A DNA stretch of 64,000 bases. It comes from Parvicella tangerina (GTDB lineage Bacteria > Bacteroidota > Bacteroidia > Flavobacteriales_D > Parvicellaceae). The notes below the pieces were generated by a model that worked only from the letters and a program-made list of their open reading frames with translations, did not search any database and was not told where the DNA came from. Shown here in pieces: positions 1 to 64,000 of this stretch. Numbering within the stretch: the stretch's first letter is position 1; every line of letters begins with the position of its first letter. The stretch lies in NCBI RefSeq assembly GCF_907165195.1, contig NZ_OU015584.1, forward strand, positions 2,924,978-2,988,977, in the 5' to 3' direction. A program made the position numbers and the translations under genes.

Positions 1-54
1 TGCGAGGATAAGATCAAAGGTGCTGACGTAGAACTCTATGCAAACCGAAAATAA
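1..54 (+). CDS. Possible 3' end of an upstream gene (partial)
   Basis: The frame beginning at base 1 stays open for 17 codons and ends at a TAA. It overlaps the first codons of the next gene by 17 bp, a coupling typical of co-directional genes. The residues end in ADVELYANRK, which is compatible with a protein C-terminus. It is too short to name a family, and chance openness over 17 codons is quite possible. Confidence 0.3.
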   Translation, partial: CEDKIKGADVELYANRK

Positions 55-1552
55 GGTTACCCTATTCAGAAAATATTGGGTCGACCTCACTTTTCTTTTT
101 GTGGTGATCCTACTTTTCTTTTTGTTTGGCTACTACAACCACTTTAGTGATGGTCCTGGAGGAATTCACTACATCAGACAAACGGATAGTTTAGCTTTTA
201 TAGATCACTATCAAGAGAATGACTACAATTTCTTTAAACCGGGCACACTGAATTTAGATAGTGAAGACGGAAATGCCGCATGTGAGTTCCCAGCAATCTA
301 CTATTTAACTTCATTCCTATATGCGGGATTTGGAAAACACTTCTTCTTCTTAAAAGCAATTAATCTACTTATTTCACTCTACGGGCTTTTTCACCTACTT
401 AAACTTGCGGAAAAACTTCTGAAAGACAAGGTTTATGCAATCTTAGCAACACTTTTCTTCTTCACTTCAACCATTTATAACTACTACATCTTCAATTTTT
501 TACCTGATGCTGCAGCACTTGGCTTGACCTTGATAGGTTGGCATCTCGCATATATAGCATATCAAAAACGTTCAGCATCCTGGCTAAAACCCTTTATTTT
601 ATTCACTTTGGCAGGGTTAATCAAAGTAACTTATTTTATATCCCCAATAGCAATTGTTGGCTTCCTACTTTACGAAAACCTTCTTGATAAAAAAAGGCTC
701 CATTCATTGCTTCCTTTACTAAAATGGTTCGGAATAAGTACCCTTATCATTGTGTTATGGAATCTGTACGTAGTCTTCTTTAACAATTATTATGAGACTG
801 AATATTTCACTATTGGAGCACGTCCGATTTGGGGGATGCCTGAATCAGAAGTGTCAAAGACCTGGGATCATATTTTCAACTATTGGTTTACCGACTATCT
901 GGCACACTCATCTCATCACCTGATCTGGGCAGTTCTGGTACTTCAGTTGGTTTTCATTAAGAAAATTAAAAAATATGCCGTCCTATTAGGGTTGTTATCC
1001 TTAGGTGCTATCTGCTATTTCCTGTTATTCTTCTCTCAATTCAAAGATCACGACTATTATGCATTGACACTTTTCCCTATCCTAGCTGGCCTACTCATTG
1101 GTGGTATAGCAATGATTAAAGTATTAACCCAGAACAAAATAATTCACCTCACCACCAAAGCATTATTAACCGTGATCATACTAACTGGAATCAACTACTC
1201 TAGAAACAAAGTTTACAACCGACTAGAAAACAGAGACAACGTAATTTCCAATATGGGAATCCATCTGGAAACGCAAAAAGAGGCTGTTGAAAAGGTCATT
1301 CCTGAAGAAAGTAACCTCTTGATCATTGAAGACCTCTCCAAAAACGGAGGCTTTATCTCCCTTGACCGAAAAGGATGGACCCTACCTTCCACAGAATATT
1401 TTACGAAAGATACCTTGGATCACTATCTCAATAACAACCTTGATTTCATCATTTCGTACCGACACAATTCCTCGAAATTAGATCCACTGATCAAATCTTA
1501 TTCTGAGGTGCTTTGTGACTCCTTAATCACAATTGTTAAAGTCGAGCCATAA
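38..1552 (+). CDS. GT-C fold integral membrane glycosyltransferase (GT39/PMT-like)
   Basis: A 504-residue polytopic membrane protein with about ten hydrophobic helices. The first loop after helix 1 (about residues 40-75) contains YIRQTDSLAFIDHY, resembling the acidic first loop of lipid-phosphosugar-dependent GT-C transferases. The C-terminal 110 residues are soluble. By family knowledge such enzymes move a sugar from a polyprenyl-phosphate carrier onto a lipid, glycan or protein at the outer face of the inner membrane; donor and acceptor cannot be told here. It may overlap a partial gene at its 5' end and is followed by a 118-bp gap before the secreted-protein operon. The assignment to GT39 specifically is tentative. 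Confidence 0.6.
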   Translation: MQTENKVTLFRKYWVDLTFLFVVILLFFLFGYYNHFSDGPGGIHYIRQTDSLAFIDHYQENDYNFFKPGTLNLDSEDGNAACEFPAIYYLTSFLYAGFGKHFFFLKAINLLISLYGLFHLLKLAEKLLKDKVYAILATLFFFTSTIYNYYIFNFLPDAAALGLTLIGWHLAYIAYQKRSASWLKPFILFTLAGLIKVTYFISPIAIVGFLLYENLLDKKRLHSLLPLLKWFGISTLIIVLWNLYVVFFNNYYETEYFTIGARPIWGMPESEVSKTWDHIFNYWFTDYLAHSSHHLIWAVLVLQLVFIKKIKKYAVLLGLLSLGAICYFLLFFSQFKDHDYYALTLFPILAGLLIGGIAMIKVLTQNKIIHLTTKALLTVIILTGINYSRNKVYNRLENRDNVISNMGIHLETQKEAVEKVIPEESNLLIIEDLSKNGGFISLDRKGWTLPSTEYFTKDTLDHYLNNNLDFIISYRHNSSKLDPLIKSYSEVLCDSLITIVKVEP

Positions 1553-1627
1553 AACTTGTAACATTTCATGAATGCCTACGTTGAAAGGCATCTGTAGTTT
1601 GAAGCAACCATCTAGGAAGGAAAACGT

Positions 1628-1651
1628 TAGTATGTAAGTACTTACATACTA
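1628..1651. promoter_or_regulatory. 24-bp perfect palindrome, candidate operator
   Basis: Bases 1628-1651 are a perfect inverted repeat with no central spacer (half site TAGTATGTAAGT). It ends 9 bp before the -7 element at 1661, so it covers the -33 region of that promoter. A bound repressor there would block transcription of the large surface-protein gene. The length and symmetry suit a TetR-type or similar dimeric regulator, but the regulator is not identified. Confidence 0.5.
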
Positions 1652-1660
1652 GTTTAATAG

Positions 1661-1668
1661 TAAATTTG
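1661..1668 (+). promoter_or_regulatory. -7 promoter element TAAATTTG
   Basis: An exact match to the Bacteroidota -7 consensus TAnnTTTG. The predicted transcription start near 1672 leaves about 11 nt of leader before the ATG at 1683. It also places the alternative GTG at 1671 at or before the transcript start. Confidence 0.55.
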
Positions 1669-1682
1669 TAGTGAACTACCTA

Positions 1683-4600
1683 ATGCAGAAATGGCTATAC
1701 TTCATACTCTTTGTTTTACCGTTAGTACACGGTAGCAAAGGCTATACGCAAGAATCCTCTGCAAGTTTTATCCGTAATGAAGGACAGTGGGATGATTACA
1801 TCGACTACAAATTACCCCTGAATTCTGGAGATATCTACTTTGAAAAAGACCAGATCATGTACTCCATTTACGATAAGTCTCTATATGGCAAAGCAAAGCA
1901 TGGAAATTACGAGAAGGACTATATTCCAGGGCATGCCTACAAAACATCCTTTTTGGCTTCTAACCCAAGCGCACGATATATCTTAGGTAAAGAAAAAAAC
2001 AATTACTACAACTATTTTTTAGGTAGCGACTCAACAAAATGGAAAGCAAATGTAAAAGCCTACGATAAGGTCTACGTCAAAGATATTTATAAGGGGATCG
2101 ACTATACCTTTTATGAATACTACGGACAAACGAAATATGACTTCATTGTGAGACCCGAGGGAAATCCAAACGACATCTATATCAAATATGAAGGTTTGGA
2201 AAATTTGAAAATAAAAAAGGGGCACCTCATTCTACAAACTTCTGTTGGAGAGATCATTGAGCAAAGCCCTTATGCCTACCAGCAAATAGACGGAAAAGAA
2301 ACCCAGATAAAATGTGAATACAAACTTAGAGATAATGTGCTCTACTTTATTTTTCCAGAAGGATACAACACTTCTTTAGATCTGGTGATTGACCCCGTTT
2401 TGACCTTCGCTACCTACACTGGATCCTCAGCAGATAACTTTGGCTGCACTGCAACTAACGATCTCGATGGAAATATGTTTGTTGGAGGAACAGTATTTGG
2501 AGCTGGATATCCGTCCTCAACCGGGGCTTTTCAAGTCAGTTTCAATGGTGGTAATATTGACATGGGAATCACTAAATATACTGCAGATGGAACCAACCTC
2601 ATGTATTCTACCTACATTGGTGGTGCTGGAAATGAAATCCCGCACAGTTTGGTGGTAACTTCGAATGATGAGCTTGTCATACTTGGTACCAGTAACAGTA
2701 TGGATTACCCTATTTCAGGCACGGCATTTCAAACGACTATGCAAGGCGGAACAGGGACTTCATGGGGTGGCTATGGTTTTAATTATAACGCAGGCTGTGA
2801 CATTGTTGTTACCAAGCTGAATGTCGCAGGAACTGGCATCGTTGGATCAACCTATCTGGGAGGCACAGGTAATGATGGTCTAAACGAAGGCTCGTTACTT
2901 CACTACAACTATGGAGACGCATTTAGAGGAGAGGTTATTAATGGTCCTAATGGCGAAATCATTGTTGCTTCCACTACTTCCTCTGCCGACTTTCCTGTGT
3001 CAGCCAATGCACCTCAAAGCGTTCTTGGAGGTCCTTCAGATGCAGTACTCGTTGAATTGAACGGTAACCTTTCTAATGTCATATTCGCTACCTATGTTGG
3101 TGGATCAGATCGGGAAACTGGAAACTCTGTACAACTTAACTCATCTGGTGAAATGTATCTGGCAGGCGGGACGCTCAGCACTGACTTTCCAGGAACTTCA
3201 GCTGGTTTTCACAACAACTTTCAAGGTGGTGATGCAGATGGTTATGTAGCTCGTTTTTCGAGCAATGGCAGCACTTTACTCAATGCAACCTATATCGGAA
3301 CAGCTGACTATGACCAAAATTATTTTGTTCAGACAGACCTCAATGACGATGTTTACATGATTGGGCAAACGAATGGTAATTATCCAGTAATCAATGCAGC
3401 CTATAGCAATCCAAACAGTGGTCAATATATACAAAAATTGAGCCCTGACTTATCTACAAGTTTGTTATCCACCACCATCGGTAGAGGAAATGGGACTGTT
3501 GATATTGCTGTTAACGCCTTTTTGGTTAGTGATTGTAACTTCATCTACCTATCGGGCTGGGGAGGTCCACTGAATGGCAATACAGGTCTTGGAGCCCATG
3601 CAACGAATAGCACAACCATGGGAATGCCTATTACAAGTGATGCCTTTCAGAATTTTACGGACGGAAGTGACTTTTACCTTGCTGTTCTTGCCCCCGATGC
3701 TGCTTCCTTGTTGTATGCGACTTTCTTTGGAGGAGGATTAAGTAGTGAACATGCTGATGGCGGCACAAGCCGTTTCGACAAAAGTGGAACAGTATATCAA
3801 GCTGTTTGTGCTGGATGTGGCGGGAATAGTGACTTCCCAACTACTTCTGGGGCGTGGTCTAATGCAAACAACTCTACAAACTGTAATCTAGGTGCTTTTA
3901 AATTTGATCTGGGTTCGATCACGCCAGCAATTAGTATTCCTCAACCTTATGTTTGTCTGCCAAGCGCTTACCAATTCAATAACAATTCATCTGGCGGGAA
4001 TGAATACCATTGGTATTTTGGAGATGGAGATTCTTCCAACCTATTCGAGCCAGCGCATACTTACACGGATACAGGACATTATGAAGTCACGCTAATTGTG
4101 GCTGACTCTACAGGATGCTTGCAATCTGACACAACAAGCTTATTCATAGATGTATTTGCGCTAGGGAATGCTTCTGTTAGTGTTATCGATACCATTTGTA
4201 TTGGAGATAGTGCACTTCTCTCCTCTTCTGGTGGTGCAACTTATGAATGGTTTCCACCACTTAACCTCAGCAATCCGTCTGGACAAACTACTTATGCTTT
4301 TCCATCAATAACTACAGAATATATGGTTATTGCCACCGACAGTTGTGGACTGGATACCGCAATTATTACCGTTCCGGTTTACAATGATAACTATTCCGTA
4401 ATGCCAGATACGCTGATATGTGCAGGATTTCCAGTTACACTAGAAGCCTATGGTGGAGTATCGTACAGTTGGCATAATGATGTATCAATTCAAAATCCTG
4501 GGTCCCAAACACCAACGGCTAACCCGACTACGTCAACCATGTACTATGTTGATATCACAATGGCATCTGGCTGTATTTACACTGATTCTGTTTTCGTAGA

Positions 4601-5564
4601 GACCGTAAACAACCTCCCCGCCCCTAGCCTTACCAGCGATACTACGATCTGCCTTGGTGATCAAATCGTTTTGCAAGCGCAAGGAGGAGACTTCTATGAC
4701 TGGTCTCCTGCTAACCTTTTGACCAACATCAGTGGTAACTCTGCAACAACTAATATTCAGACAACTTCTGAAATCTTTGTCGAGATTAGTAATCCGTGTG
4801 GAACAGTCCTAGACAGTGTTACCGTTGAGGTCATTGAAGTATTTCCTGAAATCGTAGGCGATACGATTATATGCCCTGGTGATCAGGCGACTTTGTGGGC
4901 ATCTGGTGGGACCAGTTACTCGTGGAGTCCAACGTCTTCTTTGAGCAACTCCAGCACTGACACCACACTAGCCTCACCGTCCGCACCAACAATCTACCAA
5001 GTTGTCGTAGAAAATGCCATGGGCTGCAGCAAGACTCTTGATGTTATGGTTGACCTCTACGCACCTCCTTCTGTCTTCGCCAACGGGCCAAGCTTTGTAC
5101 TTGCAGGACAAGAGATTGAGCTAGAGGGTACAACCAATGGAACATCCTATTTTTGGTCTGATCAAGATAGTACGTTGTGCACCGACTGCTACACAGCAAT
5201 CGTAACTCCAGAAGAATCAACGACCTATTATTTTACAGCGATTGATACTAATGGATGCAGAAACTTAGACTCCGTAGAAGTTTTGATCGAGAGTTCCCTT
5301 TATGTTCCTAACGCATTTACCCCAAATGGAGACGGGTATAACGACTTCTTTAAAGTCGAGGCTCGTGAAGTTCATGATTATCAATTGTACATTTTTAACC
5401 GCTGGGGACAATTGATCTTTGAAACCACTGATACCGAAGCCTCCTGGGATGGAAAGTATAAAGGATCAGCTGTACAAGTCGATGCGTATGTCTGGAAAAT
5501 TGATTATCTAGACAACCAAAACGAACGCCATAAGTTCATAGGACATGTGAACGTCATCAGATAG
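1683..5564 (+). CDS. Very large secreted surface protein, SBBP/PKD/Ig-like repeats, T9SS type B sorting domain
   Basis: The product has 1293 residues from the chosen ATG. Signal peptide 1-22; a DUF7948-type N-terminal domain to about residue 235 (NEGQWDDYIDYK at its start); SBBP-like beta-propeller repeats to about 780 with recurring ATYxGGS strands; a PKD domain near 785-860 (WYFGDGDSS, HTYTDTGHYEVTL); four or five Ig-like repeats beginning with CxGDxxxLxxxGG; and a gliding-motility-associated (type B) C-terminal domain starting VPNAFTPNGDGYNDFF. Type B domains direct export through the T9SS and surface attachment or release. A GTG four codons upstream is open but lies at the predicted transcription start. 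The gene heads a run with the next exported protein and apbE. Adhesin or matrix role is inferred. Confidence 0.9.
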   Translation: MQKWLYFILFVLPLVHGSKGYTQESSASFIRNEGQWDDYIDYKLPLNSGDIYFEKDQIMYSIYDKSLYGKAKHGNYEKDYIPGHAYKTSFLASNPSARYILGKEKNNYYNYFLGSDSTKWKANVKAYDKVYVKDIYKGIDYTFYEYYGQTKYDFIVRPEGNPNDIYIKYEGLENLKIKKGHLILQTSVGEIIEQSPYAYQQIDGKETQIKCEYKLRDNVLYFIFPEGYNTSLDLVIDPVLTFATYTGSSADNFGCTATNDLDGNMFVGGTVFGAGYPSSTGAFQVSFNGGNIDMGITKYTADGTNLMYSTYIGGAGNEIPHSLVVTSNDELVILGTSNSMDYPISGTAFQTTMQGGTGTSWGGYGFNYNAGCDIVVTKLNVAGTGIVGSTYLGGTGNDGLNEGSLLHYNYGDAFRGEVINGPNGEIIVASTTSSADFPVSANAPQSVLGGPSDAVLVELNGNLSNVIFATYVGGSDRETGNSVQLNSSGEMYLAGGTLSTDFPGTSAGFHNNFQGGDADGYVARFSSNGSTLLNATYIGTADYDQNYFVQTDLNDDVYMIGQTNGNYPVINAAYSNPNSGQYIQKLSPDLSTSLLSTTIGRGNGTVDIAVNAFLVSDCNFIYLSGWGGPLNGNTGLGAHATNSTTMGMPITSDAFQNFTDGSDFYLAVLAPDAASLLYATFFGGGLSSEHADGGTSRFDKSGTVYQAVCAGCGGNSDFPTTSGAWSNANNSTNCNLGAFKFDLGSITPAISIPQPYVCLPSAYQFNNNSSGGNEYHWYFGDGDSSNLFEPAHTYTDTGHYEVTLIVADSTGCLQSDTTSLFIDVFALGNASVSVIDTICIGDSALLSSSGGATYEWFPPLNLSNPSGQTTYAFPSITTEYMVIATDSCGLDTAIITVPVYNDNYSVMPDTLICAGFPVTLEAYGGVSYSWHNDVSIQNPGSQTPTANPTTSTMYYVDITMASGCIYTDSVFVETVNNLPAPSLTSDTTICLGDQIVLQAQGGDFYDWSPANLLTNISGNSATTNIQTTSEIFVEISNPCGTVLDSVTVEVIEVFPEIVGDTIICPGDQATLWASGGTSYSWSPTSSLSNSSTDTTLASPSAPTIYQVVVENAMGCSKTLDVMVDLYAPPSVFANGPSFVLAGQEIELEGTTNGTSYFWSDQDSTLCTDCYTAIVTPEESTTYYFTAIDTNGCRNLDSVEVLIESSLYVPNAFTPNGDGYNDFFKVEAREVHDYQLYIFNRWGQLIFETTDTEASWDGKYKGSAVQVDAYVWKIDYLDNQNERHKFIGHVNVIR

Positions 5565-5602
5565 GTGACGAGTCCTTAAACTCGTGAAAACAAATTTAAC
5601 CC

Positions 5603-7942
5603 ATGAAGCAACTTTTATTTATTACTACTTTTTTATTCTCTACTCCCTTTTTTAGTCAACTGAACATGACCGAGCTGGGCTATCTTGACCTGGTTTCCAT
5701 ACACAATTCAGACGCTTCAGATATTTGGGGTTATGTGGATCAAAGTGGAAATGAATATGCCATCGTGGGATTAAATGATGGAACTTCTATCGTGGATGTG
5801 ACCGATCCAGCAAATCCCGTTGAAGTATTTTACGAACCGGGTATGAACTCCGTGTGGAGAGATATAAAAACCTGGGGAGATTATGCTTATGTAACCACTG
5901 AAGCGGCAAATGGACTACTAATCATTGATCTCAGTACGCTCCCTGGAAATACCAATCTAACTACTAATTATTATACAGGGCCTTCAGGAAACCAATGGGA
6001 GTCTGCGCACAACCTTTACATTGACGAAAATGGCTATTGCTATATTTTTGGAGCAAACAGAGGAGAAGGAGGAACCATCATTCTGGATGTGCATACTGAC
6101 CCAATGAACCCAACTGAAGTAGGAGTTGAAGACACTTACTATACCCACGATGGAGTAGTAAGAGGAGACACCTTATATCAAGCACATATTGAAGATGGTT
6201 TCTTCACATTAACCGACATTTCTAACAAATCAAACCCTATTTATCTGGGGCAACAAACTACTCCAGGGGTTTTCGCTCACAACCTTTGGTTTAGTGATGA
6301 CGGTGATTATGTTTACACTACAGATGAGATCTCCAATGGTTTTATCGGTGAATATGACATCTCTGACCCCAGTAATATTTTTGAGCTGGACAGAATTCAG
6401 TCTTCTCCTGGGATGAATGTCATTCCTCATAACGCACATTTTTTTAATGATTACATCATCACTTCATATTATCGAGATGGCGTGGTTATTCATGACGTCT
6501 CCAACAAAGGTAATATGGTAGAAGTTGCCAATTTTGACACCTCTCCACAATATAGCGGAGATGGTTTCAATGGTTGTTGGGGAGTCTACCCCTGGTTACC
6601 ATCGGGGAACATTATCACATCAGATATTGAAAATGGACTTCATGTACTTGGGGTTACCTATCAGAGAGGTTGTTATCTTGAAGGGACAGTTACAAATGCG
6701 TCCACCACAAACCCGATCAATGGAGTTGAAGTGATCATAATTGGTGAGACAATTACGAATAACACGGATGCAATAGGAACCTATGAAACTGGCATTGCTA
6801 CAGCTGGATCTTATGACATCATTTATTCACACCCTTCTTATTATGATGATACTATCTATGGTGTTACCTTGTCTAATGGTGTTATTACCACTCAAGATGC
6901 CCAGTTAAACCCAATTGTTCCACTAGATGTTACTATTCAGGTAAGTGACAATTTTTCAGTTTCTCTTGACGGAGCAACAGTAGAGCTGTTCAATGACGAT
7001 TTTAATTTCAGTGGCACCACCAGCTCTGGAGAAGTTACTTTTACTGGAGTAATCCCAGGAAACTACAATGTTTTGGTAGGTAAATGGGGATATATAACCT
7101 ACTGTAGCACTTTAGAAGTTTCGGGATCTTCTTCTTCAGAAACGATTAACCTATCTCAAGGTTATTATGACGACTTTAGTCTCGACTTTGGGTGGACGGT
7201 ATCTGGAGCTGCACCCGATGGCGTATGGGAAAGAGCAGATCCAAACGGAACCAATTCCTTTGGGCAAGAGATCGCTCCTGAAGATGATGTGACTGGTGAT
7301 TGTGGTGCAATGGCCTACGTAACTGGAAACTCCGCTACTGGAAGTGTGGGTGCGGATGATGTGGATATAGCGGATGCGGTGTTGACCTCACCTGCAATGG
7401 ATTTGAGTGACTACACCTACCCTGGCCTATCTTTTAGTTACTGGTGGATAAACTCTGGAGGTAGTGGAACTCCCAATGACAGCTTGAACATTTATCTCTC
7501 AGACGGGAACACTACGGAATTGGTGCTCACGTTTACGGAAGCAAATTCAAATGCATCGTGGCAGGGAACTTCCATCTTTCCTTTGGAATTCTTTTCAGAC
7601 TTATCAAATATTTCAATTATTTACAAAACAGCCGACTGGCAAGCTAACGGTGGACATTTAGTTGAAGCAGGTGTTGATCATTTCTTTGTGGATGAATATG
7701 CTTCTGTCGATAACAGGGAGAGTTCAAGTATTTCAATTTATCCTAATCCAAGTAACGGAAAATTCACTGTAAACACCGATGGAAAAATTGGAACCTATCA
7801 GTTACTGGATCTTTCTGGAAAACTTATTGAGCAAGGCACATTAAATAATCAACAGGTAATTTCGGTAGAGAATGCTGGAGTCTATATCTTAGCAACCGAA
7901 ATTGATGGTCGAACACAAATGACCAAGTTGATTAAGCAATAA
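5603..7942 (+). CDS. Choice-of-anchor B secreted protein with LVIVD repeats and T9SS type A sorting domain
   Basis: 779 residues with a signal peptide (1-18). Residues about 20-355 form LVIVD-type beta-propeller repeats (GTSIVDVTDPANPVEVF, GVVIHDVSNKG), as in the choice-of-anchor B family. A carboxypeptidase-regulatory-like beta domain follows near 360-440 and a second one near 445-520. A jelly-roll-like region (about 525-700) precedes the type A T9SS domain, which starts SISIYPNPSNGKFTV. It lies 38 bp after the large surface-protein gene and its stop overlaps the start of apbE by one base (TAATG), so the three are probably co-transcribed. Substrate or binding partner is unknown. A weak hairpin (5568-5585) without a U tract lies just upstream. 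Confidence 0.88.
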   Translation: MKQLLFITTFLFSTPFFSQLNMTELGYLDLVSIHNSDASDIWGYVDQSGNEYAIVGLNDGTSIVDVTDPANPVEVFYEPGMNSVWRDIKTWGDYAYVTTEAANGLLIIDLSTLPGNTNLTTNYYTGPSGNQWESAHNLYIDENGYCYIFGANRGEGGTIILDVHTDPMNPTEVGVEDTYYTHDGVVRGDTLYQAHIEDGFFTLTDISNKSNPIYLGQQTTPGVFAHNLWFSDDGDYVYTTDEISNGFIGEYDISDPSNIFELDRIQSSPGMNVIPHNAHFFNDYIITSYYRDGVVIHDVSNKGNMVEVANFDTSPQYSGDGFNGCWGVYPWLPSGNIITSDIENGLHVLGVTYQRGCYLEGTVTNASTTNPINGVEVIIIGETITNNTDAIGTYETGIATAGSYDIIYSHPSYYDDTIYGVTLSNGVITTQDAQLNPIVPLDVTIQVSDNFSVSLDGATVELFNDDFNFSGTTSSGEVTFTGVIPGNYNVLVGKWGYITYCSTLEVSGSSSSETINLSQGYYDDFSLDFGWTVSGAAPDGVWERADPNGTNSFGQEIAPEDDVTGDCGAMAYVTGNSATGSVGADDVDIADAVLTSPAMDLSDYTYPGLSFSYWWINSGGSGTPNDSLNIYLSDGNTTELVLTFTEANSNASWQGTSIFPLEFFSDLSNISIIYKTADWQANGGHLVEAGVDHFFVDEYASVDNRESSSISIYPNPSNGKFTVNTDGKIGTYQLLDLSGKLIEQGTLNNQQVISVENAGVYILATEIDGRTQMTKLIKQ

Positions 7943-8997
7943 TGACAAAAAATTGGCTAGTTCTCTTTGCAGCAATCACGTTATGGAGTTGCAACTCAGA
8001 AGTTGATCGGCAAGAATCAGTCGCTGACTACTACCAAATTGTTGGAGAGGCGCAAGGCACTACCTATGCGATCACTTTTCAAGGTAACCAAAACCCAACA
8101 AAAGTTAAATCGTCCGTAGATTCTTTATTAGCGGTCTATGATTTAGCGAACTCCATTTACAAACCTACCAGCTTAATTACGCAATTGAATAATAGTTCTT
8201 CAGCTTCGTTTGCAGTAGCTAGTTTTCCAGAGCATGCATACTTTAAAACTTGTTTTGAGGTAGCAAAAGACGTTTATCAACTAACGAATGGAGCCTTTAA
8301 CCCTGCAGTCTATCCATTGGTAAATTACTGGGGGTTTCATAAGGAGAATTTCAACCATTCTCCAGACAGTTCAGAAATTAAAGAACTTCTGGTATTAATT
8401 GATTTTTCAGACGAGAGTTTCAACTTTAAGGAAGGGGTCGTTTCAAGAAGTAATCCAGAAGCTAAAATTGATTTTAACGCATTAGCTCAAGGTCATAGCG
8501 TTGATGTAGTTGGGGATTACCTGGAGCATCAGGGCATTGAAAACTATATGGTTGAAATTGGAGGAGAATTAAGCTGTAAGGGTAAAAATCCGAATCAACA
8601 ATCGTGGAAAATTGGCATTGAAAAGCCGACAGATGATCCAACATCTGACCCTAATGATTTTCAAATGATCGCGACTTTAACGAATAAAAGTCTAGCTACA
8701 TCAGGAAATTACCGAAAGTTCTATGAAATTGATGGACAACGTTATGCTCACACGATAGATCCAGTTTCAGGTTATCCAGCAAGGCAAAACCTATTAAGTG
8801 TCACCGTAATTACTGATGAATGCGTTTACGCAGATGCGTTTGCTACTGCCTTTATGGTGATGGGAATGGAGAAGTCTATAACATTTATTGAGCAACACCC
8901 AGACCTAAGTATTCATGCGTATTTCGTGTATGATGAGAACGGTCAATACCTGACCAAGATGACCGAAGGATTCGAGAAGTTTATTCTTCAAAATTAG
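7942..8997 (+). CDS. apbE: FAD:protein FMN transferase (ApbE family lipoprotein)
   Basis: 351 residues with a lipoprotein signal (LWSCNSE, lipidated Cys17). ApbE motifs are in order: GEAQGTTYAITF near residue 35, DFNALAQGHSVDVV near 175, the HTIDPxSGYP loop near 272, and YADAFATAFMVMG near 295, which carries metal ligands. The enzyme covalently attaches FMN from FAD to Thr/Ser of target flavoproteins such as NqrB/NqrC or RnfG on the periplasmic side. No such target lies in the window. Its ATG overlaps the preceding stop, so it is translationally coupled to the surface-protein gene. Its 3' end overlaps a small convergent gene by 17 bp. Confidence 0.93.
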   Translation: MTKNWLVLFAAITLWSCNSEVDRQESVADYYQIVGEAQGTTYAITFQGNQNPTKVKSSVDSLLAVYDLANSIYKPTSLITQLNNSSSASFAVASFPEHAYFKTCFEVAKDVYQLTNGAFNPAVYPLVNYWGFHKENFNHSPDSSEIKELLVLIDFSDESFNFKEGVVSRSNPEAKIDFNALAQGHSVDVVGDYLEHQGIENYMVEIGGELSCKGKNPNQQSWKIGIEKPTDDPTSDPNDFQMIATLTNKSLATSGNYRKFYEIDGQRYAHTIDPVSGYPARQNLLSVTVITDECVYADAFATAFMVMGMEKSITFIEQHPDLSIHAYFVYDENGQYLTKMTEGFEKFILQN

Positions 8998-9187
8998 GCG
9001 TCTCAGACTGACATTTTTCGTCAGGTCTTGCTCCGCAAACTGCACAGTTCTCTCCTTCTTTATTTAAAAAAGGACTTTGGGAAGCACAAGTTCCAGCGAA
9101 CTCACCATCTTTCTTCGCCCAAATCTTAATGGCTATCCCCAAGACGGCTAGTCCCAAAAGTGCTATGGAGAATAATACTAACTTCAT
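8981..9187 (-). CDS. Small membrane-anchored cysteine-containing protein
   Basis: 68 residues: an N-terminal transmembrane helix (residues 3-23), a short basic stretch, then a tail with four cysteines arranged as C-x13-C-x2-C-x7-C (CAVCGARPDEKC at its centre), suggestive of metal binding. It converges on and overlaps apbE by 17 bp. From general knowledge, small proteins of this kind sit next to apbE in other Bacteroidota, which supports it being a real gene linked to flavoprotein or Na+-NQR maturation. The function is not known. A perfect -7 element lies immediately upstream. Confidence 0.7.
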   Translation of the reverse strand: MKLVLFSIALLGLAVLGIAIKIWAKKDGEFAGTCASQSPFLNKEGENCAVCGARPDEKCQSETPNFEE

Positions 9188-9191
9188 AAAG

Positions 9192-9199
9192 CAAATTTA
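9192..9199 (-). promoter_or_regulatory. -7 promoter element TAAATTTG for the small membrane protein
   Basis: Exact TAnnTTTG on the minus strand. Only four bases separate it from the ATG at 9187, so the predicted transcript would be almost leaderless. Confidence 0.45.
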
Positions 9200-9206
9200 C
9201 TGGAAA

Positions 9207-9731
9207 TTATTCGTAGATGGCTAATAAGCCTTCAGGAATTTCAACTTTTAGCTCTCGATCTTTTTTATTAATGGCTATGTGCGAATTATCGTTGTATGGA
9301 ATTAACGCCTCTTTACCATTATAACTCACCTCCAACATGGGATTTACGGCATTATCGATATATTCCAGGATCTCTCCTACTTTGTTATCATCTTGATCTA
9401 CTAAAGTAAACCCAATGATTTCGTGGTAATAAAATTGGTCATCTTCTAATTCTGGCAATGCAGCCAACGGCAGAAACACTTTCTTTTTAGTTAGTCTCTT
9501 TGCATCCGTCTCGTCAGCAACATTATCAAATTTAACACGGAGTTGATTTACCTTATGCACCTTGGATTCTTCAATAAAAAAGGGAACTAGCTTTTTATTG
9601 ATCTCCAACAAAATCATATCCATGTTGTAGTAGTGCTCTGGTTGGTCACTATCAATATACAAGATCACCTCTCCTCTAAAGCTAAAGGTTTTAGAAATTA
9701 CTCCCAATTCAAAACAATCCTCTTTTGTCAT
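9207..9731 (-). CDS. rimM: Ribosome maturation factor RimM
   Basis: 174 residues from the chosen start. The N-terminal RimM beta-barrel has ELGVISKTFSFRGEV near the start, and the C-terminal PRC-barrel contains the ALIPY motif (YNGKEALIPYND). RimM binds ribosomal protein S19 and the 16S rRNA head domain during 30S assembly. The longer reading from 9752 is rejected because that codon overlaps a perfect -7 element; the internal ATG at 9731 matches the usual RimM start. Here rimM stands alone rather than next to rpsP or trmD, with its own promoter. Confidence 0.92.
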   Translation of the reverse strand: MTKEDCFELGVISKTFSFRGEVILYIDSDQPEHYYNMDMILLEINKKLVPFFIEESKVHKVNQLRVKFDNVADETDAKRLTKKKVFLPLAALPELEDDQFYYHEIIGFTLVDQDDNKVGEILEYIDNAVNPMLEVSYNGKEALIPYNDNSHIAINKKDRELKVEIPEGLLAIYE

Positions 9732-9749
9732 AACCTGAATAATGAGGTG

Positions 9750-9757
9750 CAAATGTA
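9750..9757 (-). promoter_or_regulatory. -7 promoter element TACATTTG for rimM
   Basis: Perfect TAnnTTTG on the minus strand. The predicted start near 9746 gives a leader of about 15 nt to the ATG at 9731 and excludes the upstream ATG at 9752. Confidence 0.55.
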
Positions 9758-9772
9758 GGGAAAAGGGCTGAA

Positions 9773-10132
9773 TTAAAGGACAAATACAAACAATGCAACG
9801 AGCAATGCAAATACTGCCGTCACTAATACCGCTCCAGCTGCCACATCCTTAGCTTTTTTGATGCCTGGCCTACTTTCTGTAGTTATCTCATCGCAAATCG
9901 TTTCTATAGCTGTGTTGATCATTTCGGTGGTAAAAACCAATGCAATTGCTAACATGATCCATAGCCACTCTCTGTGAGATATTTTTAGAATAAAACCAAG
10001 GGCAATAGCTACTATGGCCGCCAATGAATGAATTCGAGCATTATGTTCTTCTAGCAACAGTATTTTCAATCCATTGAACGCATACTTAAAACTATTTACC
10101 CTTTCTCTTAAACTAAACTTTTTATTCTTCAT
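9773..10132 (-). CDS. dgkA: Diacylglycerol/undecaprenol kinase family protein
   Basis: 119 residues, the usual size for DgkA-family trimeric membrane kinases. Three helices are visible. The cytoplasmic segment before helix 1 has EEHNARIH (Glu28, Asn30), helix 2 carries TEMINTAIE, and KKAKDVAAGAVL precedes helix 3; these match the ATP and metal site of the family. In Gram-positive relatives the substrate is undecaprenol and in E. coli diacylglycerol; the substrate here is undecided. It overlaps the upstream DUF1361 gene by 11 bp and is the last gene of a four-gene membrane-protein operon. Confidence 0.9.
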   Translation of the reverse strand: MKNKKFSLRERVNSFKYAFNGLKILLLEEHNARIHSLAAIVAIALGFILKISHREWLWIMLAIALVFTTEMINTAIETICDEITTESRPGIKKAKDVAAGAVLVTAVFALLVALFVFVL

Positions 10133-10769
10133 GAATTTGATTTACAAGAACATTAAACATCTTATAAGATACGACTAAAACCAGGGAAAACAATCCAATA
10201 AAAACCAATGACCAACTATGCTGAACAGGATGAGCAAATAAATCAAAAACGTCTTTCAAGATTTGCAACGGATGATCTGCTATATCCCAGCTATTCCAAC
10301 GGATGAATCTTCCCAAATAGACGCCTATACTTGTCAAGAAAAATAATAAAGGAATACTCCATCTTCTTCTCAGCAATTGTGTATCTCTACACAGGATACG
10401 CAAAGAGTAAAATCCTGCAGCCAGTCCAAGAATGGCATAAGTGGATATGATTGCAAAATCAAGTACGGTAAAATAGTGTCGTAAATGAATGTAATCGGTG
10501 AGGATATAGGGCGCATTCGGGAAAAACAAGAGCCAACTCGCCAACAATACCGACTTTGAAAGACGATTTTTTCGCATGTGTTCATAAATGAGTGTAAACC
10601 CTATCGGAACGTAGGCCAGAAATAAATTCCAGACCAAAAACGTATACCTAAAATTCCCTTCCAATCGAATTCGGAAGATCAACATTAAAAAAGCTAGTGC
10701 GGTCAGTCCACCAAGCAAAAAGATAACCTCTCTTCGCGACAATCGTTTAATATTCGTAACTGATTTCAT
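10122..10769 (-). CDS. DUF1361 domain membrane protein
   Basis: 215 residues with about seven transmembrane helices. The family signature FFPNAPYILTDYIHL lies near residue 84, and a second conserved stretch GVYLGRFIRWNSWD lies near 150. No biochemical function is established for DUF1361. It overlaps the preceding DUF4153-like gene by 23 bp and the following dgkA by 11 bp, so translation of the three is likely coupled. Confidence 0.82.
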   Translation of the reverse strand: MKSVTNIKRLSRREVIFLLGGLTALAFLMLIFRIRLEGNFRYTFLVWNLFLAYVPIGFTLIYEHMRKNRLSKSVLLASWLLFFPNAPYILTDYIHLRHYFTVLDFAIISTYAILGLAAGFYSLRILCRDTQLLRRRWSIPLLFFLTSIGVYLGRFIRWNSWDIADHPLQILKDVFDLFAHPVQHSWSLVFIGLFSLVLVVSYKMFNVLVNQIHEE

Positions 10770-12201
10770 ACGTCTGTTTTTTAGTCGTTAATGCATTGAA
10801 TGTTCTGAAATTGAACGAACGCCAATCACGAGAAGAAGCCTCCGTATAAAACTCATTAAGGTGAATGTATCGTTGATCCCATTCCTCTGGAAAGTAAGTT
10901 CTAAAATCAGCTAGTCGTTCATAAATCAGCGGATAATTAGATTCAGGTAAGTCCAGTAAATATTCTACATCTAGGTTTTGCGGATTACCTGCCGCCTGAC
11001 TGAAATTGTACTCGATAATAAGTTGATCCCAGTTAACAATTGGTGTGATCAGCAACGTGGCATAAATTGTCCATCCCACCCTTCTTACAAGGAACCAATT
11101 GGATTTTGCTCCAGTCACTTTGATATACGTATAAATTAATCCAATAACACAACATATCAAGTAAATAAATACTCCAATTCGTTTATAGGTCAGGAAGTAC
11201 TCTTCTACGTACATCCAGTTCTTCCATGCGGTTAGTAGGACCAATGCAACGTTTTGAAAGATCCAAAGCACCGCTAAAACTCTTAACCATTGGTTTTCTT
11301 TTACGAAATTCAATCGACCCTGAAAAAAGAACAAGATCACTGCAACTGCCAAAACAATTGAGAATATTAAGGCATTCACTCCTTTATGCACATTAGCACT
11401 GTGTCCTACCTCATCAACCAAGTCAACCCAGCCCAATTCATACATCAATTCAGAAATAAGCACTACAATCAAGAGAATGTTAAGCATGAGCAATAACGTT
11501 CTCGCCCAGGTATTTTCACTCTGCACAGACATCCACTTTGCAGTGATGCCCGTAGCTTCCTCATTTAACTGATTGCTGGTTACCGTATCATATTCTTCGA
11601 CTTGCTTGATTTTCCTTGGTCGATACATCAAATAGACAAGGTAATAACCAAATACTGTAAATACAATCCACTCGGCAGATATAAAAGACAGATCAATTTG
11701 GTCGGTCAATTCTTTAAAGGCCGCATTAGAATTTCGATAAAGCGCAACGAAGATCATCGCAATACCAAAACTTACCGCCCCGATCACCACATTCTTGAAC
11801 AGCCTTGAGTGTTCTTTCCAATCTGACTTCTCCATCGTTTTTGAAACGAAATCTGTCATGATGTGAACAACACCTGTGACCACTGTGTACAAAGAGTGAA
11901 AAATAGATATAACCAGAGACGACCTTGGTTCAATCGACAATCCAGCAAGGACAAATAAGGAGATGACATTTGTCCACACCCCCAGCTGAGCTCCGTAAAG
12001 TAATATGCCAACCGCACTAATATTTGCCCCTGCAAAAACCAGCCACCAATTTCTCGTTTTTCTTTCTGAGGGTGTCGTAAAGTAAAGCCCGATTACCTGA
12101 ACTAATGAAAAAATAAAGAAATTAATTCCTGCTGCTTGCTCATAGAATAAGACTCCAAATAAAAGTCCGGAAAGCAAAATGATCTTGTCTGTTGTTTTCA
12201 T
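10747..12201 (-). CDS. DUF4153/DUF4173-like polytopic membrane protein
   Basis: 484 residues with twelve or more hydrophobic segments and a soluble C-terminal tail. The region near 390-460 (NWDQLIIEYNF, DVEYLLDLPESNYPLI, RDWRSFNFRTFNA) resembles the conserved C-terminal part of DUF4153/DUF4173 proteins. The role is unknown. It starts 2 bp after the small membrane gene ending at 12204 and overlaps the DUF1361 gene. Genes of this family often neighbour small winged-helix regulators in Bacteroidota, as here, which suggests membrane-associated regulated functions. Confidence 0.7.
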   Translation of the reverse strand: MKTTDKIILLSGLLFGVLFYEQAAGINFFIFSLVQVIGLYFTTPSERKTRNWWLVFAGANISAVGILLYGAQLGVWTNVISLFVLAGLSIEPRSSLVISIFHSLYTVVTGVVHIMTDFVSKTMEKSDWKEHSRLFKNVVIGAVSFGIAMIFVALYRNSNAAFKELTDQIDLSFISAEWIVFTVFGYYLVYLMYRPRKIKQVEEYDTVTSNQLNEEATGITAKWMSVQSENTWARTLLLMLNILLIVVLISELMYELGWVDLVDEVGHSANVHKGVNALIFSIVLAVAVILFFFQGRLNFVKENQWLRVLAVLWIFQNVALVLLTAWKNWMYVEEYFLTYKRIGVFIYLICCVIGLIYTYIKVTGAKSNWFLVRRVGWTIYATLLITPIVNWDQLIIEYNFSQAAGNPQNLDVEYLLDLPESNYPLIYERLADFRTYFPEEWDQRYIHLNEFYTEASSRDWRSFNFRTFNALTTKKQTYEISYEY

Positions 12202-12203
12202 AA

Positions 12204-12614
12204 TTATTGATTTTGAGGATTTGTATCTAATTTCGTTCGATCTGATATACCTAGATCAGTCTTTTTCTTATTCTCTTCCCTTTCTTTATTATCCGCAAAG
12301 ACCTGGTCTACGGTTTTTTGAAATTGCTCAATATTTCTTCTGACCTTTGGTTGCAAATGCGCAATCATCGCGGGTACTTCTTCCTTTTCGTAGACTTTTA
12401 AAAATCGATAGGTAAAATAGACGGCTGTAACAAGTTCGACTCCAATAAATAATACTGGGAACTCTTGCCATTCATAGCGCATTTGAATGAAAAGGACAAA
12501 ATAGCACGTGTGAAGAATCTGAAGAAACCTATTTATGTAGCGCTCTTTAGTCAAGATGAAAAAAAATGACACCAACCAGAGGAAGCCGTACGCGAATAAA
12601 AGTAATGACACCAT
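12204..12614 (-). CDS. Hypothetical membrane protein, first gene of the regulated operon
   Basis: 136 residues: three hydrophobic helices (about 3-22, 30-45, 52-70) and a charged, Lys/Glu/Asn-rich C-terminal tail. I do not recognise a family. It is the promoter-proximal gene of the run ending with dgkA. Its start codon lies 17 bp downstream of a palindrome shared with the promoter of the regulator operon, so it is probably controlled by the winged-helix protein at 12666-12959. Confidence 0.65.
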   Translation of the reverse strand: MVSLLLFAYGFLWLVSFFFILTKERYINRFLQILHTCYFVLFIQMRYEWQEFPVLFIGVELVTAVYFTYRFLKVYEKEEVPAMIAHLQPKVRRNIEQFQKTVDQVFADNKEREENKKKTDLGISDRTKLDTNPQNQ

Positions 12615-12630
12615 AGTTTATATTATAAAG

Positions 12631-12649
12631 TACTTTGTATCTCAAAGTA
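12631..12649. promoter_or_regulatory. Operator palindrome TACTTTG-N5-CAAAGTA
   Basis: Perfect 7-bp arms around TATCT. It lies 17 bp upstream of the ATG at 12614. It matches the palindrome at 13616-13632 in arms and spacer length. The minus-strand arm TACTTTG also resembles a -7 element, so binding would block RNA polymerase. Confidence 0.6.
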
Positions 12650-12665
12650 ACAATTCAAAAAAATA

Positions 12666-12959
12666 TTACCCTCCTTTGAGCAGTCTCTCCAAACCATCAA
12701 TATGCTTCTGGAACTCCGCCTTTCCGAGCTTTGTTGCCGAATAGCTTGTTTGCGGCTTTTTTCCCACAAACTCTTTCTTTACTTCAATGTAATTCAGTTT
12801 TTCCAGTGAGGCAACATGACTGGCTAAATTACCATCCGTTAATCCCAGAGTGTCTTTCATTTCTTTATAGTTTACCCAGTCGTTAACCAACAGCACCGAC
12901 ATTATACCCAGTCGCACCCTACTCTCAAACGCCTTATTTAACTGATTAAACCCTTTCAT
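12666..12959 (-). CDS. Winged-helix transcriptional regulator (HTH_34 type)
   Basis: 97 residues. The whole protein is one winged-helix domain: FESRVRLGIMSVLL (helix 1), VNYKEMKDTLGLTDGNLASHV (helices 2-3, with the recognition helix near 43-53), and a wing with KKEFVGKKPQTSYSAT. This is the small MarR/ArsR-like HTH_34 class common in Bacteroidota, with no sensor domain. It follows the 213-residue membrane gene by 6 bp, so the two form an operon. Two matching palindromes flank the locus, one at its own operon promoter and one before the divergent target operon, indicating autoregulation. Confidence 0.87.
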   Translation of the reverse strand: MKGFNQLNKAFESRVRLGIMSVLLVNDWVNYKEMKDTLGLTDGNLASHVASLEKLNYIEVKKEFVGKKPQTSYSATKLGKAEFQKHIDGLERLLKGG

Positions 12960-12965
12960 TTAATC

Positions 12966-13607
12966 CTATCCCTTCGCAGGTTTTTCATACTTAAAATACA
13001 TCAAAGCCCCATAAAAGATATGCATCACTCCAAAGCCAATTGTCCAAAACAACAAGCCCTTACCGTAAAAGTATGCCGAAATCAGTCCAAGCAAGATCTC
13101 GGAAATCCCAAGATATTTTAATTCTATGAATGAATATTTACTCGAACTATACAGTCCAAGTCCGTAAAATATCAACGTGAGTGGTGCCACCATTCCAAGT
13201 AGTCCGTGTGCCATCATAATTACGCACAACGCACCCCCAGCAATTAAAGGAACAAATAGATTGAGCATCATGTGCCTCGCACTTTTATCCCAGACCTTCA
13301 ACCCTTGCTTCTTAGCCTTTCTACTTGTAAAAAGATAGCCTGTAACTAAGCTAGCGACTAACACTAACAGCGCTACAGAAACCAGAAATACTAATTTCTT
13401 ATTTTGATCTTCGCCCCCTCCTGCAGTATTTCTAATGTACTCTGCGTATCCAACATTAATGTCAAAGTAGACTATTGCCGCTCCTATGATTGCATAAATC
13501 CCAGCAAAAACGCCTGACAAACCGCTTAACGACAGAAAACGTGAGGATCTTTCCATCATGCTTCTGATATGTGTTAAGTCTTCTAAGTGCTTTTTATTTT
13601 CTTCCAT
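12966..13607 (-). CDS. Hypothetical membrane protein co-transcribed with the winged-helix regulator
   Basis: 213 residues with about six transmembrane helices after a cytoplasmic N-terminus (HLEDLTHIRSMMERSSRFLSLSG). Proteins starting this way are regularly found beside HTH_34 regulators in Bacteroidota, but I know of no assigned function. Possibly it senses a membrane signal for the partner regulator; that is inference. Its promoter carries a -7 element inside the palindromic operator, giving a leader of about 16 nt. Confidence 0.72.
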   Translation of the reverse strand: MEENKKHLEDLTHIRSMMERSSRFLSLSGLSGVFAGIYAIIGAAIVYFDINVGYAEYIRNTAGGGEDQNKKLVFLVSVALLVLVASLVTGYLFTSRKAKKQGLKVWDKSARHMMLNLFVPLIAGGALCVIMMAHGLLGMVAPLTLIFYGLGLYSSSKYSFIELKYLGISEILLGLISAYFYGKGLLFWTIGFGVMHIFYGALMYFKYEKPAKG

Positions 13608-13615
13608 ACAAAAGG

Positions 13616-13634
13616 ACTTTGTAATTCAAAGTTA
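13616..13634 (-). promoter_or_regulatory. Operator palindrome ACTTTG-N5-CAAAGT overlapping a -7 element
   Basis: 6-bp arms around TAATT (13616-13632). On the minus strand the right arm continues into TAACTTTG (13627-13634), an exact -7 element for the regulator operon. The same palindrome occurs at 12631-12649, so one protein probably binds both. Confidence 0.62.
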
Positions 13635-13704
13635 AAAATAAAAACACACGAATTGACAGTTTATTGCGCAAATGAAACGTTAAAGTTTGTAAAAAAACCG
13701 TGTA

Positions 13705-15609
13705 CTAAGGTTGGTATCCCAACACTTTATCGATGGAATTAAAGGAAACGTAATGATAATTACTTCTCGCTTTCTTATAAATGGCGAGCGCTTTCTCTTT
13801 TCCTTCAGGAGTTTCTGCCAGTGCGGTGTACAACGGCATCAAGAACTTACGTCTTCCTACTTTCATTAAGAAAGCTTCCAATTCTTTATCGATTGCATCA
13901 TAGCCAAAATTGATGCTTTTTTCAAACCAGATAGCCGCAATCTCACTATTACCTGATTGCGTTAAATGAAACTTATCATCCAGCATCGCCATTTGCTCGG
14001 GAGTTGTGCCCTCTTTCAAATGTCTGATAAAATGCAGCCATTCATGTGTGGTCCATTCGCTCGCATCGATACTTTCAACTGATCCCGATTTGTAGAATTG
14101 TTCTATACTCGCCTCAACAGCGTTAAATCTTGTGCTGACCACTTTAGGACAATTATCTGGCACACCTTCACCGTACACCCATTCATCCACATTCACAGAA
14201 AGATTATGAGGTTTAATCAGGTTTTTATTCAAGTAATCCACAAACTCTTCAGTCGTAATGGTTTGAAACTTGTGCTCTTCAAAATAAGTTTTCAGGAAAG
14301 CATCAAAGTTATCTCGACCCGCAGTTTGCTCTAACAAACGTAAGAAAAAGTATCCTTTCTCATACGCCACATCCGTCATTCCATCATCAGGGTGTTTGTT
14401 GATCAGATTCAGCTTGAGGCTTTGCATAGCCGGTTCTTCTTCATCAATCGTTCTCATCAAATCCTGATACCCCAAAAGTGCAAGCATATCCGTATAATCC
14501 TTGCCGTAAAGTGACTCCATGATCCTTCTTTCGAAATAAACCGTAAACCCTTCATTTAACCAAAAGTCGTTCCAGGTAGAGTTCGTCACAAGGTTCCCAC
14601 TCCAGGAGTGAGCTAATTCATGAGCAATCAACGCTACTAAGCTTCTATCTCCTGCAATAATAGTAGGAGTAGCAAACGTCAACCTTGGGTTTTCCATTCC
14701 ACCAAAAGGAAAACTAGGTGGCAATACGATCACATCATACCGATCCCACAAATACTTACCATACAATTTTTCAGCGGCAGTAACCATATTACCCATATCC
14801 GCCAACTCATAAGCGCAATCTTCTAGCATGGATGGTTCGGTGTAAACCCCTGTTCGGTTATCAATAGGTGCAAAAGCAAGATCTCCAACAGCAAGAGCCA
14901 GCAGATAACAAGGAATTGGTTGAGGCATATCAAACTCGTAAATCCCTGTTTCATTTTTCTGAACAGGATTAGAAGCAGACATCACCGCCATTAAATCAGT
15001 TGGAACTTTAACTCTGGCACTATAAGTGATTCTTATTGCTGGTGTTCCCTGAACAGGGATCCAACTTCTTGTAAAAATAGACTGTCCTTGCGTATACATG
15101 AACGGCTTTTCCTTTCCAGCCGTTTGTCCTGGTTGCAACCAATCGAGCGCTTCTGTTTTATCCGTAGTTTCATAAGCGATTTCAACGGTTTTGGTCTCTG
15201 GAGTAATCGCCACTTTTAGCGGTGTTCCCAGTAATTCATCATACTCCCCCATTTCAAAAGTTGTTGCCTGACCACCATCAATCGTTACATCGGAGATGAT
15301 CAATGCTTTGGTATCAAAAACAATCTCTTCAACACCTTTCAGGTTTTCAATGGTATGAATAGCCGTACCTGAAATCTTTTTCTCATCGAAACTCACGGCA
15401 ATATCCAGGTGCAAGTGAGTGGTTTTAGCCTCGTTATAATTACTTAGCGTATGTTCATCCATTTCGTTTGAATTATCTTTTACAACTTCAATTTCTTTCT
15501 CTACTTCCTCTCCTTTCGGATCCTGATTTTCAGCGTCATCAGCATTTTCAGCACAAGATACAAGTGCAGAAATCAAAAGTATATATACAAATAGTTGAAA
15601 CAGCTTCAT
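13705..15609 (-). CDS. M1 family zinc aminopeptidase (lipoprotein)
   Basis: 634 residues with a lipoprotein signal (SALVSCAEN, lipidated Cys19). M1 signatures are complete: GGMEN exopeptidase motif at residues 303-307, HELAH zinc site at 330-334 with Glu353 as third ligand, and a catalytic Tyr region after it. The overall layout resembles leukotriene-A4-hydrolase-like M1 enzymes, including a helical C-terminal domain. It should trim N-terminal residues from peptides in the periplasm or at the cell surface. A divergently placed POT peptide transporter begins 193 bp away, so the pair may feed imported peptides to the cell. A perfect -7 element precedes it. Confidence 0.93.
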   Translation of the reverse strand: MKLFQLFVYILLISALVSCAENADDAENQDPKGEEVEKEIEVVKDNSNEMDEHTLSNYNEAKTTHLHLDIAVSFDEKKISGTAIHTIENLKGVEEIVFDTKALIISDVTIDGGQATTFEMGEYDELLGTPLKVAITPETKTVEIAYETTDKTEALDWLQPGQTAGKEKPFMYTQGQSIFTRSWIPVQGTPAIRITYSARVKVPTDLMAVMSASNPVQKNETGIYEFDMPQPIPCYLLALAVGDLAFAPIDNRTGVYTEPSMLEDCAYELADMGNMVTAAEKLYGKYLWDRYDVIVLPPSFPFGGMENPRLTFATPTIIAGDRSLVALIAHELAHSWSGNLVTNSTWNDFWLNEGFTVYFERRIMESLYGKDYTDMLALLGYQDLMRTIDEEEPAMQSLKLNLINKHPDDGMTDVAYEKGYFFLRLLEQTAGRDNFDAFLKTYFEEHKFQTITTEEFVDYLNKNLIKPHNLSVNVDEWVYGEGVPDNCPKVVSTRFNAVEASIEQFYKSGSVESIDASEWTTHEWLHFIRHLKEGTTPEQMAMLDDKFHLTQSGNSEIAAIWFEKSINFGYDAIDKELEAFLMKVGRRKFLMPLYTALAETPEGKEKALAIYKKARSNYHYVSFNSIDKVLGYQP

Positions 15610-15636
15610 TGGGTCTATAGTTTACATTTTTCAGCA

Positions 15637-15644
15637 CAAAAGTA
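15637..15644 (-). promoter_or_regulatory. -7 promoter element TACTTTTG for the M1 peptidase
   Basis: Exact TAnnTTTG on the minus strand, with a predicted leader of about 24 nt to the ATG at 15609. Confidence 0.5.
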
Positions 15645-15801
15645 ATTATTATCCTCGCTCCTAAAATAATTAATAGACCTAGCCCTGATTTAACTCGTCA
15701 AACCTCTTTTAAAAAATCATCGATGAGAAATAAATGAAAACGAATCACCTCTAAGACAAATAAAAATACTATTTTCGGGGTTCTTAAAAATCAGATTTTA
15801 T

Positions 15802-17625
15802 ATGAGTTCAATTAAGACAAGCTATACGGAGCAGTTAAGAGTGATGGGACATCCAGCAGGGCTGTTCGTTTTGTTCTTTACGGAAATGTGGGAAAGATTC
15901 TCTTACTATGGTATGAGAGCGCTATTAGTTTTATTTTTAGTCAGTGCGGCTGGAATTGGTGGTTGGGAATGGTCGAATGCCGAAGCTTTAACGCTCTACG
16001 GCATCTATACTGGGCTCGTTTATGTTACGCCAATATTTGGGGGGCTAATCGCTGATAAGCTAACTGGATACCGAATGGCAATTGTTATCGGTGCATTCTT
16101 AATGACGGCTGGTCACGCTTCTATGGCGTTTGAAACAGAATTCACTTTTTATCTTGGTTTGGCTCTACTTATACTTGGTAACGGGATGTTTAAACCAAAT
16201 ATCAGTTCTATTGTTGGACAACTTTATAATAAAGACCCTGAAAAAAAGGATGCTGGTTATACCATTTTCTATATGGGGATTAATGCAGGTGCCTTCCTTG
16301 GAATTTTACTTTGCGGATATGTAGGAGAAAAAGTTGGTTGGAGTTATGGTTTTGGTCTGGCAGGCGTCTTCATGTTCATTGGAATGATCATGTTTTACTT
16401 TGCTCAAAACATTTTCGATCAAATAGGTTTAAAACCTACCAACAACGATCAAGTAGAAGATGCGCAAATCCTAGATCATCAAGAAGAAGCGACTGAGCAT
16501 AGTAAAGAGGATATTCTGGATTCTGCTACTACCAAAGCTTCGCCTGAAAAGATCAAAAGAGATCGTCTCTTAGTTATTGGGATTTTGGCCTTTTTCACGA
16601 TCTTTTTCTGGATGGCTTTTGAACAGGCTGGAGGATCGATGACTTTATTTGCCAGAAACTTTACGGATCGAATTTTAACGGGAAGTGCAGCTACCTCTTT
16701 TACTGTCATCAATACCATCATCACAATAGTTCCATTGGCTGTAATAACCTATGTATTGATAATGCTGTTCAAGGCTACTTTCAAGAAATTTGCACTTTCT
16801 AACGTTTTTCTTGGTCTAAGTTTCGCCATTATCTGGGGAATCGTTGGTTGGATGATCAACAAGGACTTTAGTACCAAAGCTTACGAAATTTCTTTCGCTC
16901 AGGAGGTCGTAAATGAGGAAACTGAAGAGAAGGAAATGAAAGATATTACAACTGTAATACGAACAGATGAAAAAATTGCTGTTGATCAGTCCATTTTTAT
17001 TCTTGATGTTGATAACGAAGGCACTTACCGATACCTGAACGAAGAAACGGCAAGCAAGGTAGACTCAAAAATTGAAGCCTCTGTTGTAAACATTAAGGAG
17101 TCTGAATTGGAGGTTCCTGCTTCTTGGTTTGGGATCCTAAACTCTTTATTCATCATTTTATTTGCACCGCTTTTTTCTAAGATCTGGGAAAGTAAATACA
17201 ATCCCTCTGCTCCAGTGAAGTTTGGAGTTGGACTGATTCTTCTTGGACTAGGATTTGGGGTTTTAGCTTTTGGTAGTATGGCAATTCCTACAGGGGCGGA
17301 AACAGCATCTGTAAGCATGATCTTCTTGATTCTGGCCTACCTGTTACATACATTGGGAGAGTTAGCCGTTTCCCCAGTAGGACTATCTTATGTAAGCAAG
17401 TTGTCTCCTGCGAACTTAGTAGGATTGATGTTTGGTGTATGGTTTGGTGCAACTGCACTTGCAAATTACGCTGCCGGCTGGACAGGAAGTTACATTGACA
17501 AGATCTCTGAGTCTGTAGGTCTTTCTGGATTCTTCTTCATTTATACAGCAATTCCAGTTGCCGCGGGATTATTGGTGATGGCACTTAATAAGTTCCTGAC
17601 CAAAAGAATGCACGGTATCCGTTAA
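15802..17625 (+). CDS. Proton-dependent oligopeptide transporter (POT/PTR2 family)
   Basis: 607 residues with 12-14 transmembrane helices. Family motifs: the ExxERFxYYGMRALL motif in helix 1 (ERFSYYGMRA near residue 32), FGGLIADKLTGYR after helix 2, and FYMGINAGAFLG in helix 5. It imports di- and tripeptides with protons across the inner membrane. Two soluble insertions are seen: an acidic linker at about 215-250 and a roughly 80-residue loop near 355-435 between late helices, so the protein is longer than the classical 450-500. It is divergent from the secreted M1 aminopeptidase and ends with its own terminator. Confidence 0.93.
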   Translation: MSSIKTSYTEQLRVMGHPAGLFVLFFTEMWERFSYYGMRALLVLFLVSAAGIGGWEWSNAEALTLYGIYTGLVYVTPIFGGLIADKLTGYRMAIVIGAFLMTAGHASMAFETEFTFYLGLALLILGNGMFKPNISSIVGQLYNKDPEKKDAGYTIFYMGINAGAFLGILLCGYVGEKVGWSYGFGLAGVFMFIGMIMFYFAQNIFDQIGLKPTNNDQVEDAQILDHQEEATEHSKEDILDSATTKASPEKIKRDRLLVIGILAFFTIFFWMAFEQAGGSMTLFARNFTDRILTGSAATSFTVINTIITIVPLAVITYVLIMLFKATFKKFALSNVFLGLSFAIIWGIVGWMINKDFSTKAYEISFAQEVVNEETEEKEMKDITTVIRTDEKIAVDQSIFILDVDNEGTYRYLNEETASKVDSKIEASVVNIKESELEVPASWFGILNSLFIILFAPLFSKIWESKYNPSAPVKFGVGLILLGLGFGVLAFGSMAIPTGAETASVSMIFLILAYLLHTLGELAVSPVGLSYVSKLSPANLVGLMFGVWFGATALANYAAGWTGSYIDKISESVGLSGFFFIYTAIPVAAGLLVMALNKFLTKRMHGIR

Positions 17626-17650
17626 AAAAGATTTCGATTTCATTAAATAT

Positions 17651-17685
17651 TGCCTCAACTCTCTTCTGGGTTGGGGCATTTTATT
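17651..17685 (+). terminator. Terminator of the POT transporter gene
   Basis: An 11-bp stem with G-U pairs (TGCCTCAACTC / GGGTTGGGGCA), a short loop and a T-rich tail, located 25 bp after the stop codon. Confidence 0.7.
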
Positions 17686-17728
17686 TTAAAAAAATCTCAT
17701 TTTCTATATTCATTTTCAAAAACTTTTT

Positions 17729-17736
17729 TACTTTTG
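17729..17736 (+). promoter_or_regulatory. -7 promoter element TACTTTTG for tRNA-Ser
   Basis: Exact TAnnTTTG located 28 bp before the mature 5' end of the tRNA. Confidence 0.5.
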
Positions 17737-17764
17737 CAATCCACTTATCCAACAGGGTATACTC

Positions 17765-17849
17765 GGAGAGTTGGCAGAGTGGTCGAATGCGGCAGTCTTG
17801 AAAACTGTTTTACTTAACGGTAACGGGGGTTCGAATCCCTCACTCTCCG
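17765..17849 (+). tRNA. tRNA-Ser (anticodon UGA)
   Basis: The acceptor stem GGAGAGT pairs with ACTCTCC at the 3' end, with discriminator G. The anticodon loop CTTGAAA reads TGA on a CAGT/ACTG stem. A long variable arm and the T loop GGTTCGAATCC are present, as expected for a class II serine tRNA. CCA is not encoded. Flanked by a -7 promoter element and a strong terminator. No matching repeat of its 3' end was found nearby, so no element appears to use it as an attachment site. Confidence 0.96.
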
Positions 17850-17859
17850 CAAATCAATT

Positions 17860-17889
17860 AAAGGTCTGATGAAACATCAGGCCTTTTTT
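17860..17889 (+). terminator. Rho-independent terminator after tRNA-Ser
   Basis: A 12-bp stem (AAAGGTCTGATG with CATCAGGCCTTT, one G-U pair), an AAA loop and a T tract. Confidence 0.85.
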
Positions 17890-17933
17890 GTTTTCATAAG
17901 CAGAAGACTCCTCTTTTCATTAAAATCAATCAC

Positions 17934-18920
17934 CTACTTTGATTCAGTCAACTTCTCCAAATAGAATTGATTCATGGCTGCATATTCTTCTGTAATTGGG
18001 AAAAAACCTTGCTCCTTGATATAAGACTGACCTTCTGGAGACAACTCAAACTGAATCAATTCTTTAAACTGATCTTTATCTTCTACCATAAAATACTGAT
18101 AAAGCGGTCGAGCTAAGTAATAATTTTCAGTAACCACATCAAAAAAGGAATAAGGGGACTTGGCGTTATCTCCTTCAATATAAATATTCACTGCCCAGAC
18201 TTTATCAGAGGGCTTACCTTGCTTATCCCTTATCGTTCCTATTCCCAAATAACCAACACTTCCTGGAGTTGACTCAATCGTCTCTAACATCTTATCGTTG
18301 GACGCTACAACTTTTGCATTCTTTCCATAAGATCCCTGAAGGACTTTACCCCAAAAGAATTGATTTGTACCAGAGTCTTCGTTTCTTCTATAAACTTTGA
18401 TCGGAAGATCTTCACCTCCAAACTCTTTCCAGTTTATTGCTTCCCCTTGAAAAATTCGCTTCAATTGAAAAATGCTCAAACTATCCACTCCCACCTTAGC
18501 ATTGGTGATCACAGCCACCGCATCTAACGCAAAAACGATCTCCATTAAACCGTACCGTCCATTCTCTTTTAACTTAGCCTTATCATTTGACGACATCCTT
18601 ACGGAGCTGTTGACAAACTTCGCCTCCCCATCAATGAATCTTTTAATACCTAGCTTTGAACCTCCTCCCACAACTTCATAATCCGCTAACTTATCGTTCT
18701 CTGATGTTGCGATGATTCCTTTTACCAGTTCTAACTCTGTTTCAGAGCCCGTCAAAACATTCAGTTCTCCTTTAACAATTTTTGTATTTCCTTCATTAAC
18801 CTTTGTTGACTGAGCCCCCTCTTTACCGCAAGACAGTACAATCAAAACCAAGAATAGTAATACTGTTGAATTCTTCAATAAATACATGAAATATCGTACT
18901 TTTGGATTCGTTTTAGTCAA
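17934..18920 (-). CDS. PstS-like phosphate ABC transporter substrate-binding lipoprotein
   Basis: 328 residues with a lipobox (LIVLSCGKEG). PBP-like fold motifs: GGGSKLGIKRFIDGEAKFVNSS and RMSS near residues 85-110, LDAVAVITN near 135, IFQGEAINWKEFGGEDLPI near 160, and NEDSGTNQFF, which would contact the oxyanion. It should bind phosphate in the periplasm, or act in signalling, since no pstCAB genes are adjacent. Whether it starts here or at the internal ATG at 18887, which gives a 20-residue lipoprotein signal, is uncertain. It is divergent from the DUF4268 gene. Confidence 0.83.
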   Translation of the reverse strand: MTKTNPKVRYFMYLLKNSTVLLFLVLIVLSCGKEGAQSTKVNEGNTKIVKGELNVLTGSETELELVKGIIATSENDKLADYEVVGGGSKLGIKRFIDGEAKFVNSSVRMSSNDKAKLKENGRYGLMEIVFALDAVAVITNAKVGVDSLSIFQLKRIFQGEAINWKEFGGEDLPIKVYRRNEDSGTNQFFWGKVLQGSYGKNAKVVASNDKMLETIESTPGSVGYLGIGTIRDKQGKPSDKVWAVNIYIEGDNAKSPYSFFDVVTENYYLARPLYQYFMVEDKDQFKELIQFELSPEGQSYIKEQGFFPITEEYAAMNQFYLEKLTESK

Positions 18921-18983
18921 CTAATTTATATGAAAAATCAGGTCAGATTTGGCTTGACTTGTTATTTAATAAAATGATAATCC

Positions 18984-19448
18984 ATGTTTTCTAAGGAAGA
19001 ATCCAAACGTCTTACCAAATTATTCTGGACCAGCTTTGGAAAGTATATGGGTAAACATCAGTCTTCTCTTGGTAAGAATATCAAGTGGGTCAATTACAAA
19101 ACAGGATTAAAAGATATCTACTTTAGGTTGAAAGCAGATAGTAAAACAGCAGATATCTCGATTGAGATCCAGCATAAAGATGATGGAATTCGTGAGCTAT
19201 TCTATGACCAATTTCTGGAACTGAAGACCATTTTCACTTCGATGGTTGGTGAATGGATCTGGGAGAAAGAAGTATATAATCAGCACGGACAGAAAATTTC
19301 TCGCATCTATATTCCTATTGAAGGAAAAGTTAACATTTACATCAAAGACACCTGGAAAGAATGTTTTGAATTCTTTGAGCAAAACATCGTTCCACTTGAT
19401 GAATTTTGGAGCGAATTCAATGAAATCTTTAAGCAATTGGAGAAATAA
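18984..19448 (+). CDS. DUF4268 domain-containing protein
   Basis: 154 residues, entirely the DUF4268 domain: LFWTSFGKYMGKH near residue 10, the YFRLKAD and ISIEIQHKDDGIRELFYDQF strands and helices, and EFWSEFNEIFKQLEK at the end. Relatives have an endonuclease-like core and are sometimes found with restriction or repair genes, but no activity is established. It is cytoplasmic. Its 3' end overlaps the convergent thioredoxin-like gene by 20 bp. Confidence 0.8.
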   Translation: MFSKEESKRLTKLFWTSFGKYMGKHQSSLGKNIKWVNYKTGLKDIYFRLKADSKTADISIEIQHKDDGIRELFYDQFLELKTIFTSMVGEWIWEKEVYNQHGQKISRIYIPIEGKVNIYIKDTWKECFEFFEQNIVPLDEFWSEFNEIFKQLEK

Positions 19449-19707
19449 GGCCCTCTAAATACTGAGTTACCTGATGAACTCCAAATGCTCTTACAAACCT
19501 TTTCACTTCCCTACCGTCCAGTTTGATGATCACCACAGGTAAAGTAAACACTCTATTCTGAGCGGCATCCTCTCTATTCTCAGCAACATCAACTTCTTTG
19601 AAATCAACTTGACCAGAAAATGTACTTAAGACCGCTTCCCTTAATTTGGGTTTTAAAACCTGACAAACGCCACAATCTTTCCCGGTATAGTAAGTAAGTT
19701 CGATCAT
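19429..19707 (-). CDS. Thioredoxin-like protein with a CGVC active site
   Basis: 92 residues. A minimal thioredoxin/glutaredoxin fold: ELTYYTGKDCGVCQVLKPK at the N-terminus with the CGVC redox pair (residues 13-16), a central FTLPVVIIKLDGREVKRFVRAFG segment with the cis-Pro (LPVV), and a C-terminal helix. There is no signal peptide, so it acts in the cytoplasm as a disulfide reductant or in protein quality control. It converges on and overlaps the DUF4268 gene by 20 bp. Confidence 0.85.
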   Translation of the reverse strand: MIELTYYTGKDCGVCQVLKPKLREAVLSTFSGQVDFKEVDVAENREDAAQNRVFTLPVVIIKLDGREVKRFVRAFGVHQVTQYLEGLISPIA

Positions 19708-19815
19708 TTTTGTGAATTAGTACAAATTTGCACAAAATTCGGGAACTATATCGAACGAAGTGCTAGCGGAAGACATTGATCTTTGTTTGCAGTTGGATGA
19801 CCAGTGTTTTCAAGA

Positions 19816-20013
19816 TTACAATTTTGCCCGTTCTTCTTCAGACATGCTGAAGTAACAATCCAAAATGATCATTGCAAATTGCTCAAGGGAGTCTATTAGT
19901 TCTTCGTACTCTTCTTGAGAAATATTCTTGTATTTATCAATAGATCTGATGTATTCGATGGTGGGTCTTCTTTTTGTTGCCTCCTTACTCTTTTCAAATG
20001 TACTTGTTATCAT
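19816..20013 (-). CDS. Small hypothetical protein
   Basis: 65 residues, charged and predicted mostly helical (RRPTIEYIRSIDKYKNISQEEYEEL), with no signal peptide. I do not recognise a family. It has normal coding character, and a 21-bp palindrome (20029-20049) sits 15 bp upstream of its ATG, supporting a real regulated gene. It lies between the thioredoxin-like gene and the Fic gene and could be an accessory or antitoxin-like protein; that is speculation. Confidence 0.5.
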   Translation of the reverse strand: MITSTFEKSKEATKRRPTIEYIRSIDKYKNISQEEYEELIDSLEQFAMIILDCYFSMSEEERAKL

Positions 20014-20028
20014 AATTTGTGGTTTTAT

Positions 20029-20049
20029 TGTTCACGGAACGTGAACAAC
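20029..20049. promoter_or_regulatory. 21-bp palindrome TTGTTCACG-GAA-CGTGAACAA
   Basis: Perfect 9-bp arms around GAA, 15 bp upstream of the 65-residue gene. It has the form of an operator for a dimeric HTH protein. A hairpin in the 5' leader is the alternative. Confidence 0.5.
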
Positions 20050-20463
20050 GGATAAATGTGAGCATTGTTAATCATTTAATTCAATGTTATTTTCTAACGA
20101 AAGATAGACGAAAGGCAAGTGTAATACATTGATTTCTAAATTAAAAAATAGGGGAATGAAATTCGCTTAGTTTTGATTGCGCTGTATACCATATTCTGGT
20201 CAATAATGCGATTGAAAACTAAAACTAGTTGGAATAAGAACTATAGTTAATACGTAAATCTGGATTTCTTCCACATTTTCTTCCACAGTCCCATAATTTC
20301 TTCCCCAATCATATGGGATTATTGTCCTAAATATGCCTTATTCGTTCTTTTATCTCATTGTATTTAAGTTTATTATTTGTATAATTACATTAAATAATAA
20401 CAACTACACGTCATTAAATAATAATACAAGTACAGCTCTTAATAATAAAACAAACACAAAACC
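20050..20463. other. Non-coding region upstream of the Fic gene
   Basis: No credible gene. It contains TTTCTTCCACA at 20265-20275 and again at 20277-20287, with a one-base variant at 20297-20307. TCCCATA (20289-20295) and TATGGGA (20312-20318) form an inverted pair. A 13-bp direct repeat CATTAAATAATAA occurs at 20388-20400 and 20412-20424, with a degenerate third copy at 20438-20448, just before the Fic ATG. The AT-rich repeats probably belong to the promoter or leader of the Fic gene. No clear TAnnTTTG element was found. Confidence 0.5.
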
Positions 20464-22017
20464 ATGGCAACGCCCGGAGAGAAATTAGCAGAATCATTAG
20501 AAAAACTGAAGGAATTACAAGACAAAGGTATTGTAGGTGTTAAGGCAGACGATCTTTCTCGTGTACACCGAGAAAGGCTGGTTGCTAATGGATTTATTCG
20601 CGAAGTGATTCGTGGATGGTACATTGTTGCTCCTCATGATGAGCAACAAGGGGATAGCACTTCTTGGTTTACCTCTTTCTGGAGATTTTGCTCACGCTAT
20701 TTAGAAGATCGCTATGGTGAAGATTATTGCATTTCTGCTGAACAGTCATTGCTTATCCATGCTGGTAACACTTCTGTACCACATCAGCTCATTATTCGAT
20801 CAACCAAAGGGAATAACATGCCCGTTGAACTGTTGTTCAAGACATCCTTGTTTGTGATGAAATCAACGCTACCGGATAAGGCAGAAATTGAAACAAAAGC
20901 AGGCGTGCGCATGGTCAACCTTCCTTCTGCGATTATTCATTCGCAACCTTCTTTGTTTCGTACGAATCCAACAGATGTACGGACAGCCTTATTGTTGATT
21001 CGTGGTGCTTCCGAATTATTAGGGTTGTTGTTGGATGGAGGACATTCGACTATTGCGGGTAGACTAGCAGGTGGTTATCGTAATTTGGGACAAGAAAAAA
21101 TTGCCAATGAGATTCTGAAGACTATGAAATCTGCCGGCTATGATGTAAGGGAAACAGATTCTTTTGAAGAAGAAACTCCCATTGTATTGGACTCACGCGA
21201 AAAGTCACCTTATGTGAATCGTATTCGTTTGCTGTGGCATGAAATGCGAAAAGAGGTTATTGCCGTCTTTCCGAAACCTCTTGGACTACCAGCGGATATT
21301 GATGGCTATATTACAAAGATGGAGGAAATCTATACTACTGATGCTTATCATTCCTTATCCATTGAAAAATATCGGGTAACTCCTGAATTAATTGAGCGTG
21401 TACGATCGGGGGCATGGGATGCTAAAGAAAATGAAGCCGACCAACAACAAAAAGACGCCATGGCCGCCAGAGGTTATTGGCAGGCCTTTAATGCAGTGAA
21501 AGAAAGCATTAAAAAGATTTTGAATGGAGAAAATGCAGGTACTATAGCTGATAAGGAGCATGGTGACTGGTACCGTGAACTATTTGCTCCAAGTGTGAAT
21601 GTCGGAATTTTAAAGCCTTCTGATTTAGCAGGATATCGAATCAATCAAGTGTATATCGGAAAGTCGAAGCATACGCCTATCAACAAAGAAGCCGTAAGGG
21701 ACGCCATGCCTGCACTTTTTGAACTCTTACAAACAGAAGAACATGCTGGTGTTCGAGCAGTTTTAGGGCATTTCTTTTTTGTATTTATTCACCCCTATAT
21801 GGATGGTAATGGACGAATGGGGCGTTTTTTGATGAACGTTATGTTGGCTTCCGGTGGTTATCTCTGGACGGTTATTCCGGTAGAGGAAAGAGATCGCTAC
21901 ATGGAAGCGTTGGAAGCTGCCAGTGTGGATCAGGACATTAAGCCTTTTGCGGAGTTTGTTGCTTGGTTGGTAGATGAAGGTATGAAGGGGAAGCCTGTGG
22001 CTGAAATCTATAAGTAG
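20464..22017 (+). CDS. Fic family protein with N-terminal winged-helix-like domain
   Basis: 517 residues. Residues 1-60 resemble the AbiEi-type winged helix (LKELQDKGIVGVKADDLSR, GFIREVIRGWYIV); about 60-250 form an AbiEi-like second domain. The C-terminal Fic domain (about 285-510) has the catalytic motif HPYMDGNGRMGR from His443, complete for AMP transfer (His, Asp/Glu, Gly-Asn-Gly, Arg). An inhibitory-helix motif SLSIE (Ser297-Glu301) precedes the core, but the next residue is Lys where Gly or Asn is usual. Such proteins AMPylate hydroxyl side chains of target proteins and may self-regulate. No separate antitoxin gene adjoins it. It lies just outside the tRNA-Arg element. Confidence 0.87.
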   Translation: MATPGEKLAESLEKLKELQDKGIVGVKADDLSRVHRERLVANGFIREVIRGWYIVAPHDEQQGDSTSWFTSFWRFCSRYLEDRYGEDYCISAEQSLLIHAGNTSVPHQLIIRSTKGNNMPVELLFKTSLFVMKSTLPDKAEIETKAGVRMVNLPSAIIHSQPSLFRTNPTDVRTALLLIRGASELLGLLLDGGHSTIAGRLAGGYRNLGQEKIANEILKTMKSAGYDVRETDSFEEETPIVLDSREKSPYVNRIRLLWHEMRKEVIAVFPKPLGLPADIDGYITKMEEIYTTDAYHSLSIEKYRVTPELIERVRSGAWDAKENEADQQQKDAMAARGYWQAFNAVKESIKKILNGENAGTIADKEHGDWYRELFAPSVNVGILKPSDLAGYRINQVYIGKSKHTPINKEAVRDAMPALFELLQTEEHAGVRAVLGHFFFVFIHPYMDGNGRMGRFLMNVMLASGGYLWTVIPVEERDRYMEALEAASVDQDIKPFAEFVAWLVDEGMKGKPVAEIYK

Positions 22018-22020
22018 TAA

Positions 22021-22041
22021 TTTCTTGTTATAAACAAGAAA
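22021..22041. repeat. 21-bp hairpin after the Fic stop codon
   Basis: TTTCTTGTT and AACAAGAAA arms around ATA, 4 bp after the stop. It has no T tract, so it could protect the mRNA end or be a weak terminator. Confidence 0.4.
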
Positions 22042-22160
22042 AATAACCTTACATTCTTGAAGGTATGCTCTTTGGATTGGGTTGAATGTAAACCGAACAA
22101 CTTATAATCTGGCAGTGTTGGATGTCAATTAATACTTATGAAATGCTAAATAATCATTTT

Positions 22161-22195
22161 AAAACAAAAAATCCCAACCTCAAAAGAAGTCAGGA
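22161..22195 (-). terminator. Probable original terminator of the tRNA-Leu/tRNA-Arg transcript
   Basis: On the minus strand, TCCTGACTTC pairs with GAGGTTGGGA (with G-U pairs) around a TTTT loop, followed by six T. It lies about 85 bp beyond the left attachment repeat and no minus-strand gene ends here. This is expected if the tRNA-Arg 3' trailer ran here before the element inserted. It overlaps nothing else. Confidence 0.6.
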
Positions 22196-22279
22196 CTAGC
22201 GTATTCGGAGAGGAGGAAGCCGTCTCCAAACCTTTGTTTTGTAACAAAACAAGCTTCAGTTATAGACTGAATCTTGTTC

Positions 22280-22299
22280 GTACTCCCATCGGGACTCGA
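22280..22299. repeat. Left attachment site (20-bp direct repeat of the tRNA-Arg 3' end)
   Basis: An exact 20-bp copy of bases 27113-27132, which form the T loop through discriminator of tRNA-Arg(CCU). The match stops at both ends (22279 C versus 27112 A; 22300 T versus 27133 A). It lies 188 bp before the recombinase gene. Confidence 0.88.
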
Positions 22300-22487
22300 T
22301 AAGAGTTTACAAAGATACAGCCTAAGAGTGTACAAACAGTCGCTTTAAGCCATATTTTTCAACACATCTTAATTAAAAACAAAATCCTACCTAATCTCAG
22401 TAATTACGTTTAAATATGTCGATTCAATTGTCGATTTAAATTATTTTCACACGATAATTAACTACTTTTGGTGAAATCCTAGCGCGT

Positions 22488-23858
22488 ATGAAGAGAGTTC
22501 CAAAACCAAAAATCCAATTCAGTTTAAAAAGACCTCCGATCTCAAAACGACTCCCTGACGGTGTTAGTGCTGATCAGTATAGATTAAAAATGCGGCTATA
22601 TGATGGTCGTTATTTTGACAGAAATATATTATTGGATATATATCTTTTTCCGCATAACTTTATCGATCAGCGCGTTGTTGGGAATCCATTTTTAACCACC
22701 GAATTAGAGATCAAACAGATGTTGATCGATGATATCAAAGAAGCAGTACTTAAGAAATATCTAGAATTAAACGAAGAAGGAATTTCTCCTACAGTTGAAT
22801 GGTTCAGGGACATAGTTAATAACCTCCAAGGAAAAAATGAGGACGTCAGTATCAAAGGTCGATTCCCCTATTTTTCAGACTTCTTCGAATGGTACATCGA
22901 TAATAAAGCTCCCACCAAGATAAAAACAAGTTCCAGTAAACCAGTTTCCAAACGTACGATTAACAAATACAAGCAAGCGTTGTCAAAAATACAGCAGTTT
23001 GAAGAGTATAAAAAGCGGAAACTTAAACCCGAAGAATATGACATCCATTGGTATGATAACTTCATTGACTTTCTGAAGGAAGTGCTAAAACAGGAGAATA
23101 AAAACACAATTGGTAGCTATATAAAAGATATTAAAATTCACCTAAAAATTGCAAAGGAGGAATATGACTATTCTCTTTCCAAAGATTTTTTAAATAGAAA
23201 ATTCAAAGTAATTCGAGAAGAGACGAACCCCCCATATCTAACCCTTGAGAATATCGCCTATATTTATAACTATGAGATTCCTGAAAAAACCAATCAATCA
23301 ATCATCAATGTACGAAAGTTACTACTAATATCCTGTTGGACAGGTATGCGTGGATCTGACTTCTGTTCGTATAATTGGAAAAATCCAAATTGGGAAAAAG
23401 GAAACGAAGGCAGGATATTTATATACAAGGCAAAAAAAACTCAGAGAAAAGTTTCCGTTCCTGTCTTTCCTATGGTTTCGAAAATTCTTGAGAATCCACC
23501 ACACCCTATATCAACACAAAAGTTTAACATCTATGTAAAAGACTTACTTCGCTACGTGAAATTAGACACCCCTACTTTAGGTAGTAAAGTAATTATTGAT
23601 GAGATTACAAAAGTTAAACGAAAAGTTAATGATACTTATCCGTTTTATGAATTATGCTCGTCCCATATTGGAAGAAGGAGCTTTGCTACAAATTTCGAAT
23701 ATCACCCTATTCCAATTAAAGATGGCAAAGAAATTAAGCTTTCTAGATCCCAGATTATGGCATTAACTGGTCACAGAACAGAAGCTGACTTCCTAACCTA
23801 TATAAAGAAGGTTCAATCCCAAACAGCCCAGGATATCGCAAGTCAAATTTTCGACTGA
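22488..23858 (+). CDS. Tyrosine recombinase/integrase
   Basis: 456 residues. An Arm/SAM-like core-binding region (about 120-250, FSDFFEWYIDN onward) and the C-terminal catalytic domain with all signature residues visible: Arg288 (CWTGMRGSD), His393-x-x-Arg396 (SSHIGRRSF), His429 (ALTGHRTE) and nucleophile Tyr438 (LTYIKK). It appears full-length and functional. It is 188 bp from the left attachment repeat and should catalyse integration and excision at the tRNA-Arg 3' end. The class is the Bacteroidota phage_int_SAM_5-type integrase. No excisionase with clear homology was found; the small HTH gene at 26332 is a candidate. Confidence 0.95.
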   Translation: MKRVPKPKIQFSLKRPPISKRLPDGVSADQYRLKMRLYDGRYFDRNILLDIYLFPHNFIDQRVVGNPFLTTELEIKQMLIDDIKEAVLKKYLELNEEGISPTVEWFRDIVNNLQGKNEDVSIKGRFPYFSDFFEWYIDNKAPTKIKTSSSKPVSKRTINKYKQALSKIQQFEEYKKRKLKPEEYDIHWYDNFIDFLKEVLKQENKNTIGSYIKDIKIHLKIAKEEYDYSLSKDFLNRKFKVIREETNPPYLTLENIAYIYNYEIPEKTNQSIINVRKLLLISCWTGMRGSDFCSYNWKNPNWEKGNEGRIFIYKAKKTQRKVSVPVFPMVSKILENPPHPISTQKFNIYVKDLLRYVKLDTPTLGSKVIIDEITKVKRKVNDTYPFYELCSSHIGRRSFATNFEYHPIPIKDGKEIKLSRSQIMALTGHRTEADFLTYIKKVQSQTAQDIASQIFD

Positions 23859-24234
23859 TACACATTCATACAAGATATTTAATAAGCCTCCTGTATTTAG
23901 AATCATATACAGGAAAACAGCCTTGAGCTAGTGCAGGAATGTGTGGCGAGCCACCGCGAGTTGAGGCTTTGACGTTCAGGTTGAGTTTGAAAAACGACTG
24001 AGCGCCACGAATTTCTAATTCGTAGAAGCCGATTCGCAGGCGAGCACAATTACAGAAACAGAAGAGATTTTTTCAGTGTAAATGCCTTATGAGTGGAGAA
24101 AAAAGATCGGGAAGTTTCATGATGAAGAGGAAGAGCGCAAGTAATCATGACAAATCTTTTGGCGTGTATTCTTGCCGATGAACGATGAAGAATACCGATT
24201 TTCCGAGTCGAAAAGTATGCATTACACATACTTC
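23859..24234. other. Non-coding stretch between recombinase and JAB gene
   Basis: No credible gene. Locally more GC-rich than the rest of the element (about 23930-24060). Inverted repeats: ACGAATT/AATTCGT at 24007-24023 with a TCT loop; GTATTCTT/AAGAATAC at 24166-24195; and AAGTATG/CATACTT at 24213-24233. The last is followed on the minus strand by TTTT and may terminate the JAB gene. A structured RNA or element-specific recombination site is possible. Confidence 0.45.
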
Positions 24235-24705
24235 TTAAAGTTTACCTGCATCTGCAAAGGAATAATGACCTTCACCTGTGATAATAACGTGATCCAAAAC
24301 AGGGGCATCCAACAGCTTACCAATCTCAACAGCTCTGGACGTTAATTGAATATCTGCATTACTAGGCTGCAAATTACCTGAAGGATGGTTGTGGATGATA
24401 ATTACGCTCGAAGCATTTGCTAATAATAAGTGCTGGAATATTATCTTATTATCTGCAAAAGTTCCCGATACACCGCCAATCGATACAACAGTATAACACA
24501 CTACGTTATTCCTTCGATTCAAATACAAGCAGATCATCGCTTCGCGGTGACTGATATCAACAGGATAAATATCCCGAACATACATCGCAACATCTTTAGA
24601 GCACGTTATCGTAGCTCTTTTTATATCTGGATCAGATACAGGTCGATAATTAGCAGTAAGCTCAAACAAACTGCTTTTTAGCAGATTTAATCCGTAGTCT
24701 TTCAT
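24235..24705 (-). CDS. RadC-like JAB domain protein
   Basis: 156 residues from the chosen ATG. The JAB1/MPN-like metalloprotease fold shows the full JAMM motif HNHPSGNLQPSNAD with an upstream Glu (SHREAMICLYLNRRN), and ends DHVIITGEGHYSF. The chromosomal RadC N-terminal helix-hairpin-helix is absent, as in the short RadC-like proteins carried by integrative elements and phages. The role is not settled. An upstream ATG at 24774 would add 23 hydrophobic residues unlike the family, so the internal start is preferred. Confidence 0.85.
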   Translation of the reverse strand: MKDYGLNLLKSSLFELTANYRPVSDPDIKRATITCSKDVAMYVRDIYPVDISHREAMICLYLNRRNNVVCYTVVSIGGVSGTFADNKIIFQHLLLANASSVIIIHNHPSGNLQPSNADIQLTSRAVEIGKLLDAPVLDHVIITGEGHYSFADAGKL

Positions 24706-25449
24706 AGCAACCGGTTTTAAGATTAATAAAAACAGGTTTGCAAACAAGCAAGAAGCAAAAGCAAAACACTTCACCTCAAGCTTGTCTGCCTGTTACCTGT
24801 AAATCAGAAAACAGGGTCGACATAGGATGTTTTTTTTGAATTTCTTCCCAATAATTGGAGGTGGGGGGCGTATTATATAGGTCTCCTATACCCCTCATAT
24901 AGATACCTAGGGTCATGTTCCCTTTTATACATTATAGGGAGTACCGAGATTCACACTTGAGTAAAAGTGGTGAAATCTTATAAAATTGGACAGATAAAAA
25001 TACCGATAGAATTATCAGTATAAAAATTGCAAGTATAAAGTTCATCGAAAAAGTCCCCCCCGACTCCATTGAATTTTATTGGAAAGAAGAGAATTAGAGC
25101 TTCTGGATATCCGTCGCTCGGTGGCAAATATATAGGGAAAAGTAACGAAAAAAAGGGGGAATCAAACCATCTTATAATGACAGCTTGTATATCCGAAATA
25201 TTATTTCGTTCCAATTTAAAACACTACGCTTATCATCGAAAATTATCACCCAATTTTGCATCTCCTAAAATAATCATTCCGACTATAAGTATACAAGTAC
25301 CCTCAAAAATTTAGTATAAATTACTACAATTGGCGTTTTATACTTATAGTGTAAGTATAGCTATACTTATAATTTGTGATCTGCACCGAGAAAATATAAC
25401 TATAGAATATTATTTATAATTACAATTTTCAGGAGAAAGTTATCTCAAA
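24706..25449. other. AT-rich non-coding region of the element
   Basis: No convincing gene; short open frames on both strands lack start context and family resemblance. Structures include TATAGG-TCT-CCTATA (24876-24890), a bulged hairpin around 24918-24950, and a cluster of TATACTTATA-type repeats (listed separately). The size and repeat content suggest a regulatory or recombination/replication site of the element. Confidence 0.45.
25284..25371. repeat. Cluster of TATACTTATA/TATAAGTATA repeats
   Basis: Copies at 25284-25293 (TATAAGTATA), 25339-25348 (TATACTTATA), 25350-25359 (TGTAAGTATA, one mismatch) and 25362-25371 (TATACTTATA). Bases 25352-25369 form an 18-bp perfect palindrome. Closely spaced, alternately oriented repeats are typical of multi-site protein binding. 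Which protein binds is unknown; the element's small HTH protein is one candidate. Confidence 0.55.
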
Positions 25450-25806
25450 TTACTTAATGAACTCAATGAGTTCTCCAGTCACGGTAACCGTTACTCGGTT
25501 CTTATTTTGAGCAACATCAATAGAAATGTTAACGAGCATTTTACTCCCATCCATTACAATCCCTCGTTCCTTCACTTTCGAATAAAGATCTCTTCTAGCA
25601 AGAGATATCAAGCCTTCCTGTCCTTGTACTGTAAGTTGATATTTCTTACCTGATGCTATTCCAACAAAACTACCGAGAGTGTTAAAATTTGCCTCTGAAA
25701 GTACAACTTGGGTATGCCCGGCCTGATCAAACGAACCAGTGTAAGTTGTTAATTGGCAAGAAGATAGCACACCTCCAATAGCCACAGCGATAATTATTTT
25801 TTTCAT
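25450..25806 (-). CDS. Small lipoprotein, DUF6567-like
   Basis: 118 residues with a lipoprotein signal (GGVLSSCQLTTYTG, lipidated Cys17). The segment TQVVLSEANFNTLGSFVG followed by a beta-rich C-terminus resembles DUF6567-type Bacteroidota lipoproteins, whose function is unknown. It follows the next exported protein gene (25827-26237) on the same strand by 20 bp, probably one transcript. Both are cargo genes of the integrative element. Confidence 0.65.
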   Translation of the reverse strand: MKKIIIAVAIGGVLSSCQLTTYTGSFDQAGHTQVVLSEANFNTLGSFVGIASGKKYQLTVQGQEGLISLARRDLYSKVKERGIVMDGSKMLVNISIDVAQNKNRVTVTVTGELIEFIK

Positions 25807-25826
25807 TTTCTGTTTAAGGTTTTTTA

Positions 25827-26237
25827 TTAAAATTTACTTCCGTCCATAAATGTAAACCAATCTCTAGCTTCACTGAACTCCCCGCTATCTGGAAGAATTT
25901 CAATCGTACAGCTATTTTCCACAAAATAAACAAGGCATTTTGTCCCTGCCAGATCAACACATCTGTATAGAGCTATTACATTTCCATCACTATGAAACAT
26001 CACAATCGGATCGGCCATCTGCACAAGCTTATATGTAGGTATAGTACTAGTTCCTTCAGTACGAATTCCAAACTCGAAAGTTATTCTTTCTTCGACATCT
26101 GTCGTCATTGTTAACAGACAAGTAGTTTTAGCTACTTCCTTATTATATTCATACACTTCACCATACATTATTTTTAATTGAGCATGAGTGAATAAAGTGA
26201 ATAATAGGGTTATGAAGGTTAGTAAAATTCTTTTCAT
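25827..26237 (-). CDS. Small secreted hypothetical protein
   Basis: 136 residues with a clear Sec signal peptide (ITLLFTLFTHAQ, cleavage near residue 19). The mature part is beta-rich with four cysteines (CLLTMTTD, RCVD, TKCLVY, SCTIEIL), which could form disulfides. I do not recognise a family. It starts the two-gene unit with the DUF6567-like lipoprotein within the element. Confidence 0.6.
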   Translation of the reverse strand: MKRILLTFITLLFTLFTHAQLKIMYGEVYEYNKEVAKTTCLLTMTTDVEERITFEFGIRTEGTSTIPTYKLVQMADPIVMFHSDGNVIALYRCVDLAGTKCLVYFVENSCTIEILPDSGEFSEARDWFTFMDGSKF

Positions 26238-26331
26238 AGGAGCTTTATATTTTCTGCAATAATAGGGAAAGCATTTTACAACACGGCTTTTATGCCGTTT
26301 TATTTTGCTTGTCGAGTGCCACTTTTGTTGT

Positions 26332-26556
26332 GTGATCGACCCAAAACTGCTTGAAAATATTGCCAGTATAATTCAGGAAGAATACCCAAAGTATTATAGC
26401 TCCAAACTAGCATTTGCGGGCGCAGCAGATGTTGATGAAAAAACCATCAGAAGAATCTTAAAGGGTCAACAGAATATTTCTATTGAAATATTTGTTAAAA
26501 TCTGTGCAGCAATCCATATCTCTCCTTCCGAATTACTTAAATCAATCGGCCTTTAA
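26332..26556 (+). CDS. Small Cro/XRE-type HTH regulator
   Basis: 75 residues from a GTG start. The HTH occupies most of the protein: YYSSKLAFAGAADVDEKTIRRIL (helices 2-3, recognition helix TIRRILKG), followed by QQNISIEIFVKICAAIHISPSELL. A frame upstream to 26305 (TTG) overlaps a -7-like TTATTTTG, so the GTG is preferred. It lies within the tRNA-Arg element, divergent from the two exported cargo genes, and is the natural candidate for controlling element genes or excision. Confidence 0.72.
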   Translation: MIDPKLLENIASIIQEEYPKYYSSKLAFAGAADVDEKTIRRILKGQQNISIEIFVKICAAIHISPSELLKSIGL

Positions 26557-26582
26557 AATCATAGTCGATTTACCAATTTATT

Positions 26583-26590
26583 TACATTTG
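26583..26590 (+). promoter_or_regulatory. -7 promoter element TACATTTG
   Basis: Exact TAnnTTTG 45 bp before the ATG of the secreted protein at 26636, indicating a separate promoter for this gene. Confidence 0.45.
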
Positions 26591-26635
26591 TATCAATTTG
26601 AAAGTTTATCATTATACTTTCCAAAATAAATCGTT

Positions 26636-27046
26636 ATGAAAACTCTTATAGGCCTTAGTATTATTCTTTTCACCCAATTTTCATTTGCTCAAAGTATTAC
26701 CATTGGCGACTCAACGATAGAAATAAATCGTGCTAAGCACGCTGAATCAATGAGTGTTAGTACAGAAGGAGATACAACTTTGAATACAAACTTTGAGGAA
26801 AGTGAGTATACTTTCACACTTACTGATAACAGCTTATATATTGTAAACCATCGTTTAAGCAGAGTCGTAACTTCGTCTGATTGGACTGAGGGAGTAGCTT
26901 TTGATGAGAATACGGGATTATGGAAAATGATCAAAATCGATGAATATAGCGTAGAAGAAATAGAGGTAAATCCTGAAGAAGGCTGGATTAAAACGACTTC
27001 AAATTACAACACATGGAAGAAGATAGATCTATATAGATTTAATTAA
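26636..27046 (+). CDS. Small secreted hypothetical protein
   Basis: 136 residues with a Sec signal peptide ending FSFAQS (cleavage near residue 19). The mature protein is acidic and beta-rich (TLTDNSLYIVNHRLSRVV, WKMIKIDEYSVEEIEV). No recognised domain. It is the last gene of the element, ending 66 bp before the attachment repeat in tRNA-Arg, and has its own -7 element. Confidence 0.6.
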   Translation: MKTLIGLSIILFTQFSFAQSITIGDSTIEINRAKHAESMSVSTEGDTTLNTNFEESEYTFTLTDNSLYIVNHRLSRVVTSSDWTEGVAFDENTGLWKMIKIDEYSVEEIEVNPEEGWIKTTSNYNTWKKIDLYRFN

Positions 27047-27112
27047 CATCGATTTAAATGTCGATCCTATGAATATGTTGTAATTGATTATCAGTTGTTT
27101 ACAATTTATTTA

Positions 27113-27132
27113 GTACTCCCATCGGGACTCGA
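27113..27132. repeat. Right attachment site inside tRNA-Arg
   Basis: The 20-bp repeat partner of 22280-22299, covering the T loop, 3' T stem, 3' acceptor strand and discriminator of tRNA-Arg plus one base. It keeps the tRNA gene intact. Confidence 0.88.
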
Positions 27133-27186
27133 ACCCAAATCTGCTGCTTAGGAGGCGGCTATTCTATCCTGTTGAACTATGGGAGC
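27114..27186 (-). tRNA. tRNA-Arg (anticodon CCU)
   Basis: 73 nt. The acceptor GCTCCCA pairs with TGGGAGT (terminal G-U), D stem GTTC/GAAT, T stem TTGGG/CCCGA with loop TTCGAGT. The anticodon loop CTCCTAA reads CCT. The anticodon stem GCCGC/GCAGC contains one C-A mismatch in its middle (positions 29-41). The 3' end serves as attachment site of the integrative element, so its trailer is now element sequence. Confidence 0.92.
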
Positions 27187-27188
27187 AT

Positions 27189-27215
27189 AAAAAACTCCGC
27201 ACTAAACGGAGTTTT
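27189..27215 (-). terminator. Terminator-like hairpin between tRNA-Leu and tRNA-Arg
   Basis: AAAACTCCG/CGGAGTTTT stem with a 7-nt loop and T tracts on both strands. On the minus strand it follows tRNA-Leu and ends only 2 bp before the 5' end of tRNA-Arg, so tRNA-Arg expression would depend on read-through or processing. Confidence 0.65.
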
Positions 27216-27221
27216 ATTTTG

Positions 27222-27304
27222 TACCCGGGATGAGAGTCGAACTCACACGCACGTAGTGCACTACGACCTCAACGTAGCCTGTCTACCAGTTTCAGCACCC
27301 GGGT
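27222..27304 (-). tRNA. tRNA-Leu (anticodon GAG)
   Basis: 83 nt, class II. The acceptor ACCCGGG pairs with CCCGGGT, discriminator A. The anticodon stem CTACG/CGTAG carries loop TTGAGGT, reading GAG. A long variable arm and T stem GTGAG/CTCAT with loop TTCGACT are present. CCA is not encoded. It is preceded by a perfect -7 element and followed by a terminator hairpin and tRNA-Arg. Confidence 0.95.
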
Positions 27305-27314
27305 AACTGCGGTG

Positions 27315-27322
27315 CAAATATA
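27315..27322 (-). promoter_or_regulatory. -7 promoter element TATATTTG for tRNA-Leu
   Basis: Exact TAnnTTTG on the minus strand, 10 bp before the mature 5' end of tRNA-Leu. Confidence 0.52.
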
Positions 27323-27329
27323 ATCGTTT

Positions 27330-28226
27330 CTAACTAGTTTTCAATTTTGATTGCAAATACTTCGAAGTTTGGTTAGGTCCATCATGACTCCAGCCTGGAG
27401 GGTAGAAGATGTACTTCAACTTATCACTCCACTTGTCGGCTCGCTTCACATCCTTCCAGATATTGCGATATTCGTGTGTAGCAATGTAGAGCGGGTTGTA
27501 CGAGTCTATGTTACTCGTAATACCATAAATAGGATGATCGTTATCATCCTCCTCTACGAAGGTACCGAATAACCGATCCCAAATAATCAGGATACCCGCA
27601 TGATTTCGATCTAAATATTTCACTTGTGTGGCATGATGCACTCGATGATGGGATGGCGTGTTGAAGATCCATTCCAGAGGTCCTAATTTCTTCACAAGTT
27701 CGGTGTGTTGGAAGAATTGATAGATCAAGCTAAACGCCTGCATCACTAGCATCCAAACGGGGTGAAAACCAACCAAAGGCATCCATAAATAAAAGATATA
27801 CTTGTAAAAAGGTTCTCCCCAACTCTGTCTTAACGCAACAGAAAAATTCATGTGCGTAGATGAATGGTGCTGAATATGAGCTGCCCAGAGGATTCTTACC
27901 GAATGACTCAAACGATGATGCCAGTAAAAAGACAAATCATCGGCCAACAACAGTAAGATCCACATCCACCAGACATTCTCTAGCGTAAACAAGCGGTGTT
28001 CATACACCAACATGAACAACCAAAAAGCAAAGCTCTTGGTCAAGATTCCGATGACGACAACGCCAAGCCCCATGGATATACATGCAGCTGAATCTTTAAA
28101 TTCATAGAGTTTGAGATTTCTACGAATGTCGATGATTGCCTCAATGACAATGAAAGCGATGAATACAGGTATCGCATATACCGTAGGGTCATCTTTTAAA
28201 GCTGGGTTATTAAAAAACTCATTCAT
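27330..28226 (-). CDS. Sterol desaturase / fatty acid hydroxylase family membrane protein
   Basis: 298 residues with four or more transmembrane helices. The di-iron histidine clusters are complete: HHRLSH near residue 103, HIQHHS near 117, and HHRVHH near 197. Enzymes of this family use a membrane di-iron centre to hydroxylate or desaturate lipids; bacterial substrates include fatty acids, carotenoids and hopanoid-like molecules. The substrate here is not known. It precedes the tRNA-Leu gene on the same strand and follows the FKBP gene after a 69-bp gap. Confidence 0.9.
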   Translation of the reverse strand: MNEFFNNPALKDDPTVYAIPVFIAFIVIEAIIDIRRNLKLYEFKDSAACISMGLGVVVIGILTKSFAFWLFMLVYEHRLFTLENVWWMWILLLLADDLSFYWHHRLSHSVRILWAAHIQHHSSTHMNFSVALRQSWGEPFYKYIFYLWMPLVGFHPVWMLVMQAFSLIYQFFQHTELVKKLGPLEWIFNTPSHHRVHHATQVKYLDRNHAGILIIWDRLFGTFVEEDDNDHPIYGITSNIDSYNPLYIATHEYRNIWKDVKRADKWSDKLKYIFYPPGWSHDGPNQTSKYLQSKLKTS

Positions 28227-28295
28227 CTGTTTTAATTTCGATCGAGGTCAGACAAAACGTGCTTTTTGTAGTAGTTGTTGTGTGTGGTTAGCGGA

Positions 28296-28784
28296 TTAAT
28301 GTTGGTGTCCGCCAGCACCGTGCGCATGTCCATGCTCAATCTCTTCAGCTGTTGCCTCTCTCACATCTAAAATTTCTACTTCAAATTTTAAATCCATTCC
28401 TGCCAAGGGATGGTTCAGGTCTAAGGTAACGTCTTCGCCTTCAATCTTAGTAACTAAACCAATCGTTAGTCCATTGTTGGTTTCTACTTGCACCTGAATT
28501 CCTTCTGCCAACTCTTCATCTCCTTCAGATTGAAAGCCACTCTTTGGGACCACCTGCACTAATTGATCGTGGTACTCTCCATAGGCATTCTCACTAGAAA
28601 CTTCCACATTAATTTTATCCCCTGTAGCTTTATCCTCCAATGCATTTTCAAGACCTTGAATCAATGATCCATATCCATGCAAGTACAACAACGGCTCACG
28701 CTGAAGCGAAGTATCTAATAACTCTCCAGAGGTATTCGTAAGGGTATAATGAATCTGAGCTACTCTGTCTTTCGAAATTTTCAT
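28296..28784 (-). CDS. FKBP-type peptidyl-prolyl isomerase (SlyD-like)
   Basis: 162 residues from the chosen ATG. N-terminal FKBP half (VAQIHYTLTNTSGELLDTS, PLLYLHGYGSLIQGLENAL), an inserted-flap chaperone domain (NVEVSSENAYGEYHD, DLNHPLAGMDLKFEVEILDV) and a histidine-rich tail HGHAHGAGGHQH that could bind nickel or zinc, as in SlyD. It catalyses proline cis-trans isomerisation and assists folding or metal insertion in the cytoplasm. The longer frame to 28874 adds 30 residues foreign to the family and is not used. Confidence 0.92.
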   Translation of the reverse strand: MKISKDRVAQIHYTLTNTSGELLDTSLQREPLLYLHGYGSLIQGLENALEDKATGDKINVEVSSENAYGEYHDQLVQVVPKSGFQSEGDEELAEGIQVQVETNNGLTIGLVTKIEGEDVTLDLNHPLAGMDLKFEVEILDVREATAEEIEHGHAHGAGGHQH

Positions 28785-28902
28785 AAATAATGCTTTAAGT
28801 TTTTTGGTACTTGGTAAAGTTACAAATTTCCATCTTGAATCATCGTTTATCAATTGATTAAAATCATTTATCACATTTTCTTGTAACGCATCAGCAATAT
28901 CG

Positions 28903-28910
28903 TACCTTTG
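28903..28910 (+). promoter_or_regulatory. -7 promoter element TACCTTTG
   Basis: Exact TAnnTTTG with a TTG about 19 bp upstream as a -33 element. The predicted leader to the ATG at 28947 is about 33 nt. Confidence 0.55.
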
Positions 28911-28946
28911 CAGGCATAATTAACAAACCTATTTTATTTTTAAAAC

Positions 28947-29519
28947 ATGAAAAATTTATTTAAAGTAACATTCGTTGCATTGATGGCAGCAGTAATGGTA
29001 TCTTGTGGAGGTGCTTCCAAAGAAGACTTTGTTGGACAATGGACACCAGATCTTTCTTCTATTGACATTCACTTGAGCGAAGATATTCCTGCAGATCTTA
29101 AGAAAAATGTAGATGTAGACGATATCAAATCTGAGGCAAAAGAAGGTCAAAAAGAAGCTGACAAAATGATCATTGACTTCAAAGAAGATGGATCGGTAAC
29201 ATTAGGCCCAGAAGGTGATACTAAAGACTTCAAATGGAATGTTGATGGTGATGAATTGATCATTTCTGGGAAAATGGATGAAGGTCCTGTAAAGGGTAAA
29301 GATTTCGAACTTGCTTTTGAAATTGTTGAGTCAGGTGCTGATGCATTTACTTTGAAGTTAACAGCAATGTCTTTGAAAGAGCAGATTGAAGCTCAATTTA
29401 AAGAAGAAATGGATGAAGCAATGGCACAAGCAGGTCCTATCTTAGATATGTTGAATGATGACATTCTTACAGACACTTGGGCTTCTATTTCATTCAAAAA
29501 GAAAGAAGCTGAAAGCTAA
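28947..29519 (+). CDS. Hypothetical lipoprotein (lipocalin-like)
   Basis: 190 residues with a lipoprotein signal (AAVMVSCGGAS, lipidated Cys20). The FVGQWTPD start followed by alternating strands (KMIIDFKEDGSVTLGPEG, FKWNVDGDELIISG) resembles small lipocalin-like or DUF4488-type lipoproteins. The tail is acidic and helical. Ligand and function unknown. It has its own promoter and shares a bidirectional terminator with the ATPase gene opposite. Confidence 0.75.
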   Translation: MKNLFKVTFVALMAAVMVSCGGASKEDFVGQWTPDLSSIDIHLSEDIPADLKKNVDVDDIKSEAKEGQKEADKMIIDFKEDGSVTLGPEGDTKDFKWNVDGDELIISGKMDEGPVKGKDFELAFEIVESGADAFTLKLTAMSLKEQIEAQFKEEMDEAMAQAGPILDMLNDDILTDTWASISFKKKEAES

Positions 29520-29542
29520 TTAATGATTTTAGCAATAAGAAT

Positions 29543-29572
29543 AAAAAAAGAGTGCAAAAGCACTCTTTTTTT
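29543..29572. terminator. Bidirectional terminator between converging genes
   Basis: AAAAAAAGAGTGC pairs with GCACTCTTTTTTT around AAAA. It has A/T tracts on both sides and serves the lipoprotein gene (+) and the ATPase gene (-), overlapping the latter's stop codon. Confidence 0.88.
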
Positions 29573-32525
29573 ATTTCCAATCAATTCCCCACTTGCGGTA
29601 TAAGCTCGTTGACACCTCTTTATCTTGAAGACATTGCGCTTCAGATCGTCCTTCCATGCACTTAGACAATCCATCCAGTGCCATCGCCTGAACTAATAAG
29701 TTCCCTTGATCACTTGCCAAGTCCTTAGCTTTATTGAGTTCTTCTATTCCTTGTGAATAGTTGTTGTGATTCAAATGGTTCAACCCCATCAACAAGCTGT
29801 TCTTGTGGGCGTAACTATCTGGAGCACAAACGGCCCATTTATTGAACTTCTTGAGTTGCTTATTGAGCTTAATTCTAGAGATCAACCCATTTCTTTTCTG
29901 CAACGCCATGATGTAGGTTAAGGCTGCGTAAAAGTCATATTCTGTTTTAAAGTACAACCCAGTTAAATTATTGACCAATTTCTTCCCATCTTCAATCAGT
30001 TCCAATGCTCTCATTAGGTCCTTCTTCAAGTAGGCTAGTTTTAACTGCAAAATCAGGTCTACTGAGCTTGTCATAACAAACTGGGTAGTGTCATTAGACA
30101 CCAGTCTATCCATTTCCGTATTGTTGTAGACTCCTTTCTTAAGCTGTTGAATATTTCTTATCAGCATCTTCTGAAAACTCATAAAATCTGTAGCAGACAC
30201 CTTTTCACAGAAGCCATAATTCTCATTAGCTTTTTCAATTACGCTATCCAATTCACCTCCCAAAGACATCATGGTAAGCGACTGGTTGACTGTAGCCTCA
30301 GCTGCTCCAATATAATCCCCTTCCCGATATTGCTTGGCTCTTGCTAAGTCATACCATTCTAACGTATCTTTTAGTGCATGTTTATACGGCCAATATATTG
30401 CCTTTCCAAACAGTACCTTACCTGATTTATTACCATATTTTTCTGCCAGTTGTCCACCAAGATCTGCGTACTTGAAAGCGGTTTCATAATCATTCATTCC
30501 GGCACCAATGATTACTCCGTAAGCCATTAATCCAGACCATGCTTCTCCGTTTGTACCATGCTTGAGCATCAATTGTAGTTGTTTCAATGCAAGCACACCG
30601 TTTAGTTCAGGAGCCAGATATTGCGTTGCTCGATATAACCAAAAAAACACCTGAAAGGCTTTCTCCAATCGTGAATCACTTACCTGTGGAAGTTCGTAAA
30701 CTTCTTCTAAGGTTTTCTTGTTAAGCATGTTTCTTGTTTTCAGAAACTCCAACAAAACAGAGATTCTGCCTGGTTTTGTAGGTAGCTTAATTCCTAATTC
30801 CTCCAATATTTCTAACCCCACAGAGAGGCCTTTACTTAATTTACCCAACTGTATTTCGAGCACCATTTGCACAAACCTGATCTCAAACAAAGCTTCTTTA
30901 GAAAAATGCTGAAGCGCATTATTCATGTAACCTAAACTTGCTTCATCCATATTATTCAACCGGGCTAAGTGATAGGCTTCAGTATATAGCTCAGCCAAAA
31001 CTTCTCGATCTTCACTCCAATTCAGTTCTTGAGCAAAATTTTCACCTGCCTTTATGTATTTGTAACCCGTTCTGAACGATGTTAGCAAACGTGCTTTTTT
31101 TGCCGCCAGGACATTGAGATGTGTATAGCTTCTTCGCTCATCTTTGGTCATCGGGAGCGAGGAGGATTTATTTACATGAGCTGCCGCCTCAAAGACGTCT
31201 CTATCTGATATACCAGTTGCAGATCGGTTTATTAAGTAATTTGCAATTGTTCGGTGATTTTTACAACAGGCCTCCCCTTTGATCCGCTCACGAATCCCCT
31301 CTGCGACATCTTCACTCGAAAAATGATAGTTACCATCACTTACATTACCATACTGTGTAGTTACTTCATCCCTATCAATAAATCCTTTTTCCATAAGGCG
31401 CTCGAGAAGTTGATTAGCTTCACTGGTATTAAATCTCATCAATTTGGTGATCAGCGCAGCATTGATATTGGTACCCAAACAAGCACAAAACCTTAATAAT
31501 TCCTTCTCTGACTCATCGAGCCCTTCATACTTATTCAGGAATAATGAAACGATCGACATCTTCGAGGTAAACCACCCCTTATCGATATCCCACATCCATT
31601 GCTCAGTTTCAGGGTCGTATTGCAGTTTGTTCTCTCTAATCAACTTACGCAATGTTTCAATCAAGCTTTTCGGATTTCCTCCCGCAGTTTGATAAGTAAG
31701 CTCGGTCAATTCATCTAGACGATTGACTTTATTTCCAAGACAGAATCGAATGAAACCATTAACTTCATTCACTGTAAATTGTTCTAATTTGATAGCGAAT
31801 TGCGCATGTTTAGCATTTTCAGCGTTTTTCTGTAACAACTCTTCTCTTAATCCTTGCCATTCACCCGATCTTCCCGACAAAACGATCATTACTGGCGCTT
31901 CAACGCTAGAGAAAATCTGATAAAGGAGTTCTAAGGTATCTCTATCGTAGAGTGACATGTTGTCAATGAGCAGCACAAACTTTCGGTTGATTTCTTTAAA
32001 AATCTCTTGCGCAAAGTCTATGTAAAAACTTTCTAAAAGCATCTTATTGGTAGTGGGTGCTACTCCAGATGCCTTGCCTCTTTTTGCACTTCGATGAAAG
32101 TCAGGAGTTAAAAACGGTATACTATGAACAACTTCATTGGGTAAATCAGCCACTATTGGATTCATCTTTCCTATCCATTCTGAAAGTTCATGATCACTTT
32201 TCATGTCACGCATAAACTGTAAAAGTCTATCAAAAAGATCGTTCAGTAGTTCATACGGTCTAAGCTCACTGCCTGTATAAAACGAAAATCGAAATAGATG
32301 TATCCCTGGTTGTGCGGAGAACACTTTTTGCTTCAGATGTGTTTTACCCATACCAGACTCACCTGAAACCTCCAAACATACTGACTTTCCACTAATCAAC
32401 GTTGTCAAAGCTTCCTGGATAATCGCAAGTTCCTTATCGCGACCAAACACCTCTTTAGGAGCTTCCAGTTGATGAGGATAATTCACCCTTCCGTCAGATT
32501 GATATGAGCTTCCGTACTCTTTCAC
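29571..32525 (-). CDS. AAA_16-type ATPase with TPR-like repeats (LAL/PknK-like module without output domain)
   Basis: 984 residues. Residues about 26-230 form an AAA_16 ATPase: Walker A GESGMGKT at 55-62, Walker B KFVLLIDNMS near 183, and a sensor stretch VMIVLSGRSG. Residues 430-975 are helical TPR-like repeats. The end (SLYRKWGIDWK) matches the point where GAF, kinase or LuxR-HTH output domains begin in larger STAND-type regulators; none follows here. It starts with GTG overlapping the stop of the membrane gene by one base (TAGTG), so translation is coupled. A regulatory or scaffolding role for the adjacent oxygenase and cyclase-like proteins is inferred. Confidence 0.85.
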   Translation of the reverse strand: MKEYGSSYQSDGRVNYPHQLEAPKEVFGRDKELAIIQEALTTLISGKSVCLEVSGESGMGKTHLKQKVFSAQPGIHLFRFSFYTGSELRPYELLNDLFDRLLQFMRDMKSDHELSEWIGKMNPIVADLPNEVVHSIPFLTPDFHRSAKRGKASGVAPTTNKMLLESFYIDFAQEIFKEINRKFVLLIDNMSLYDRDTLELLYQIFSSVEAPVMIVLSGRSGEWQGLREELLQKNAENAKHAQFAIKLEQFTVNEVNGFIRFCLGNKVNRLDELTELTYQTAGGNPKSLIETLRKLIRENKLQYDPETEQWMWDIDKGWFTSKMSIVSLFLNKYEGLDESEKELLRFCACLGTNINAALITKLMRFNTSEANQLLERLMEKGFIDRDEVTTQYGNVSDGNYHFSSEDVAEGIRERIKGEACCKNHRTIANYLINRSATGISDRDVFEAAAHVNKSSSLPMTKDERRSYTHLNVLAAKKARLLTSFRTGYKYIKAGENFAQELNWSEDREVLAELYTEAYHLARLNNMDEASLGYMNNALQHFSKEALFEIRFVQMVLEIQLGKLSKGLSVGLEILEELGIKLPTKPGRISVLLEFLKTRNMLNKKTLEEVYELPQVSDSRLEKAFQVFFWLYRATQYLAPELNGVLALKQLQLMLKHGTNGEAWSGLMAYGVIIGAGMNDYETAFKYADLGGQLAEKYGNKSGKVLFGKAIYWPYKHALKDTLEWYDLARAKQYREGDYIGAAEATVNQSLTMMSLGGELDSVIEKANENYGFCEKVSATDFMSFQKMLIRNIQQLKKGVYNNTEMDRLVSNDTTQFVMTSSVDLILQLKLAYLKKDLMRALELIEDGKKLVNNLTGLYFKTEYDFYAALTYIMALQKRNGLISRIKLNKQLKKFNKWAVCAPDSYAHKNSLLMGLNHLNHNNYSQGIEELNKAKDLASDQGNLLVQAMALDGLSKCMEGRSEAQCLQDKEVSTSLYRKWGIDWK

Positions 32526-33223
32526 TAGGCTTTAATGGCAACATTTTCAACAGGTTTCCATTCCTTCCCCTGTCTGCTATAAAGTAAATATAAATAAGTA
32601 ATATCCAGTAGGAATACGACCCCACCGATTACATGTACAAAGAGGTTCGGTGGATCAAAGTTAAAATAAACGATCGTATATGCCAGTGTTCCAAGACATT
32701 TGCACCAGGCCATAATCTTAGAGAATTTTTTAAAGGTCCATTGGCGTAGAAACAGGGTAATAAAAAGGGTAGAAATAAGTACGTTGGATATATAAGCCGA
32801 CTGACTCCCCCATTTATGATCAAAACCTGAATAAATAAACGTTGAATAAAGCGTTACCCACCCAGCAATTACGACCAAAACCAGCCAGTTAAAATTCTTT
32901 TTAATATCCGGAATATCTACTTGCTTGCTTCCGTATTTAAAAACTCCATACAGGATGTAAATATCCAGAAAGAACCAGGCCCGATAGCTCCAGACAAAAA
33001 ACTCACCCAGGTTAATCGTTTCGTAAAAAAAGAACCCCCAAACAAATTCCCAACTGATGTTTCCCAATGCACAGACCCATGGCATTTCAACATATTTATC
33101 CTTTCTAATGGAACGAATAATTAGAATATATAAAGTGATCCAGAAAAGCCATCCAATAGAGGTTACTATAAGTTCGTAAGGAGTGAACTCCTTCAGGTTG
33201 ATCCAATAATTAATATCTCGCAT
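32525..33223 (-). CDS. Seven-helix membrane protein resembling transmembrane terpene cyclases (PaxB/Pyr4 type)
   Basis: 232 residues, seven hydrophobic helices. The size, topology and two acidic residues match the transmembrane-type terpene cyclase family: Glu59 in NISWEFVWGFFF and Asp207 in FLLDITYLYLLY sit where fungal Pyr4 has its catalytic Glu63 and Asp218. Those enzymes protonate an epoxide and cyclise farnesyl- or geranylgeranyl-derived chains. Fit is by motif and spacing only. It is 9 bp after the DUF2236 oxygenase gene and overlaps the ATPase gene, so the three form an operon. The alternative is an unrelated small integral membrane protein. Confidence 0.6.
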   Translation of the reverse strand: MRDINYWINLKEFTPYELIVTSIGWLFWITLYILIIRSIRKDKYVEMPWVCALGNISWEFVWGFFFYETINLGEFFVWSYRAWFFLDIYILYGVFKYGSKQVDIPDIKKNFNWLVLVVIAGWVTLYSTFIYSGFDHKWGSQSAYISNVLISTLFITLFLRQWTFKKFSKIMAWCKCLGTLAYTIVYFNFDPPNLFVHVIGGVVFLLDITYLYLLYSRQGKEWKPVENVAIKA

Positions 33224-33232
33224 AACAAGTGA

Positions 33233-34330
33233 TTAGTTTAAGTTCCACATTCCTTTAAGGCTTGGCGGGATATAGAACCTTACCTGTTTATGTTCATTGA
33301 AATGCAGTAACATACCTTGTAGCAAATGAAGGTTCAGTTTTTCTGCAATTTTAGCTGTAAAATGCCCAAGATCATTGGCATCACTTTCTGAAGCAAAAAC
33401 ATCTCCCAACATTCTTGGAATGATCAACTTTTGCAATTTCGAGTAGGGTCGAACTTCTAACACATCTGCGACTCGGTCTCCAGCTAAAAAGCGAATCATT
33501 GCCTCAGGCACATGGTCAAGCAAATTACCTGGCAGCGCATGTTCCATAAACTGATAAACAGCTTTTGTTAACTGCACCCCTTCTTTTGATGGCGCTATTT
33601 GATCGTCCAAAATAACTTTTCCCAACTCAAAACCCTCTTTATGGCTGGCAGGATTCACATCCTGGTGAACTCCCATTACATGTCCGATTACATGCCATAC
33701 ATGATAATACCCTGCTTTTTCATCTTCTGAAAGTTCAATGTTCAGTTGCTGCAACCCTTGAAGTATTAGTGTTGAAAATGACTGAAGTGTACCCGCCATA
33801 TCCTGCTGATTGATCGGCTTTCCATTTCTCAGGTCCCAATTATATTTGCTCAGGTAATATCGAATCGCTGAATGGATCAATCGAACTTTTTGAGCAGTAA
33901 CAATGCCTTTTCCATCTGGCTGGAGACCTCCAGGAGAACATACGTTAACAACAAACTGAGCCGTTTCCATCAACCTTCGTGTAAAAACGGTTAATGAACC
34001 ATTATGCTCCGTCATTCTTCCTGTGGCATAGAGTACTTTTGCTCCTTTGGCGCATGCGTAAGCCTCTGGCAAAGATTTACAGAGTAGACACATGGAGATT
34101 TGAGGTCCATATCTTGAAAAGACCCTCTCTCCCACTGACACCAACTCCCAATTAACAGTATCAGGTAAGTGTTTGGTTTCATTAAAATACCGTTGGACTG
34201 GAGGTGGGAAATGCACATCCTTCAGGTCATGATTTTCTCTTAACTGACTAAACAGTCTGTTAATCGCTTCCTTACCTTCCTGTTCTATGATTAACTCAAC
34301 CGTTCGATCGGCAAACGGGTCAGCCATCAT
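33233..34330 (-). CDS. DUF2236 oxygenase (MpaB/Lcp family)
   Basis: 365 residues, no signal peptide. Family motifs: VSVGERVFSRYG, SLPEAYACAKGAKVLYATGRM (residues 87-106), RRLMETAQFVV, KVRLIHSAIRYYL with His153 as likely haem ligand (Lcp His198 equivalent), and a His-rich helix YYHVWHVIGHVMGVHQD (210-222). MpaB and latex-clearing Lcp are haem oxygenases that cleave isoprenoid double bonds. With the terpene-cyclase-like gene 9 bp downstream, an isoprenoid tailoring or cleavage step is inferred. It is the first gene of the operon. Confidence 0.82.
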   Translation of the reverse strand: MMADPFADRTVELIIEQEGKEAINRLFSQLRENHDLKDVHFPPPVQRYFNETKHLPDTVNWELVSVGERVFSRYGPQISMCLLCKSLPEAYACAKGAKVLYATGRMTEHNGSLTVFTRRLMETAQFVVNVCSPGGLQPDGKGIVTAQKVRLIHSAIRYYLSKYNWDLRNGKPINQQDMAGTLQSFSTLILQGLQQLNIELSEDEKAGYYHVWHVIGHVMGVHQDVNPASHKEGFELGKVILDDQIAPSKEGVQLTKAVYQFMEHALPGNLLDHVPEAMIRFLAGDRVADVLEVRPYSKLQKLIIPRMLGDVFASESDANDLGHFTAKIAEKLNLHLLQGMLLHFNEHKQVRFYIPPSLKGMWNLN

Positions 34331-34463
34331 CCTGTACTGCTTAAATCACGCTCGTTCCAACTACTCATAAGCAAAAGATTATTTCATTTCTTATGAAAAT
34401 AGTTAATTTATCGAACGAAACCTTCATTAATTGTCGACTCAAACAAAATCAATGATGAATCAT

Positions 34464-34487
34464 TAAAAAAAACTCATCACAGGAGTT
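34464..34487 (-). terminator. Terminator of paaZ
   Basis: A 5-bp stem AACTC/GAGTT with a 7-nt loop, followed on the minus strand by a run of eight T. It overlaps the paaZ stop codon. Confidence 0.65.
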
Positions 34488-36534
34488 ATTGTGACTGATC
34501 CAGTTTTTTGACCATCGTTAAGATCGTTGCCATACCTACCGTTTCACCTTCGTCATCATACATATCTACAAGGAACTTCACGATTCCTTTGGCTACATCC
34601 TCTTCACTTCTTTTCTCCTGATCTATTTTCTCTTTTACTGTAAAACGAACTCCTATTGTTGTACCTGGATAAACAGGTTTTACAAATCGACATTCATCAA
34701 TTCCGTAATTCAATAAAACAGGGCCTTTTTTCGGGTCTACAAACAGACCAGCCGCTTTTGAGAGCAAGAAGTATCCATGCGCAACTCTGCGTTCAAACAA
34801 AGTCCCTTCTAACGAAGTCTCATCCATGTGTGCATAGAAATTATCACCACTCACATTCGCAAAGTTTACGATATCCGTAGTCGTTACCGTGTGTTTGTGG
34901 GTGAAAACGGTATCTCCCACTCTTAATTCCTCGAAGTGTTGTCTAAAGACATGTGGATTAGCTTCAGGCTGATCAGCTCCCACTTGAAATTGCTCTGTGA
35001 TTCTTGTGATGGTCTCTGGATGACCTTGAATAGCAGTTCGGTGTAAATAGTGAAGAATTCCTCTTTTTCCACCCATTTCTTCTCCTCCTCCAGCTCTACC
35101 GGGACCGCCATGGGTAAGTAGCGGCATCGGAGATCCATGTCCGGTACTTTCTTTCGCACATCGCTCATTGAGCACCAAAATTCTTCCGTTGATATGCGCT
35201 GCCTCCGTTACAAACTCTCTTGCAATCTTATCATCAGCAGTTACAATTGATGTTACCAAAGAACCTTTACCCATCTCTACTAATTCAATTGCCTCCTCCA
35301 TTGTTTTGTACGGCAATACGGTTGAAACGGGTCCAAACGCTTCTATATCATGCACTCTGGTTTTTTCAAACGGATGATCATTTCTCATTAATATCGGTGA
35401 GAAGAAGGCTCCTTTCTCCTTTGATCCGCCTGTGATCTCTACGTTATTTACGTCTCCAAAAACCAACTCTTGTTCTTCCAGAAGCAATTCAACGTTCTGC
35501 TTAACTCTCTCCATTTGGTGTCTTGACACTAGTGATCCCATTCTCACTCCTTCGAGATTAGGATCTCCTATAACTGTCTTACTCAACTTAGCGTAAAGTG
35601 CATTTTGTACCTCATCCACCAATTTTTCAGGAACAATTATTCTTCTGATGGCTGTACACTTCTGACCACATTTGATTGTGATCTCTTTCAATGCTTCCTT
35701 AATGAAAATATCAAACTCTGGAGTTCCGGGAACGGCATCTTCTCCCAGCACACATGCATTTAATGAGTCTGCCTCTAGGTTAAATGCAATGGATCGTTCA
35801 GAAATATGAGGAAGACCTTTCAGTTTTTTCCCAGTTGCGGCACTCCCTGTAAACGTGATGACGTCATTGTGATTGGCGTGATCAATAATTCCTCGACCAA
35901 ATCCCGAGACTAACTGGAGCGCTCCCTCAGGTAAGATACCAGAAGAAATGATCTCACGAACCATTGCTTCTGTAAGAAAAGAAGTAATCTCTGATGGCTT
36001 CACTACTGCTGGCACCCCAGCCATTAAGTTTACCGCAATTTTCTCTAGCATTCCCCAAATTGGGAAGTTAAAAGCGTTAATATGGATTGCTACTCCTTTT
36101 CTTGGCACCATAATGTGATGACCAATGAACGTTCCTCCTTTTGATAACGGTGCTGCTACCCCATCTACATAATACGGCAGATCTGGAAACTGTCGTCTTA
36201 AGCTTGCATTGGCAAATAAGTTTCCTATTCCACCTTCAATATCAATCCATGAGTCAATCTTTGTAGCACCAGTTTTAGCTGAAATTTCGTAAAACTTATC
36301 TTTTCTGCCGATGAGATGCAGAGCCAGCGACTTCAACATTCTTCCTCTTTCCTGGAAGGTCATTTTTCTCAACGCTGGACTTCCTACTTTTCTTGCGTAG
36401 TCAAGAATTCCTTCATAATCTAACCCTGCACTAGACACTTCACCAATCACATCTCCGTTAATTGCATTGACAGCCGTGTATTCTACACCATCACCATCTA
36501 CCCAACTTCCTTGAACATAGTTTTGAATTTTCAT
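34486..36534 (-). CDS. paaZ: PaaZ bifunctional aldehyde dehydrogenase / oxepin-CoA hydrolase
   Basis: 682 residues, the full fusion. The N-terminal aldehyde dehydrogenase (about 1-515) has GHHIMVPRKGVAIHINAFNF, FTGSAATGKKL and nucleophile Cys293 in CGQKCTAIRR. The C-terminal MaoC-like hotdog domain (about 530-680) has the hydratase segment FANVSGDNFYAHMD with Asp and His. It opens the oxepin-CoA ring and oxidises the resulting aldehyde in phenylacetate catabolism. No paaABCDE, paaG or paaK genes are in the window, so it is outside the usual cluster. It begins one base after the histidine kinase gene. Confidence 0.95.
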   Translation of the reverse strand: MKIQNYVQGSWVDGDGVEYTAVNAINGDVIGEVSSAGLDYEGILDYARKVGSPALRKMTFQERGRMLKSLALHLIGRKDKFYEISAKTGATKIDSWIDIEGGIGNLFANASLRRQFPDLPYYVDGVAAPLSKGGTFIGHHIMVPRKGVAIHINAFNFPIWGMLEKIAVNLMAGVPAVVKPSEITSFLTEAMVREIISSGILPEGALQLVSGFGRGIIDHANHNDVITFTGSAATGKKLKGLPHISERSIAFNLEADSLNACVLGEDAVPGTPEFDIFIKEALKEITIKCGQKCTAIRRIIVPEKLVDEVQNALYAKLSKTVIGDPNLEGVRMGSLVSRHQMERVKQNVELLLEEQELVFGDVNNVEITGGSKEKGAFFSPILMRNDHPFEKTRVHDIEAFGPVSTVLPYKTMEEAIELVEMGKGSLVTSIVTADDKIAREFVTEAAHINGRILVLNERCAKESTGHGSPMPLLTHGGPGRAGGGEEMGGKRGILHYLHRTAIQGHPETITRITEQFQVGADQPEANPHVFRQHFEELRVGDTVFTHKHTVTTTDIVNFANVSGDNFYAHMDETSLEGTLFERRVAHGYFLLSKAAGLFVDPKKGPVLLNYGIDECRFVKPVYPGTTIGVRFTVKEKIDQEKRSEEDVAKGIVKFLVDMYDDEGETVGMATILTMVKKLDQSQ

Positions 36535-36535
36535 C

Positions 36536-38605
36536 TTATTTAATTTTATCCTGATTCTTAAATTTAATAATGTATTTCGTTCCGTTGTTTACAACGAGTT
36601 CTTTAGTTCCATCCAACTGGCCTACTAAGGTATCAATCAATTCTAAGCCAAGCGTATTTGAAGCTAAATAATCTCCTGAAATCCCAACTCCATCATCAGC
36701 AATCTCAAGCAGGTAGTCATCCTCATTCAACTGCTTAATACTCACTTCAACATGGCCTCTACTCCTATCTTGAAAAGCATGTTTAAGTGCATTTGAAACG
36801 ATTTCATTGGTTAATAAACCTAGTGGGATCAGTGTATCCAACCCAAAAGAAAGTTTTTCCACATTTACGTTACATGAAATTTCTTGGTTCACACTATAAA
36901 CATCAATGAGATCTTGAATTAACTTTTGATAATAATCCTCCACATCAACCTTAGACAAATCTACACTTCCGTGCAGAGACTCGTGAACAAGCGCAATGGA
37001 AGAAACCCTATTTTCAAAGTCAGTGAGGATCTCACAAGACTCATCGCCTGTAGCATCCCTTTGTAAACGGATCAAACTCTTTACGACCTGCAAATTATTC
37101 TTTACCCGGTGATGAATTTCCTTGATCATCATTTCCTTTTCTTCTGCACCAATTCGTGTCTCTCTTAACTCCTGGTTGATGGTTGCATACTCTTTTGCTC
37201 CTTGTTTAAGTCGGTTAAAACTTCTGAAAACTAATACTAGCGCAATAATCAAAAGAATAAAAACCCCTGAAAGGACTATCACCATCAGCCATAGATTGGT
37301 TTCATCCAAGCGAAGCTGTTCTGCTTGTTTTTTTTGCTTCTCCAGCGAAGCCTCTAGTTCTAAAATGAGTTCTTGTTTCTGCTTGTCATTATACTGGGCC
37401 TGAAGTACCTGAGATAGCACTTCCTGTTCTTTACTACTCATGGTATCCATCTGTTGAATAACCGTAACTAAAAACTCGTACGCCTCCTGATAATTTCCTT
37501 GATTAGCCGCATATTTACTAAAAATAATCTTCAGCTCTTCAATGATTCCATACTGTTCAAATTCATTGGCATAAGACATGGCTAAGTCATAGTACTTATT
37601 GAAATTCACCGAATCATTAAGCAAGGAATACGTATCCGCAAAATTTAGATAGGTACTGGATAATGAAGCCTGCTCTTCTAGCTTAATTTTATACTTCTCA
37701 CTAAGGGCAAGGTAGTAGAGCGTGGAATCATAGATGGCCTGTTCTTTGTAAACCAGGGCAATATTGTTGTAGCTATAGCTCAAGGTTTTTTCACTTCCTC
37801 CTAGTTCTCGATTCTTGATTGCTTTTTTATAGTAAACCAATGCAAGGTCAAGCTCATCGCGAATACGGTGAATATTCCCTATGTTATTGTAAACATTTGC
37901 CAAACCGATATAGTTGTCCTCAGTCTGGTAGATCTCTTCTGCCTTCATATAATACTCCATGGCGTCTTCCAACTGACCTTGCTTTTTAAAGACTACACCA
38001 ATATTTACACAAGTACTCGCCAGATTTTTTGGTAAGTTTTGCTGTTTAGCGATGTCGTAAGCTTGATAATATTTCTGCAGTGCTTCTCCGTAGCTTTGTA
38101 CATTTTTTAATAGTATCCCTTCACGGTTTAAGATCTCAACAAGGCTTTTATAATCCTTATTTTTGAGAAATCCCTCTTCTGCTAGCTGAAAATAATAGAT
38201 GGCACTATCCAGTAACAATGACTTTTGAAACCACTTGCCATAGAGTTCATAGGAGTAATACAGTTCTTCGTGTTCATTCTTCCTATCCCAGGAAATGGCA
38301 TCTTTCAAATAGTCCAGCGCCTTTTTATCTTGTCCCGTTTTAAGATAATAAAGATAGGCAGATCGATACGTATCTCCTTTTAATACTCCTCCAGATTTTT
38401 CTCCAATATCAAGCATGGACTTCAGATATAACTCGGCTTCAGGAGCTGAATCATAAAGATCAACAAGTTGATTGATCAAAGTCACCTTCTCCTCATCTGA
38501 AGTTGCTTTAGAAAGCTGTTGTTCAAGACTATCTATCGCCTGCTGGCCAACACTCACCCAGCTAAGCAAAACAAAAAGCAGTACTACCCCACATTTCATA
38601 CGCAT
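36536..38605 (-). CDS. TPR sensor histidine kinase (HisKA_2 type)
   Basis: 689 residues. Signal peptide 1-20, then about seven TPR units (40-390; SYNNIALVYKEQ, NVYNNIGNIHRI), a coiled coil (400-430), a transmembrane helix (about 433-455), and the HisKA_2 dimerisation region with EIHHRVKNNLQ (phospho-acceptor among His498/His499). The HATPase shows the N box TNEIVSNALKHAF and G1 box DDGVGISG. Periplasmic TPRs with cytoplasmic kinase are a common Bacteroidota sensor design. No response regulator adjoins; paaZ follows after one base. Signal unknown. Confidence 0.92.
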   Translation of the reverse strand: MRMKCGVVLLFVLLSWVSVGQQAIDSLEQQLSKATSDEEKVTLINQLVDLYDSAPEAELYLKSMLDIGEKSGGVLKGDTYRSAYLYYLKTGQDKKALDYLKDAISWDRKNEHEELYYSYELYGKWFQKSLLLDSAIYYFQLAEEGFLKNKDYKSLVEILNREGILLKNVQSYGEALQKYYQAYDIAKQQNLPKNLASTCVNIGVVFKKQGQLEDAMEYYMKAEEIYQTEDNYIGLANVYNNIGNIHRIRDELDLALVYYKKAIKNRELGGSEKTLSYSYNNIALVYKEQAIYDSTLYYLALSEKYKIKLEEQASLSSTYLNFADTYSLLNDSVNFNKYYDLAMSYANEFEQYGIIEELKIIFSKYAANQGNYQEAYEFLVTVIQQMDTMSSKEQEVLSQVLQAQYNDKQKQELILELEASLEKQKKQAEQLRLDETNLWLMVIVLSGVFILLIIALVLVFRSFNRLKQGAKEYATINQELRETRIGAEEKEMMIKEIHHRVKNNLQVVKSLIRLQRDATGDESCEILTDFENRVSSIALVHESLHGSVDLSKVDVEDYYQKLIQDLIDVYSVNQEISCNVNVEKLSFGLDTLIPLGLLTNEIVSNALKHAFQDRSRGHVEVSIKQLNEDDYLLEIADDGVGISGDYLASNTLGLELIDTLVGQLDGTKELVVNNGTKYIIKFKNQDKIK

Positions 38606-38670
38606 AAAATTACAGATTATTTCAAAACGTAACCTTTGAATGGGGTGGTATTATGCTATAAACAAAAACG

Positions 38671-39609
38671 ATGTTTATGAAATCAATTCTGCCACTCATT
38701 CTATTCTTGTCAATACTAACCGAAACTATCGCCCAACAAGATATTCAAACTTCGAATTTTGACTATTTTTCATCTTTCTATAACCCCGCAACAATCACTC
38801 AGACCAAACACTTTTGCGGTAACGGAATTGCCCGAAATCAATGGAACGGATTGAACGGCAGGCCTAACACGGGTTTTCTGGATGCGAGCTACAACTTCTC
38901 TGACCTCGTCTGGGTAAACCTTTCACTTACTAAAGATGTAATTGGTTTTCAGGATCAAAGTATGATCAAGCTGGGAATCGCGAAATCACTAAAGGTGAGC
39001 CCAAGTGTTAAGCTTTCTTTTGGAGTAAACGTGAACTATTCCAGCTTTCGAATTGCCGGAAGCTTTATTACACCAGACACACCAGTTTGGAATGACAACT
39101 CAATACCAAACAGTAATATTTCAGAGAGCAGCTTTGATTTAGATGCTGGGATTTTCATAAAAGCCAGAAACATCATCATTGGCCTTTCCAGTACAAACCT
39201 TGTTGAACCCACCCTGTCACAACCTTCCTTTACCTTTCAAGAAAAAAGACATTATTATGTACTTGGCGGCTACACCATTCATCATAGAATTGGAGATTTT
39301 GAAAACCATCTATTGGCTAAATCAGATGTTGCCTCAACGCAGATAGATCTTAAATCAAACCTTTGGTCAAATCAGGGCTGGATGGTAGGACTTGCTTACC
39401 GAATTAGTGATGCTGTGATTCCCATGGTAGGTTATCAACAACATTTTGGAAGGGTTCATATCAGGGGTATTTACAGTTATGACATCACTACTTCTAAACT
39501 GAACAACTACTCCAACGGATCTCATGAGATTTGTCTAAAAATTTGCGTTGAGCCTCCACGTTTCACAGAGCGTTATACGCACCCCCGTCATTTAGGAACA
39601 TGGCAGTAG
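38671..39609 (+). CDS. PorP/SprF family outer membrane protein (T9SS-associated)
   Basis: 312 residues with a signal peptide (LFLSILTETIAQQ). The PorP/SprF hallmarks follow: FSSFYNPATITQ near the mature N-terminus, GIARNQWNGLNG, then a beta-barrel with alternating strands (VSPSVKLSFGVNVNYSSF, MVGLAYRISDAVIPMVG). SprF-like proteins act at the outer membrane in secretion of T9SS substrates that carry type B domains. It stands alone between the histidine kinase (divergent) and a small cytoplasmic gene, without its usual adjacent adhesin; the type B protein at 1683 is a possible distant partner. Confidence 0.88.
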   Translation: MFMKSILPLILFLSILTETIAQQDIQTSNFDYFSSFYNPATITQTKHFCGNGIARNQWNGLNGRPNTGFLDASYNFSDLVWVNLSLTKDVIGFQDQSMIKLGIAKSLKVSPSVKLSFGVNVNYSSFRIAGSFITPDTPVWNDNSIPNSNISESSFDLDAGIFIKARNIIIGLSSTNLVEPTLSQPSFTFQEKRHYYVLGGYTIHHRIGDFENHLLAKSDVASTQIDLKSNLWSNQGWMVGLAYRISDAVIPMVGYQQHFGRVHIRGIYSYDITTSKLNNYSNGSHEICLKICVEPPRFTERYTHPRHLGTWQ

Positions 39610-39700
39610 CCTCCTTCCTGTTGTTGATAATTCTTTTACAGAAGACAGCGCTTTATTCATAGGCTAATTTGTACATTCGTAGGATACACAGCGTATTTCT

Positions 39701-39964
39701 ATGGCAATAAGAGTAACAATTGATATCGAAGTAACTAATCCAGAAGAAGTAATAAAAGCACACCGAGGTCAGATCATTGGGATTTTAAGTGATGTTGTTC
39801 TTGGTAAGGCTTCTAAGCAAAAGAAAGTGAATCTTGCGGTTGCAAGTGAGTTCATTAATGTTTTAAAAGATGAACTTCCTAGAGAACTGGCAAAAGAAAT
39901 GGTGAACGCCAAAATAAAATACAGCATTCAAGAGAACATATCAATGTATGATGAGGAGGAGTAA
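39701..39964 (+). CDS. Small hypothetical protein
   Basis: 87 residues, no signal peptide, mixed alpha/beta (VTIDIEVTNPEEVIKAHRGQIIGIL; LKDELPRELAKEMVNAKIKYSI). I do not recognise a family. It has a plausible -7-like TACATTCG 22 bp upstream, normal composition, and ends 1 bp before the convergent phosphoesterase stop. Probably a real cytoplasmic protein. Confidence 0.6.
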   Translation: MAIRVTIDIEVTNPEEVIKAHRGQIIGILSDVVLGKASKQKKVNLAVASEFINVLKDELPRELAKEMVNAKIKYSIQENISMYDEEE

Positions 39965-39965
39965 T

Positions 39966-40460
39966 CTACCTAGTACCTAGTTCAATCACTTCCATATTCT
40001 GGATATTGGTTCCATCAATTTCAAAGCGCAGTAGAGTTCTCACTTTATGAAACCCCTTTACTCCAGCTGCTCCAGGGTTAATATAAAGCATGTTTAACTT
40101 TTTATCCATCTGTACCTTGCAGATGTGTGAGTGCCCACAAACAAAAATTCGAGGAGGGTTTTTCGTTATTTCTTCCCTGATATCTCGCGAATAGGCATAA
40201 GGTTTTCCCCCAATATGCGTCATCCAAACCGATACTCCCTCACAGCGAAACTTTTGATGAAGTGGAAACTCTGTTCTGATCTTGTGGTTATCAATATTAC
40301 CATAGACTGCTCTCAAAGGCGCAATACCAGCTAAAGCGTCCGTTACTTCTAGGTCACCAATGTCTCCAGCATGCCATATTTCATCACAAGACCCGAAATA
40401 TTTAGCATATTTCGGGTCCAGATGACTATGAGTATCTGAGATAACTCCAATCTTTTTCAA
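39966..40460 (-). CDS. YfcE-like metallophosphoesterase
   Basis: 164 residues. All calcineurin-like motifs: SDTHSH (residues 8-13), HAGDIGD (30-36), YGNIDNH (54-60), MTHIGG, and CGHSHICKV near 108. The compact size is typical of MJ0936/YfcE phosphodiesterases, which cleave phosphodiester substrates with two metal ions in the cytoplasm. The physiological substrate is not known. It follows the hypothetical gene at 40475-41110 by 14 bp and may be co-transcribed. Confidence 0.92.
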   Translation of the reverse strand: MKKIGVISDTHSHLDPKYAKYFGSCDEIWHAGDIGDLEVTDALAGIAPLRAVYGNIDNHKIRTEFPLHQKFRCEGVSVWMTHIGGKPYAYSRDIREEITKNPPRIFVCGHSHICKVQMDKKLNMLYINPGAAGVKGFHKVRTLLRFEIDGTNIQNMEVIELGTR

Positions 40461-40474
40461 GCGTCAATCTTGAA

Positions 40475-41110
40475 TTATAAGTTTAGGTATCCAACAGCCA
40501 ACACTATTGCACTGTACTGAATAACGGTTGTTTTCTTTTGGTTACCGTAATCATCTTCTACCGTTTCCATTTCTCTTTCTACCGCAGGGATAATATAGTT
40601 CACGTAAAGTCTTTTCAATCGCATCTTATCAACCAGATCATGCTTTTCCTTTGGCCACATTTCCTTCTTTTTAGTCTTGAAGGTCTCGTTAAGGTCTTCC
40701 AGGTTCACCTCAAATTCATTTCCTCCTATATCTTCCTTTTCATAAAGTAGAATTCTTCCTTTTCCGTCTTGCGGCTTATCGTAAATTTTAACACCGATCT
40801 TGTCCGCAGTAACCATGTTACTATTGAAGCAGATTTTATAATCTGTCTTTTCTAACGTCACTACCTCTACTTCTTTTGCGTAAGTATATGATTTATAAGA
40901 AAAGTAAGTACTTTTTGTTCCATCATATTTGTAAGGCACTAATTTTTTTCTTGCTGTTTCTCTAGCTTCTTGTACACCTTTGTCAAACTCAGCCTTACCG
41001 TCTGTTTCCATCTCTGTCTCGTTCTTCTTCTTTCCGATCAACTGAGCAGAAACTCCTGTGGAAAACAAGAGAAAACTTAATGCTAATATTCCTATTTTAG
41101 ATAATCTCAT
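40475..41110 (-). CDS. Secreted hypothetical protein
   Basis: 211 residues with a Sec signal peptide (SFLLFSTGVSAQ). The mature protein is Lys/Glu-rich with alternating strands (VEVVTLEKTDYKICFNSN, KIYDKPQDGKGRILLYEKE) and a helical tail. I do not recognise a domain. It lies 11 bp after the 293-residue lipoprotein gene on the same strand; both probably belong to one envelope operon. Confidence 0.68.
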   Translation of the reverse strand: MRLSKIGILALSFLLFSTGVSAQLIGKKKNETEMETDGKAEFDKGVQEARETARKKLVPYKYDGTKSTYFSYKSYTYAKEVEVVTLEKTDYKICFNSNMVTADKIGVKIYDKPQDGKGRILLYEKEDIGGNEFEVNLEDLNETFKTKKKEMWPKEKHDLVDKMRLKRLYVNYIIPAVEREMETVEDDYGNQKKTTVIQYSAIVLAVGYLNL

Positions 41111-41121
41111 GGGGATAAATT

Positions 41122-42003
41122 TTATTCTACAATACTTGTTCTTAGTGCGATAATTTTATCAGAAATCGTTCCAATCTCTTCTGGCGTAAGATAAATATCC
41201 AGATAAGCCGCATCTTCTCCAAGATCCTTTACTGATTCAAAATTATCAAATGTAGCGATGATATCAGCGATTCCTGCCGCAAGATCTTCCGCATCCATAT
41301 CACCTTCACTCATGGCTAGCAATCCTTTTTCAATCGACCTACCGATCGTCATCTGCTCACTAATCAACATTCCTAAGTCTAAATCATCTGGGTTTGCTTT
41401 AGCAGCATTAGCTCCAAAGTACATTCCTTCTACCCATGCTCCAGCATAGTAGATAACGGACAAGTCTGTTTTTCCATTCTGAGCGATGTAATCATCTGTA
41501 TTCTCTTGAACATAAATCAATATATCAACAATAGAATCCTGATTTCCGATGTTGTTATTGAATCGGTCTAAAAGATCTTCATCAGCAAAAACAGTCTCCA
41601 AACCAATTTTACCGCTTAGTTCTTTTAATGTTTTCAGGTAAGTACTAGCCTGATCATACTTCTCACTTTTCACACAATATGCTAAATCAGAAGAGTAAAC
41701 CCCAAAATTTAATGACTGCTTAAACTTCTCCGTATAACCATCCACATTAGCCACATCATTCACTAATGAAGCATCGAATTCCAAACCTGCTTTTTTAAAG
41801 ATTGAGGCGATCTGCAAAGGAGATGGAGGAACAAATGTGTAGGTATCATCTTCTTCGGATGGACCTTCTTCAACAATAACAGGGTTCGTATTCTGTGCAG
41901 CCTGATTCCCGTTGTTCTCTGCAGGATTTTCTTCTTCACCTCCACAGCTTTGAAGCAATAAACCAGCAACCAAAGCTAAACTCAATATTGATTTTATTTT
42001 CAT
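41122..42003 (-). CDS. Hypothetical lipoprotein
   Basis: 293 residues with a lipoprotein signal (GLLLQSCGGEEEN, lipidated Cys20), then a Pro/Asn/Glu linker and a predominantly helical acidic domain (KQSLNFGVYSSDLAYCVKSEKYDQ, YYAGAWVEGMYFGANAA). The family is a recurring uncharacterised Bacteroidota lipoprotein as far as I can tell; function unknown. A near-consensus -7 element (TACATTTA, minus strand 42026-42033) precedes it, and it is the first gene of a run through the metallophosphoesterase. Confidence 0.7.
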   Translation of the reverse strand: MKIKSILSLALVAGLLLQSCGGEEENPAENNGNQAAQNTNPVIVEEGPSEEDDTYTFVPPSPLQIASIFKKAGLEFDASLVNDVANVDGYTEKFKQSLNFGVYSSDLAYCVKSEKYDQASTYLKTLKELSGKIGLETVFADEDLLDRFNNNIGNQDSIVDILIYVQENTDDYIAQNGKTDLSVIYYAGAWVEGMYFGANAAKANPDDLDLGMLISEQMTIGRSIEKGLLAMSEGDMDAEDLAAGIADIIATFDNFESVKDLGEDAAYLDIYLTPEEIGTISDKIIALRTSIVE

Positions 42004-42044
42004 TCTTAGTAATTTAAAACGCTCGTAAATGTAGTAAATAAGAC

Positions 42045-42479
42045 TTAATCTTCAAAAACTTGAATTTCGTGTTCTGCTGTTACCAGGTCAGTAAACTTAC
42101 CTTTGTACCGTGTAGCTTTCACCAAATGATTATCAATCCAGTGGTAATTCCCTCCTCTAGGTTTACCCATTAATAACCCATGGTACTTAAACCCATGTTT
42201 ATTTAACCATGCTTCTGTCACCTTGCGATGATCTTCGGTTCGGCTGGTAAAAAAAGTAATAATATGACCTTCATCATACCATTTGTTTAAGGTTTCCAAT
42301 GCATCTGGAAAAGGTTCACAAGTAGCCATTCGTTCTGGCTCTTCATTCGGCACGTCTTCAGTAACCGTCCCATCAATGTCTATCAAATAGTTCTTTACTT
42401 CATCCGGCAAAACCGGGCTTGCCGCCTGACCATCCTGGTCTACAGCTTTTTTCAGTTCAAATTTCTTGTCTTCTGACAT
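42045..42479 (-). CDS. HAD superfamily hydrolase
   Basis: 144 residues. Motif I DIDGTV (residues 33-38), motif II TSRTEDH near 78, and motif III/IV K-x-x-G-NYHWIDNH near 105-115 give a minimal HAD phosphatase core without cap domain. Similar Bacteroidota proteins are sometimes labelled phosphoheptose isomerase, which the motifs do not support. The substrate is unknown. It is 4 bp after the DUF4836-like gene, so probably co-transcribed. Confidence 0.82.
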   Translation of the reverse strand: MSEDKKFELKKAVDQDGQAASPVLPDEVKNYLIDIDGTVTEDVPNEEPERMATCEPFPDALETLNKWYDEGHIITFFTSRTEDHRKVTEAWLNKHGFKYHGLLMGKPRGGNYHWIDNHLVKATRYKGKFTDLVTAEHEIQVFED

Positions 42480-42483
42480 GGTA

Positions 42484-44082
42484 TTAAATCATTTGCTTTT
42501 CCTTAATCTGTGCTAAGATATAATCTGTGATAACTTTTAATGCGTTGTCTTGCTTGTTAGTCATCTCAACTCTAAACTCCATGTGTTCAAACTCTCCGTT
42601 GAACTGCACACCACTAAACATACCGAGCACATCTAACGCCATCTGACCCTCATCGTTCTCTGCCATTTTTAGGATACCCGCTGGAATTTTGGTTGGATCT
42701 GTATTTACAAAGCCAAACAATGGGGTTTCATTATTGGCTCCGGCTGGCAGTGAATATTTTTTATACGCTTGCCCAGTCGCAAAGAATTCTGCTGTTTCTT
42801 GATCAGAAGTAAGAATTAATTTGTCTGCATGAAAGGCTATGAAGGCATCTTCGTCCATTTGATATACCCCCTTCATCAACTTGGCTTCTCCTGAAGCTCT
42901 CAGCAACTCTCCAAATTTTGTGGAGTCACTGATTCCTGCGGTAAAGATCATTACAGGAACCTCCTTATTGTAGGTGTAGCTTTCTTCCATAAAAAAGTCA
43001 TCTACCTCTTCCTCTAACCCTTCTGCGTAAGCAACTGTCTGCTCTTCCATACGGATGTCCACAAACGACAACGCAAACTCTCCTGTAAACATTTCTTGCA
43101 TCATTTGTTTACTCAGCCCTGTTTCCTCCTCAAACTGTTCAAAAGAGAAGTCACTACTTTCTGCGTACTCTAACGCTTTAAAGATCGCTTCCATTTCAAT
43201 TGATGCCGTTCCAAACCCAATCAATTTATCTTGCGTTAAGTAATTGTAAAACGACTCATTAACCGATGATGTAGCCAGGGCGTTGAATTCAGAGTTCTTC
43301 AGCTCATCCGCATGAATATCCCATTCAAAAACAATCTCTCCGTTATTGAAGTTACCAGAACCGATATAATAAGCATTTTCAAGTGCTTCCAGCACCTCTT
43401 CGGGCACGTCTGAGCTCTGTGCTTTGATGAAGTCAACTGTATTACTCACCTGTACGTAAGCATTCATATCATCCTCCTGTGCAAGGTAGGCCTCCATTCC
43501 TTTGTCATCATCCGAACCATCAACATATCGGGACTGCAACAGTTTTTTTGCAATCTTTTTTGGGTCATTCGCTTCACTAAACACAACGACAATGTCACTC
43601 GCATCCCATCCAAAAGCGATTTCATCATCTACTATGAACTCGTAGTTATCTCCATCTACTTCTTCTTCTGAATACGCTCCTTTTACGATTTCCTGAACAG
43701 TTGCTTTTGCATTTTCAGGATTGGTCACTTTTGCTGTGAAAACGATATATTCAGGTTCCTCTGGGTTAACCATTGAAATCGCGAAATGATTATTCCCTGT
43801 AAGATCGATACCTGTTTTTTCAGGATCAAGCTTTTCCTTCACCATCATTTTATAACCAGCGCTCGCTTCCATCGGAAGGTCTGGATTAGACTCAAAAGCC
43901 GACTTTTCTATAAGTTTCAGGAGATCAATCGAGGCAACAACAGCCAAGTGGTCGATTGAACTGATCATATTATATCTTGTTGAATGCTTTAGATTTTCAG
44001 TCTTGTCTTCCTTGCTTTCTCCGCATGAAGCGAAAATCAATACACTTACCATTGCCGGCAAGATCCATTTTGAAATTCCCAT
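42484..44082 (-). CDS. DUF4836-like lipoprotein
   Basis: 532 residues from the chosen ATG, with a lipoprotein signal (SVLIFASCGESKE). The body is repeated alpha/beta segments (MISSIDHLAVVASIDLLKLIEKSA near the start; FVNTDPTKIP near 430) as in DUF4836 proteins of Bacteroidota. Function unknown. The longer frame begins with TTG at 44112, which overlaps a perfect -7 element and so cannot be the start. It is the first gene of the unit with the HAD protein. Confidence 0.8.
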   Translation of the reverse strand: MGISKWILPAMVSVLIFASCGESKEDKTENLKHSTRYNMISSIDHLAVVASIDLLKLIEKSAFESNPDLPMEASAGYKMMVKEKLDPEKTGIDLTGNNHFAISMVNPEEPEYIVFTAKVTNPENAKATVQEIVKGAYSEEEVDGDNYEFIVDDEIAFGWDASDIVVVFSEANDPKKIAKKLLQSRYVDGSDDDKGMEAYLAQEDDMNAYVQVSNTVDFIKAQSSDVPEEVLEALENAYYIGSGNFNNGEIVFEWDIHADELKNSEFNALATSSVNESFYNYLTQDKLIGFGTASIEMEAIFKALEYAESSDFSFEQFEEETGLSKQMMQEMFTGEFALSFVDIRMEEQTVAYAEGLEEEVDDFFMEESYTYNKEVPVMIFTAGISDSTKFGELLRASGEAKLMKGVYQMDEDAFIAFHADKLILTSDQETAEFFATGQAYKKYSLPAGANNETPLFGFVNTDPTKIPAGILKMAENDEGQMALDVLGMFSGVQFNGEFEHMEFRVEMTNKQDNALKVITDYILAQIKEKQMI

Positions 44083-44109
44083 TTTGATGAATAGTTTAGT
44101 TTTAAGGCA

Positions 44110-44117
44110 CAAAGGTA
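44110..44117 (-). promoter_or_regulatory. -7 promoter element TACCTTTG
   Basis: Exact TAnnTTTG on the minus strand, giving a leader of about 24 nt to the ATG at 44082. Confidence 0.55.
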
Positions 44118-44161
44118 CTTTTTTAGCTTTAGTTCACAATATCCAATGTTAATTAATTGAA

Positions 44162-45007
44162 TCAATCCTTTTTCGCATCAATTTCACTACTGATTTTTAG
44201 GATGTACTCAATTACTTCATCAGACTTATAATGTCTGAAATGGCCACCATGATCGCCCTTAAAAACCTCTGAGTCACTTAATTTATTCGCTAAATCCTCC
44301 ACACGATCTACACGAATAATTTTGTCTTTTTCATCGTGGATGAAATGCATGGCGAATCTTTCGTACTTTTCAAGATAATTATAGCAACTGTAGTCCAGAA
44401 GTTTAGCGCTTGTTTTTTCTTCAGCCATACGAACGCATCTTTCAAAAACAATGTCATTCACTTTAGTGACTCTTTTGTATTGCAAAAAATATTGCGAAGG
44501 CTCTGGATGCAGCCCCATGAAGACCAAGTTCTTCAGTTGGTTCGAGTAATCTCCTTGCCCAACTGCCATTGCTAATGAAGCCGCTCCTAATGAATGTCCG
44601 ATAACGGTATCAACCTCCGCAAGATGGTTCAACGCAGATTCAATGACATCCACAAACATGGGGAGATGTGCTCTGCTTTTGGGCGACTTTCCATGCCCAG
44701 GAAAATCTAAGGCATAAACCGTAGCTACTTTCTCTAGTTGAGTAATCAACTTACTAAAGTCAGATGATCTTCCTTCCCAGCCGTGTAAAATAAGTACTCG
44801 ATTGTCTCCGTTACCTCTTTTGTTTAACAAGAACTCTGCCTTGAACTTTTGAGACAACACCTTTTCCTGACTGGCTTTTTCGTAGAAGGACTCATCGGTC
44901 TTAGCAAATTTTCTGGGTCTGGGTTTTGTAAAAAGATGCCAAAACAATTTTGTAGCCACACGAGGTGTCAACGCTGATACGCGGTGAAAATAAAAACGAA
45001 TCAACCT
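44162..45007 (-). CDS. Alpha/beta hydrolase
   Basis: 281 residues from the chosen ATG. Oxyanion strand VLILHGWEGRSSDF, the nucleophile elbow GHSLGAASLA, a late acid in FIHDEKDKIIRVD, and a catalytic His in GDHGGHFRH. There is no signal peptide. This is a cytoplasmic esterase-type hydrolase of unknown substrate. An upstream TTG at 45055 is open, but it would lie 3 nt from the predicted transcription start, so the ATG at 45007 is preferred. Divergent from the thiolase gene. Confidence 0.87.
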   Translation of the reverse strand, partial: RLIRFYFHRVSALTPRVATKLFWHLFTKPRPRKFAKTDESFYEKASQEKVLSQKFKAEFLLNKRGNGDNRVLILHGWEGRSSDFSKLITQLEKVATVYALDFPGHGKSPKSRAHLPMFVDVIESALNHLAEVDTVIGHSLGAASLAMAVGQGDYSNQLKNLVFMGLHPEPSQYFLQYKRVTKVNDIVFERCVRMAEEKTSAKLLDYSCYNYLEKYERFAMHFIHDEKDKIIRVDRVEDLANKLSDSEVFKGDHGGHFRHYKSDEVIEYILKISSEIDAKKD

Positions 45008-45061
45008 CATCGATGGGGTTAGATCCTCTTCAGCTATGTAAAATTCTTCTTCCAATTACTA

Positions 45062-45069
45062 CAAAAATA
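45062..45069 (-). promoter_or_regulatory. -7 promoter element TATTTTTG for the hydrolase
   Basis: Exact TAnnTTTG on the minus strand. The predicted start is near 45058. Confidence 0.45.
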
Positions 45070-45108
45070 AAATTTTATCATCGAACCAGATGAATGCCCA
45101 GATTATGT

Positions 45109-45116
45109 TATTTTTG
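45109..45116 (+). promoter_or_regulatory. -7 promoter element TATTTTTG for the thiolase
   Basis: Exact TAnnTTTG on the plus strand, giving a leader of about 33 nt to the ATG at 45153. Confidence 0.5.
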
Positions 45117-45152
45117 TTGGAAACATAATTAAGAATTCTAAAATTTCAAATC

Positions 45153-46328
45153 ATGAAAGAAGTATATATCGTTTCTGCAGTAAGAACGCCAATGGGTAGT
45201 TTTGGAGGTGCTTTGTCGAGCGTACCTGCGCCAAAGTTGGGTGCTGCAGCGATCAAAGGAGCATTGGCAAAAGTGAGTTTGGACCCTAAAGAGGTGAATG
45301 AAGTTTACATGGGAAATGTACTTCAAGCAAACCTTGGTCAAGCTCCTGCCAGACAGGCGGCCATTTTTGCGGGCATTAATGAAAATGTACCTTGTACTAC
45401 CGTTAACAAGGTATGTGCATCAGGGATGAAGGCGATCAGCTTAGCTGCGCAGGCAATTAAGTGTGGAGATGCAGACGTGGTAGTAGCTGGAGGAATGGAA
45501 AACATGTCTAGCGTTCCTCATTACATGATGGCCAGAACTGGTGTGAAATTAGGAAATATTACGATGGTAGACGGAATGGTGAATGATGGTTTGACCGATG
45601 TTTACAATCAAGTTCACATGGGTGTTTGTGCTGAAAAATGTGCTGAAGAATATAATATCTCCAGAGAAGAGCAAGATCAATTTGCGATTACTTCTTACGA
45701 GCGCTCGGCAGCGGCATGGGAAGCTGGAAAATTTGATGATGAGATTGTACCGGTAGAGGTTCCTCAGCGAAGAGGAGATGCAATCATCGTAGATAAGGAT
45801 GAAGAATTCACGAACGTAAAGATGGAGAAGATCCCTGCTTTACGACCTGTATTTAAAAAAGATGGGACAGTGACTGCTGCGAATGCTTCAACACTAAACG
45901 ATGGTGCTTCAGCCTTGATCTTAATGAGTAAAGAAAAAATGGAAGCGCTAGGCTTAAAGCCATTAGCAAAGATTGTGAGTTATGCCGATGCTGCGCAAGA
46001 GCCAGAATGGTTTACTACAGCTCCTTCTCTTGCTATTCCTAGAGCATTAGACAAAGCAGGGCTTTCTACTTCAGATATTGATTTCTGGGAACTCAACCAG
46101 GCTTTCTCAGTAGTAGGAATTGCCAACACGAAGAAATTAGCATTAGATCCTGCAAAAGTGGACGTAAATGGAGGAGCAGTTTCTCTAGGACACCCACTTG
46201 GCAATAGCGGATCAAGAATCATTGTTACTTTGATCAATGTCTTGAAGCAAAACAATGGCAAACTAGGTGGTGCCGGCATCTGTAATGGTGGTGGTGGAGC
46301 TTCTGCGATGATTATTGAGAATTGTTAA
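45153..46328 (+). CDS. Acetyl-CoA C-acyltransferase (thiolase)
   Basis: 391 residues, standard length. The acyl-accepting Cys88 lies in [17 protein letters not shown] follows, the catalytic His is in [16 protein letters not shown] near residue 347, and the second Cys in [11 protein letters not shown] near 377. The enzyme cleaves or forms beta-ketoacyl-CoA in fatty acid or ketone body metabolism in the cytoplasm. Biosynthetic (acetoacetyl-CoA) versus degradative role cannot be told. It is monocistronic with its own promoter; a 20-bp palindrome follows. Confidence 0.96.
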
Positions 46329-46399
46329 GGTCTTAGAACCTGTAAAGCTTCAGCATAATGTTTACCACTAGAGGTTAAAGTTAACTGATAGTTTATTAA

Positions 46400-46419
46400 C
46401 TTGAAAGCATGCTTTCAAG
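46400..46419. repeat. 20-bp perfect palindrome between converging genes
   Basis: Bases 46400-46419 are self-complementary (half site CTTGAAAGCA). It lies between the thiolase stop and the stop of the minus-strand gene at 46426, with no T tract. Possibly a weak bidirectional transcript end. Confidence 0.4.
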
Positions 46420-46425
46420 GAATTA

Positions 46426-46929
46426 TTAAAACCTTAAAATACCGAGAGACCTGTTAAAATAGACAGTGTCCTGACCATGTTGCAAAACATAAACATCACT
46501 ATAAGTATATCCACCAAGGGTCAATGAGCTAGTGTAAGAGCCTGCAACATCATTCGCACTTCCATAAGAAAAATCATCTTCTGTAAATTCTTCAACTGAC
46601 AAATAACCCCAGAAAAACCTCTCTCCAGTACCTTGCTCATTCTTAACCCCAACGCACATAACATAGTCACTAGAATTAAAACTTCTTGTCACTATAAACT
46701 TCTCTTCGCTGATCGAAATGAGTTTTGCAGAAGCAGAACATGGATTTTCATTACATATGCTCATCGAAGAGTCATAGAATATTCCACCTCTTCTGGGAAA
46801 ATCTACAAAGTTGCCTCCAATATCATAAGTAGTTGTATCTTCCAAAGGTGAGAAAAAATCCAGACCATTGTCTGACACTAAATATGTCGAGTTTTCACAA
46901 ATCAACAATAATCGTTTCCCTATGTTCAT
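46426..46929 (-). CDS. Hypothetical protein, perhaps a 5'-truncated remnant
   Basis: 167 residues with convincing coding character (SSMSICNENPCSASAKLISI, GQDTVYFNRSLGILRF), resembling the end of Bacteroidota envelope proteins. It lacks the expected signal peptide, and its first 15 codons read through a decayed T9SS domain in another frame. The N-terminal part was therefore probably lost or shifted, and it may not be made. No family recognised. Confidence 0.4.
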   Translation of the reverse strand: MNIGKRLLLICENSTYLVSDNGLDFFSPLEDTTTYDIGGNFVDFPRRGGIFYDSSMSICNENPCSASAKLISISEEKFIVTRSFNSSDYVMCVGVKNEQGTGERFFWGYLSVEEFTEDDFSYGSANDVAGSYTSSLTLGGYTYSDVYVLQHGQDTVYFNRSLGILRF

Positions 46930-47080
46930 TTAAACTTATCACTGGCCTTCCTAATAGATCATAAATAATAATCTCAGCCGTTGAATTTGCCTGGAATTCC
47001 TCTGAGCTAATTATTAGCTCGCTTCCAGCAGGGTTTGGATAAACAGTTATGTCGCACCTAAATAGATCGCTAAGTTTTAA
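46895..47080 (-). pseudogene. Remnant T9SS type A sorting domain
   Basis: Directly after the GH16 stop TAG the same frame stays open for 61 codons and encodes a recognisable type A domain: CDITVYPNPAGSELIIS, then AEIIIYDLLGRPVISL, ending at TGA where the last strands should follow. There is no start codon of its own in suitable context. It is the tail of a lost or fused exported protein, or the product of a duplicated domain cut off by the TAG. Confidence 0.65.
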
Positions 47081-48610
47081 CTATTTCTTCATGATCTTTT
47101 GTACTTCAATCAAATTATTCTTTTCAAGAACAACACTATACAATCCAGAAGAATACTCTTTAAACCCTTGTATTCTTGTAGTTCGATCAGTCAACACCCC
47201 TGATGCGACAACAGACCCTAGCATGTTGTAAACGCTATATTCCCCACCAATAAAATCATCAGATACTTCTACGAACAGTTCTGATTTGAAGGGGCTAGGA
47301 AAAACCTTATTTTTATAAACTAACTTTGGTGTCGCTGTGTTGATGGATTGAGGCTCGGTATTCTGAATAATTATACTATCATTTTCATGAGATTCTCCCT
47401 GTTTGTATAGACTACACATTTCTGGGTCAATCCATGCTTCAAAGTTTGCTCCAATTTCAACTTCAAAATCACCCATACTCAATATTTGGTCATTAGCTAT
47501 AAGCTTGGAAGTGCTCCCAGTATTTAAAACAGCATTCGGAATAACATACACCTCCCAACCCGTATACAAAGGACCCCACACGGAAGTGTTGACTGGCCAT
47601 GATGCACCAACATTAGCAGGGGCATACTGGTCCAATACACAATCCGTGAATTCCCAGTATCTGACATAATCTATTTCGTAAGTGCATGGAAAAGCATTTG
47701 AAGGGTTATCATCCATTAAATGTTCAGCTTGTACAGCCATGTTTATAATCAAAGATCCGTAATCTGATGGCCAACCGACCATTTCTTTTGCAACTGAATA
47801 AACAACATCTTCAGATTCACACTCTATCGGAACATGTAAATTGCTGCGAAATCTAAATTCTTCCCACTCCAAGACATTATCTTTATAGATTTCAACCTTG
47901 TGTGGATAGAAATAGCATGTGTATGTATGCCACTCATCTAAATCTGACATATCCTTGTCGGTCCCAACACAATAATTACCATCAGATGTTTCACCATCAT
48001 TATCGGAATCGTAATGAAGTGTTGGTTTAATAGTCCAATCGTTTTCATCATGTTCGCCTGGATGAAAGACCTCAAAAAAATCTAACTCACTTTGTATTTC
48101 ACCACCCACACTATTATCACCACCATAAATCCAAAATGCTGGAAACATTCCTTTGAACGAATCCATCCTAGCTCGAATTTCGTACTTGCCGTATCTGAAA
48201 GTTTTGTCCTTGGTCCAGATATTAGAACTAGAGTAATTATACCATCTTAAATTCACTTCTCCATCCGAGGCTTCTTCTGAGTCCAATAACCAATTTGTGT
48301 GTCTTCTTTCTTTAGGAATGTTACTTATCATGATTTTAAGAGTGCCATTTGAAACTTCCAAATTATCTGGTTCTAATGTGTTGATTTCAACTCCATCTCC
48401 CTGCGCCCAAGGAATAATCTCCCAAACATCTTCATTTAGCTCACTCCCATCAAAATTGTCTTCAAATGTGAGAACAAAATCTCCATTCGTACATTCAGTT
48501 ACTTCCTGGTTATGTACAATGGAGTATTGACAAGCAGAAAGCTGCGTAAACCCTTGAGTCCAAATAAACAACGGAATGGTGAAGAGTAATATGTGTTTCA
48601 AGTTATTCAT
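47081..48610 (-). CDS. Secreted GH16 glycoside hydrolase with T9SS type A domain
   Basis: 509 residues. Signal peptide 1-22. The GH16 domain spans about 45-335, with the catalytic signature SELDFFEVF (nucleophile Glu and acid/base Glu) and the substrate-cleft strand DEWHTYTCYFYPHKVEIYKD. The type A T9SS domain starts VFPSPFKSELFVEV and ends KIMKK. GH16 enzymes endohydrolyse beta-glucans or galactans such as laminarin, agar or carrageenan; specificity cannot be read here. It overlaps the preceding gene by 8 bp and is the last of a three-gene operon. Confidence 0.92.
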   Translation of the reverse strand: MNNLKHILLFTIPLFIWTQGFTQLSACQYSIVHNQEVTECTNGDFVLTFEDNFDGSELNEDVWEIIPWAQGDGVEINTLEPDNLEVSNGTLKIMISNIPKERRHTNWLLDSEEASDGEVNLRWYNYSSSNIWTKDKTFRYGKYEIRARMDSFKGMFPAFWIYGGDNSVGGEIQSELDFFEVFHPGEHDENDWTIKPTLHYDSDNDGETSDGNYCVGTDKDMSDLDEWHTYTCYFYPHKVEIYKDNVLEWEEFRFRSNLHVPIECESEDVVYSVAKEMVGWPSDYGSLIINMAVQAEHLMDDNPSNAFPCTYEIDYVRYWEFTDCVLDQYAPANVGASWPVNTSVWGPLYTGWEVYVIPNAVLNTGSTSKLIANDQILSMGDFEVEIGANFEAWIDPEMCSLYKQGESHENDSIIIQNTEPQSINTATPKLVYKNKVFPSPFKSELFVEVSDDFIGGEYSVYNMLGSVVASGVLTDRTTRIQGFKEYSSGLYSVVLEKNNLIEVQKIMKK

Positions 48611-49205
48611 CTTTGTTTTTTATTTTAAATGATATTTTAATCCCACTCAAAATCTCAAACACTTTAACATTCCAAACAGTGCTAAAGTATATTCTATATG
48701 TTGGTGTGAAATCGTATCTTGTTTGAACATAAAAAGAGACATTTATCTTGTCGTTTACAACCCACAGAAGAGAAGGTTTAAAATAGGCTCCCAAGGCAAT
48801 TCGTGATGAACCACTATCAGCTAGTTTTGTATAAAACCCTTGATCCCTCAGGTTTAATTTTGAGTGTAGACCAAATGAAATTGTTCCTTGAAGACTTTGT
48901 TTTCCAAATTTCATCCCCAAGCCCATATTTGGGTTTAAATTAATTAATGCCATCCCGTCTTTATTTCTCCTAACATAAAAATTAAGATCGGCACTAAAAA
49001 AGGGCTTTGACGTGTCCCAAATACCGTAATTAAGATAACTCAGGCCTATTCCTAAGCCATCAATATAAAACGAGCCTTTTACTTCAGAATCTCCATGTAA
49101 TTGAATGACTTCACTTCCAATGTATTTCTGACAGTAACTGTTTGAAACACCGAATAAACCCAGAATTGAGTATAATAATAAAAGAAACTTAGTCATTTGA
49201 CTCAA
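48603..49205 (-). CDS. Outer-membrane-barrel-like hypothetical protein
   Basis: 200 residues with a signal peptide (LFGVSNSYCQ) and repeating amphipathic strands (LNFYVRRNKDGMALINLNP, INVSFYVQTRYDFTPTYRIYF), consistent with a small beta-barrel. Family not recognised. It overlaps the upstream adhesin-like gene by 17 bp and the GH16 gene by 8 bp, so all three are translated as a coupled unit. A role in surface display or uptake of glycan products is conceivable but not shown. Confidence 0.68.
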   Translation of the reverse strand: MSQMTKFLLLLYSILGLFGVSNSYCQKYIGSEVIQLHGDSEVKGSFYIDGLGIGLSYLNYGIWDTSKPFFSADLNFYVRRNKDGMALINLNPNMGLGMKFGKQSLQGTISFGLHSKLNLRDQGFYTKLADSGSSRIALGAYFKPSLLWVVNDKINVSFYVQTRYDFTPTYRIYFSTVWNVKVFEILSGIKISFKIKNKDE

Positions 49206-50610
49206 GGTCTTTAATTCGTTTTTCTAACTGAAGAATATACAATGTCAACTCTTCTATCTTTTCCATTTGAATTTTCTGCATTTCACCAAGATCAAGTTCC
49301 GTAGTTTGCAATTCTTCTGAACTAGGAACATTTGGAAGATGCTTATTCTTTGAAATGTAAGCTTCTAAGTCTGGTAAACTCATCAACTTGTAATTGTCCT
49401 CAAACACATAATCCGCCCAACCAAAATCATAAATCTTGATAGCTCTGGCCCTGATTCTACCTTCAAGGTCAACCGCAAATAAGTACTCTATATTTGTATT
49501 ATTACTTCCTATTGGGTTTTGACTCCTTCCATAAAATAATCCAGAATAGGTCATCCCCATACCTGTATAATACCCAGGAAACTGACTGGCAGAACTCGAA
49601 ACATTGGTCGTAACCCAAGCCGCTCCCATGGGCGCACAAATAGCAGTCTCCCATGTATTCCAGTTGGGTTGAGTACCATCAAAAACAAGCTTCCCCATAT
49701 TCATCAAGTGAACATCACCATTTCCCGAAACTTCGAATACCTGATCTCCTGATTGATTAGTTATTGAAATGCTTGACGAATTATTCTGTTGGTTGGTGAT
49801 TTCTACAGAGCCATCTCCATAAATAGAAAACACATCGCCAATATTTGTATTAGTAACATTTATAGCCTTTCTGTTGTTATGATCAACAATTGTATTTATC
49901 CCTATTCCGGTTGTCGAAGTAGGATTATTGGTCATCTCAACAACTAAGGCGTCATGTTGAGAGCTTCCCTGATTAATATATGTTTTTCCTCTCACGTCAA
50001 GCCTTCCTTGAGGATCATTAGTACCAATTCCTACACCTCCTGGACAATCTTCAAGAGTATATAATTTTCCATAGTCTTGAGTCCACACTGGCATTGGGTA
50101 ATTCCCCATTGCGTCAGGTAGGCAAGCACTTAAGGAGCCTCCATAAACCAAGTCTAGCAATCCTCCCTTCTCCATAACGACTGCTTTTCCATTCGGCTTG
50201 ATCATTAAAAACCGCTCATCAGAAACCAAGGTATCACTCAATCCTTTAAACTTGAAGTTGCCTTCAACAAAAGCATCTCCTTTCATTTTGGTGGTTCCTA
50301 ACACCTTAAAATTAGATTTGGCTTTAGCATTATCCACGAATACAGACTGACCTTTAACTTTGATGTCTTGATCAATTGTTATTTTACTCTCGACTGTCAC
50401 GCTATCTTTAATTACAACTGGTTTTTCAAACTCAGCTTCTTCCTTTACTTTGACTTCTTCAAGCTCTGTAGTGCCGAGGACCTCCAAATCAGAATTAGGT
50501 GTTGTTGTGCCAATTCCGACCTTTCCTGTACTGGGCAAAGTATTTTGAGCTGAACTAGCTAAAGAAGCAAAACCAAACAAGGCTAATAAAGGGACAGATT
50601 TTAATTTCAT
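49189..50610 (-). CDS. Secreted tail-fibre-like protein with C-terminal coiled coil
   Basis: 473 residues with a signal peptide (LFGFASLASSAQ). It repeats VGIGTTTPNSDLEVLG and VGIGTNDPQGRLDVRG, which open the tail-fibre-like (S74-associated) surface proteins of Bacteroidota. The C-terminal part has KLMSLPDLEAYISKNKHLP and ends with a heptad coiled coil (MQKIQMEKIEELTLYILQ). No T9SS domain is seen. It starts the operon with the barrel-like and GH16 genes, so it may anchor or present the glycanase at the surface; that is inference. Confidence 0.8.
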   Translation of the reverse strand: MKLKSVPLLALFGFASLASSAQNTLPSTGKVGIGTTTPNSDLEVLGTTELEEVKVKEEAEFEKPVVIKDSVTVESKITIDQDIKVKGQSVFVDNAKAKSNFKVLGTTKMKGDAFVEGNFKFKGLSDTLVSDERFLMIKPNGKAVVMEKGGLLDLVYGGSLSACLPDAMGNYPMPVWTQDYGKLYTLEDCPGGVGIGTNDPQGRLDVRGKTYINQGSSQHDALVVEMTNNPTSTTGIGINTIVDHNNRKAINVTNTNIGDVFSIYGDGSVEITNQQNNSSSISITNQSGDQVFEVSGNGDVHLMNMGKLVFDGTQPNWNTWETAICAPMGAAWVTTNVSSSASQFPGYYTGMGMTYSGLFYGRSQNPIGSNNTNIEYLFAVDLEGRIRARAIKIYDFGWADYVFEDNYKLMSLPDLEAYISKNKHLPNVPSSEELQTTELDLGEMQKIQMEKIEELTLYILQLEKRIKDLESND

Positions 50611-50620
50611 AGTACATTTG

Positions 50621-50862
50621 TTTTTGAGAATAAACTCCCTAAATTATTAATTTTTTACGCAACTATCCCTTTTGATACGTATTTTTTTTACGATCTAGAG
50701 AACAATCGTTGAGAAAGAATTTTTTGATCTAAAAATTTGTTTTTTTAACAAAGAGGTCGTTCCTTTGGGAGTAAGAAAAAAATTCCAATCATTTTTCTTA
50801 TCACAATAAGGCTATATGCCGTAGATGAAAATCTTGAGTCCTGCTTCGGTGGGACTTTTTTA
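50621..50862 (+). ncRNA. Candidate small RNA region ending at a strong terminator
   Basis: The intergenic region holds a plus-strand -7 match TACATTTG (50613-50620), no protein gene, and a strong plus-strand terminator. The nearest plus-strand gene upstream ends 4.3 kb away, so the terminator must belong to a transcript starting here. No known RNA family was recognised; length up to about 240 nt. Confidence 0.3.
50837..50862 (+). terminator. UUCG-loop terminator without an upstream gene
   Basis: An 8-bp stem AGTCCTGC/GTGGGACT (two G-U pairs), a TTCG loop and a T tract. It is oriented on the plus strand between a minus-strand gene start (50610) and a plus-strand gene start (50916). Confidence 0.8.
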
Positions 50863-50915
50863 TTTTAATCAGGTATAGTTTTTGTAACTTTATGAGCAGT
50901 TATAATTATAGCATC

Positions 50916-51365
50916 ATGAAGCACACTTTATTAATCGTTTTGAGTCTTTTTGTTGGATCCATCAGCTATGGACAGGAAAAAGCAAATGGCGTAGTTGAAT
51001 ATGCCGTAGATCACTTGGGTAAAAAAATTGACCGGGGAGAATGTTGGGACCTCGTAGCTTTTGCGCTGGATGATGTGGAGGCCGAGTGGCAGTCTCCTTT
51101 TGATTTTGGCGAAAAGATCAATTACAAAACAACCGCTCTTCAGCCTGGCGATATCATCAGCTTTGACGGGGTGAAATTTGAAAGTGATAACGGTTATGTT
51201 ACTTTCCCAATGCATTATGCTATTGTTTACAAGGTGACTGACAAAGACCATCTAACCATCCTTCATCAAAATCATAACCAAAAAAAGGTGGTGCAAACAC
51301 TTGACCTTAATCTGGCTGACCTCAAAAAAGGAAAAATTCAATTTTATAGGGTTAGAGAGGAGTAA
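50916..51365 (+). CDS. Secreted NlpC/P60- or CHAP-like cysteine amidase-type protein
   Basis: 149 residues from the chosen ATG. Signal peptide (FVGSISYGQ), then a papain-like core: RGECWDLVAFALDD (possible catalytic Cys), ALQPGDIISFDG, HYAIVYKVTDKDHLTILHQN (His). The arrangement fits small NlpC/P60 or CHAP domains that cut peptidoglycan peptides, but the sequence is distant. An upstream ATG at 50892 lies inside a -7-like TAACTTTA element, so the second start is used. It converges on the beta-propeller gene, with the two stops adjoining. Confidence 0.68.
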   Translation: MKHTLLIVLSLFVGSISYGQEKANGVVEYAVDHLGKKIDRGECWDLVAFALDDVEAEWQSPFDFGEKINYKTTALQPGDIISFDGVKFESDNGYVTFPMHYAIVYKVTDKDHLTILHQNHNQKKVVQTLDLNLADLKKGKIQFYRVREE

Positions 51366-53009
51366 TTATTGGTGCATCACCCAATACTCGGTATCTCCTG
51401 AGATGTTGGCATTTGCCCATTCTTTGGCTTCATTGAGGTCGTCAGAAGCATACACGAAGACATAATTGAGATCTTTGTCGGGTTTGGTGAAATACGCTGC
51501 TTTCAATCCTTTCGTGGCCATGATATCAACCATACTGATGGCATTCTCATACACACCAAACGAACCAACAATCACTAAAAATGATTTATCCTGATCCAAA
51601 GCGACCTCAGTTTTGTACTTGATTTTTGGCATTACTTTATTCTGAGGCTTTTGAATGGCCTTAGGCTTGGATTCTACTTCATCAAATGAAAACGTTTTGC
51701 CGAAGTCCAGGTACATTCTTCGAACCGGGAGCATTTCTCTTACCTCCTGCACGCTCTCGTTTATTGCAACTTCAGGAACAACTGTATCTGAAGGTTCTTG
51801 AATCTCTTCTGGATTGCTCAGTTGCGCAACAGACGCCTTCCCCTCAAAATCAACCGCAAGTAGATCCGTCTCGAGTTGATCATCCACAGGAATCTTCTCC
51901 GCAACAATCATGGAATCTTTGAACACCTGAATATACCCCGAGTAGCAGGCTACCCAAACCTCTTGTTTCAAATCGTCATAAGTCACTCCAATAGGATGTG
52001 TTTTGGTGGGAGTGACTGCCAAAACGTTAAAGTTTTCAGTGCTAATTTTTGAGAACGTATTGTCGTTATAATTGACCAGATAGAGGTATTTACCGTCTTT
52101 AGAAATGGTCATTGACCTTGGTTGATGTCCTACCTTTAGTTTGGTCACTTCCCACGTTTCGAGATCGATCTTTGCGATCTTATTTTCTGAATTTAACGTT
52201 AGGTAGAGCCATTTCCCATCTGGGCTAATGCATAAATGCCTTGGTCCTTTTCCTACATCCTTGATGAAATTTACCGAAAAATCAGACAAATTGACTCTGG
52301 CTAATTTGGTACTTCCCATGACCGTAGCGTAGGCATAATAACTAAATGGATCTACTACAATTCCTCTTGGAAATGTACCCAGCTTCAGTCTTTTCACCTC
52401 CACCTCTTTGTCTGTATCAATAATACTTAGGTCTCCACTGCTCCAGTTGGTCACCAACACCCATTTATCATCGGGCGAAACGGCAACATACTTGGGCACC
52501 GCTCCAACCTGGATCACGGTTTCTATTTTCTTAGTAGCCACGTCAATTTTGTATAAAAAACTACTATCGTACTTACCCGTTCCACTGCAGTTATCACATC
52601 CAGGATGAACAAACTGTGTGGAATCTCCACCTGAAAGGGAATAATTACTTACCCAGGCATACTTGCCACCATGAGAGAAAGCGCATTCGACTGGTCCACC
52701 TCTAACGCTAAAATCATATTGATCAAACCCGAAATCAGCGGGGTTAACCTTATCCTTAATTGTTGCTATTTTTTTATACGATCTGTTATAGACAGTCACG
52801 GTATGTCTATACATCATGTTCTGGGCAAAAAACACCCCATTTCCGTTATGCACTACTGACTTGGGAGATATACTACCCGTGATCGTTTTCTTTAAATACA
52901 GTGATGAATCTACACTTCCTGCAAAGGCATTGCTAGTGATCCAGCAACTCGCCATGATCAACATGATCAGCAACTTTGACAGCAGACTTATTTGCTTTCT
53001 CTTTGACAA
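51366..53009 (-). CDS. YncE-like beta-propeller protein with C-terminal SPOR domain
   Basis: 547 residues. Signal peptide to about residue 30 (SCWITSNAFAG), six or seven YVTN/YncE propeller blades (VPKYVAVSPDDKWVLVTNWS; HLCISPDGKWLYLTLNSENK), a Pro/Glu-rich linker (about 375-440), and a SPOR-like domain at the end (SFLVIVGSFGVYENAISM to the C-terminus). SPOR domains bind denuded septal glycan, so the propeller may be held at the division site; the fusion is uncommon. The start overlaps the preceding gene by 77 bp. A motif CDNCSGTG in the propeller could bind metal. Confidence 0.82.
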   Translation of the reverse strand: MSKRKQISLLSKLLIMLIMASCWITSNAFAGSVDSSLYLKKTITGSISPKSVVHNGNGVFFAQNMMYRHTVTVYNRSYKKIATIKDKVNPADFGFDQYDFSVRGGPVECAFSHGGKYAWVSNYSLSGGDSTQFVHPGCDNCSGTGKYDSSFLYKIDVATKKIETVIQVGAVPKYVAVSPDDKWVLVTNWSSGDLSIIDTDKEVEVKRLKLGTFPRGIVVDPFSYYAYATVMGSTKLARVNLSDFSVNFIKDVGKGPRHLCISPDGKWLYLTLNSENKIAKIDLETWEVTKLKVGHQPRSMTISKDGKYLYLVNYNDNTFSKISTENFNVLAVTPTKTHPIGVTYDDLKQEVWVACYSGYIQVFKDSMIVAEKIPVDDQLETDLLAVDFEGKASVAQLSNPEEIQEPSDTVVPEVAINESVQEVREMLPVRRMYLDFGKTFSFDEVESKPKAIQKPQNKVMPKIKYKTEVALDQDKSFLVIVGSFGVYENAISMVDIMATKGLKAAYFTKPDKDLNYVFVYASDDLNEAKEWANANISGDTEYWVMHQ

Positions 53010-53460
53010 AAAACCAAGTTAATAGCGCAGTTAACGTAAGGTAAAGATAAACGGTTACGTTTATTCTTGTATAACCAAACAATTCAAAAATTCGATTCAG
53101 TTCCTGACGTGTGCCGTATTCAAAATAGTCAGTTGCCAAAATCGGTTCAAATAATCCTAAAAAAAGAGCTCCTCCCAACCAGGAAAACAAGACCAATCCG
53201 ATCAACATCATACGATTTGAACCGCCTCGTTTTTTGAGCAGATAATAGATCAATAAATATCCGCTAAAATACATGATCGACTGGAGAATAAATAACGGAA
53301 TGAGTGGCACTATAAAACCAGCGTACAAGGCTTCTCCCTTCCAGAGAACCTCACCATAGATATCCCCCAGAACTCCTTTAAGCAATTCAACATAATGCCA
53401 AAAGAAAACGATTGCCAGCAGCAAAAAAGAACTTATATATGACCACAAAAACCTTTTCAT
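52933..53460 (-). CDS. Hypothetical membrane protein
   Basis: 175 residues from the ATG that overlaps the preceding stop (TGATG). Four transmembrane helices (about 5-25, 42-68, 85-108, 132-150). No recognised family. Translationally coupled to the lipoprotein gene upstream, and its 3' end overlaps the propeller-SPOR gene, so all belong to one operon starting at the alpha/beta hydrolase. Confidence 0.65.
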   Translation of the reverse strand: MKRFLWSYISSFLLLAIVFFWHYVELLKGVLGDIYGEVLWKGEALYAGFIVPLIPLFILQSIMYFSGYLLIYYLLKKRGGSNRMMLIGLVLFSWLGGALFLGLFEPILATDYFEYGTRQELNRIFELFGYTRINVTVYLYLTLTALLTWFFVKEKANKSAVKVADHVDHGELLDH

Positions 53461-53843
53461 CAATAGTCTATTAAGAATGCTTCTTGCACAACCTCCTCCT
53501 CTGAAGGGATAAACCAAATCTCATAAAGTCTTGACTCTTCTTCTCCTGCCTCCCGATACTCTCCCAATACGACTATAAAATCTTCTTCATCCGATAGGAT
53601 TACATCTCCACAGGAATATCGACTTTCTCCCCAAAAAGTGATCCATTCTACTTCCATATCAAGTGTCTCTTCCAGCGTTTCTTTCAAAGCCAATTCGGCT
53701 TCAGCCTTCTTGGGGTACACCCAATCATAGTAGTCTTTATTTTTGATCTCTAATTTCCTAAAGAACTCGATTTCATTGAGGTTCCTCAGACAGCTGGTGA
53801 AGAACACAGCTACAACAACTGCTATCAAAAGAGGTATCCTCAT
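53460..53843 (-). CDS. Small hypothetical lipoprotein
   Basis: 127 residues with a lipoprotein signal (VVVAVFFTSCLRN, lipidated Cys18). The mature part is acidic (EEDFIVVLGEYREAGEEESR) and includes ESRYSCGDVIL. No family recognised. It starts 3 bp after the hydrolase stop and its stop overlaps the next start. Confidence 0.62.
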   Translation of the reverse strand: MRIPLLIAVVVAVFFTSCLRNLNEIEFFRKLEIKNKDYYDWVYPKKAEAELALKETLEETLDMEVEWITFWGESRYSCGDVILSDEEDFIVVLGEYREAGEEESRLYEIWFIPSEEEVVQEAFLIDY

Positions 53844-53846
53844 CTA

Positions 53847-54680
53847 TCAATTTTCTAAAAAATTCAGTGCATCCAATGCCGTTCTTTCTGGAATTTCCTC
53901 CATCGGAACGTGGCCTACGTGCTCGTAAATAATGGTAGTGCAATTTAATAAGTCTCGTTTAAACTTATCTGCGTGTTTAACACTCAGCCAATTATCATGA
54001 TCTCCCCACATGACTAAAACGGGTATGGTTAAATTAATGAGGTTGTGCGTGTTCTGCACAAAATAACTATTCGCTATTCGAACAAAAGCTTCTTTGTTAC
54101 CCTCTCGATGAAATAAATCAAAATAGCGATCCACGAGTTCATCCGTAACCTTTGTCTGATCATAAAAGACTTGCCTTACAAACCTACGCACTACCGCCTT
54201 GGGCACATAATTAAAAACATTTCTTAACACTGGCGTTTGAGCAATTACGAATGGAAGTGGATAGGTATTGTCGTTAATATAGCCTGCCGCATCGATCAAG
54301 ATCATCTTTTTCACTTTCTCTGGATATTTCAATGCAAACTCCCATGAGAGCCACCCGCCTAATGAGTTTCCTGCAATAAAGCAGGATTCCACACCAATTT
54401 TTTCGAGAAATTCATTAAGAAAATCAGCAAATAACTCAATACTGTATTTATTATCAGGTTTGGGTCCGGTTAAACCGAAGCCTGGCAAATCCATACGAAT
54501 GACCCGAAAATGCGAACTCAGCATTTCCGTCCAACCATCAAAACAGTGGAGCGATGCAAACGTTCCATGAACGAGTACCAAAGGTTCCCCCTCACCTTCA
54601 TCTCGAAAGTGAATGTTTACGCCTTGAACTTCAATAAAATCAGAATGCTTATTTGCGTATTTCTCCAGTAACTCTTCCAA
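53847..54680 (-). CDS. Alpha/beta hydrolase
   Basis: 277 residues. Classical fold: LVLVHGTFASLHCF (oxyanion region), GNSLGGWLSWEFA with the nucleophile Ser, MWGDHDNWLSV with the acid, and a catalytic His in YEHVGHVPMEE. The cap and lid resemble MhpC- or DhaA-like cytoplasmic hydrolases acting on small esters or ring-cleavage products. It leads the operon with the lipoprotein, membrane and propeller-SPOR genes, 58 bp from the TetR stop. Confidence 0.9.
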   Translation of the reverse strand: MEELLEKYANKHSDFIEVQGVNIHFRDEGEGEPLVLVHGTFASLHCFDGWTEMLSSHFRVIRMDLPGFGLTGPKPDNKYSIELFADFLNEFLEKIGVESCFIAGNSLGGWLSWEFALKYPEKVKKMILIDAAGYINDNTYPLPFVIAQTPVLRNVFNYVPKAVVRRFVRQVFYDQTKVTDELVDRYFDLFHREGNKEAFVRIANSYFVQNTHNLINLTIPVLVMWGDHDNWLSVKHADKFKRDLLNCTTIIYEHVGHVPMEEIPERTALDALNFLEN

Positions 54681-54738
54681 ACTCTACCCTTGCGACAGGC
54701 CCGAAGATATCAAAATTAAACTTTGACCGGAAAGATTG

Positions 54739-55374
54739 TTAATTATTCTGGAAGTTTGTTAAAATCGTAAGATCGCGAGTCATAAGAATACCATTGAACT
54801 TCATGTTAAAGTACTCATTGAATGCATTCTCAACCGTTATGCGATTTGAAACCAGGAAATTCGCATCCACCATCATATTGAAAAAGCGCAGATCAAAAGT
54901 GGCCATAAGATCCGTATTGAATGGACGAAAGGTTCCGTTCTGAATTCCGATATCGTAATATTTTTTCAGGTTCTCAACCGACTTTTCGTAATACATTTCA
55001 ACACTCTGCCAAGATTTAGGGTAATGATTTCTCAAATCCTGAAGGTACTCATCTGTCATTCCGTGCAGTTGAGTCGTAGCAAAGTTTACCCCTTCAAAAT
55101 AGCGAGCGACAAAATCCTTAGAATCATCAAACAACAAGTCTCTAAACTTATCCAACTCTTTCAACTTAAGCCATAGTGAATCATGCACCAGATCCTCTTT
55201 TGATTCATAGTAATTATAGATCGTAGCCTTGCTCAACCCCAAATGGTTTGCAATATCATTCATTGTAGGACCTTGAATACCGTGCTTGTAGAAAAAAGGT
55301 AGCGTATTAGCCAACCATTTTCTTTGCTTTGCATTTAATTGTTTTCTTTCCTTGATGATTGATTTACGTCCCAT
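54739..55374 (-). CDS. TetR/AcrR family transcriptional regulator
   Basis: 211 residues. The N-terminal HTH is typical: GPTMNDIANHLGLSKATIYNYY (residues 35-56, recognition helix KATIYNYYESKEDL). The C-terminal ligand-binding helices are not assigned. Upstream lies a -7 element and a long leader containing TGTTCAA (55422-55428) and TTGAACA (55462-55468) as an inverted pair. Likely targets are its own promoter and the following hydrolase operon. The palindrome at 1628 is a possible but unproven site. Confidence 0.92.
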   Translation of the reverse strand: MGRKSIIKERKQLNAKQRKWLANTLPFFYKHGIQGPTMNDIANHLGLSKATIYNYYESKEDLVHDSLWLKLKELDKFRDLLFDDSKDFVARYFEGVNFATTQLHGMTDEYLQDLRNHYPKSWQSVEMYYEKSVENLKKYYDIGIQNGTFRPFNTDLMATFDLRFFNMMVDANFLVSNRITVENAFNEYFNMKFNGILMTRDLTILTNFQNN

Positions 55375-55468
55375 AATTAATTTGTTTGTTGGTTGTTTAT
55401 ATTTTCTTTATTTTAGAGCGCTGTTCAATAAGGGTACTGAGCTAGCTAGTATTAAGTTTAGTTGAACA

Positions 55469-55476
55469 CAAAGTTA
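55469..55476 (-). promoter_or_regulatory. -7 promoter element TAACTTTG for the TetR gene
   Basis: Exact TAnnTTTG on the minus strand, with a predicted leader of about 90 nt to the ATG at 55374 that contains half of an inverted pair. Confidence 0.45.
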
Positions 55477-55496
55477 ATTTTTTTGACCAGTCTATA

Positions 55497-56087
55497 ATGA
55501 GAAAAATAGTTAAAATTACCGCAATAATCTTAGGTATTATTGGATTCCATTCAGTTCAAGCCCAAACAATAACAGCCAAAAACACAGTCTATGCGGAGTT
55601 ATTGGGGAAAGGATTTTACTACTCGATTAATTACGAGCGAAATATCTACGAGTTAAATGAAAAAATAAGTTTTCAGGGAAGCATTGGCTTGTGCCTTGTT
55701 TCTGGTCAATATACCGATCGATACAAAGAATTGATTGACGGCATGTCAATGGACTTTACCCTTCCACTCGAATTAAACGTTAGATACAGCATGGGGAACC
55801 ATAACATTGTGGCTGGCTATGGAACCACTTATTGGCGATATTACCTTCCAGACATTGAGATTAACAGCAGTAATATTGATCAACAGCCTGTTGATCCTAC
55901 CATGAAAAAAGTAAAAGAGTGGTTTGCACATGCCGTAGTTGAGTATCGTTGGCAAAAACCAGAAGGTGGTCTGATGGCTAAAGCTGGGTGGAGTCCGCTG
56001 TTTTTTGCTAAGATGGAAAACTTTAGATATCAGAAAAAGGTGAATTTTGCTAACTCTTTCAATATTGGAGTAGGTTATAGTTTTTAA
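55497..56087 (+). CDS. Outer-membrane-barrel-like hypothetical protein
   Basis: 196 residues with a signal peptide (GIIGFHSVQAQ). The mature part has eight or so amphipathic strands (VYAELLGKGFYYSINYER, LNVRYSMGNHNIVAGYG, AKAGWSPLFF) and ends in FNIGVGYSF, a terminal aromatic signature of outer membrane barrels. Function unknown. It is divergent from the TetR regulator and 10 bp before the next lipoprotein, so the two form an operon that TetR may control. Confidence 0.75.
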   Translation: MRKIVKITAIILGIIGFHSVQAQTITAKNTVYAELLGKGFYYSINYERNIYELNEKISFQGSIGLCLVSGQYTDRYKELIDGMSMDFTLPLELNVRYSMGNHNIVAGYGTTYWRYYLPDIEINSSNIDQQPVDPTMKKVKEWFAHAVVEYRWQKPEGGLMAKAGWSPLFFAKMENFRYQKKVNFANSFNIGVGYSF

Positions 56088-56097
56088 TATTAGATAA

Positions 56098-56655
56098 ATG
56101 AAAATGCTAAAGAATAGTGTGTGGATATTGGCAGTCGGAATGGTTGCTTTATCTTCTTGTAAGAAAGAAGAACCAGAAATGAGAGATGAAAAGATTGGAG
56201 GTTGCACAGACGAAAACTCTCCTTTATATAATGGTTCTGCAGATTTTGACGATCAAAGTTGTGTTTATGCTTATGTAAACGCTTATGAAATCACCTATCA
56301 TCCGCAGAAAGATGAAAGTGGTGATGACTGGGATTTATTGGTGAATACGGATGCTGATATTTATCTCAAAATTAAACCAGAAGGAGCTTCAGATTGGATG
56401 TTTGAAAGTGCTGTAGTGGATAATCAAGCCCATGACGAACCGGTAAGTTGGACAGCTCCAGAGAATATTAAATTATTGAATCAGGATTATGTTTGGGAGG
56501 TTTATGATAGTGACGGAACAAGTGCTGACGATTTTGTAGCAAGTGGAACTTTTAACCCCATTGAGTTGGCGAGTAATGGTACGATTACCACTACTGGCAC
56601 AAATTCTTCTGGAAACGAGACGCAACTCGTATTGACGTACGAATTGGACGAATAG
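56098..56655 (+). CDS. Hypothetical lipoprotein
   Basis: 185 residues with a lipoprotein signal (GMVALSSCKKEEP, lipidated Cys20). GGCTDENSPLYNGSADFDDQSCVYAY near residue 40 is a short Cys-containing motif seen at the start of Bacteroidota surface lipoproteins; an acidic beta-sandwich-like region follows. No enzyme motif. Co-transcribed with the barrel-like gene and followed by a strong terminator. Confidence 0.7.
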   Translation: MKMLKNSVWILAVGMVALSSCKKEEPEMRDEKIGGCTDENSPLYNGSADFDDQSCVYAYVNAYEITYHPQKDESGDDWDLLVNTDADIYLKIKPEGASDWMFESAVVDNQAHDEPVSWTAPENIKLLNQDYVWEVYDSDGTSADDFVASGTFNPIELASNGTITTTGTNSSGNETQLVLTYELDE

Positions 56656-56675
56656 AATAAAATGGATTAACTTTG

Positions 56676-56708
56676 AAAGACTTCCGTTCATTTCGGAGGT
56701 CTTTTTTT
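56676..56708 (+). terminator. Terminator after the lipoprotein gene
   Basis: An 11-bp stem AAAGACTTCCG/CGGAGGTCTTT (one G-U pair), a 7-nt loop and a long T tract, ending just before the aldehyde dehydrogenase start. Confidence 0.85.
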
Positions 56709-56712
56709 TGTA

Positions 56713-58122
56713 ATGACAACAATGAATCCATACCAAGATCTCTACCATAAGCAAAAAACACATTTTGCAACTGCGGTAAAGCACGCTACCCTTTGGGAGC
56801 GTAAGCAAAAGTTAAAAGCGCTCAAAAAGTGGATCAAGGAGCATGATGAAATGATCATCTCGGCACTTCAGAAGGATTTTAAGAAAACGCGAGAAGAAGT
56901 CATGATCTCTGAGATCAAGCCTGTTATTGGAGAGATCCGAGACGCCATTCACAACATTCGATACTGGGCAAGAGATGAGTATAAAAAGACGCCACTTGCT
57001 CTGTTAGGAACAAAGGCTAAAGTGATCAAAGAACCGAAAGGTGTAGCCTTGATCATTGCTCCATGGAACTTCCCTTTCAATTTAGCTATCGGACCGTTAG
57101 TATCTGCAATTGCGGCTGGCTGCTGTGCGGTAGTAAAACCCTCTGAACATACTCCACATGCTGAAAAGGTGATTCAGCAACTGATCAACGATGTTTTTGA
57201 CGAAAAAGAAATTGCTTGTGTAACAGGAGGAGTACCTGAGACTACCAATTTACTCGAGCTGAATTGGGATCACATCTTCTTTACAGGAAGTCCCATGGTA
57301 GGTTCAATCGTGATGAAAGCTGCATCGAAGCACCTCACTTCTGTTACGCTAGAGTTGGGAGGCTTAAATCCAGTAGTGATTGATGAGCGAGCTAACCTTA
57401 AAGATGCTGCCAGAAAATTAATGTGGGGTAAGTATTTGAATTGTGGCCAGTCATGTGTTTCGATCAATTATGTTCTTGTTCATCAATCGATCAAAGAGAA
57501 ATTTAATACTGAACTCGTCAAGGCATACGAAAAGCGATTTGGAACTGAGGCGAGTTCTAAAAATGATTTTGCTCGAATCGTCAACACCAATCATTTTGAG
57601 CGTGTAAAAAATCTTGTTGACTCCTCTGTGGAAGAAGGAGCTAAGGTAATCAAAGGTGGAACCTTCGATGAAAGTGACAATTATATTGCTCCTACCATTA
57701 TCGATGGAATTAACGAAGACTCAGCAATATTCAAGGAAGAAATATTTGGACCTATCCTCCCGTTAATGACTTACAACACGATTGACGAAGCGATCAAGAT
57801 CATTAACAAGAATGAAAAACCACTGGCGCTGTACGTGTTTACCCGATCGAATAAGTTTGCGAAGAACATCATCAACCACACTTCTGCTGGCACAACCGTA
57901 ATCAATGATACCACTTTACAATTTGTTCATCCGAACCTACCTTTTGGTGGAGTGAATCACAGTGGGATTGGTAAAGCACATGGAGAATATGGTTACAAAG
58001 AATTCACCAATGAAAGAGCCTTGTTAAAACAACGTAGAGGATTAACCTCTGCCATGTTGATCTACCCACCTTTTAATGGATTTAAAAGGTTCGTTGTAAA
58101 GGTGGTAACTTGGTGGTTGTAA
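56713..58122 (+). CDS. Aldehyde dehydrogenase
   Basis: 469 residues. The family core is complete: IIAPWNFPFNLAIGP (NAD binding Asn), FFTGSPMVGSIV, LELGGLNPVV with the general base Glu near residue 215, CGQSCVSINY with the catalytic Cys, and EEIFGPILPL. The short N-terminus and long C-terminal tail ending in hydrophobic residues (GFKRFVVKVVTWWL) resemble class 3 membrane-associated ALDHs that oxidise fatty aldehydes. It starts 4 bp after the preceding terminator's T tract, so its promoter may lie within that region. The next small gene follows by 3 bp. Confidence 0.93.
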   Translation: MTTMNPYQDLYHKQKTHFATAVKHATLWERKQKLKALKKWIKEHDEMIISALQKDFKKTREEVMISEIKPVIGEIRDAIHNIRYWARDEYKKTPLALLGTKAKVIKEPKGVALIIAPWNFPFNLAIGPLVSAIAAGCCAVVKPSEHTPHAEKVIQQLINDVFDEKEIACVTGGVPETTNLLELNWDHIFFTGSPMVGSIVMKAASKHLTSVTLELGGLNPVVIDERANLKDAARKLMWGKYLNCGQSCVSINYVLVHQSIKEKFNTELVKAYEKRFGTEASSKNDFARIVNTNHFERVKNLVDSSVEEGAKVIKGGTFDESDNYIAPTIIDGINEDSAIFKEEIFGPILPLMTYNTIDEAIKIINKNEKPLALYVFTRSNKFAKNIINHTSAGTTVINDTTLQFVHPNLPFGGVNHSGIGKAHGEYGYKEFTNERALLKQRRGLTSAMLIYPPFNGFKRFVVKVVTWWL

Positions 58123-58125
58123 TAT

Positions 58126-58446
58126 ATGCCAGAATTAACCAAAAGGGATCATATAATAGCTTTAATAACATTCTTCATCCTTTGGATCATACATTTATTC
58201 TGGGTGAAGGTTTTTACAACTAGTTCTGAAAGTGAGGTTACAGTTGGAGCCTATAAAGCGATTACTTTTATTTACACCATTGTTTCGAACGCAATTGTCT
58301 TAATATTTTCATTCCTAGTTTCTTACCTCGTTAAGTCTAGCATTGGATACATAGCAATCATAATCCTTTTAACTACATTTTTAGAACTTATAATAACTAG
58401 CTTACTTGAAGATCAAATCAGAGGTTTTCTAATTGAGTACTTTTAA
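58126..58446 (+). CDS. Small membrane protein
   Basis: 106 residues with three transmembrane helices (about 8-25, 45-70, 75-95). No family recognised. It follows the aldehyde dehydrogenase by 3 bp in the same direction and overlaps truB, which is convergent, by 29 bp. Supported mainly by position and hydrophobic character. Confidence 0.55.
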   Translation: MPELTKRDHIIALITFFILWIIHLFWVKVFTTSSESEVTVGAYKAITFIYTIVSNAIVLIFSFLVSYLVKSSIGYIAIIILLTTFLELIITSLLEDQIRGFLIEYF

Positions 58447-59134
58447 TAATCTTCACCCACTCCTCTACCGATTTTGCATCTTTAATATTGAAATCACCAC
58501 TTTGCGTTCTTCTCAATTCGATCAAATGTCCGCCTGAATTTAATGCTTTACCAATATCATTTGCCAAAGAACGAATATAGGTTCCTTTGCTACAATTCAC
58601 TTCAAAGTGTAGCTCATCTCCATTTTTGAAGTCCAACTCAAGCTCATGGATACAAATTTGAGCCACCCTCATCTTCACTTCTTTTCCCTCACGAGCATAC
58701 TCATAGGCTCGCTTACCATCGATCTGTTTGGCACTAAAAACTGGTGGTACCTGTTCCTGCTCACCTAAAAACTGTTTTCTCACCTCCTCTACTCTTCCTG
58801 GGGTGATATGATCTACTGGGTAGGTCTTGTCAATTTCGGTTTCTAAGTCAAAAGAAGGTGTTGTCGCCCCAAGTTTAATAATACCAGTATAGACTTTAGC
58901 ATCTTGAACAAAGCCATTGATCGACTTGGTCATTTTTCCTGTGCAAATCACCAGTAATCCAGTTGCAAGCGGGTCCAAAGTACCTGCATGGCCTACTTTA
59001 AAACGTTTCTTTTTATATAGCTTCTTGAGCGGATAACGTAATTTATTGACCACTTGAAAAGAGGTCCAGTTAAGCGGTTTGTCCACCAACAATACTTCTC
59101 CCGCAGCGAAATCATATTTCTTTGGGGAAATCAA
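58418..59134 (-). CDS. truB: tRNA pseudouridine-55 synthase TruB
   Basis: 238 residues. Motif I VDKPLNWTSFQVVN; motif II with catalytic Asp54 in GHAGTLDPLATGLL; and KGTYIRSLANDIG for tRNA binding. The C-terminal PUA domain is absent, so the protein is shorter than E. coli TruB, as usual in Bacteroidota. It isomerises U55 in the T loop of tRNAs. It is the last gene of the conserved order ftsX-DUF3098-uppP-truB and starts 2 bp after uppP. Confidence 0.96.
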   Translation of the reverse strand: MISPKKYDFAAGEVLLVDKPLNWTSFQVVNKLRYPLKKLYKKKRFKVGHAGTLDPLATGLLVICTGKMTKSINGFVQDAKVYTGIIKLGATTPSFDLETEIDKTYPVDHITPGRVEEVRKQFLGEQEQVPPVFSAKQIDGKRAYEYAREGKEVKMRVAQICIHELELDFKNGDELHFEVNCSKGTYIRSLANDIGKALNSGGHLIELRRTQSGDFNIKDAKSVEEWVKIIKSTQLENL

Positions 59135-59136
59135 GC

Positions 59137-59934
59137 TTAGGCAACGAATTTATAGACGATAGCTATTAAACCAACAATGAAACAGTAGTAAGCGAAATAA
59201 CTCAATTTACTGTTCTTTACTAACTTGATCATCCAAGTGCATGCGAGAAGTCCAGTAACAAAGGCTGCAATAAAGCCCACACTAAGTGCAAGGACGTTTA
59301 ATCCTTCTGTTGTCAATTCATCACTTACCAAGTCCTTCGCTATCTTACCAAAGATAAGAGGTACGACCATTAAAAAAGAAAATCGAGCAGCACGTTCTCT
59401 GTCGATTCCCAAAAGGACCGAGGTAGATATCGTAGCACCTGATCTTGAAATCCCTGGAAGAATTGCGATAGCCTGTGACACTCCGATAACTATGGCGGCT
59501 AGAAAACTCACATTCTTTTCTGTCTTTTTTGCTTTATCCGCAAAGATCAGCAACACTCCGGTTACGATCAACATGAATCCTACGAGCAAGATTCTTCCGT
59601 CAAAAAATGTTTCGATCAAGTCATCCCAGAGCACACCAACCAAAGCGGCAGGAATCATAGACAAAATGATCTTGACCGAAAAATCAAACTCCTCATTTCT
59701 TTTAAACTTGAATAGCCCCTGAATAATTTCTATGACATCCATCCTAAAAATGACAACGGTACTCAATGCTGTGGCAAAATGCAAAACAACGGTCATCATC
59801 ATGCTTTCCTCAGCAGAAAGGTTGTTTCCTAAGATTGCTTTTCCAATTTCTAAATGTCCACTACTACTAACCGGCAAGAATTCGGTCAACCCCTGAATGA
59901 TTCCAAGGATAATGGATTTAATGATTTCTTCCAA
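59137..59934 (-). CDS. uppP: Undecaprenyl-diphosphatase UppP (BacA)
   Basis: 265 residues, eight transmembrane helices. Active-site motifs: GLTEFLPVSSSGHLEI at residues 15-30 and PGISRSGATIS near 160, plus the QAIAIL segment before it. The enzyme dephosphorylates undecaprenyl diphosphate to recycle the lipid carrier for peptidoglycan and glycan assembly, which fits its placement in an envelope operon with ftsX. Confidence 0.97.
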   Translation of the reverse strand: MEEIIKSIILGIIQGLTEFLPVSSSGHLEIGKAILGNNLSAEESMMMTVVLHFATALSTVVIFRMDVIEIIQGLFKFKRNEEFDFSVKIILSMIPAALVGVLWDDLIETFFDGRILLVGFMLIVTGVLLIFADKAKKTEKNVSFLAAIVIGVSQAIAILPGISRSGATISTSVLLGIDRERAARFSFLMVVPLIFGKIAKDLVSDELTTEGLNVLALSVGFIAAFVTGLLACTWMIKLVKNSKLSYFAYYCFIVGLIAIVYKFVA

Positions 59935-59943
59935 TGTACTAGA

Positions 59944-60285
59944 TTAATCGATAACGTCTTCGTTAAATGGCTTATCATCTTCCTTCACCTCTTTCTTCTT
60001 AGCTCTTTCGCTAAGCTTTTCGGCTACCTCAGGATCTACCTTAACGATCTCTTCTTGTGGCTTTTTAAGAATTCCCCAGACAACAATACCGTATCCTAAA
60101 ATTACCATAAACGGTGCCAAGGTGATTCTTCTAAATGAGAATAGTTCTTCTTTATCAAAGACCATAGGATCATCAGAACCTCCTCCTGCCATTAAGACAA
60201 ATCCAATTAACACTACGACTACTCCAGCAATAATGTAATAATAGTTCTTTTTGGGCAGGGCTAATCCTAATTCTTCTTTGCTCAT
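59944..60285 (-). CDS. DUF3098 domain protein
   Basis: 113 residues with two transmembrane helices (about 15-33 and 55-72) and a Lys/Glu-rich tail. The LPKKNYYYIIAGVVVVLIGF segment and FDKEELFSFRRITLAPFMVILGY are the DUF3098 signatures. Function unknown, but the family is nearly always between ftsX and uppP in Bacteroidota, as here. A role in cell envelope or division is inferred from that linkage. Confidence 0.9.
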   Translation of the reverse strand: MSKEELGLALPKKNYYYIIAGVVVVLIGFVLMAGGGSDDPMVFDKEELFSFRRITLAPFMVILGYGIVVWGILKKPQEEIVKVDPEVAEKLSERAKKKEVKEDDKPFNEDVID

Positions 60286-60295
60286 AACGTGCTGA

Positions 60296-61198
60296 TTAAT
60301 AAAGTTTATCAGTTTTGACCCAAATATACTTATTCAGGGCGAAGTAGGTAGCAAAGAAACTTATAAAAATTCCTAAAACGACCATTCCGGCAAAGATGAG
60401 TCCGTATAGTGTGATATTTTCTTTAAACACCTCAGGGTCATTAACGAGGTTCACGACCCAAGAAGAAAGCATTCCTGTTTTCAGTAAAATATATCCAAAC
60501 CCCAGGATTAATAGAATGGCTAACATTCCAGCAACTAGGCCTTGCCCAAGCGCATTTATCAAAAATGGTCGCCTTATAAAGCTAGATTTTGCGCCCACAA
60601 GTTGCATTGTTCGAATGGTAAAACGTTTAGAAAAAACGGCCAATCGAATCGTAAAAAAGATGAGCGACACTGAGATGAACAGTAGGATTCCTGCAATAAT
60701 ATAGAGTGGGGTTTTAAGGTCAAGAAAAGTACTTGACACTTCCATAAACTGCTTTTCGTTATAATACACAGATTCAATCAGCACTTCATTTCCTTTAAGC
60801 ACCTTTTGTTTGAATTTCTTGACACTATCCAGGTTAATATATGCCATTTCAAACTTCACATTGATACTTGCTGAAAGTGGGTTTGACCCATCAAGAATAT
60901 CAAACGATTCTTCCCCCAAATCATGCATTAACAATGCCTTAGCAGAATCTGGCGACACGTACTTTGCCATGGCAACGCCTGGTTCGCTCAGTAGTTCTTT
61001 TTCCATTTTAAGAACATCTACTTCGCGAGCAATATCTCTAAAGTAGATATCTGCGGAAACATCTTTCTTTGCTTCCCGCTCAAAACTGTTCCACCAGACA
61101 CCAAAAAATGCTAGTAGTCCTAATAAAAACAAAAGCAAAGACATTCCCAACACGGTAGAAATGACAGTTCCTCTAAATCTATTGTTTCTCTTTGCCAC
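60296..61198 (-). CDS. ftsX: Cell division protein FtsX
   Basis: 300 residues: a cytoplasmic N-terminus, a first transmembrane helix (about 15-35), a periplasmic domain (40-165) and three C-terminal helices with the FtsX permease core (LAVFSKRFTIRTMQLVGAKSSFIRRPF at the cytoplasmic loop). With the ATPase FtsE (not in the window) it regulates septal peptidoglycan hydrolases. It starts with GTG. A TATCTTCG element (minus strand 61206-61213) is a possible promoter. Confidence 0.93.
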   Translation of the reverse strand: MAKRNNRFRGTVISTVLGMSLLLFLLGLLAFFGVWWNSFEREAKKDVSADIYFRDIAREVDVLKMEKELLSEPGVAMAKYVSPDSAKALLMHDLGEESFDILDGSNPLSASINVKFEMAYINLDSVKKFKQKVLKGNEVLIESVYYNEKQFMEVSSTFLDLKTPLYIIAGILLFISVSLIFFTIRLAVFSKRFTIRTMQLVGAKSSFIRRPFLINALGQGLVAGMLAILLILGFGYILLKTGMLSSWVVNLVNDPEVFKENITLYGLIFAGMVVLGIFISFFATYFALNKYIWVKTDKLY

Positions 61199-61266
61199 AT
61201 TACGAAGATAAGTTAAGCAAAAAGTGTCTTGAAATATACTTTTCGAATTATGTTAACGGCTCATCG

Positions 61267-62487
61267 TTAATTCCCCTCAAATTGTTGTTCAAGTTCAGCT
61301 CGCTTTGCCAAGTCCACTCTGATCTTATCATCGAGTGGTGTGTTTTTCAAAACCGTATATTTATTCCAAAAATCTGCGTGATATTCCATTGCATCCAGTT
61401 CATCTTTTTGAGGTTCTGTCTTTGTATTCTTCTGTACATCGAAAAGCTGAATCTCATTGACCATCATTTCCACATGAGCTTTGTGATCCTTAGATTGCAC
61501 GACCTCCTGATCAGTAGAGCGTACTTCTTCAAAAGATGTGGACGTTTCTGAAATATATTTTAGGAAGTAATGTCCTTCGTACTTTTGGTATTGGACCCGC
61601 CAGTCAATTATCATACTTTGTGTTTCATAGGTTTTTTCTATGGTTCCTTCTTTATGCTCTTCGATCAAGTAGACACCGTAATCCTCTGAATTGATATAGA
61701 TTTTTCCAGAACTATGCTCTCGTACGGTATCCGTCTTGACCCGTGAAATCTGATCATAATTATATTGAATCACCCACAACATTTTGCTATCTATAAACGA
61801 GGTATCCACTAGTCTAAAATTGTACTCTTCAGGGTAAAAAGACAAGATGGTGGGATAGCTCATCACATCGTACTTCAGGGTACTGTAAATACTAATAGGT
61901 TCATGCTCATCAAAGTTGGTTGTGAAGTCGTAGGATTTACGCAGTTCCGTCACGTTAACCCCAATCTTATCAGCAGGCTTCTCCACTTTCTTCTTGTGAC
62001 CTTTATTGTCCGTTAATGTAACAGCAGCTTCAATAAGTCTCCCGTAAATATCCTTTTCAGCACAATAATGACGATAAAAAGTGTTTAACGCATAGCGTTT
62101 CCAATAACCGAGATCGGGCAGTTTATTCAGTGATATTCTCACCATTTCAATGGCTGGGGGAAGGTTGTTATAGACTTTCAGTTCAGCTAAGGTGGTCGTC
62201 TTTTCTTTAACCCAAATCGTGTCTGATTCACTAATGGAAGAAGCGGGTAATTCAATTGATTCAATGCCAACTGCACTAATTCTAATCCTCAAGGTAGAAA
62301 GATCATCTGATACGTTTAAACTGAACTGTCCATCTTCATTTGAAACACAACCTTTAGTACTACCAACAAGACCTATATTGGCAAAGGACAGAGGGAGGTT
62401 AGTGGTGCGATTATAGATCAGCCCTTCAATCTGGGAAAATGGTGATAGCGCAATACTTGATAATATGTATAGAAGAAACACTCGCAT
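61267..62487 (-). CDS. Carboxypeptidase-regulatory-like domain outer surface protein
   Basis: 406 residues with a short signal peptide (IALSPFSQIEG). Residues about 20-100 form the CarboxypepD_reg-like beta-sandwich (IEGLIYNRTTNLPLSFANI, STKGCVSNEDGQFSLNV). The remaining 300 residues are an uncharacterised domain with KRYALNTFYRHYCAEKDIY and YILE-like strands, common in Bacteroidota surface proteins without a TonB barrel. Function unknown. It is separated from rpoC by that gene's terminator and has no nearby partner. Confidence 0.8.
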   Translation of the reverse strand: MRVFLLYILSSIALSPFSQIEGLIYNRTTNLPLSFANIGLVGSTKGCVSNEDGQFSLNVSDDLSTLRIRISAVGIESIELPASSISESDTIWVKEKTTTLAELKVYNNLPPAIEMVRISLNKLPDLGYWKRYALNTFYRHYCAEKDIYGRLIEAAVTLTDNKGHKKKVEKPADKIGVNVTELRKSYDFTTNFDEHEPISIYSTLKYDVMSYPTILSFYPEEYNFRLVDTSFIDSKMLWVIQYNYDQISRVKTDTVREHSSGKIYINSEDYGVYLIEEHKEGTIEKTYETQSMIIDWRVQYQKYEGHYFLKYISETSTSFEEVRSTDQEVVQSKDHKAHVEMMVNEIQLFDVQKNTKTEPQKDELDAMEYHADFWNKYTVLKNTPLDDKIRVDLAKRAELEQQFEGN

Positions 62488-62542
62488 GCTACTTTAACGG
62501 TATAAAGAACGGGAGGTTTCCATAAAAACAGGCAATGTACTA

Positions 62543-62579
62543 AAACAAAAAGCCCTGACGCTCTTAAGAGGTCAGGGCT
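62543..62579 (-). terminator. Terminator of rpoC
   Basis: On the minus strand AGCCCTGAC pairs with GTCAGGGCT, with an inner CTCTTAAGAG hairpin, followed by TTTTTGTTTT. Located 21 bp after the rpoC stop. Confidence 0.88.
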
Positions 62580-62599
62580 GTATATCACGTTAAAGAATC

Positions 62600-64000
62600 T
62601 TATTTCATAGAGCCAACAGTCTCTTCTTCACCAACCAATCTTGCATACTCTTCTTTAGAGCCTACAGATAGGTTTTGGAATTCTCTGATTCCTGTTCCAG
62701 CAGGGATCTTATGACCAACGATCACATTCTCCTTAAGACCAAGTAGATCATCCACCTTAGCTCCTACCGCAGCCTGGTTTAATACTTTAGTCGTTTCCTG
62801 GAAGGAAGCAGCTGAGATAAAGCTATCCGTATGCAATGATGCTCTTGTAATACCTTGAAGTACTGGCTGAGCAGTTGCTAATACAGCGTCTCTCGCTTCA
62901 ACTGTTTTCTTATCGTTTCTCTTAAGCAGTGAGTTTTCATCTCTTAACTTTCGCATTGAAATGATCTGACCAGCTTTCAAATTTTCAGAGTCACCTGGAT
63001 CAACAACCACTTTTTTACCCCAAAGTTCATCGTTCTCCTGAATGAATTCCCACTTATTCTCTTGAGCTTTCTCTAAGAATCTAGTGTCTCCTGGATCAAC
63101 GATAATTACTTTACGCATCATTTGTCTAACGATCACCTCAAAGTGCTTATCGTTAATCTTCACTCCTTGCAGACGGTATACTTCCTGAATTTCATTTACG
63201 ATGTACTCCTGAACCGCTGTAGGTCCTTTGATATTCAAGATATCTTTTGGAGTGATCGCTCCAGTAGAAAGCATCTGTCCAGCTTTGATGAAGTCATTTT
63301 CCTGTGCTAGGATATGTCTAGATAGCGGAATTAGGTACTTAGCCGTTTCCCCTGTTTTAGCCGTTACAATAACCTCTCTGTTACCTCTCTTGATCTTACC
63401 GTAAGTTACGATACCATCAATCTCTGATACAACAGCAGGGTTAGATGGGTTTCTAGCTTCAAACATCTCTGTTACTCTAGGAAGACCACCTGTAATATCT
63501 CCAGATTTACCAGCCTTTCTAGGAATCTTAACAACGATGTCACCAGCTGAAATCTTATCACCTTCTTTCACGGCAATGTGAGCGTCAACAGGCATGTTGT
63601 AAGACTTCAACTCCTCTCCTTTACTATCCACGATAGCAATGGTAGGAATCATCTTCTTATTTCTCGTTTCCTTGATCACTAATTCAGTAAATCCAGTCTG
63701 CTCATCCACTTCTTCACGATACGTCTCACCTTCAATCAGGTTGATAAATTTTACTTTACCTTCCACTTCAGACAAGATTACCGCATTATATGGATCCCAT
63801 TTACAAATTGGATCTCCTTTTTTGATCTTCTTATTATTCTTAGCAAAGAACTGAGCACCATAAGGAATGTTTGCCGTCATCAATGTTGCACCGCTGTCTG
63901 CATGAACAATTCTCATTTCAGCACCACGACCAATAACTACGTCTACTTTATTTCCTTCAGCATCCGTTTTAGTAACCGTTCTTAATTCGTCTACTTCAAG
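62600..64000 (-). CDS. rpoC: RNA polymerase beta' subunit, C-terminal part (partial)
   Basis: The last 466 residues of RpoC; the gene continues beyond the right edge. The frame is open through base 64000 with no start, so the ATG at 63916 is internal. Visible conserved blocks: [54 protein letters not shown], and [18 protein letters not shown] followed by [17 protein letters not shown] (jaw, trigger-helix-proximal and C-terminal clamp regions). It is essential for transcription. A terminator follows 21 bp after the stop. Confidence 0.97.

Follow-up and report, generated by a model that had tools for sequence, protein, structure and literature searches.

I identified, within a 64,000-nucleotide stretch of the Parvicella tangerina genome (hereafter the window), an operon encoding a DUF2236 oxygenase, a Pyr4-like transmembrane terpene cyclase family protein (TMTC) and a STAND-type ATPase. 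Because several phyla keep the first two beside interchangeable signalling proteins, the product of the pair is probably a terpenoid-type signal, sensed by the neighbouring protein, rather than an ordinary natural product. My leading reading, held tentatively, is that the operon is one case of a dispersed modular cassette, consisting of a signal-forming enzyme pair and a receptor.

The original prediction had described three abutting genes, and all three ORFs were found at the expected places on the minus strand, with 9 bp between the DUF2236 and membrane protein genes, and a one-base overlap within TAGTG between the membrane protein and ATPase genes. At the ATPase-side end, the last gene is followed by a terminator-like hairpin, with a 16-pair stem (AATAAAAAAAGAGTGC-TTTT-GCACTCTTTTTTTATT) and a T-rich tract after it, located right at the ATPase stop codon. 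The trio is a real operon, and its features are listed in Table 1. One promoter-like match (34406-34378) is present in the gap between PaaZ and the DUF2236 gene, the number of such matches being not above chance. The genes within positions 27330-38605 encode a FA hydroxylase, FKBP, a lipoprotein, the trio, PaaZ and a histidine kinase; no prenyltransferase, prenyl synthase or other terpenoid gene was found among these, nor among the scanned neighbours of related loci. When an empty site was sought by comparing gene order around PaaZ in genomes of the same genus and the same family, PaaZ proved to be conserved, but no tested neighbour from the window did.

Table 1. Features of the operon and its flanks (window coordinates).
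Feature	Position	Strand	Size and basis
DUF2236 / MpaB-Lcp family oxygenase (PF09995)	33233..34330	-	365 aa as called; Pfam and alignment to rubber oxygenase
Pyr4-like transmembrane terpene cyclase family protein (TMTC, PF25129)	32525..33223	-	232 aa; Pfam, AlphaFold and conservation
STAND-type AAA_16 ATPase, long helical C-terminal region	29571..32525	-	984 aa, GTG start; Pfam
Intrinsic terminator-like hairpin, T-rich tail, overlapping the ATPase gene end	29540..29575	-	Stem sequence
Gap from PaaZ stop to called DUF2236 start; presumed operon promoter region, includes lost leader	34331..34485	-	155 bp; sequence
Probable out-of-frame N-terminal leader of the DUF2236 gene (MSSWNERDLSS...)	34331..34368	-	Three-frame translation against the N-termini of L046, L047, L048, L061 and L067

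The 232-residue protein is a true member of the Pfam Pyr4-TMTC family (PF25129), which it matches with an E-value of 2.1e-18 and 67.3 bits (cut-off 27); the profile also matches 32/32 of its homologues. The relationship to Pyr4-type cyclases that had been suspected is borne out by this search, and the structural details proposed with it are correct: the sequence and the AlphaFold model (pLDDT 92.6, pTM 0.86) agree on seven long helices, with E59 in a W58-E59-F60 motif and D207 within LLDITYLY. These two residues may correspond to Glu63 and Asp218 of Pyr4, a putative equivalence based on the motif. Their conservation, on which the original prediction depended, is high: within the signalling-linked TMTC clade E59 is found in 44/44 sequences and D207 in 41/43. 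D87 is also conserved, and W173 and S142 are among the conserved residues peculiar to this clade. E59 and D207 are mostly retained outside the clade too, including in actinobacterial family members. A sequence search of solved structures returned no TMTC relative, while fold comparison of the model matched the KDEL receptor (Z 13.9) and SWEET (11). Since this fold is common to receptors and transporters, the modelled TMTC could itself bind or sense.

To my knowledge, Pyr4-type cyclases have so far been described only as enzymes of natural-product biosynthesis. Bacterial Pyr4-like cyclases have already been published, and make meroterpenoids in biosynthetic clusters; the published survey (PMC13307353) narrowed 1107 candidates down to the 264 lying near terpenoid genes, and for that reason would probably have dropped loci of the signalling-linked kind. 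The TMTC resembles the Pyr4-like cyclases (fungal Pyr4/PaxB; bacterial XiaH, TylF, GroF and ZigF) in its profile match far above the cut-off, its seven helices, its W-E motif and its C-terminal Asp, but it belongs to a separate clade tied to signalling proteins, with no adjoining prenyltransferase or meroterpenoid genes found. I found no earlier report of a signalling-linked Pyr4-like clade, and nothing relevant in the open-access literature searched that connects Pyr4 or DUF2236 proteins to histidine kinases or to signalling.

Most of what is known of DUF2236 proteins comes from rubber degradation and from biosynthesis in fungi. The window protein matches PF09995 (MPAB_Lcp_cat) with an E-value of 1.7e-18 and 68 bits (cut-off 23), and the family profile identified the rubber oxygenase (5o1m/5o1l, E 6e-39) among solved structures. 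In the alignment to these structures, R119, T123, R150, H153 and R157 correspond to R164, T168, R195, H198 and R202 of LcpK30; among the homologues, T123 is found in 30/32 and the other four in 32/32. The protein keeps the equivalents of the haem-binding His198 and active-site Arg164 and Thr168 of Lcp (PMC5522427). The position of Lcp Lys167 is occupied by E122, and by E, A, Q, G or S (mostly Glu) in the 32 homologues. As this lysine is not kept, the oxygenase chemistry may differ from that of Lcp, and I assigned the protein to PF09995 only, and not to Lcp proper. While it shares the catalytic domain of Lcp and MpaB, its gene partners are the TMTC and a signalling protein, whereas theirs are rubber-degradation or mycophenolic acid genes. 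The called ORF is missing a leader of ~18 residues found in homologues; this leader can be read in a different frame, starting at 34368, and its displacement suggests a one-base frameshift relative to the homologues, either real or a sequencing error.

The product of the third gene had been labelled a LAL-like ATPase. It does match AAA_16 (PF13191, E 6.6e-12, 46.7 bits), but no HTH family was found in its C-terminal part by Pfam and NCBIfam scans; the label is apt for the ATPase core only, since the LuxR-type HTH is absent, and by its predicted domains the protein is a STAND-type AAA_16 ATPase, not a LAL regulator. It is homologous over ~1000 amino acids to proteins from four other loci (L026, L029, L050 and L064), and corresponds to the stand-alone form of an ATPase core that other loci fuse to Ser/Thr kinase and GAF domains and to a cyclase or SpoIIE domain. 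The AAA_16 core and long helical region recall STAND ATPases of the PknK/Hstk/TOMM-kinase-cyclase type; unlike these, the window protein is the core without kinase, GAF, cyclase or HTH, and has no recognisable output domain.

The genes of the trio are found together in other genomes, as had been anticipated. The main comparison included 54 TMTC loci from about five phyla, and the cassette was found in Bacteroidota, Fibrobacterota, Acidobacteriota, Myxococcota and Ca. Uabimicrobium. A narrow TMTC alignment was used for the collection scan, an alignment of eight TMTCs being too diverse for this purpose. The gene directly upstream of the TMTC encodes a DUF2236 protein in 27/42 loci, and in 5/42 a desaturase-like flavoprotein, which stands in for DUF2236 in one clade and resembles squalene/carotene redox enzymes. 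Directly downstream, a signal-transduction protein is encoded in 31/39 loci, compared to 4/150 control genes, taken within the same loci six or more positions away (Fisher p about 8e-24). In a second sample, of 395 Bacteroidia genomes, a signalling gene adjoins the pair in 8/10 new loci, and the oxidase is present in 8/10. On the within-locus control and this second sample together, I rejected chance co-location. The gaps between cassette genes are mostly -20 to +30 bp, frequently a 4-bp overlap. Several loci (L056, L073 and L075; L057 and L066 of Hymenobacter; L124 and L125) possess the TMTC, with or without the oxidase, and no signalling neighbour.

The signalling proteins include STAND ATPases, either alone or combined with Ser/Thr kinase, GAF, cyclase or SpoIIE domains; 6TM sensors with histidine kinase, cyclase or SpoIIE; and 7TMR-DISM with SpoIIE. 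Their output domains are mutually unrelated (HisKA_2 and HisKA kinases, Guanylate_cyc, SpoIIE, Pkinase+AAA_16+GAF, 7TMR-DISM+SpoIIE), and the 6TM sensor domain was modelled by AlphaFold with low confidence (pLDDT 68). On the TMTC tree, at least 10 output changes are seen for 1 enzyme change. TMTC distances correlate with those of DUF2236 (r 0.56) and of the ATPase (r 0.71), each with 0/2000 permutations, a correlation part of which may reflect species relatedness.

In the mechanism I propose, the haem-type DUF2236 oxygenase would oxidise an isoprenoid soluble in the membrane, such as a carotenoid, a polyprenoid or a prenylated quinone, with the desaturase-like flavoprotein presumably taking over this step in one sub-clade. 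The Pyr4-family protein would then cyclise this oxidised chain, using E59 and D207 for general-acid catalysis and releasing a small hydrophobic terpenoid, the putative ligand of the co-encoded signalling protein. In the window the receptor would be the stand-alone STAND ATPase, switching upon ligand binding; elsewhere it would be a 6TM protein acting as histidine kinase or nucleotide cyclase, a phosphatase of the 7TMR-DISM/SpoIIE type, or a kinase-ATPase-GAF fusion with a cyclase or phosphatase. An isoprenoid substrate is plausible, because of the flavoprotein's similarity to squalene/carotene redox enzymes and the carotenoid operon in the host genome. A single enzyme pair accompanied by receptors of several unrelated types is more easily explained by a small-molecule ligand than by one protein that docks to every one of them. 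Sensor domains of the 6TM type (CqsS) have been reported to respond to a hydrophobic autoinducer and to be able to drive either kinases or cyclases (PMC4821796). The CqsA/CqsS and Lqs systems, where an enzyme gene lies beside that of a 6TM sensor kinase for a hydrophobic signal, serve as a working analogy only: an enzyme gene adjoining a sensor gene is likewise conserved across genomes here (31/39, and 8/10 in the second sample), but the cassette enzymes are unrelated to theirs, the receptors belong to several unrelated families, and the signal molecule is putative.

Gene linkage alone is compatible with the pair feeding the sensor, or with the sensor regulating the pair. In the latter case, the oxygenase and cyclase would make a structural or protective membrane terpenoid, and the signalling protein would only time the pathway. 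STAND ATPases and kinases often control the genes beside them, and loci without a signalling gene (L056, L073, L075, L057 and L066) suggest that the enzymes may also be of use by themselves. However, the outputs are class III cyclases, SpoIIE phosphatases, CheY-type regulators and Ser/Thr kinases rather than DNA-binding local regulators, the window ATPase has no HTH, and a local regulator is not usually swapped across such a range of unrelated receptors; I consider this explanation rather unlikely. It is close to the isoprenoid cyclisation and cleavage pathway, controlled or scaffolded by the ATPase, of the original prediction. The enzymatic part of that prediction agrees with the Pyr4 profile match, the conserved E59 and D207 and the recurring trio, but as the third gene belongs to a large swappable signalling set, regulation or scaffolding of one pathway is the weaker reading, and signal production and sensing the stronger.

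It is less likely again that the 7TM Pyr4-like protein no longer cyclises, and instead binds an isoprenoid (the substrate or the oxygenase product, possibly as chromophore or redox sensor) and signals to its neighbour by contact. The receptor/transporter superfold, the translational coupling to the output gene through many -4 bp overlaps and the clade-specific residues such as W173 and S142 would suit such a sensor subunit, but E59 and D207 are conserved as strongly as in the rest of the family, actinobacterial members included, the structurally unrelated partners argue against a single docking surface, and no fusion of a TMTC to an output domain was seen among the loci read. An ordinary terpenoid natural-product operon, similar to bacterial and fungal Pyr4-type clusters and with incidental signalling neighbours, would match the family membership of the TMTC and the meroterpenoids made by its bacterial relatives (PMC13307353). 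It is nonetheless very improbable, with signalling linkage far above the control and seen again in the second sample, and I rejected it as the main reading because no terpenoid genes were found among the scanned neighbours.

Extending the preferred reading, of a signal-forming enzyme pair and its receptor, I suggest with slightly more reserve that these loci may represent an undescribed bacterial signalling class, whose isoprenoid-derived signal would be made by a haem or flavin oxidase together with a Pyr4-family cyclase, and into which unrelated receptor and output proteins (histidine kinases, nucleotide cyclases, SpoIIE phosphatases and STAND kinases) would have been repeatedly plugged to read it, across all the lineages named above. 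Cultured or named hosts exist for testing it, in Hymenobacter telluris and H. setariae, where the TMTC sits behind the desaturase-like flavoprotein, and in Ca. Uabimicrobium amorphum, whose cassette is of the DUF2236 form. If Pyr4-type and DUF2236 proteins do share a conserved link to signal transduction, the many bacterial members of the family found outside terpenoid clusters would gain a role, and the link would point to a terpenoid signalling language in bacteria.

Three minus-strand open reading frames were located exactly where the original prediction had placed them, and form an operon. The DUF2236 gene is separated by 9 bp from that of the Pyr4-like transmembrane terpene cyclase family protein (TMTC), which in turn shares a one-base overlap, in TAGTG, with the ATPase gene; directly 3' of this last gene comes a strong hairpin that ends in a T-rich tail. 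A PaaZ gene is found 155 bp upstream of the DUF2236 gene. The host's genome is a single contig of 3.98 Mb, in which TMTC and DUF2236 are both single-copy. PaaZ separates the trio from a TPR histidine kinase (HisKA_2) and is itself 1 bp away from the kinase gene. The kinase has the same output class as in the compared TMTC locus L048 and is possibly in one circuit with the trio; PaaZ is kept in relatives, where these window neighbours are not. Downstream of the operon, a fatty-acid-hydroxylase superfamily protein (FA_hydroxylase, 94 bits) weakly matches ornithine lipid hydroxylase OlsE.

Coordinates of the features discussed, in the window unless another locus is named
Feature	Position	Strand	Length	Pfam match
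DUF2236 oxygenase	33233-34330	minus	365 aa	PF09995, E 1.7e-18
DUF2236 leader, out of frame	34330-34368
TMTC	32525-33223	minus	232 aa	PF25129, E 2.1e-18, 67 bits (cut-off 27)
ATPase	29571-32525	minus	984 aa	PF13191 (AAA_16), E 6.6e-12
Hairpin and T-rich tail	29575-29540
TPR histidine kinase	36536-38605
FA-hydroxylase protein	27330-28226
Host carotenoid-type operon (L092)	C1:3514-3520 kb
Tandem TMTC gene pairs	L063:1555-2933; L070:2910-4386

Family membership is established for the trio proteins, as are conserved residues in the two enzyme-family proteins. The Pyr4-type assignment of the membrane protein was upheld by Pfam, and its seven helices are seen in the AlphaFold model (32 homologues as input, pLDDT 92.6). 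E59 and D207, by motif the putative equivalents of Pyr4 Glu63 and Asp218, proved conserved: all 44 TMTC sequences compared carry E59 and D87, and D207 is present in 41 of 43. Among 17 TMTCs of a different clade (Nostoc and Streptomyces plasmids, other genomes of the phylum Bacteroidota), D87 and D207 are found in 17/17 and E59 in 14/17. The model (m430737e52c8e) matches the KDEL receptor with a Z of 13.9, and likewise cystinosin and SWEET transporters, unrelated rows scoring ∼6. The protein has a PQ-loop-type fold, which suggests that Pyr4-like cyclases have an ancestor or fold in common with transporters and receptors.

DUF2236 homologues start ∼18 residues earlier than the window ORF, with a leader W-x-x-E-E-F ... 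DPLAD. The window has this leader too, legible from 34368 but in a different frame from the called ORF, so that a one-base frameshift, genuine or a sequencing error, is probable; the called ORF retains the complete catalytic domain. A profile built from 20 homologues matches the solved rubber oxygenase (latex clearing protein, Lcp; 5o1m, 5o1l) with an E of 6e-39, aligning R119, T123, R150, H153 and R157 with Lcp R164, T168, R195, H198 and R202, all named as important residues (PMC5522427). Across 32 DUF2236 sequences the four arginine and histidine positions are invariant and T123 is kept in 30, whereas the equivalent of Lcp Lys167 is not conserved. The third protein had been labeled LAL-like, but no HTH was found in its 984 residues, and it is therefore not a LAL regulator.

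PF25129 occurs in 24 of 395 genomes surveyed in the window's phylum. A collection scan gave 40 named TMTC loci, from Bacteroidota (including Ignavibacteria and Kapaibacteria), Fibrobacterota, Acidobacteria, Myxococcales and Ca. Uabimicrobium; these were retrieved via two short motifs taken from the clade to which the window belongs, and are thus not a sample of the whole family. For this clade 44 loci were analysed, duplicates removed, many of them from metagenome-assembled genomes, and most neighbour domains were called with small profiles, built in house on Pfam-confirmed members, rather than a full Pfam scan per gene. The genes co-occur in other genomes too, DUF2236 lying directly upstream of TMTC in 27/42 loci, with stand-alone ATPases in four besides the window. 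In 5/42 this upstream gene encodes a PF01593 flavoprotein resembling hydroxysqualene dehydroxylase and carotene desaturases, with scores far below their cut-offs. A flavoprotein with this distant resemblance, 550–660 aa long, takes the place of DUF2236 in L057, L066, L125, L120, L127, L060, L072, L074 and L082. Two loci carry tandem TMTC genes.

Directly downstream of TMTC, a signalling protein is encoded in 31/39 loci of the clade, against 4/150 control genes at least six positions away (Fisher p 8e-24); TMTC is thus linked to signalling genes across phyla. The remaining TMTCs of the window's phylum form a separate, second clade (L035-L045, from small genomes) where DUF2236 is absent and signalling neighbours almost so. 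The family profile was also run against 395 Bacteroidia genomes, a separate sample that, being drawn by profile search, is less biased. TMTC was carried by 14, and among 10 new loci an oxidase (DUF2236 or flavoprotein) adjoins TMTC or lies two genes away in 8, and a signalling gene adjoins the enzyme pair in 8 (6 directly downstream, 1 between the pair, 1 directly upstream of DUF2236).

Signalling partner classes at the compared TMTC loci
Class	Loci
Stand-alone AAA_16 ATPase	window, L046, L047, L061, L067
Ser/Thr kinase + AAA_16 + GAF + SpoIIE	L026, L058, L064
Same, class III cyclase in SpoIIE's place	L029, L049, L050, L069, L080, L081, L083, L085
6TM domain + HisKA_2 or HisKA kinase, with CheY-type regulators	L048, L052, L053, L072, L074, L060
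6TM domain + class III cyclase	L028, L082
6TM domain + SpoIIE	L027
7TMR-DISM + SpoIIE	L116, L118; split or cut copies L119, L054

Receptors and outputs have been exchanged beside the enzyme pair: the TMTC tree requires at least 10 changes of output class but a single change of upstream enzyme, and the 6TM N-termini are homologous across different outputs. TMTC distances correlate with DUF2236 distances (r 0.56) and with ATPase distances (r 0.71); 0 of 2000 permutations were as high, and species relatedness may contribute to this.

Rival readings are that the pair belongs to a regulated membrane-lipid pathway and that TMTC is a non-catalytic sensor subunit. That one membrane protein docks directly to all partner classes is harder to believe than a ligand, which would link several unrelated receptor classes to one enzyme pair. 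CqsA/CqsS would be a working analogue of such a pair and sensor, and 6TM sensor domains that read a hydrophobic autoinducer can drive a kinase and also a cyclase (PMC4821796). Bacterial Pyr4-like cyclases have been charted, with 264 of 1107 candidates kept as lying near terpenoid genes (PMC13307353); a search of open-access papers turned up neither the signalling-linked clade nor the TMTC-DUF2236 pairing.

The host genome holds a carotenoid-type operon (SQS_PSY, two desaturase-like Amino_oxidase genes, Caroten_synth, an ECF sigma factor), a possible substrate source. The original prediction of an isoprenoid cyclisation and cleavage pathway under, or scaffolded by, a large ATPase is thus supported in part, but a signal-forming pair with its receptor is the better reading than a biosynthetic route with its regulator, since the linkage and the swapped receptors fit a ligand: the DUF2236-TMTC pair would convert an isoprenoid to a small hydrophobic molecule, which the neighbouring signalling protein would sense.
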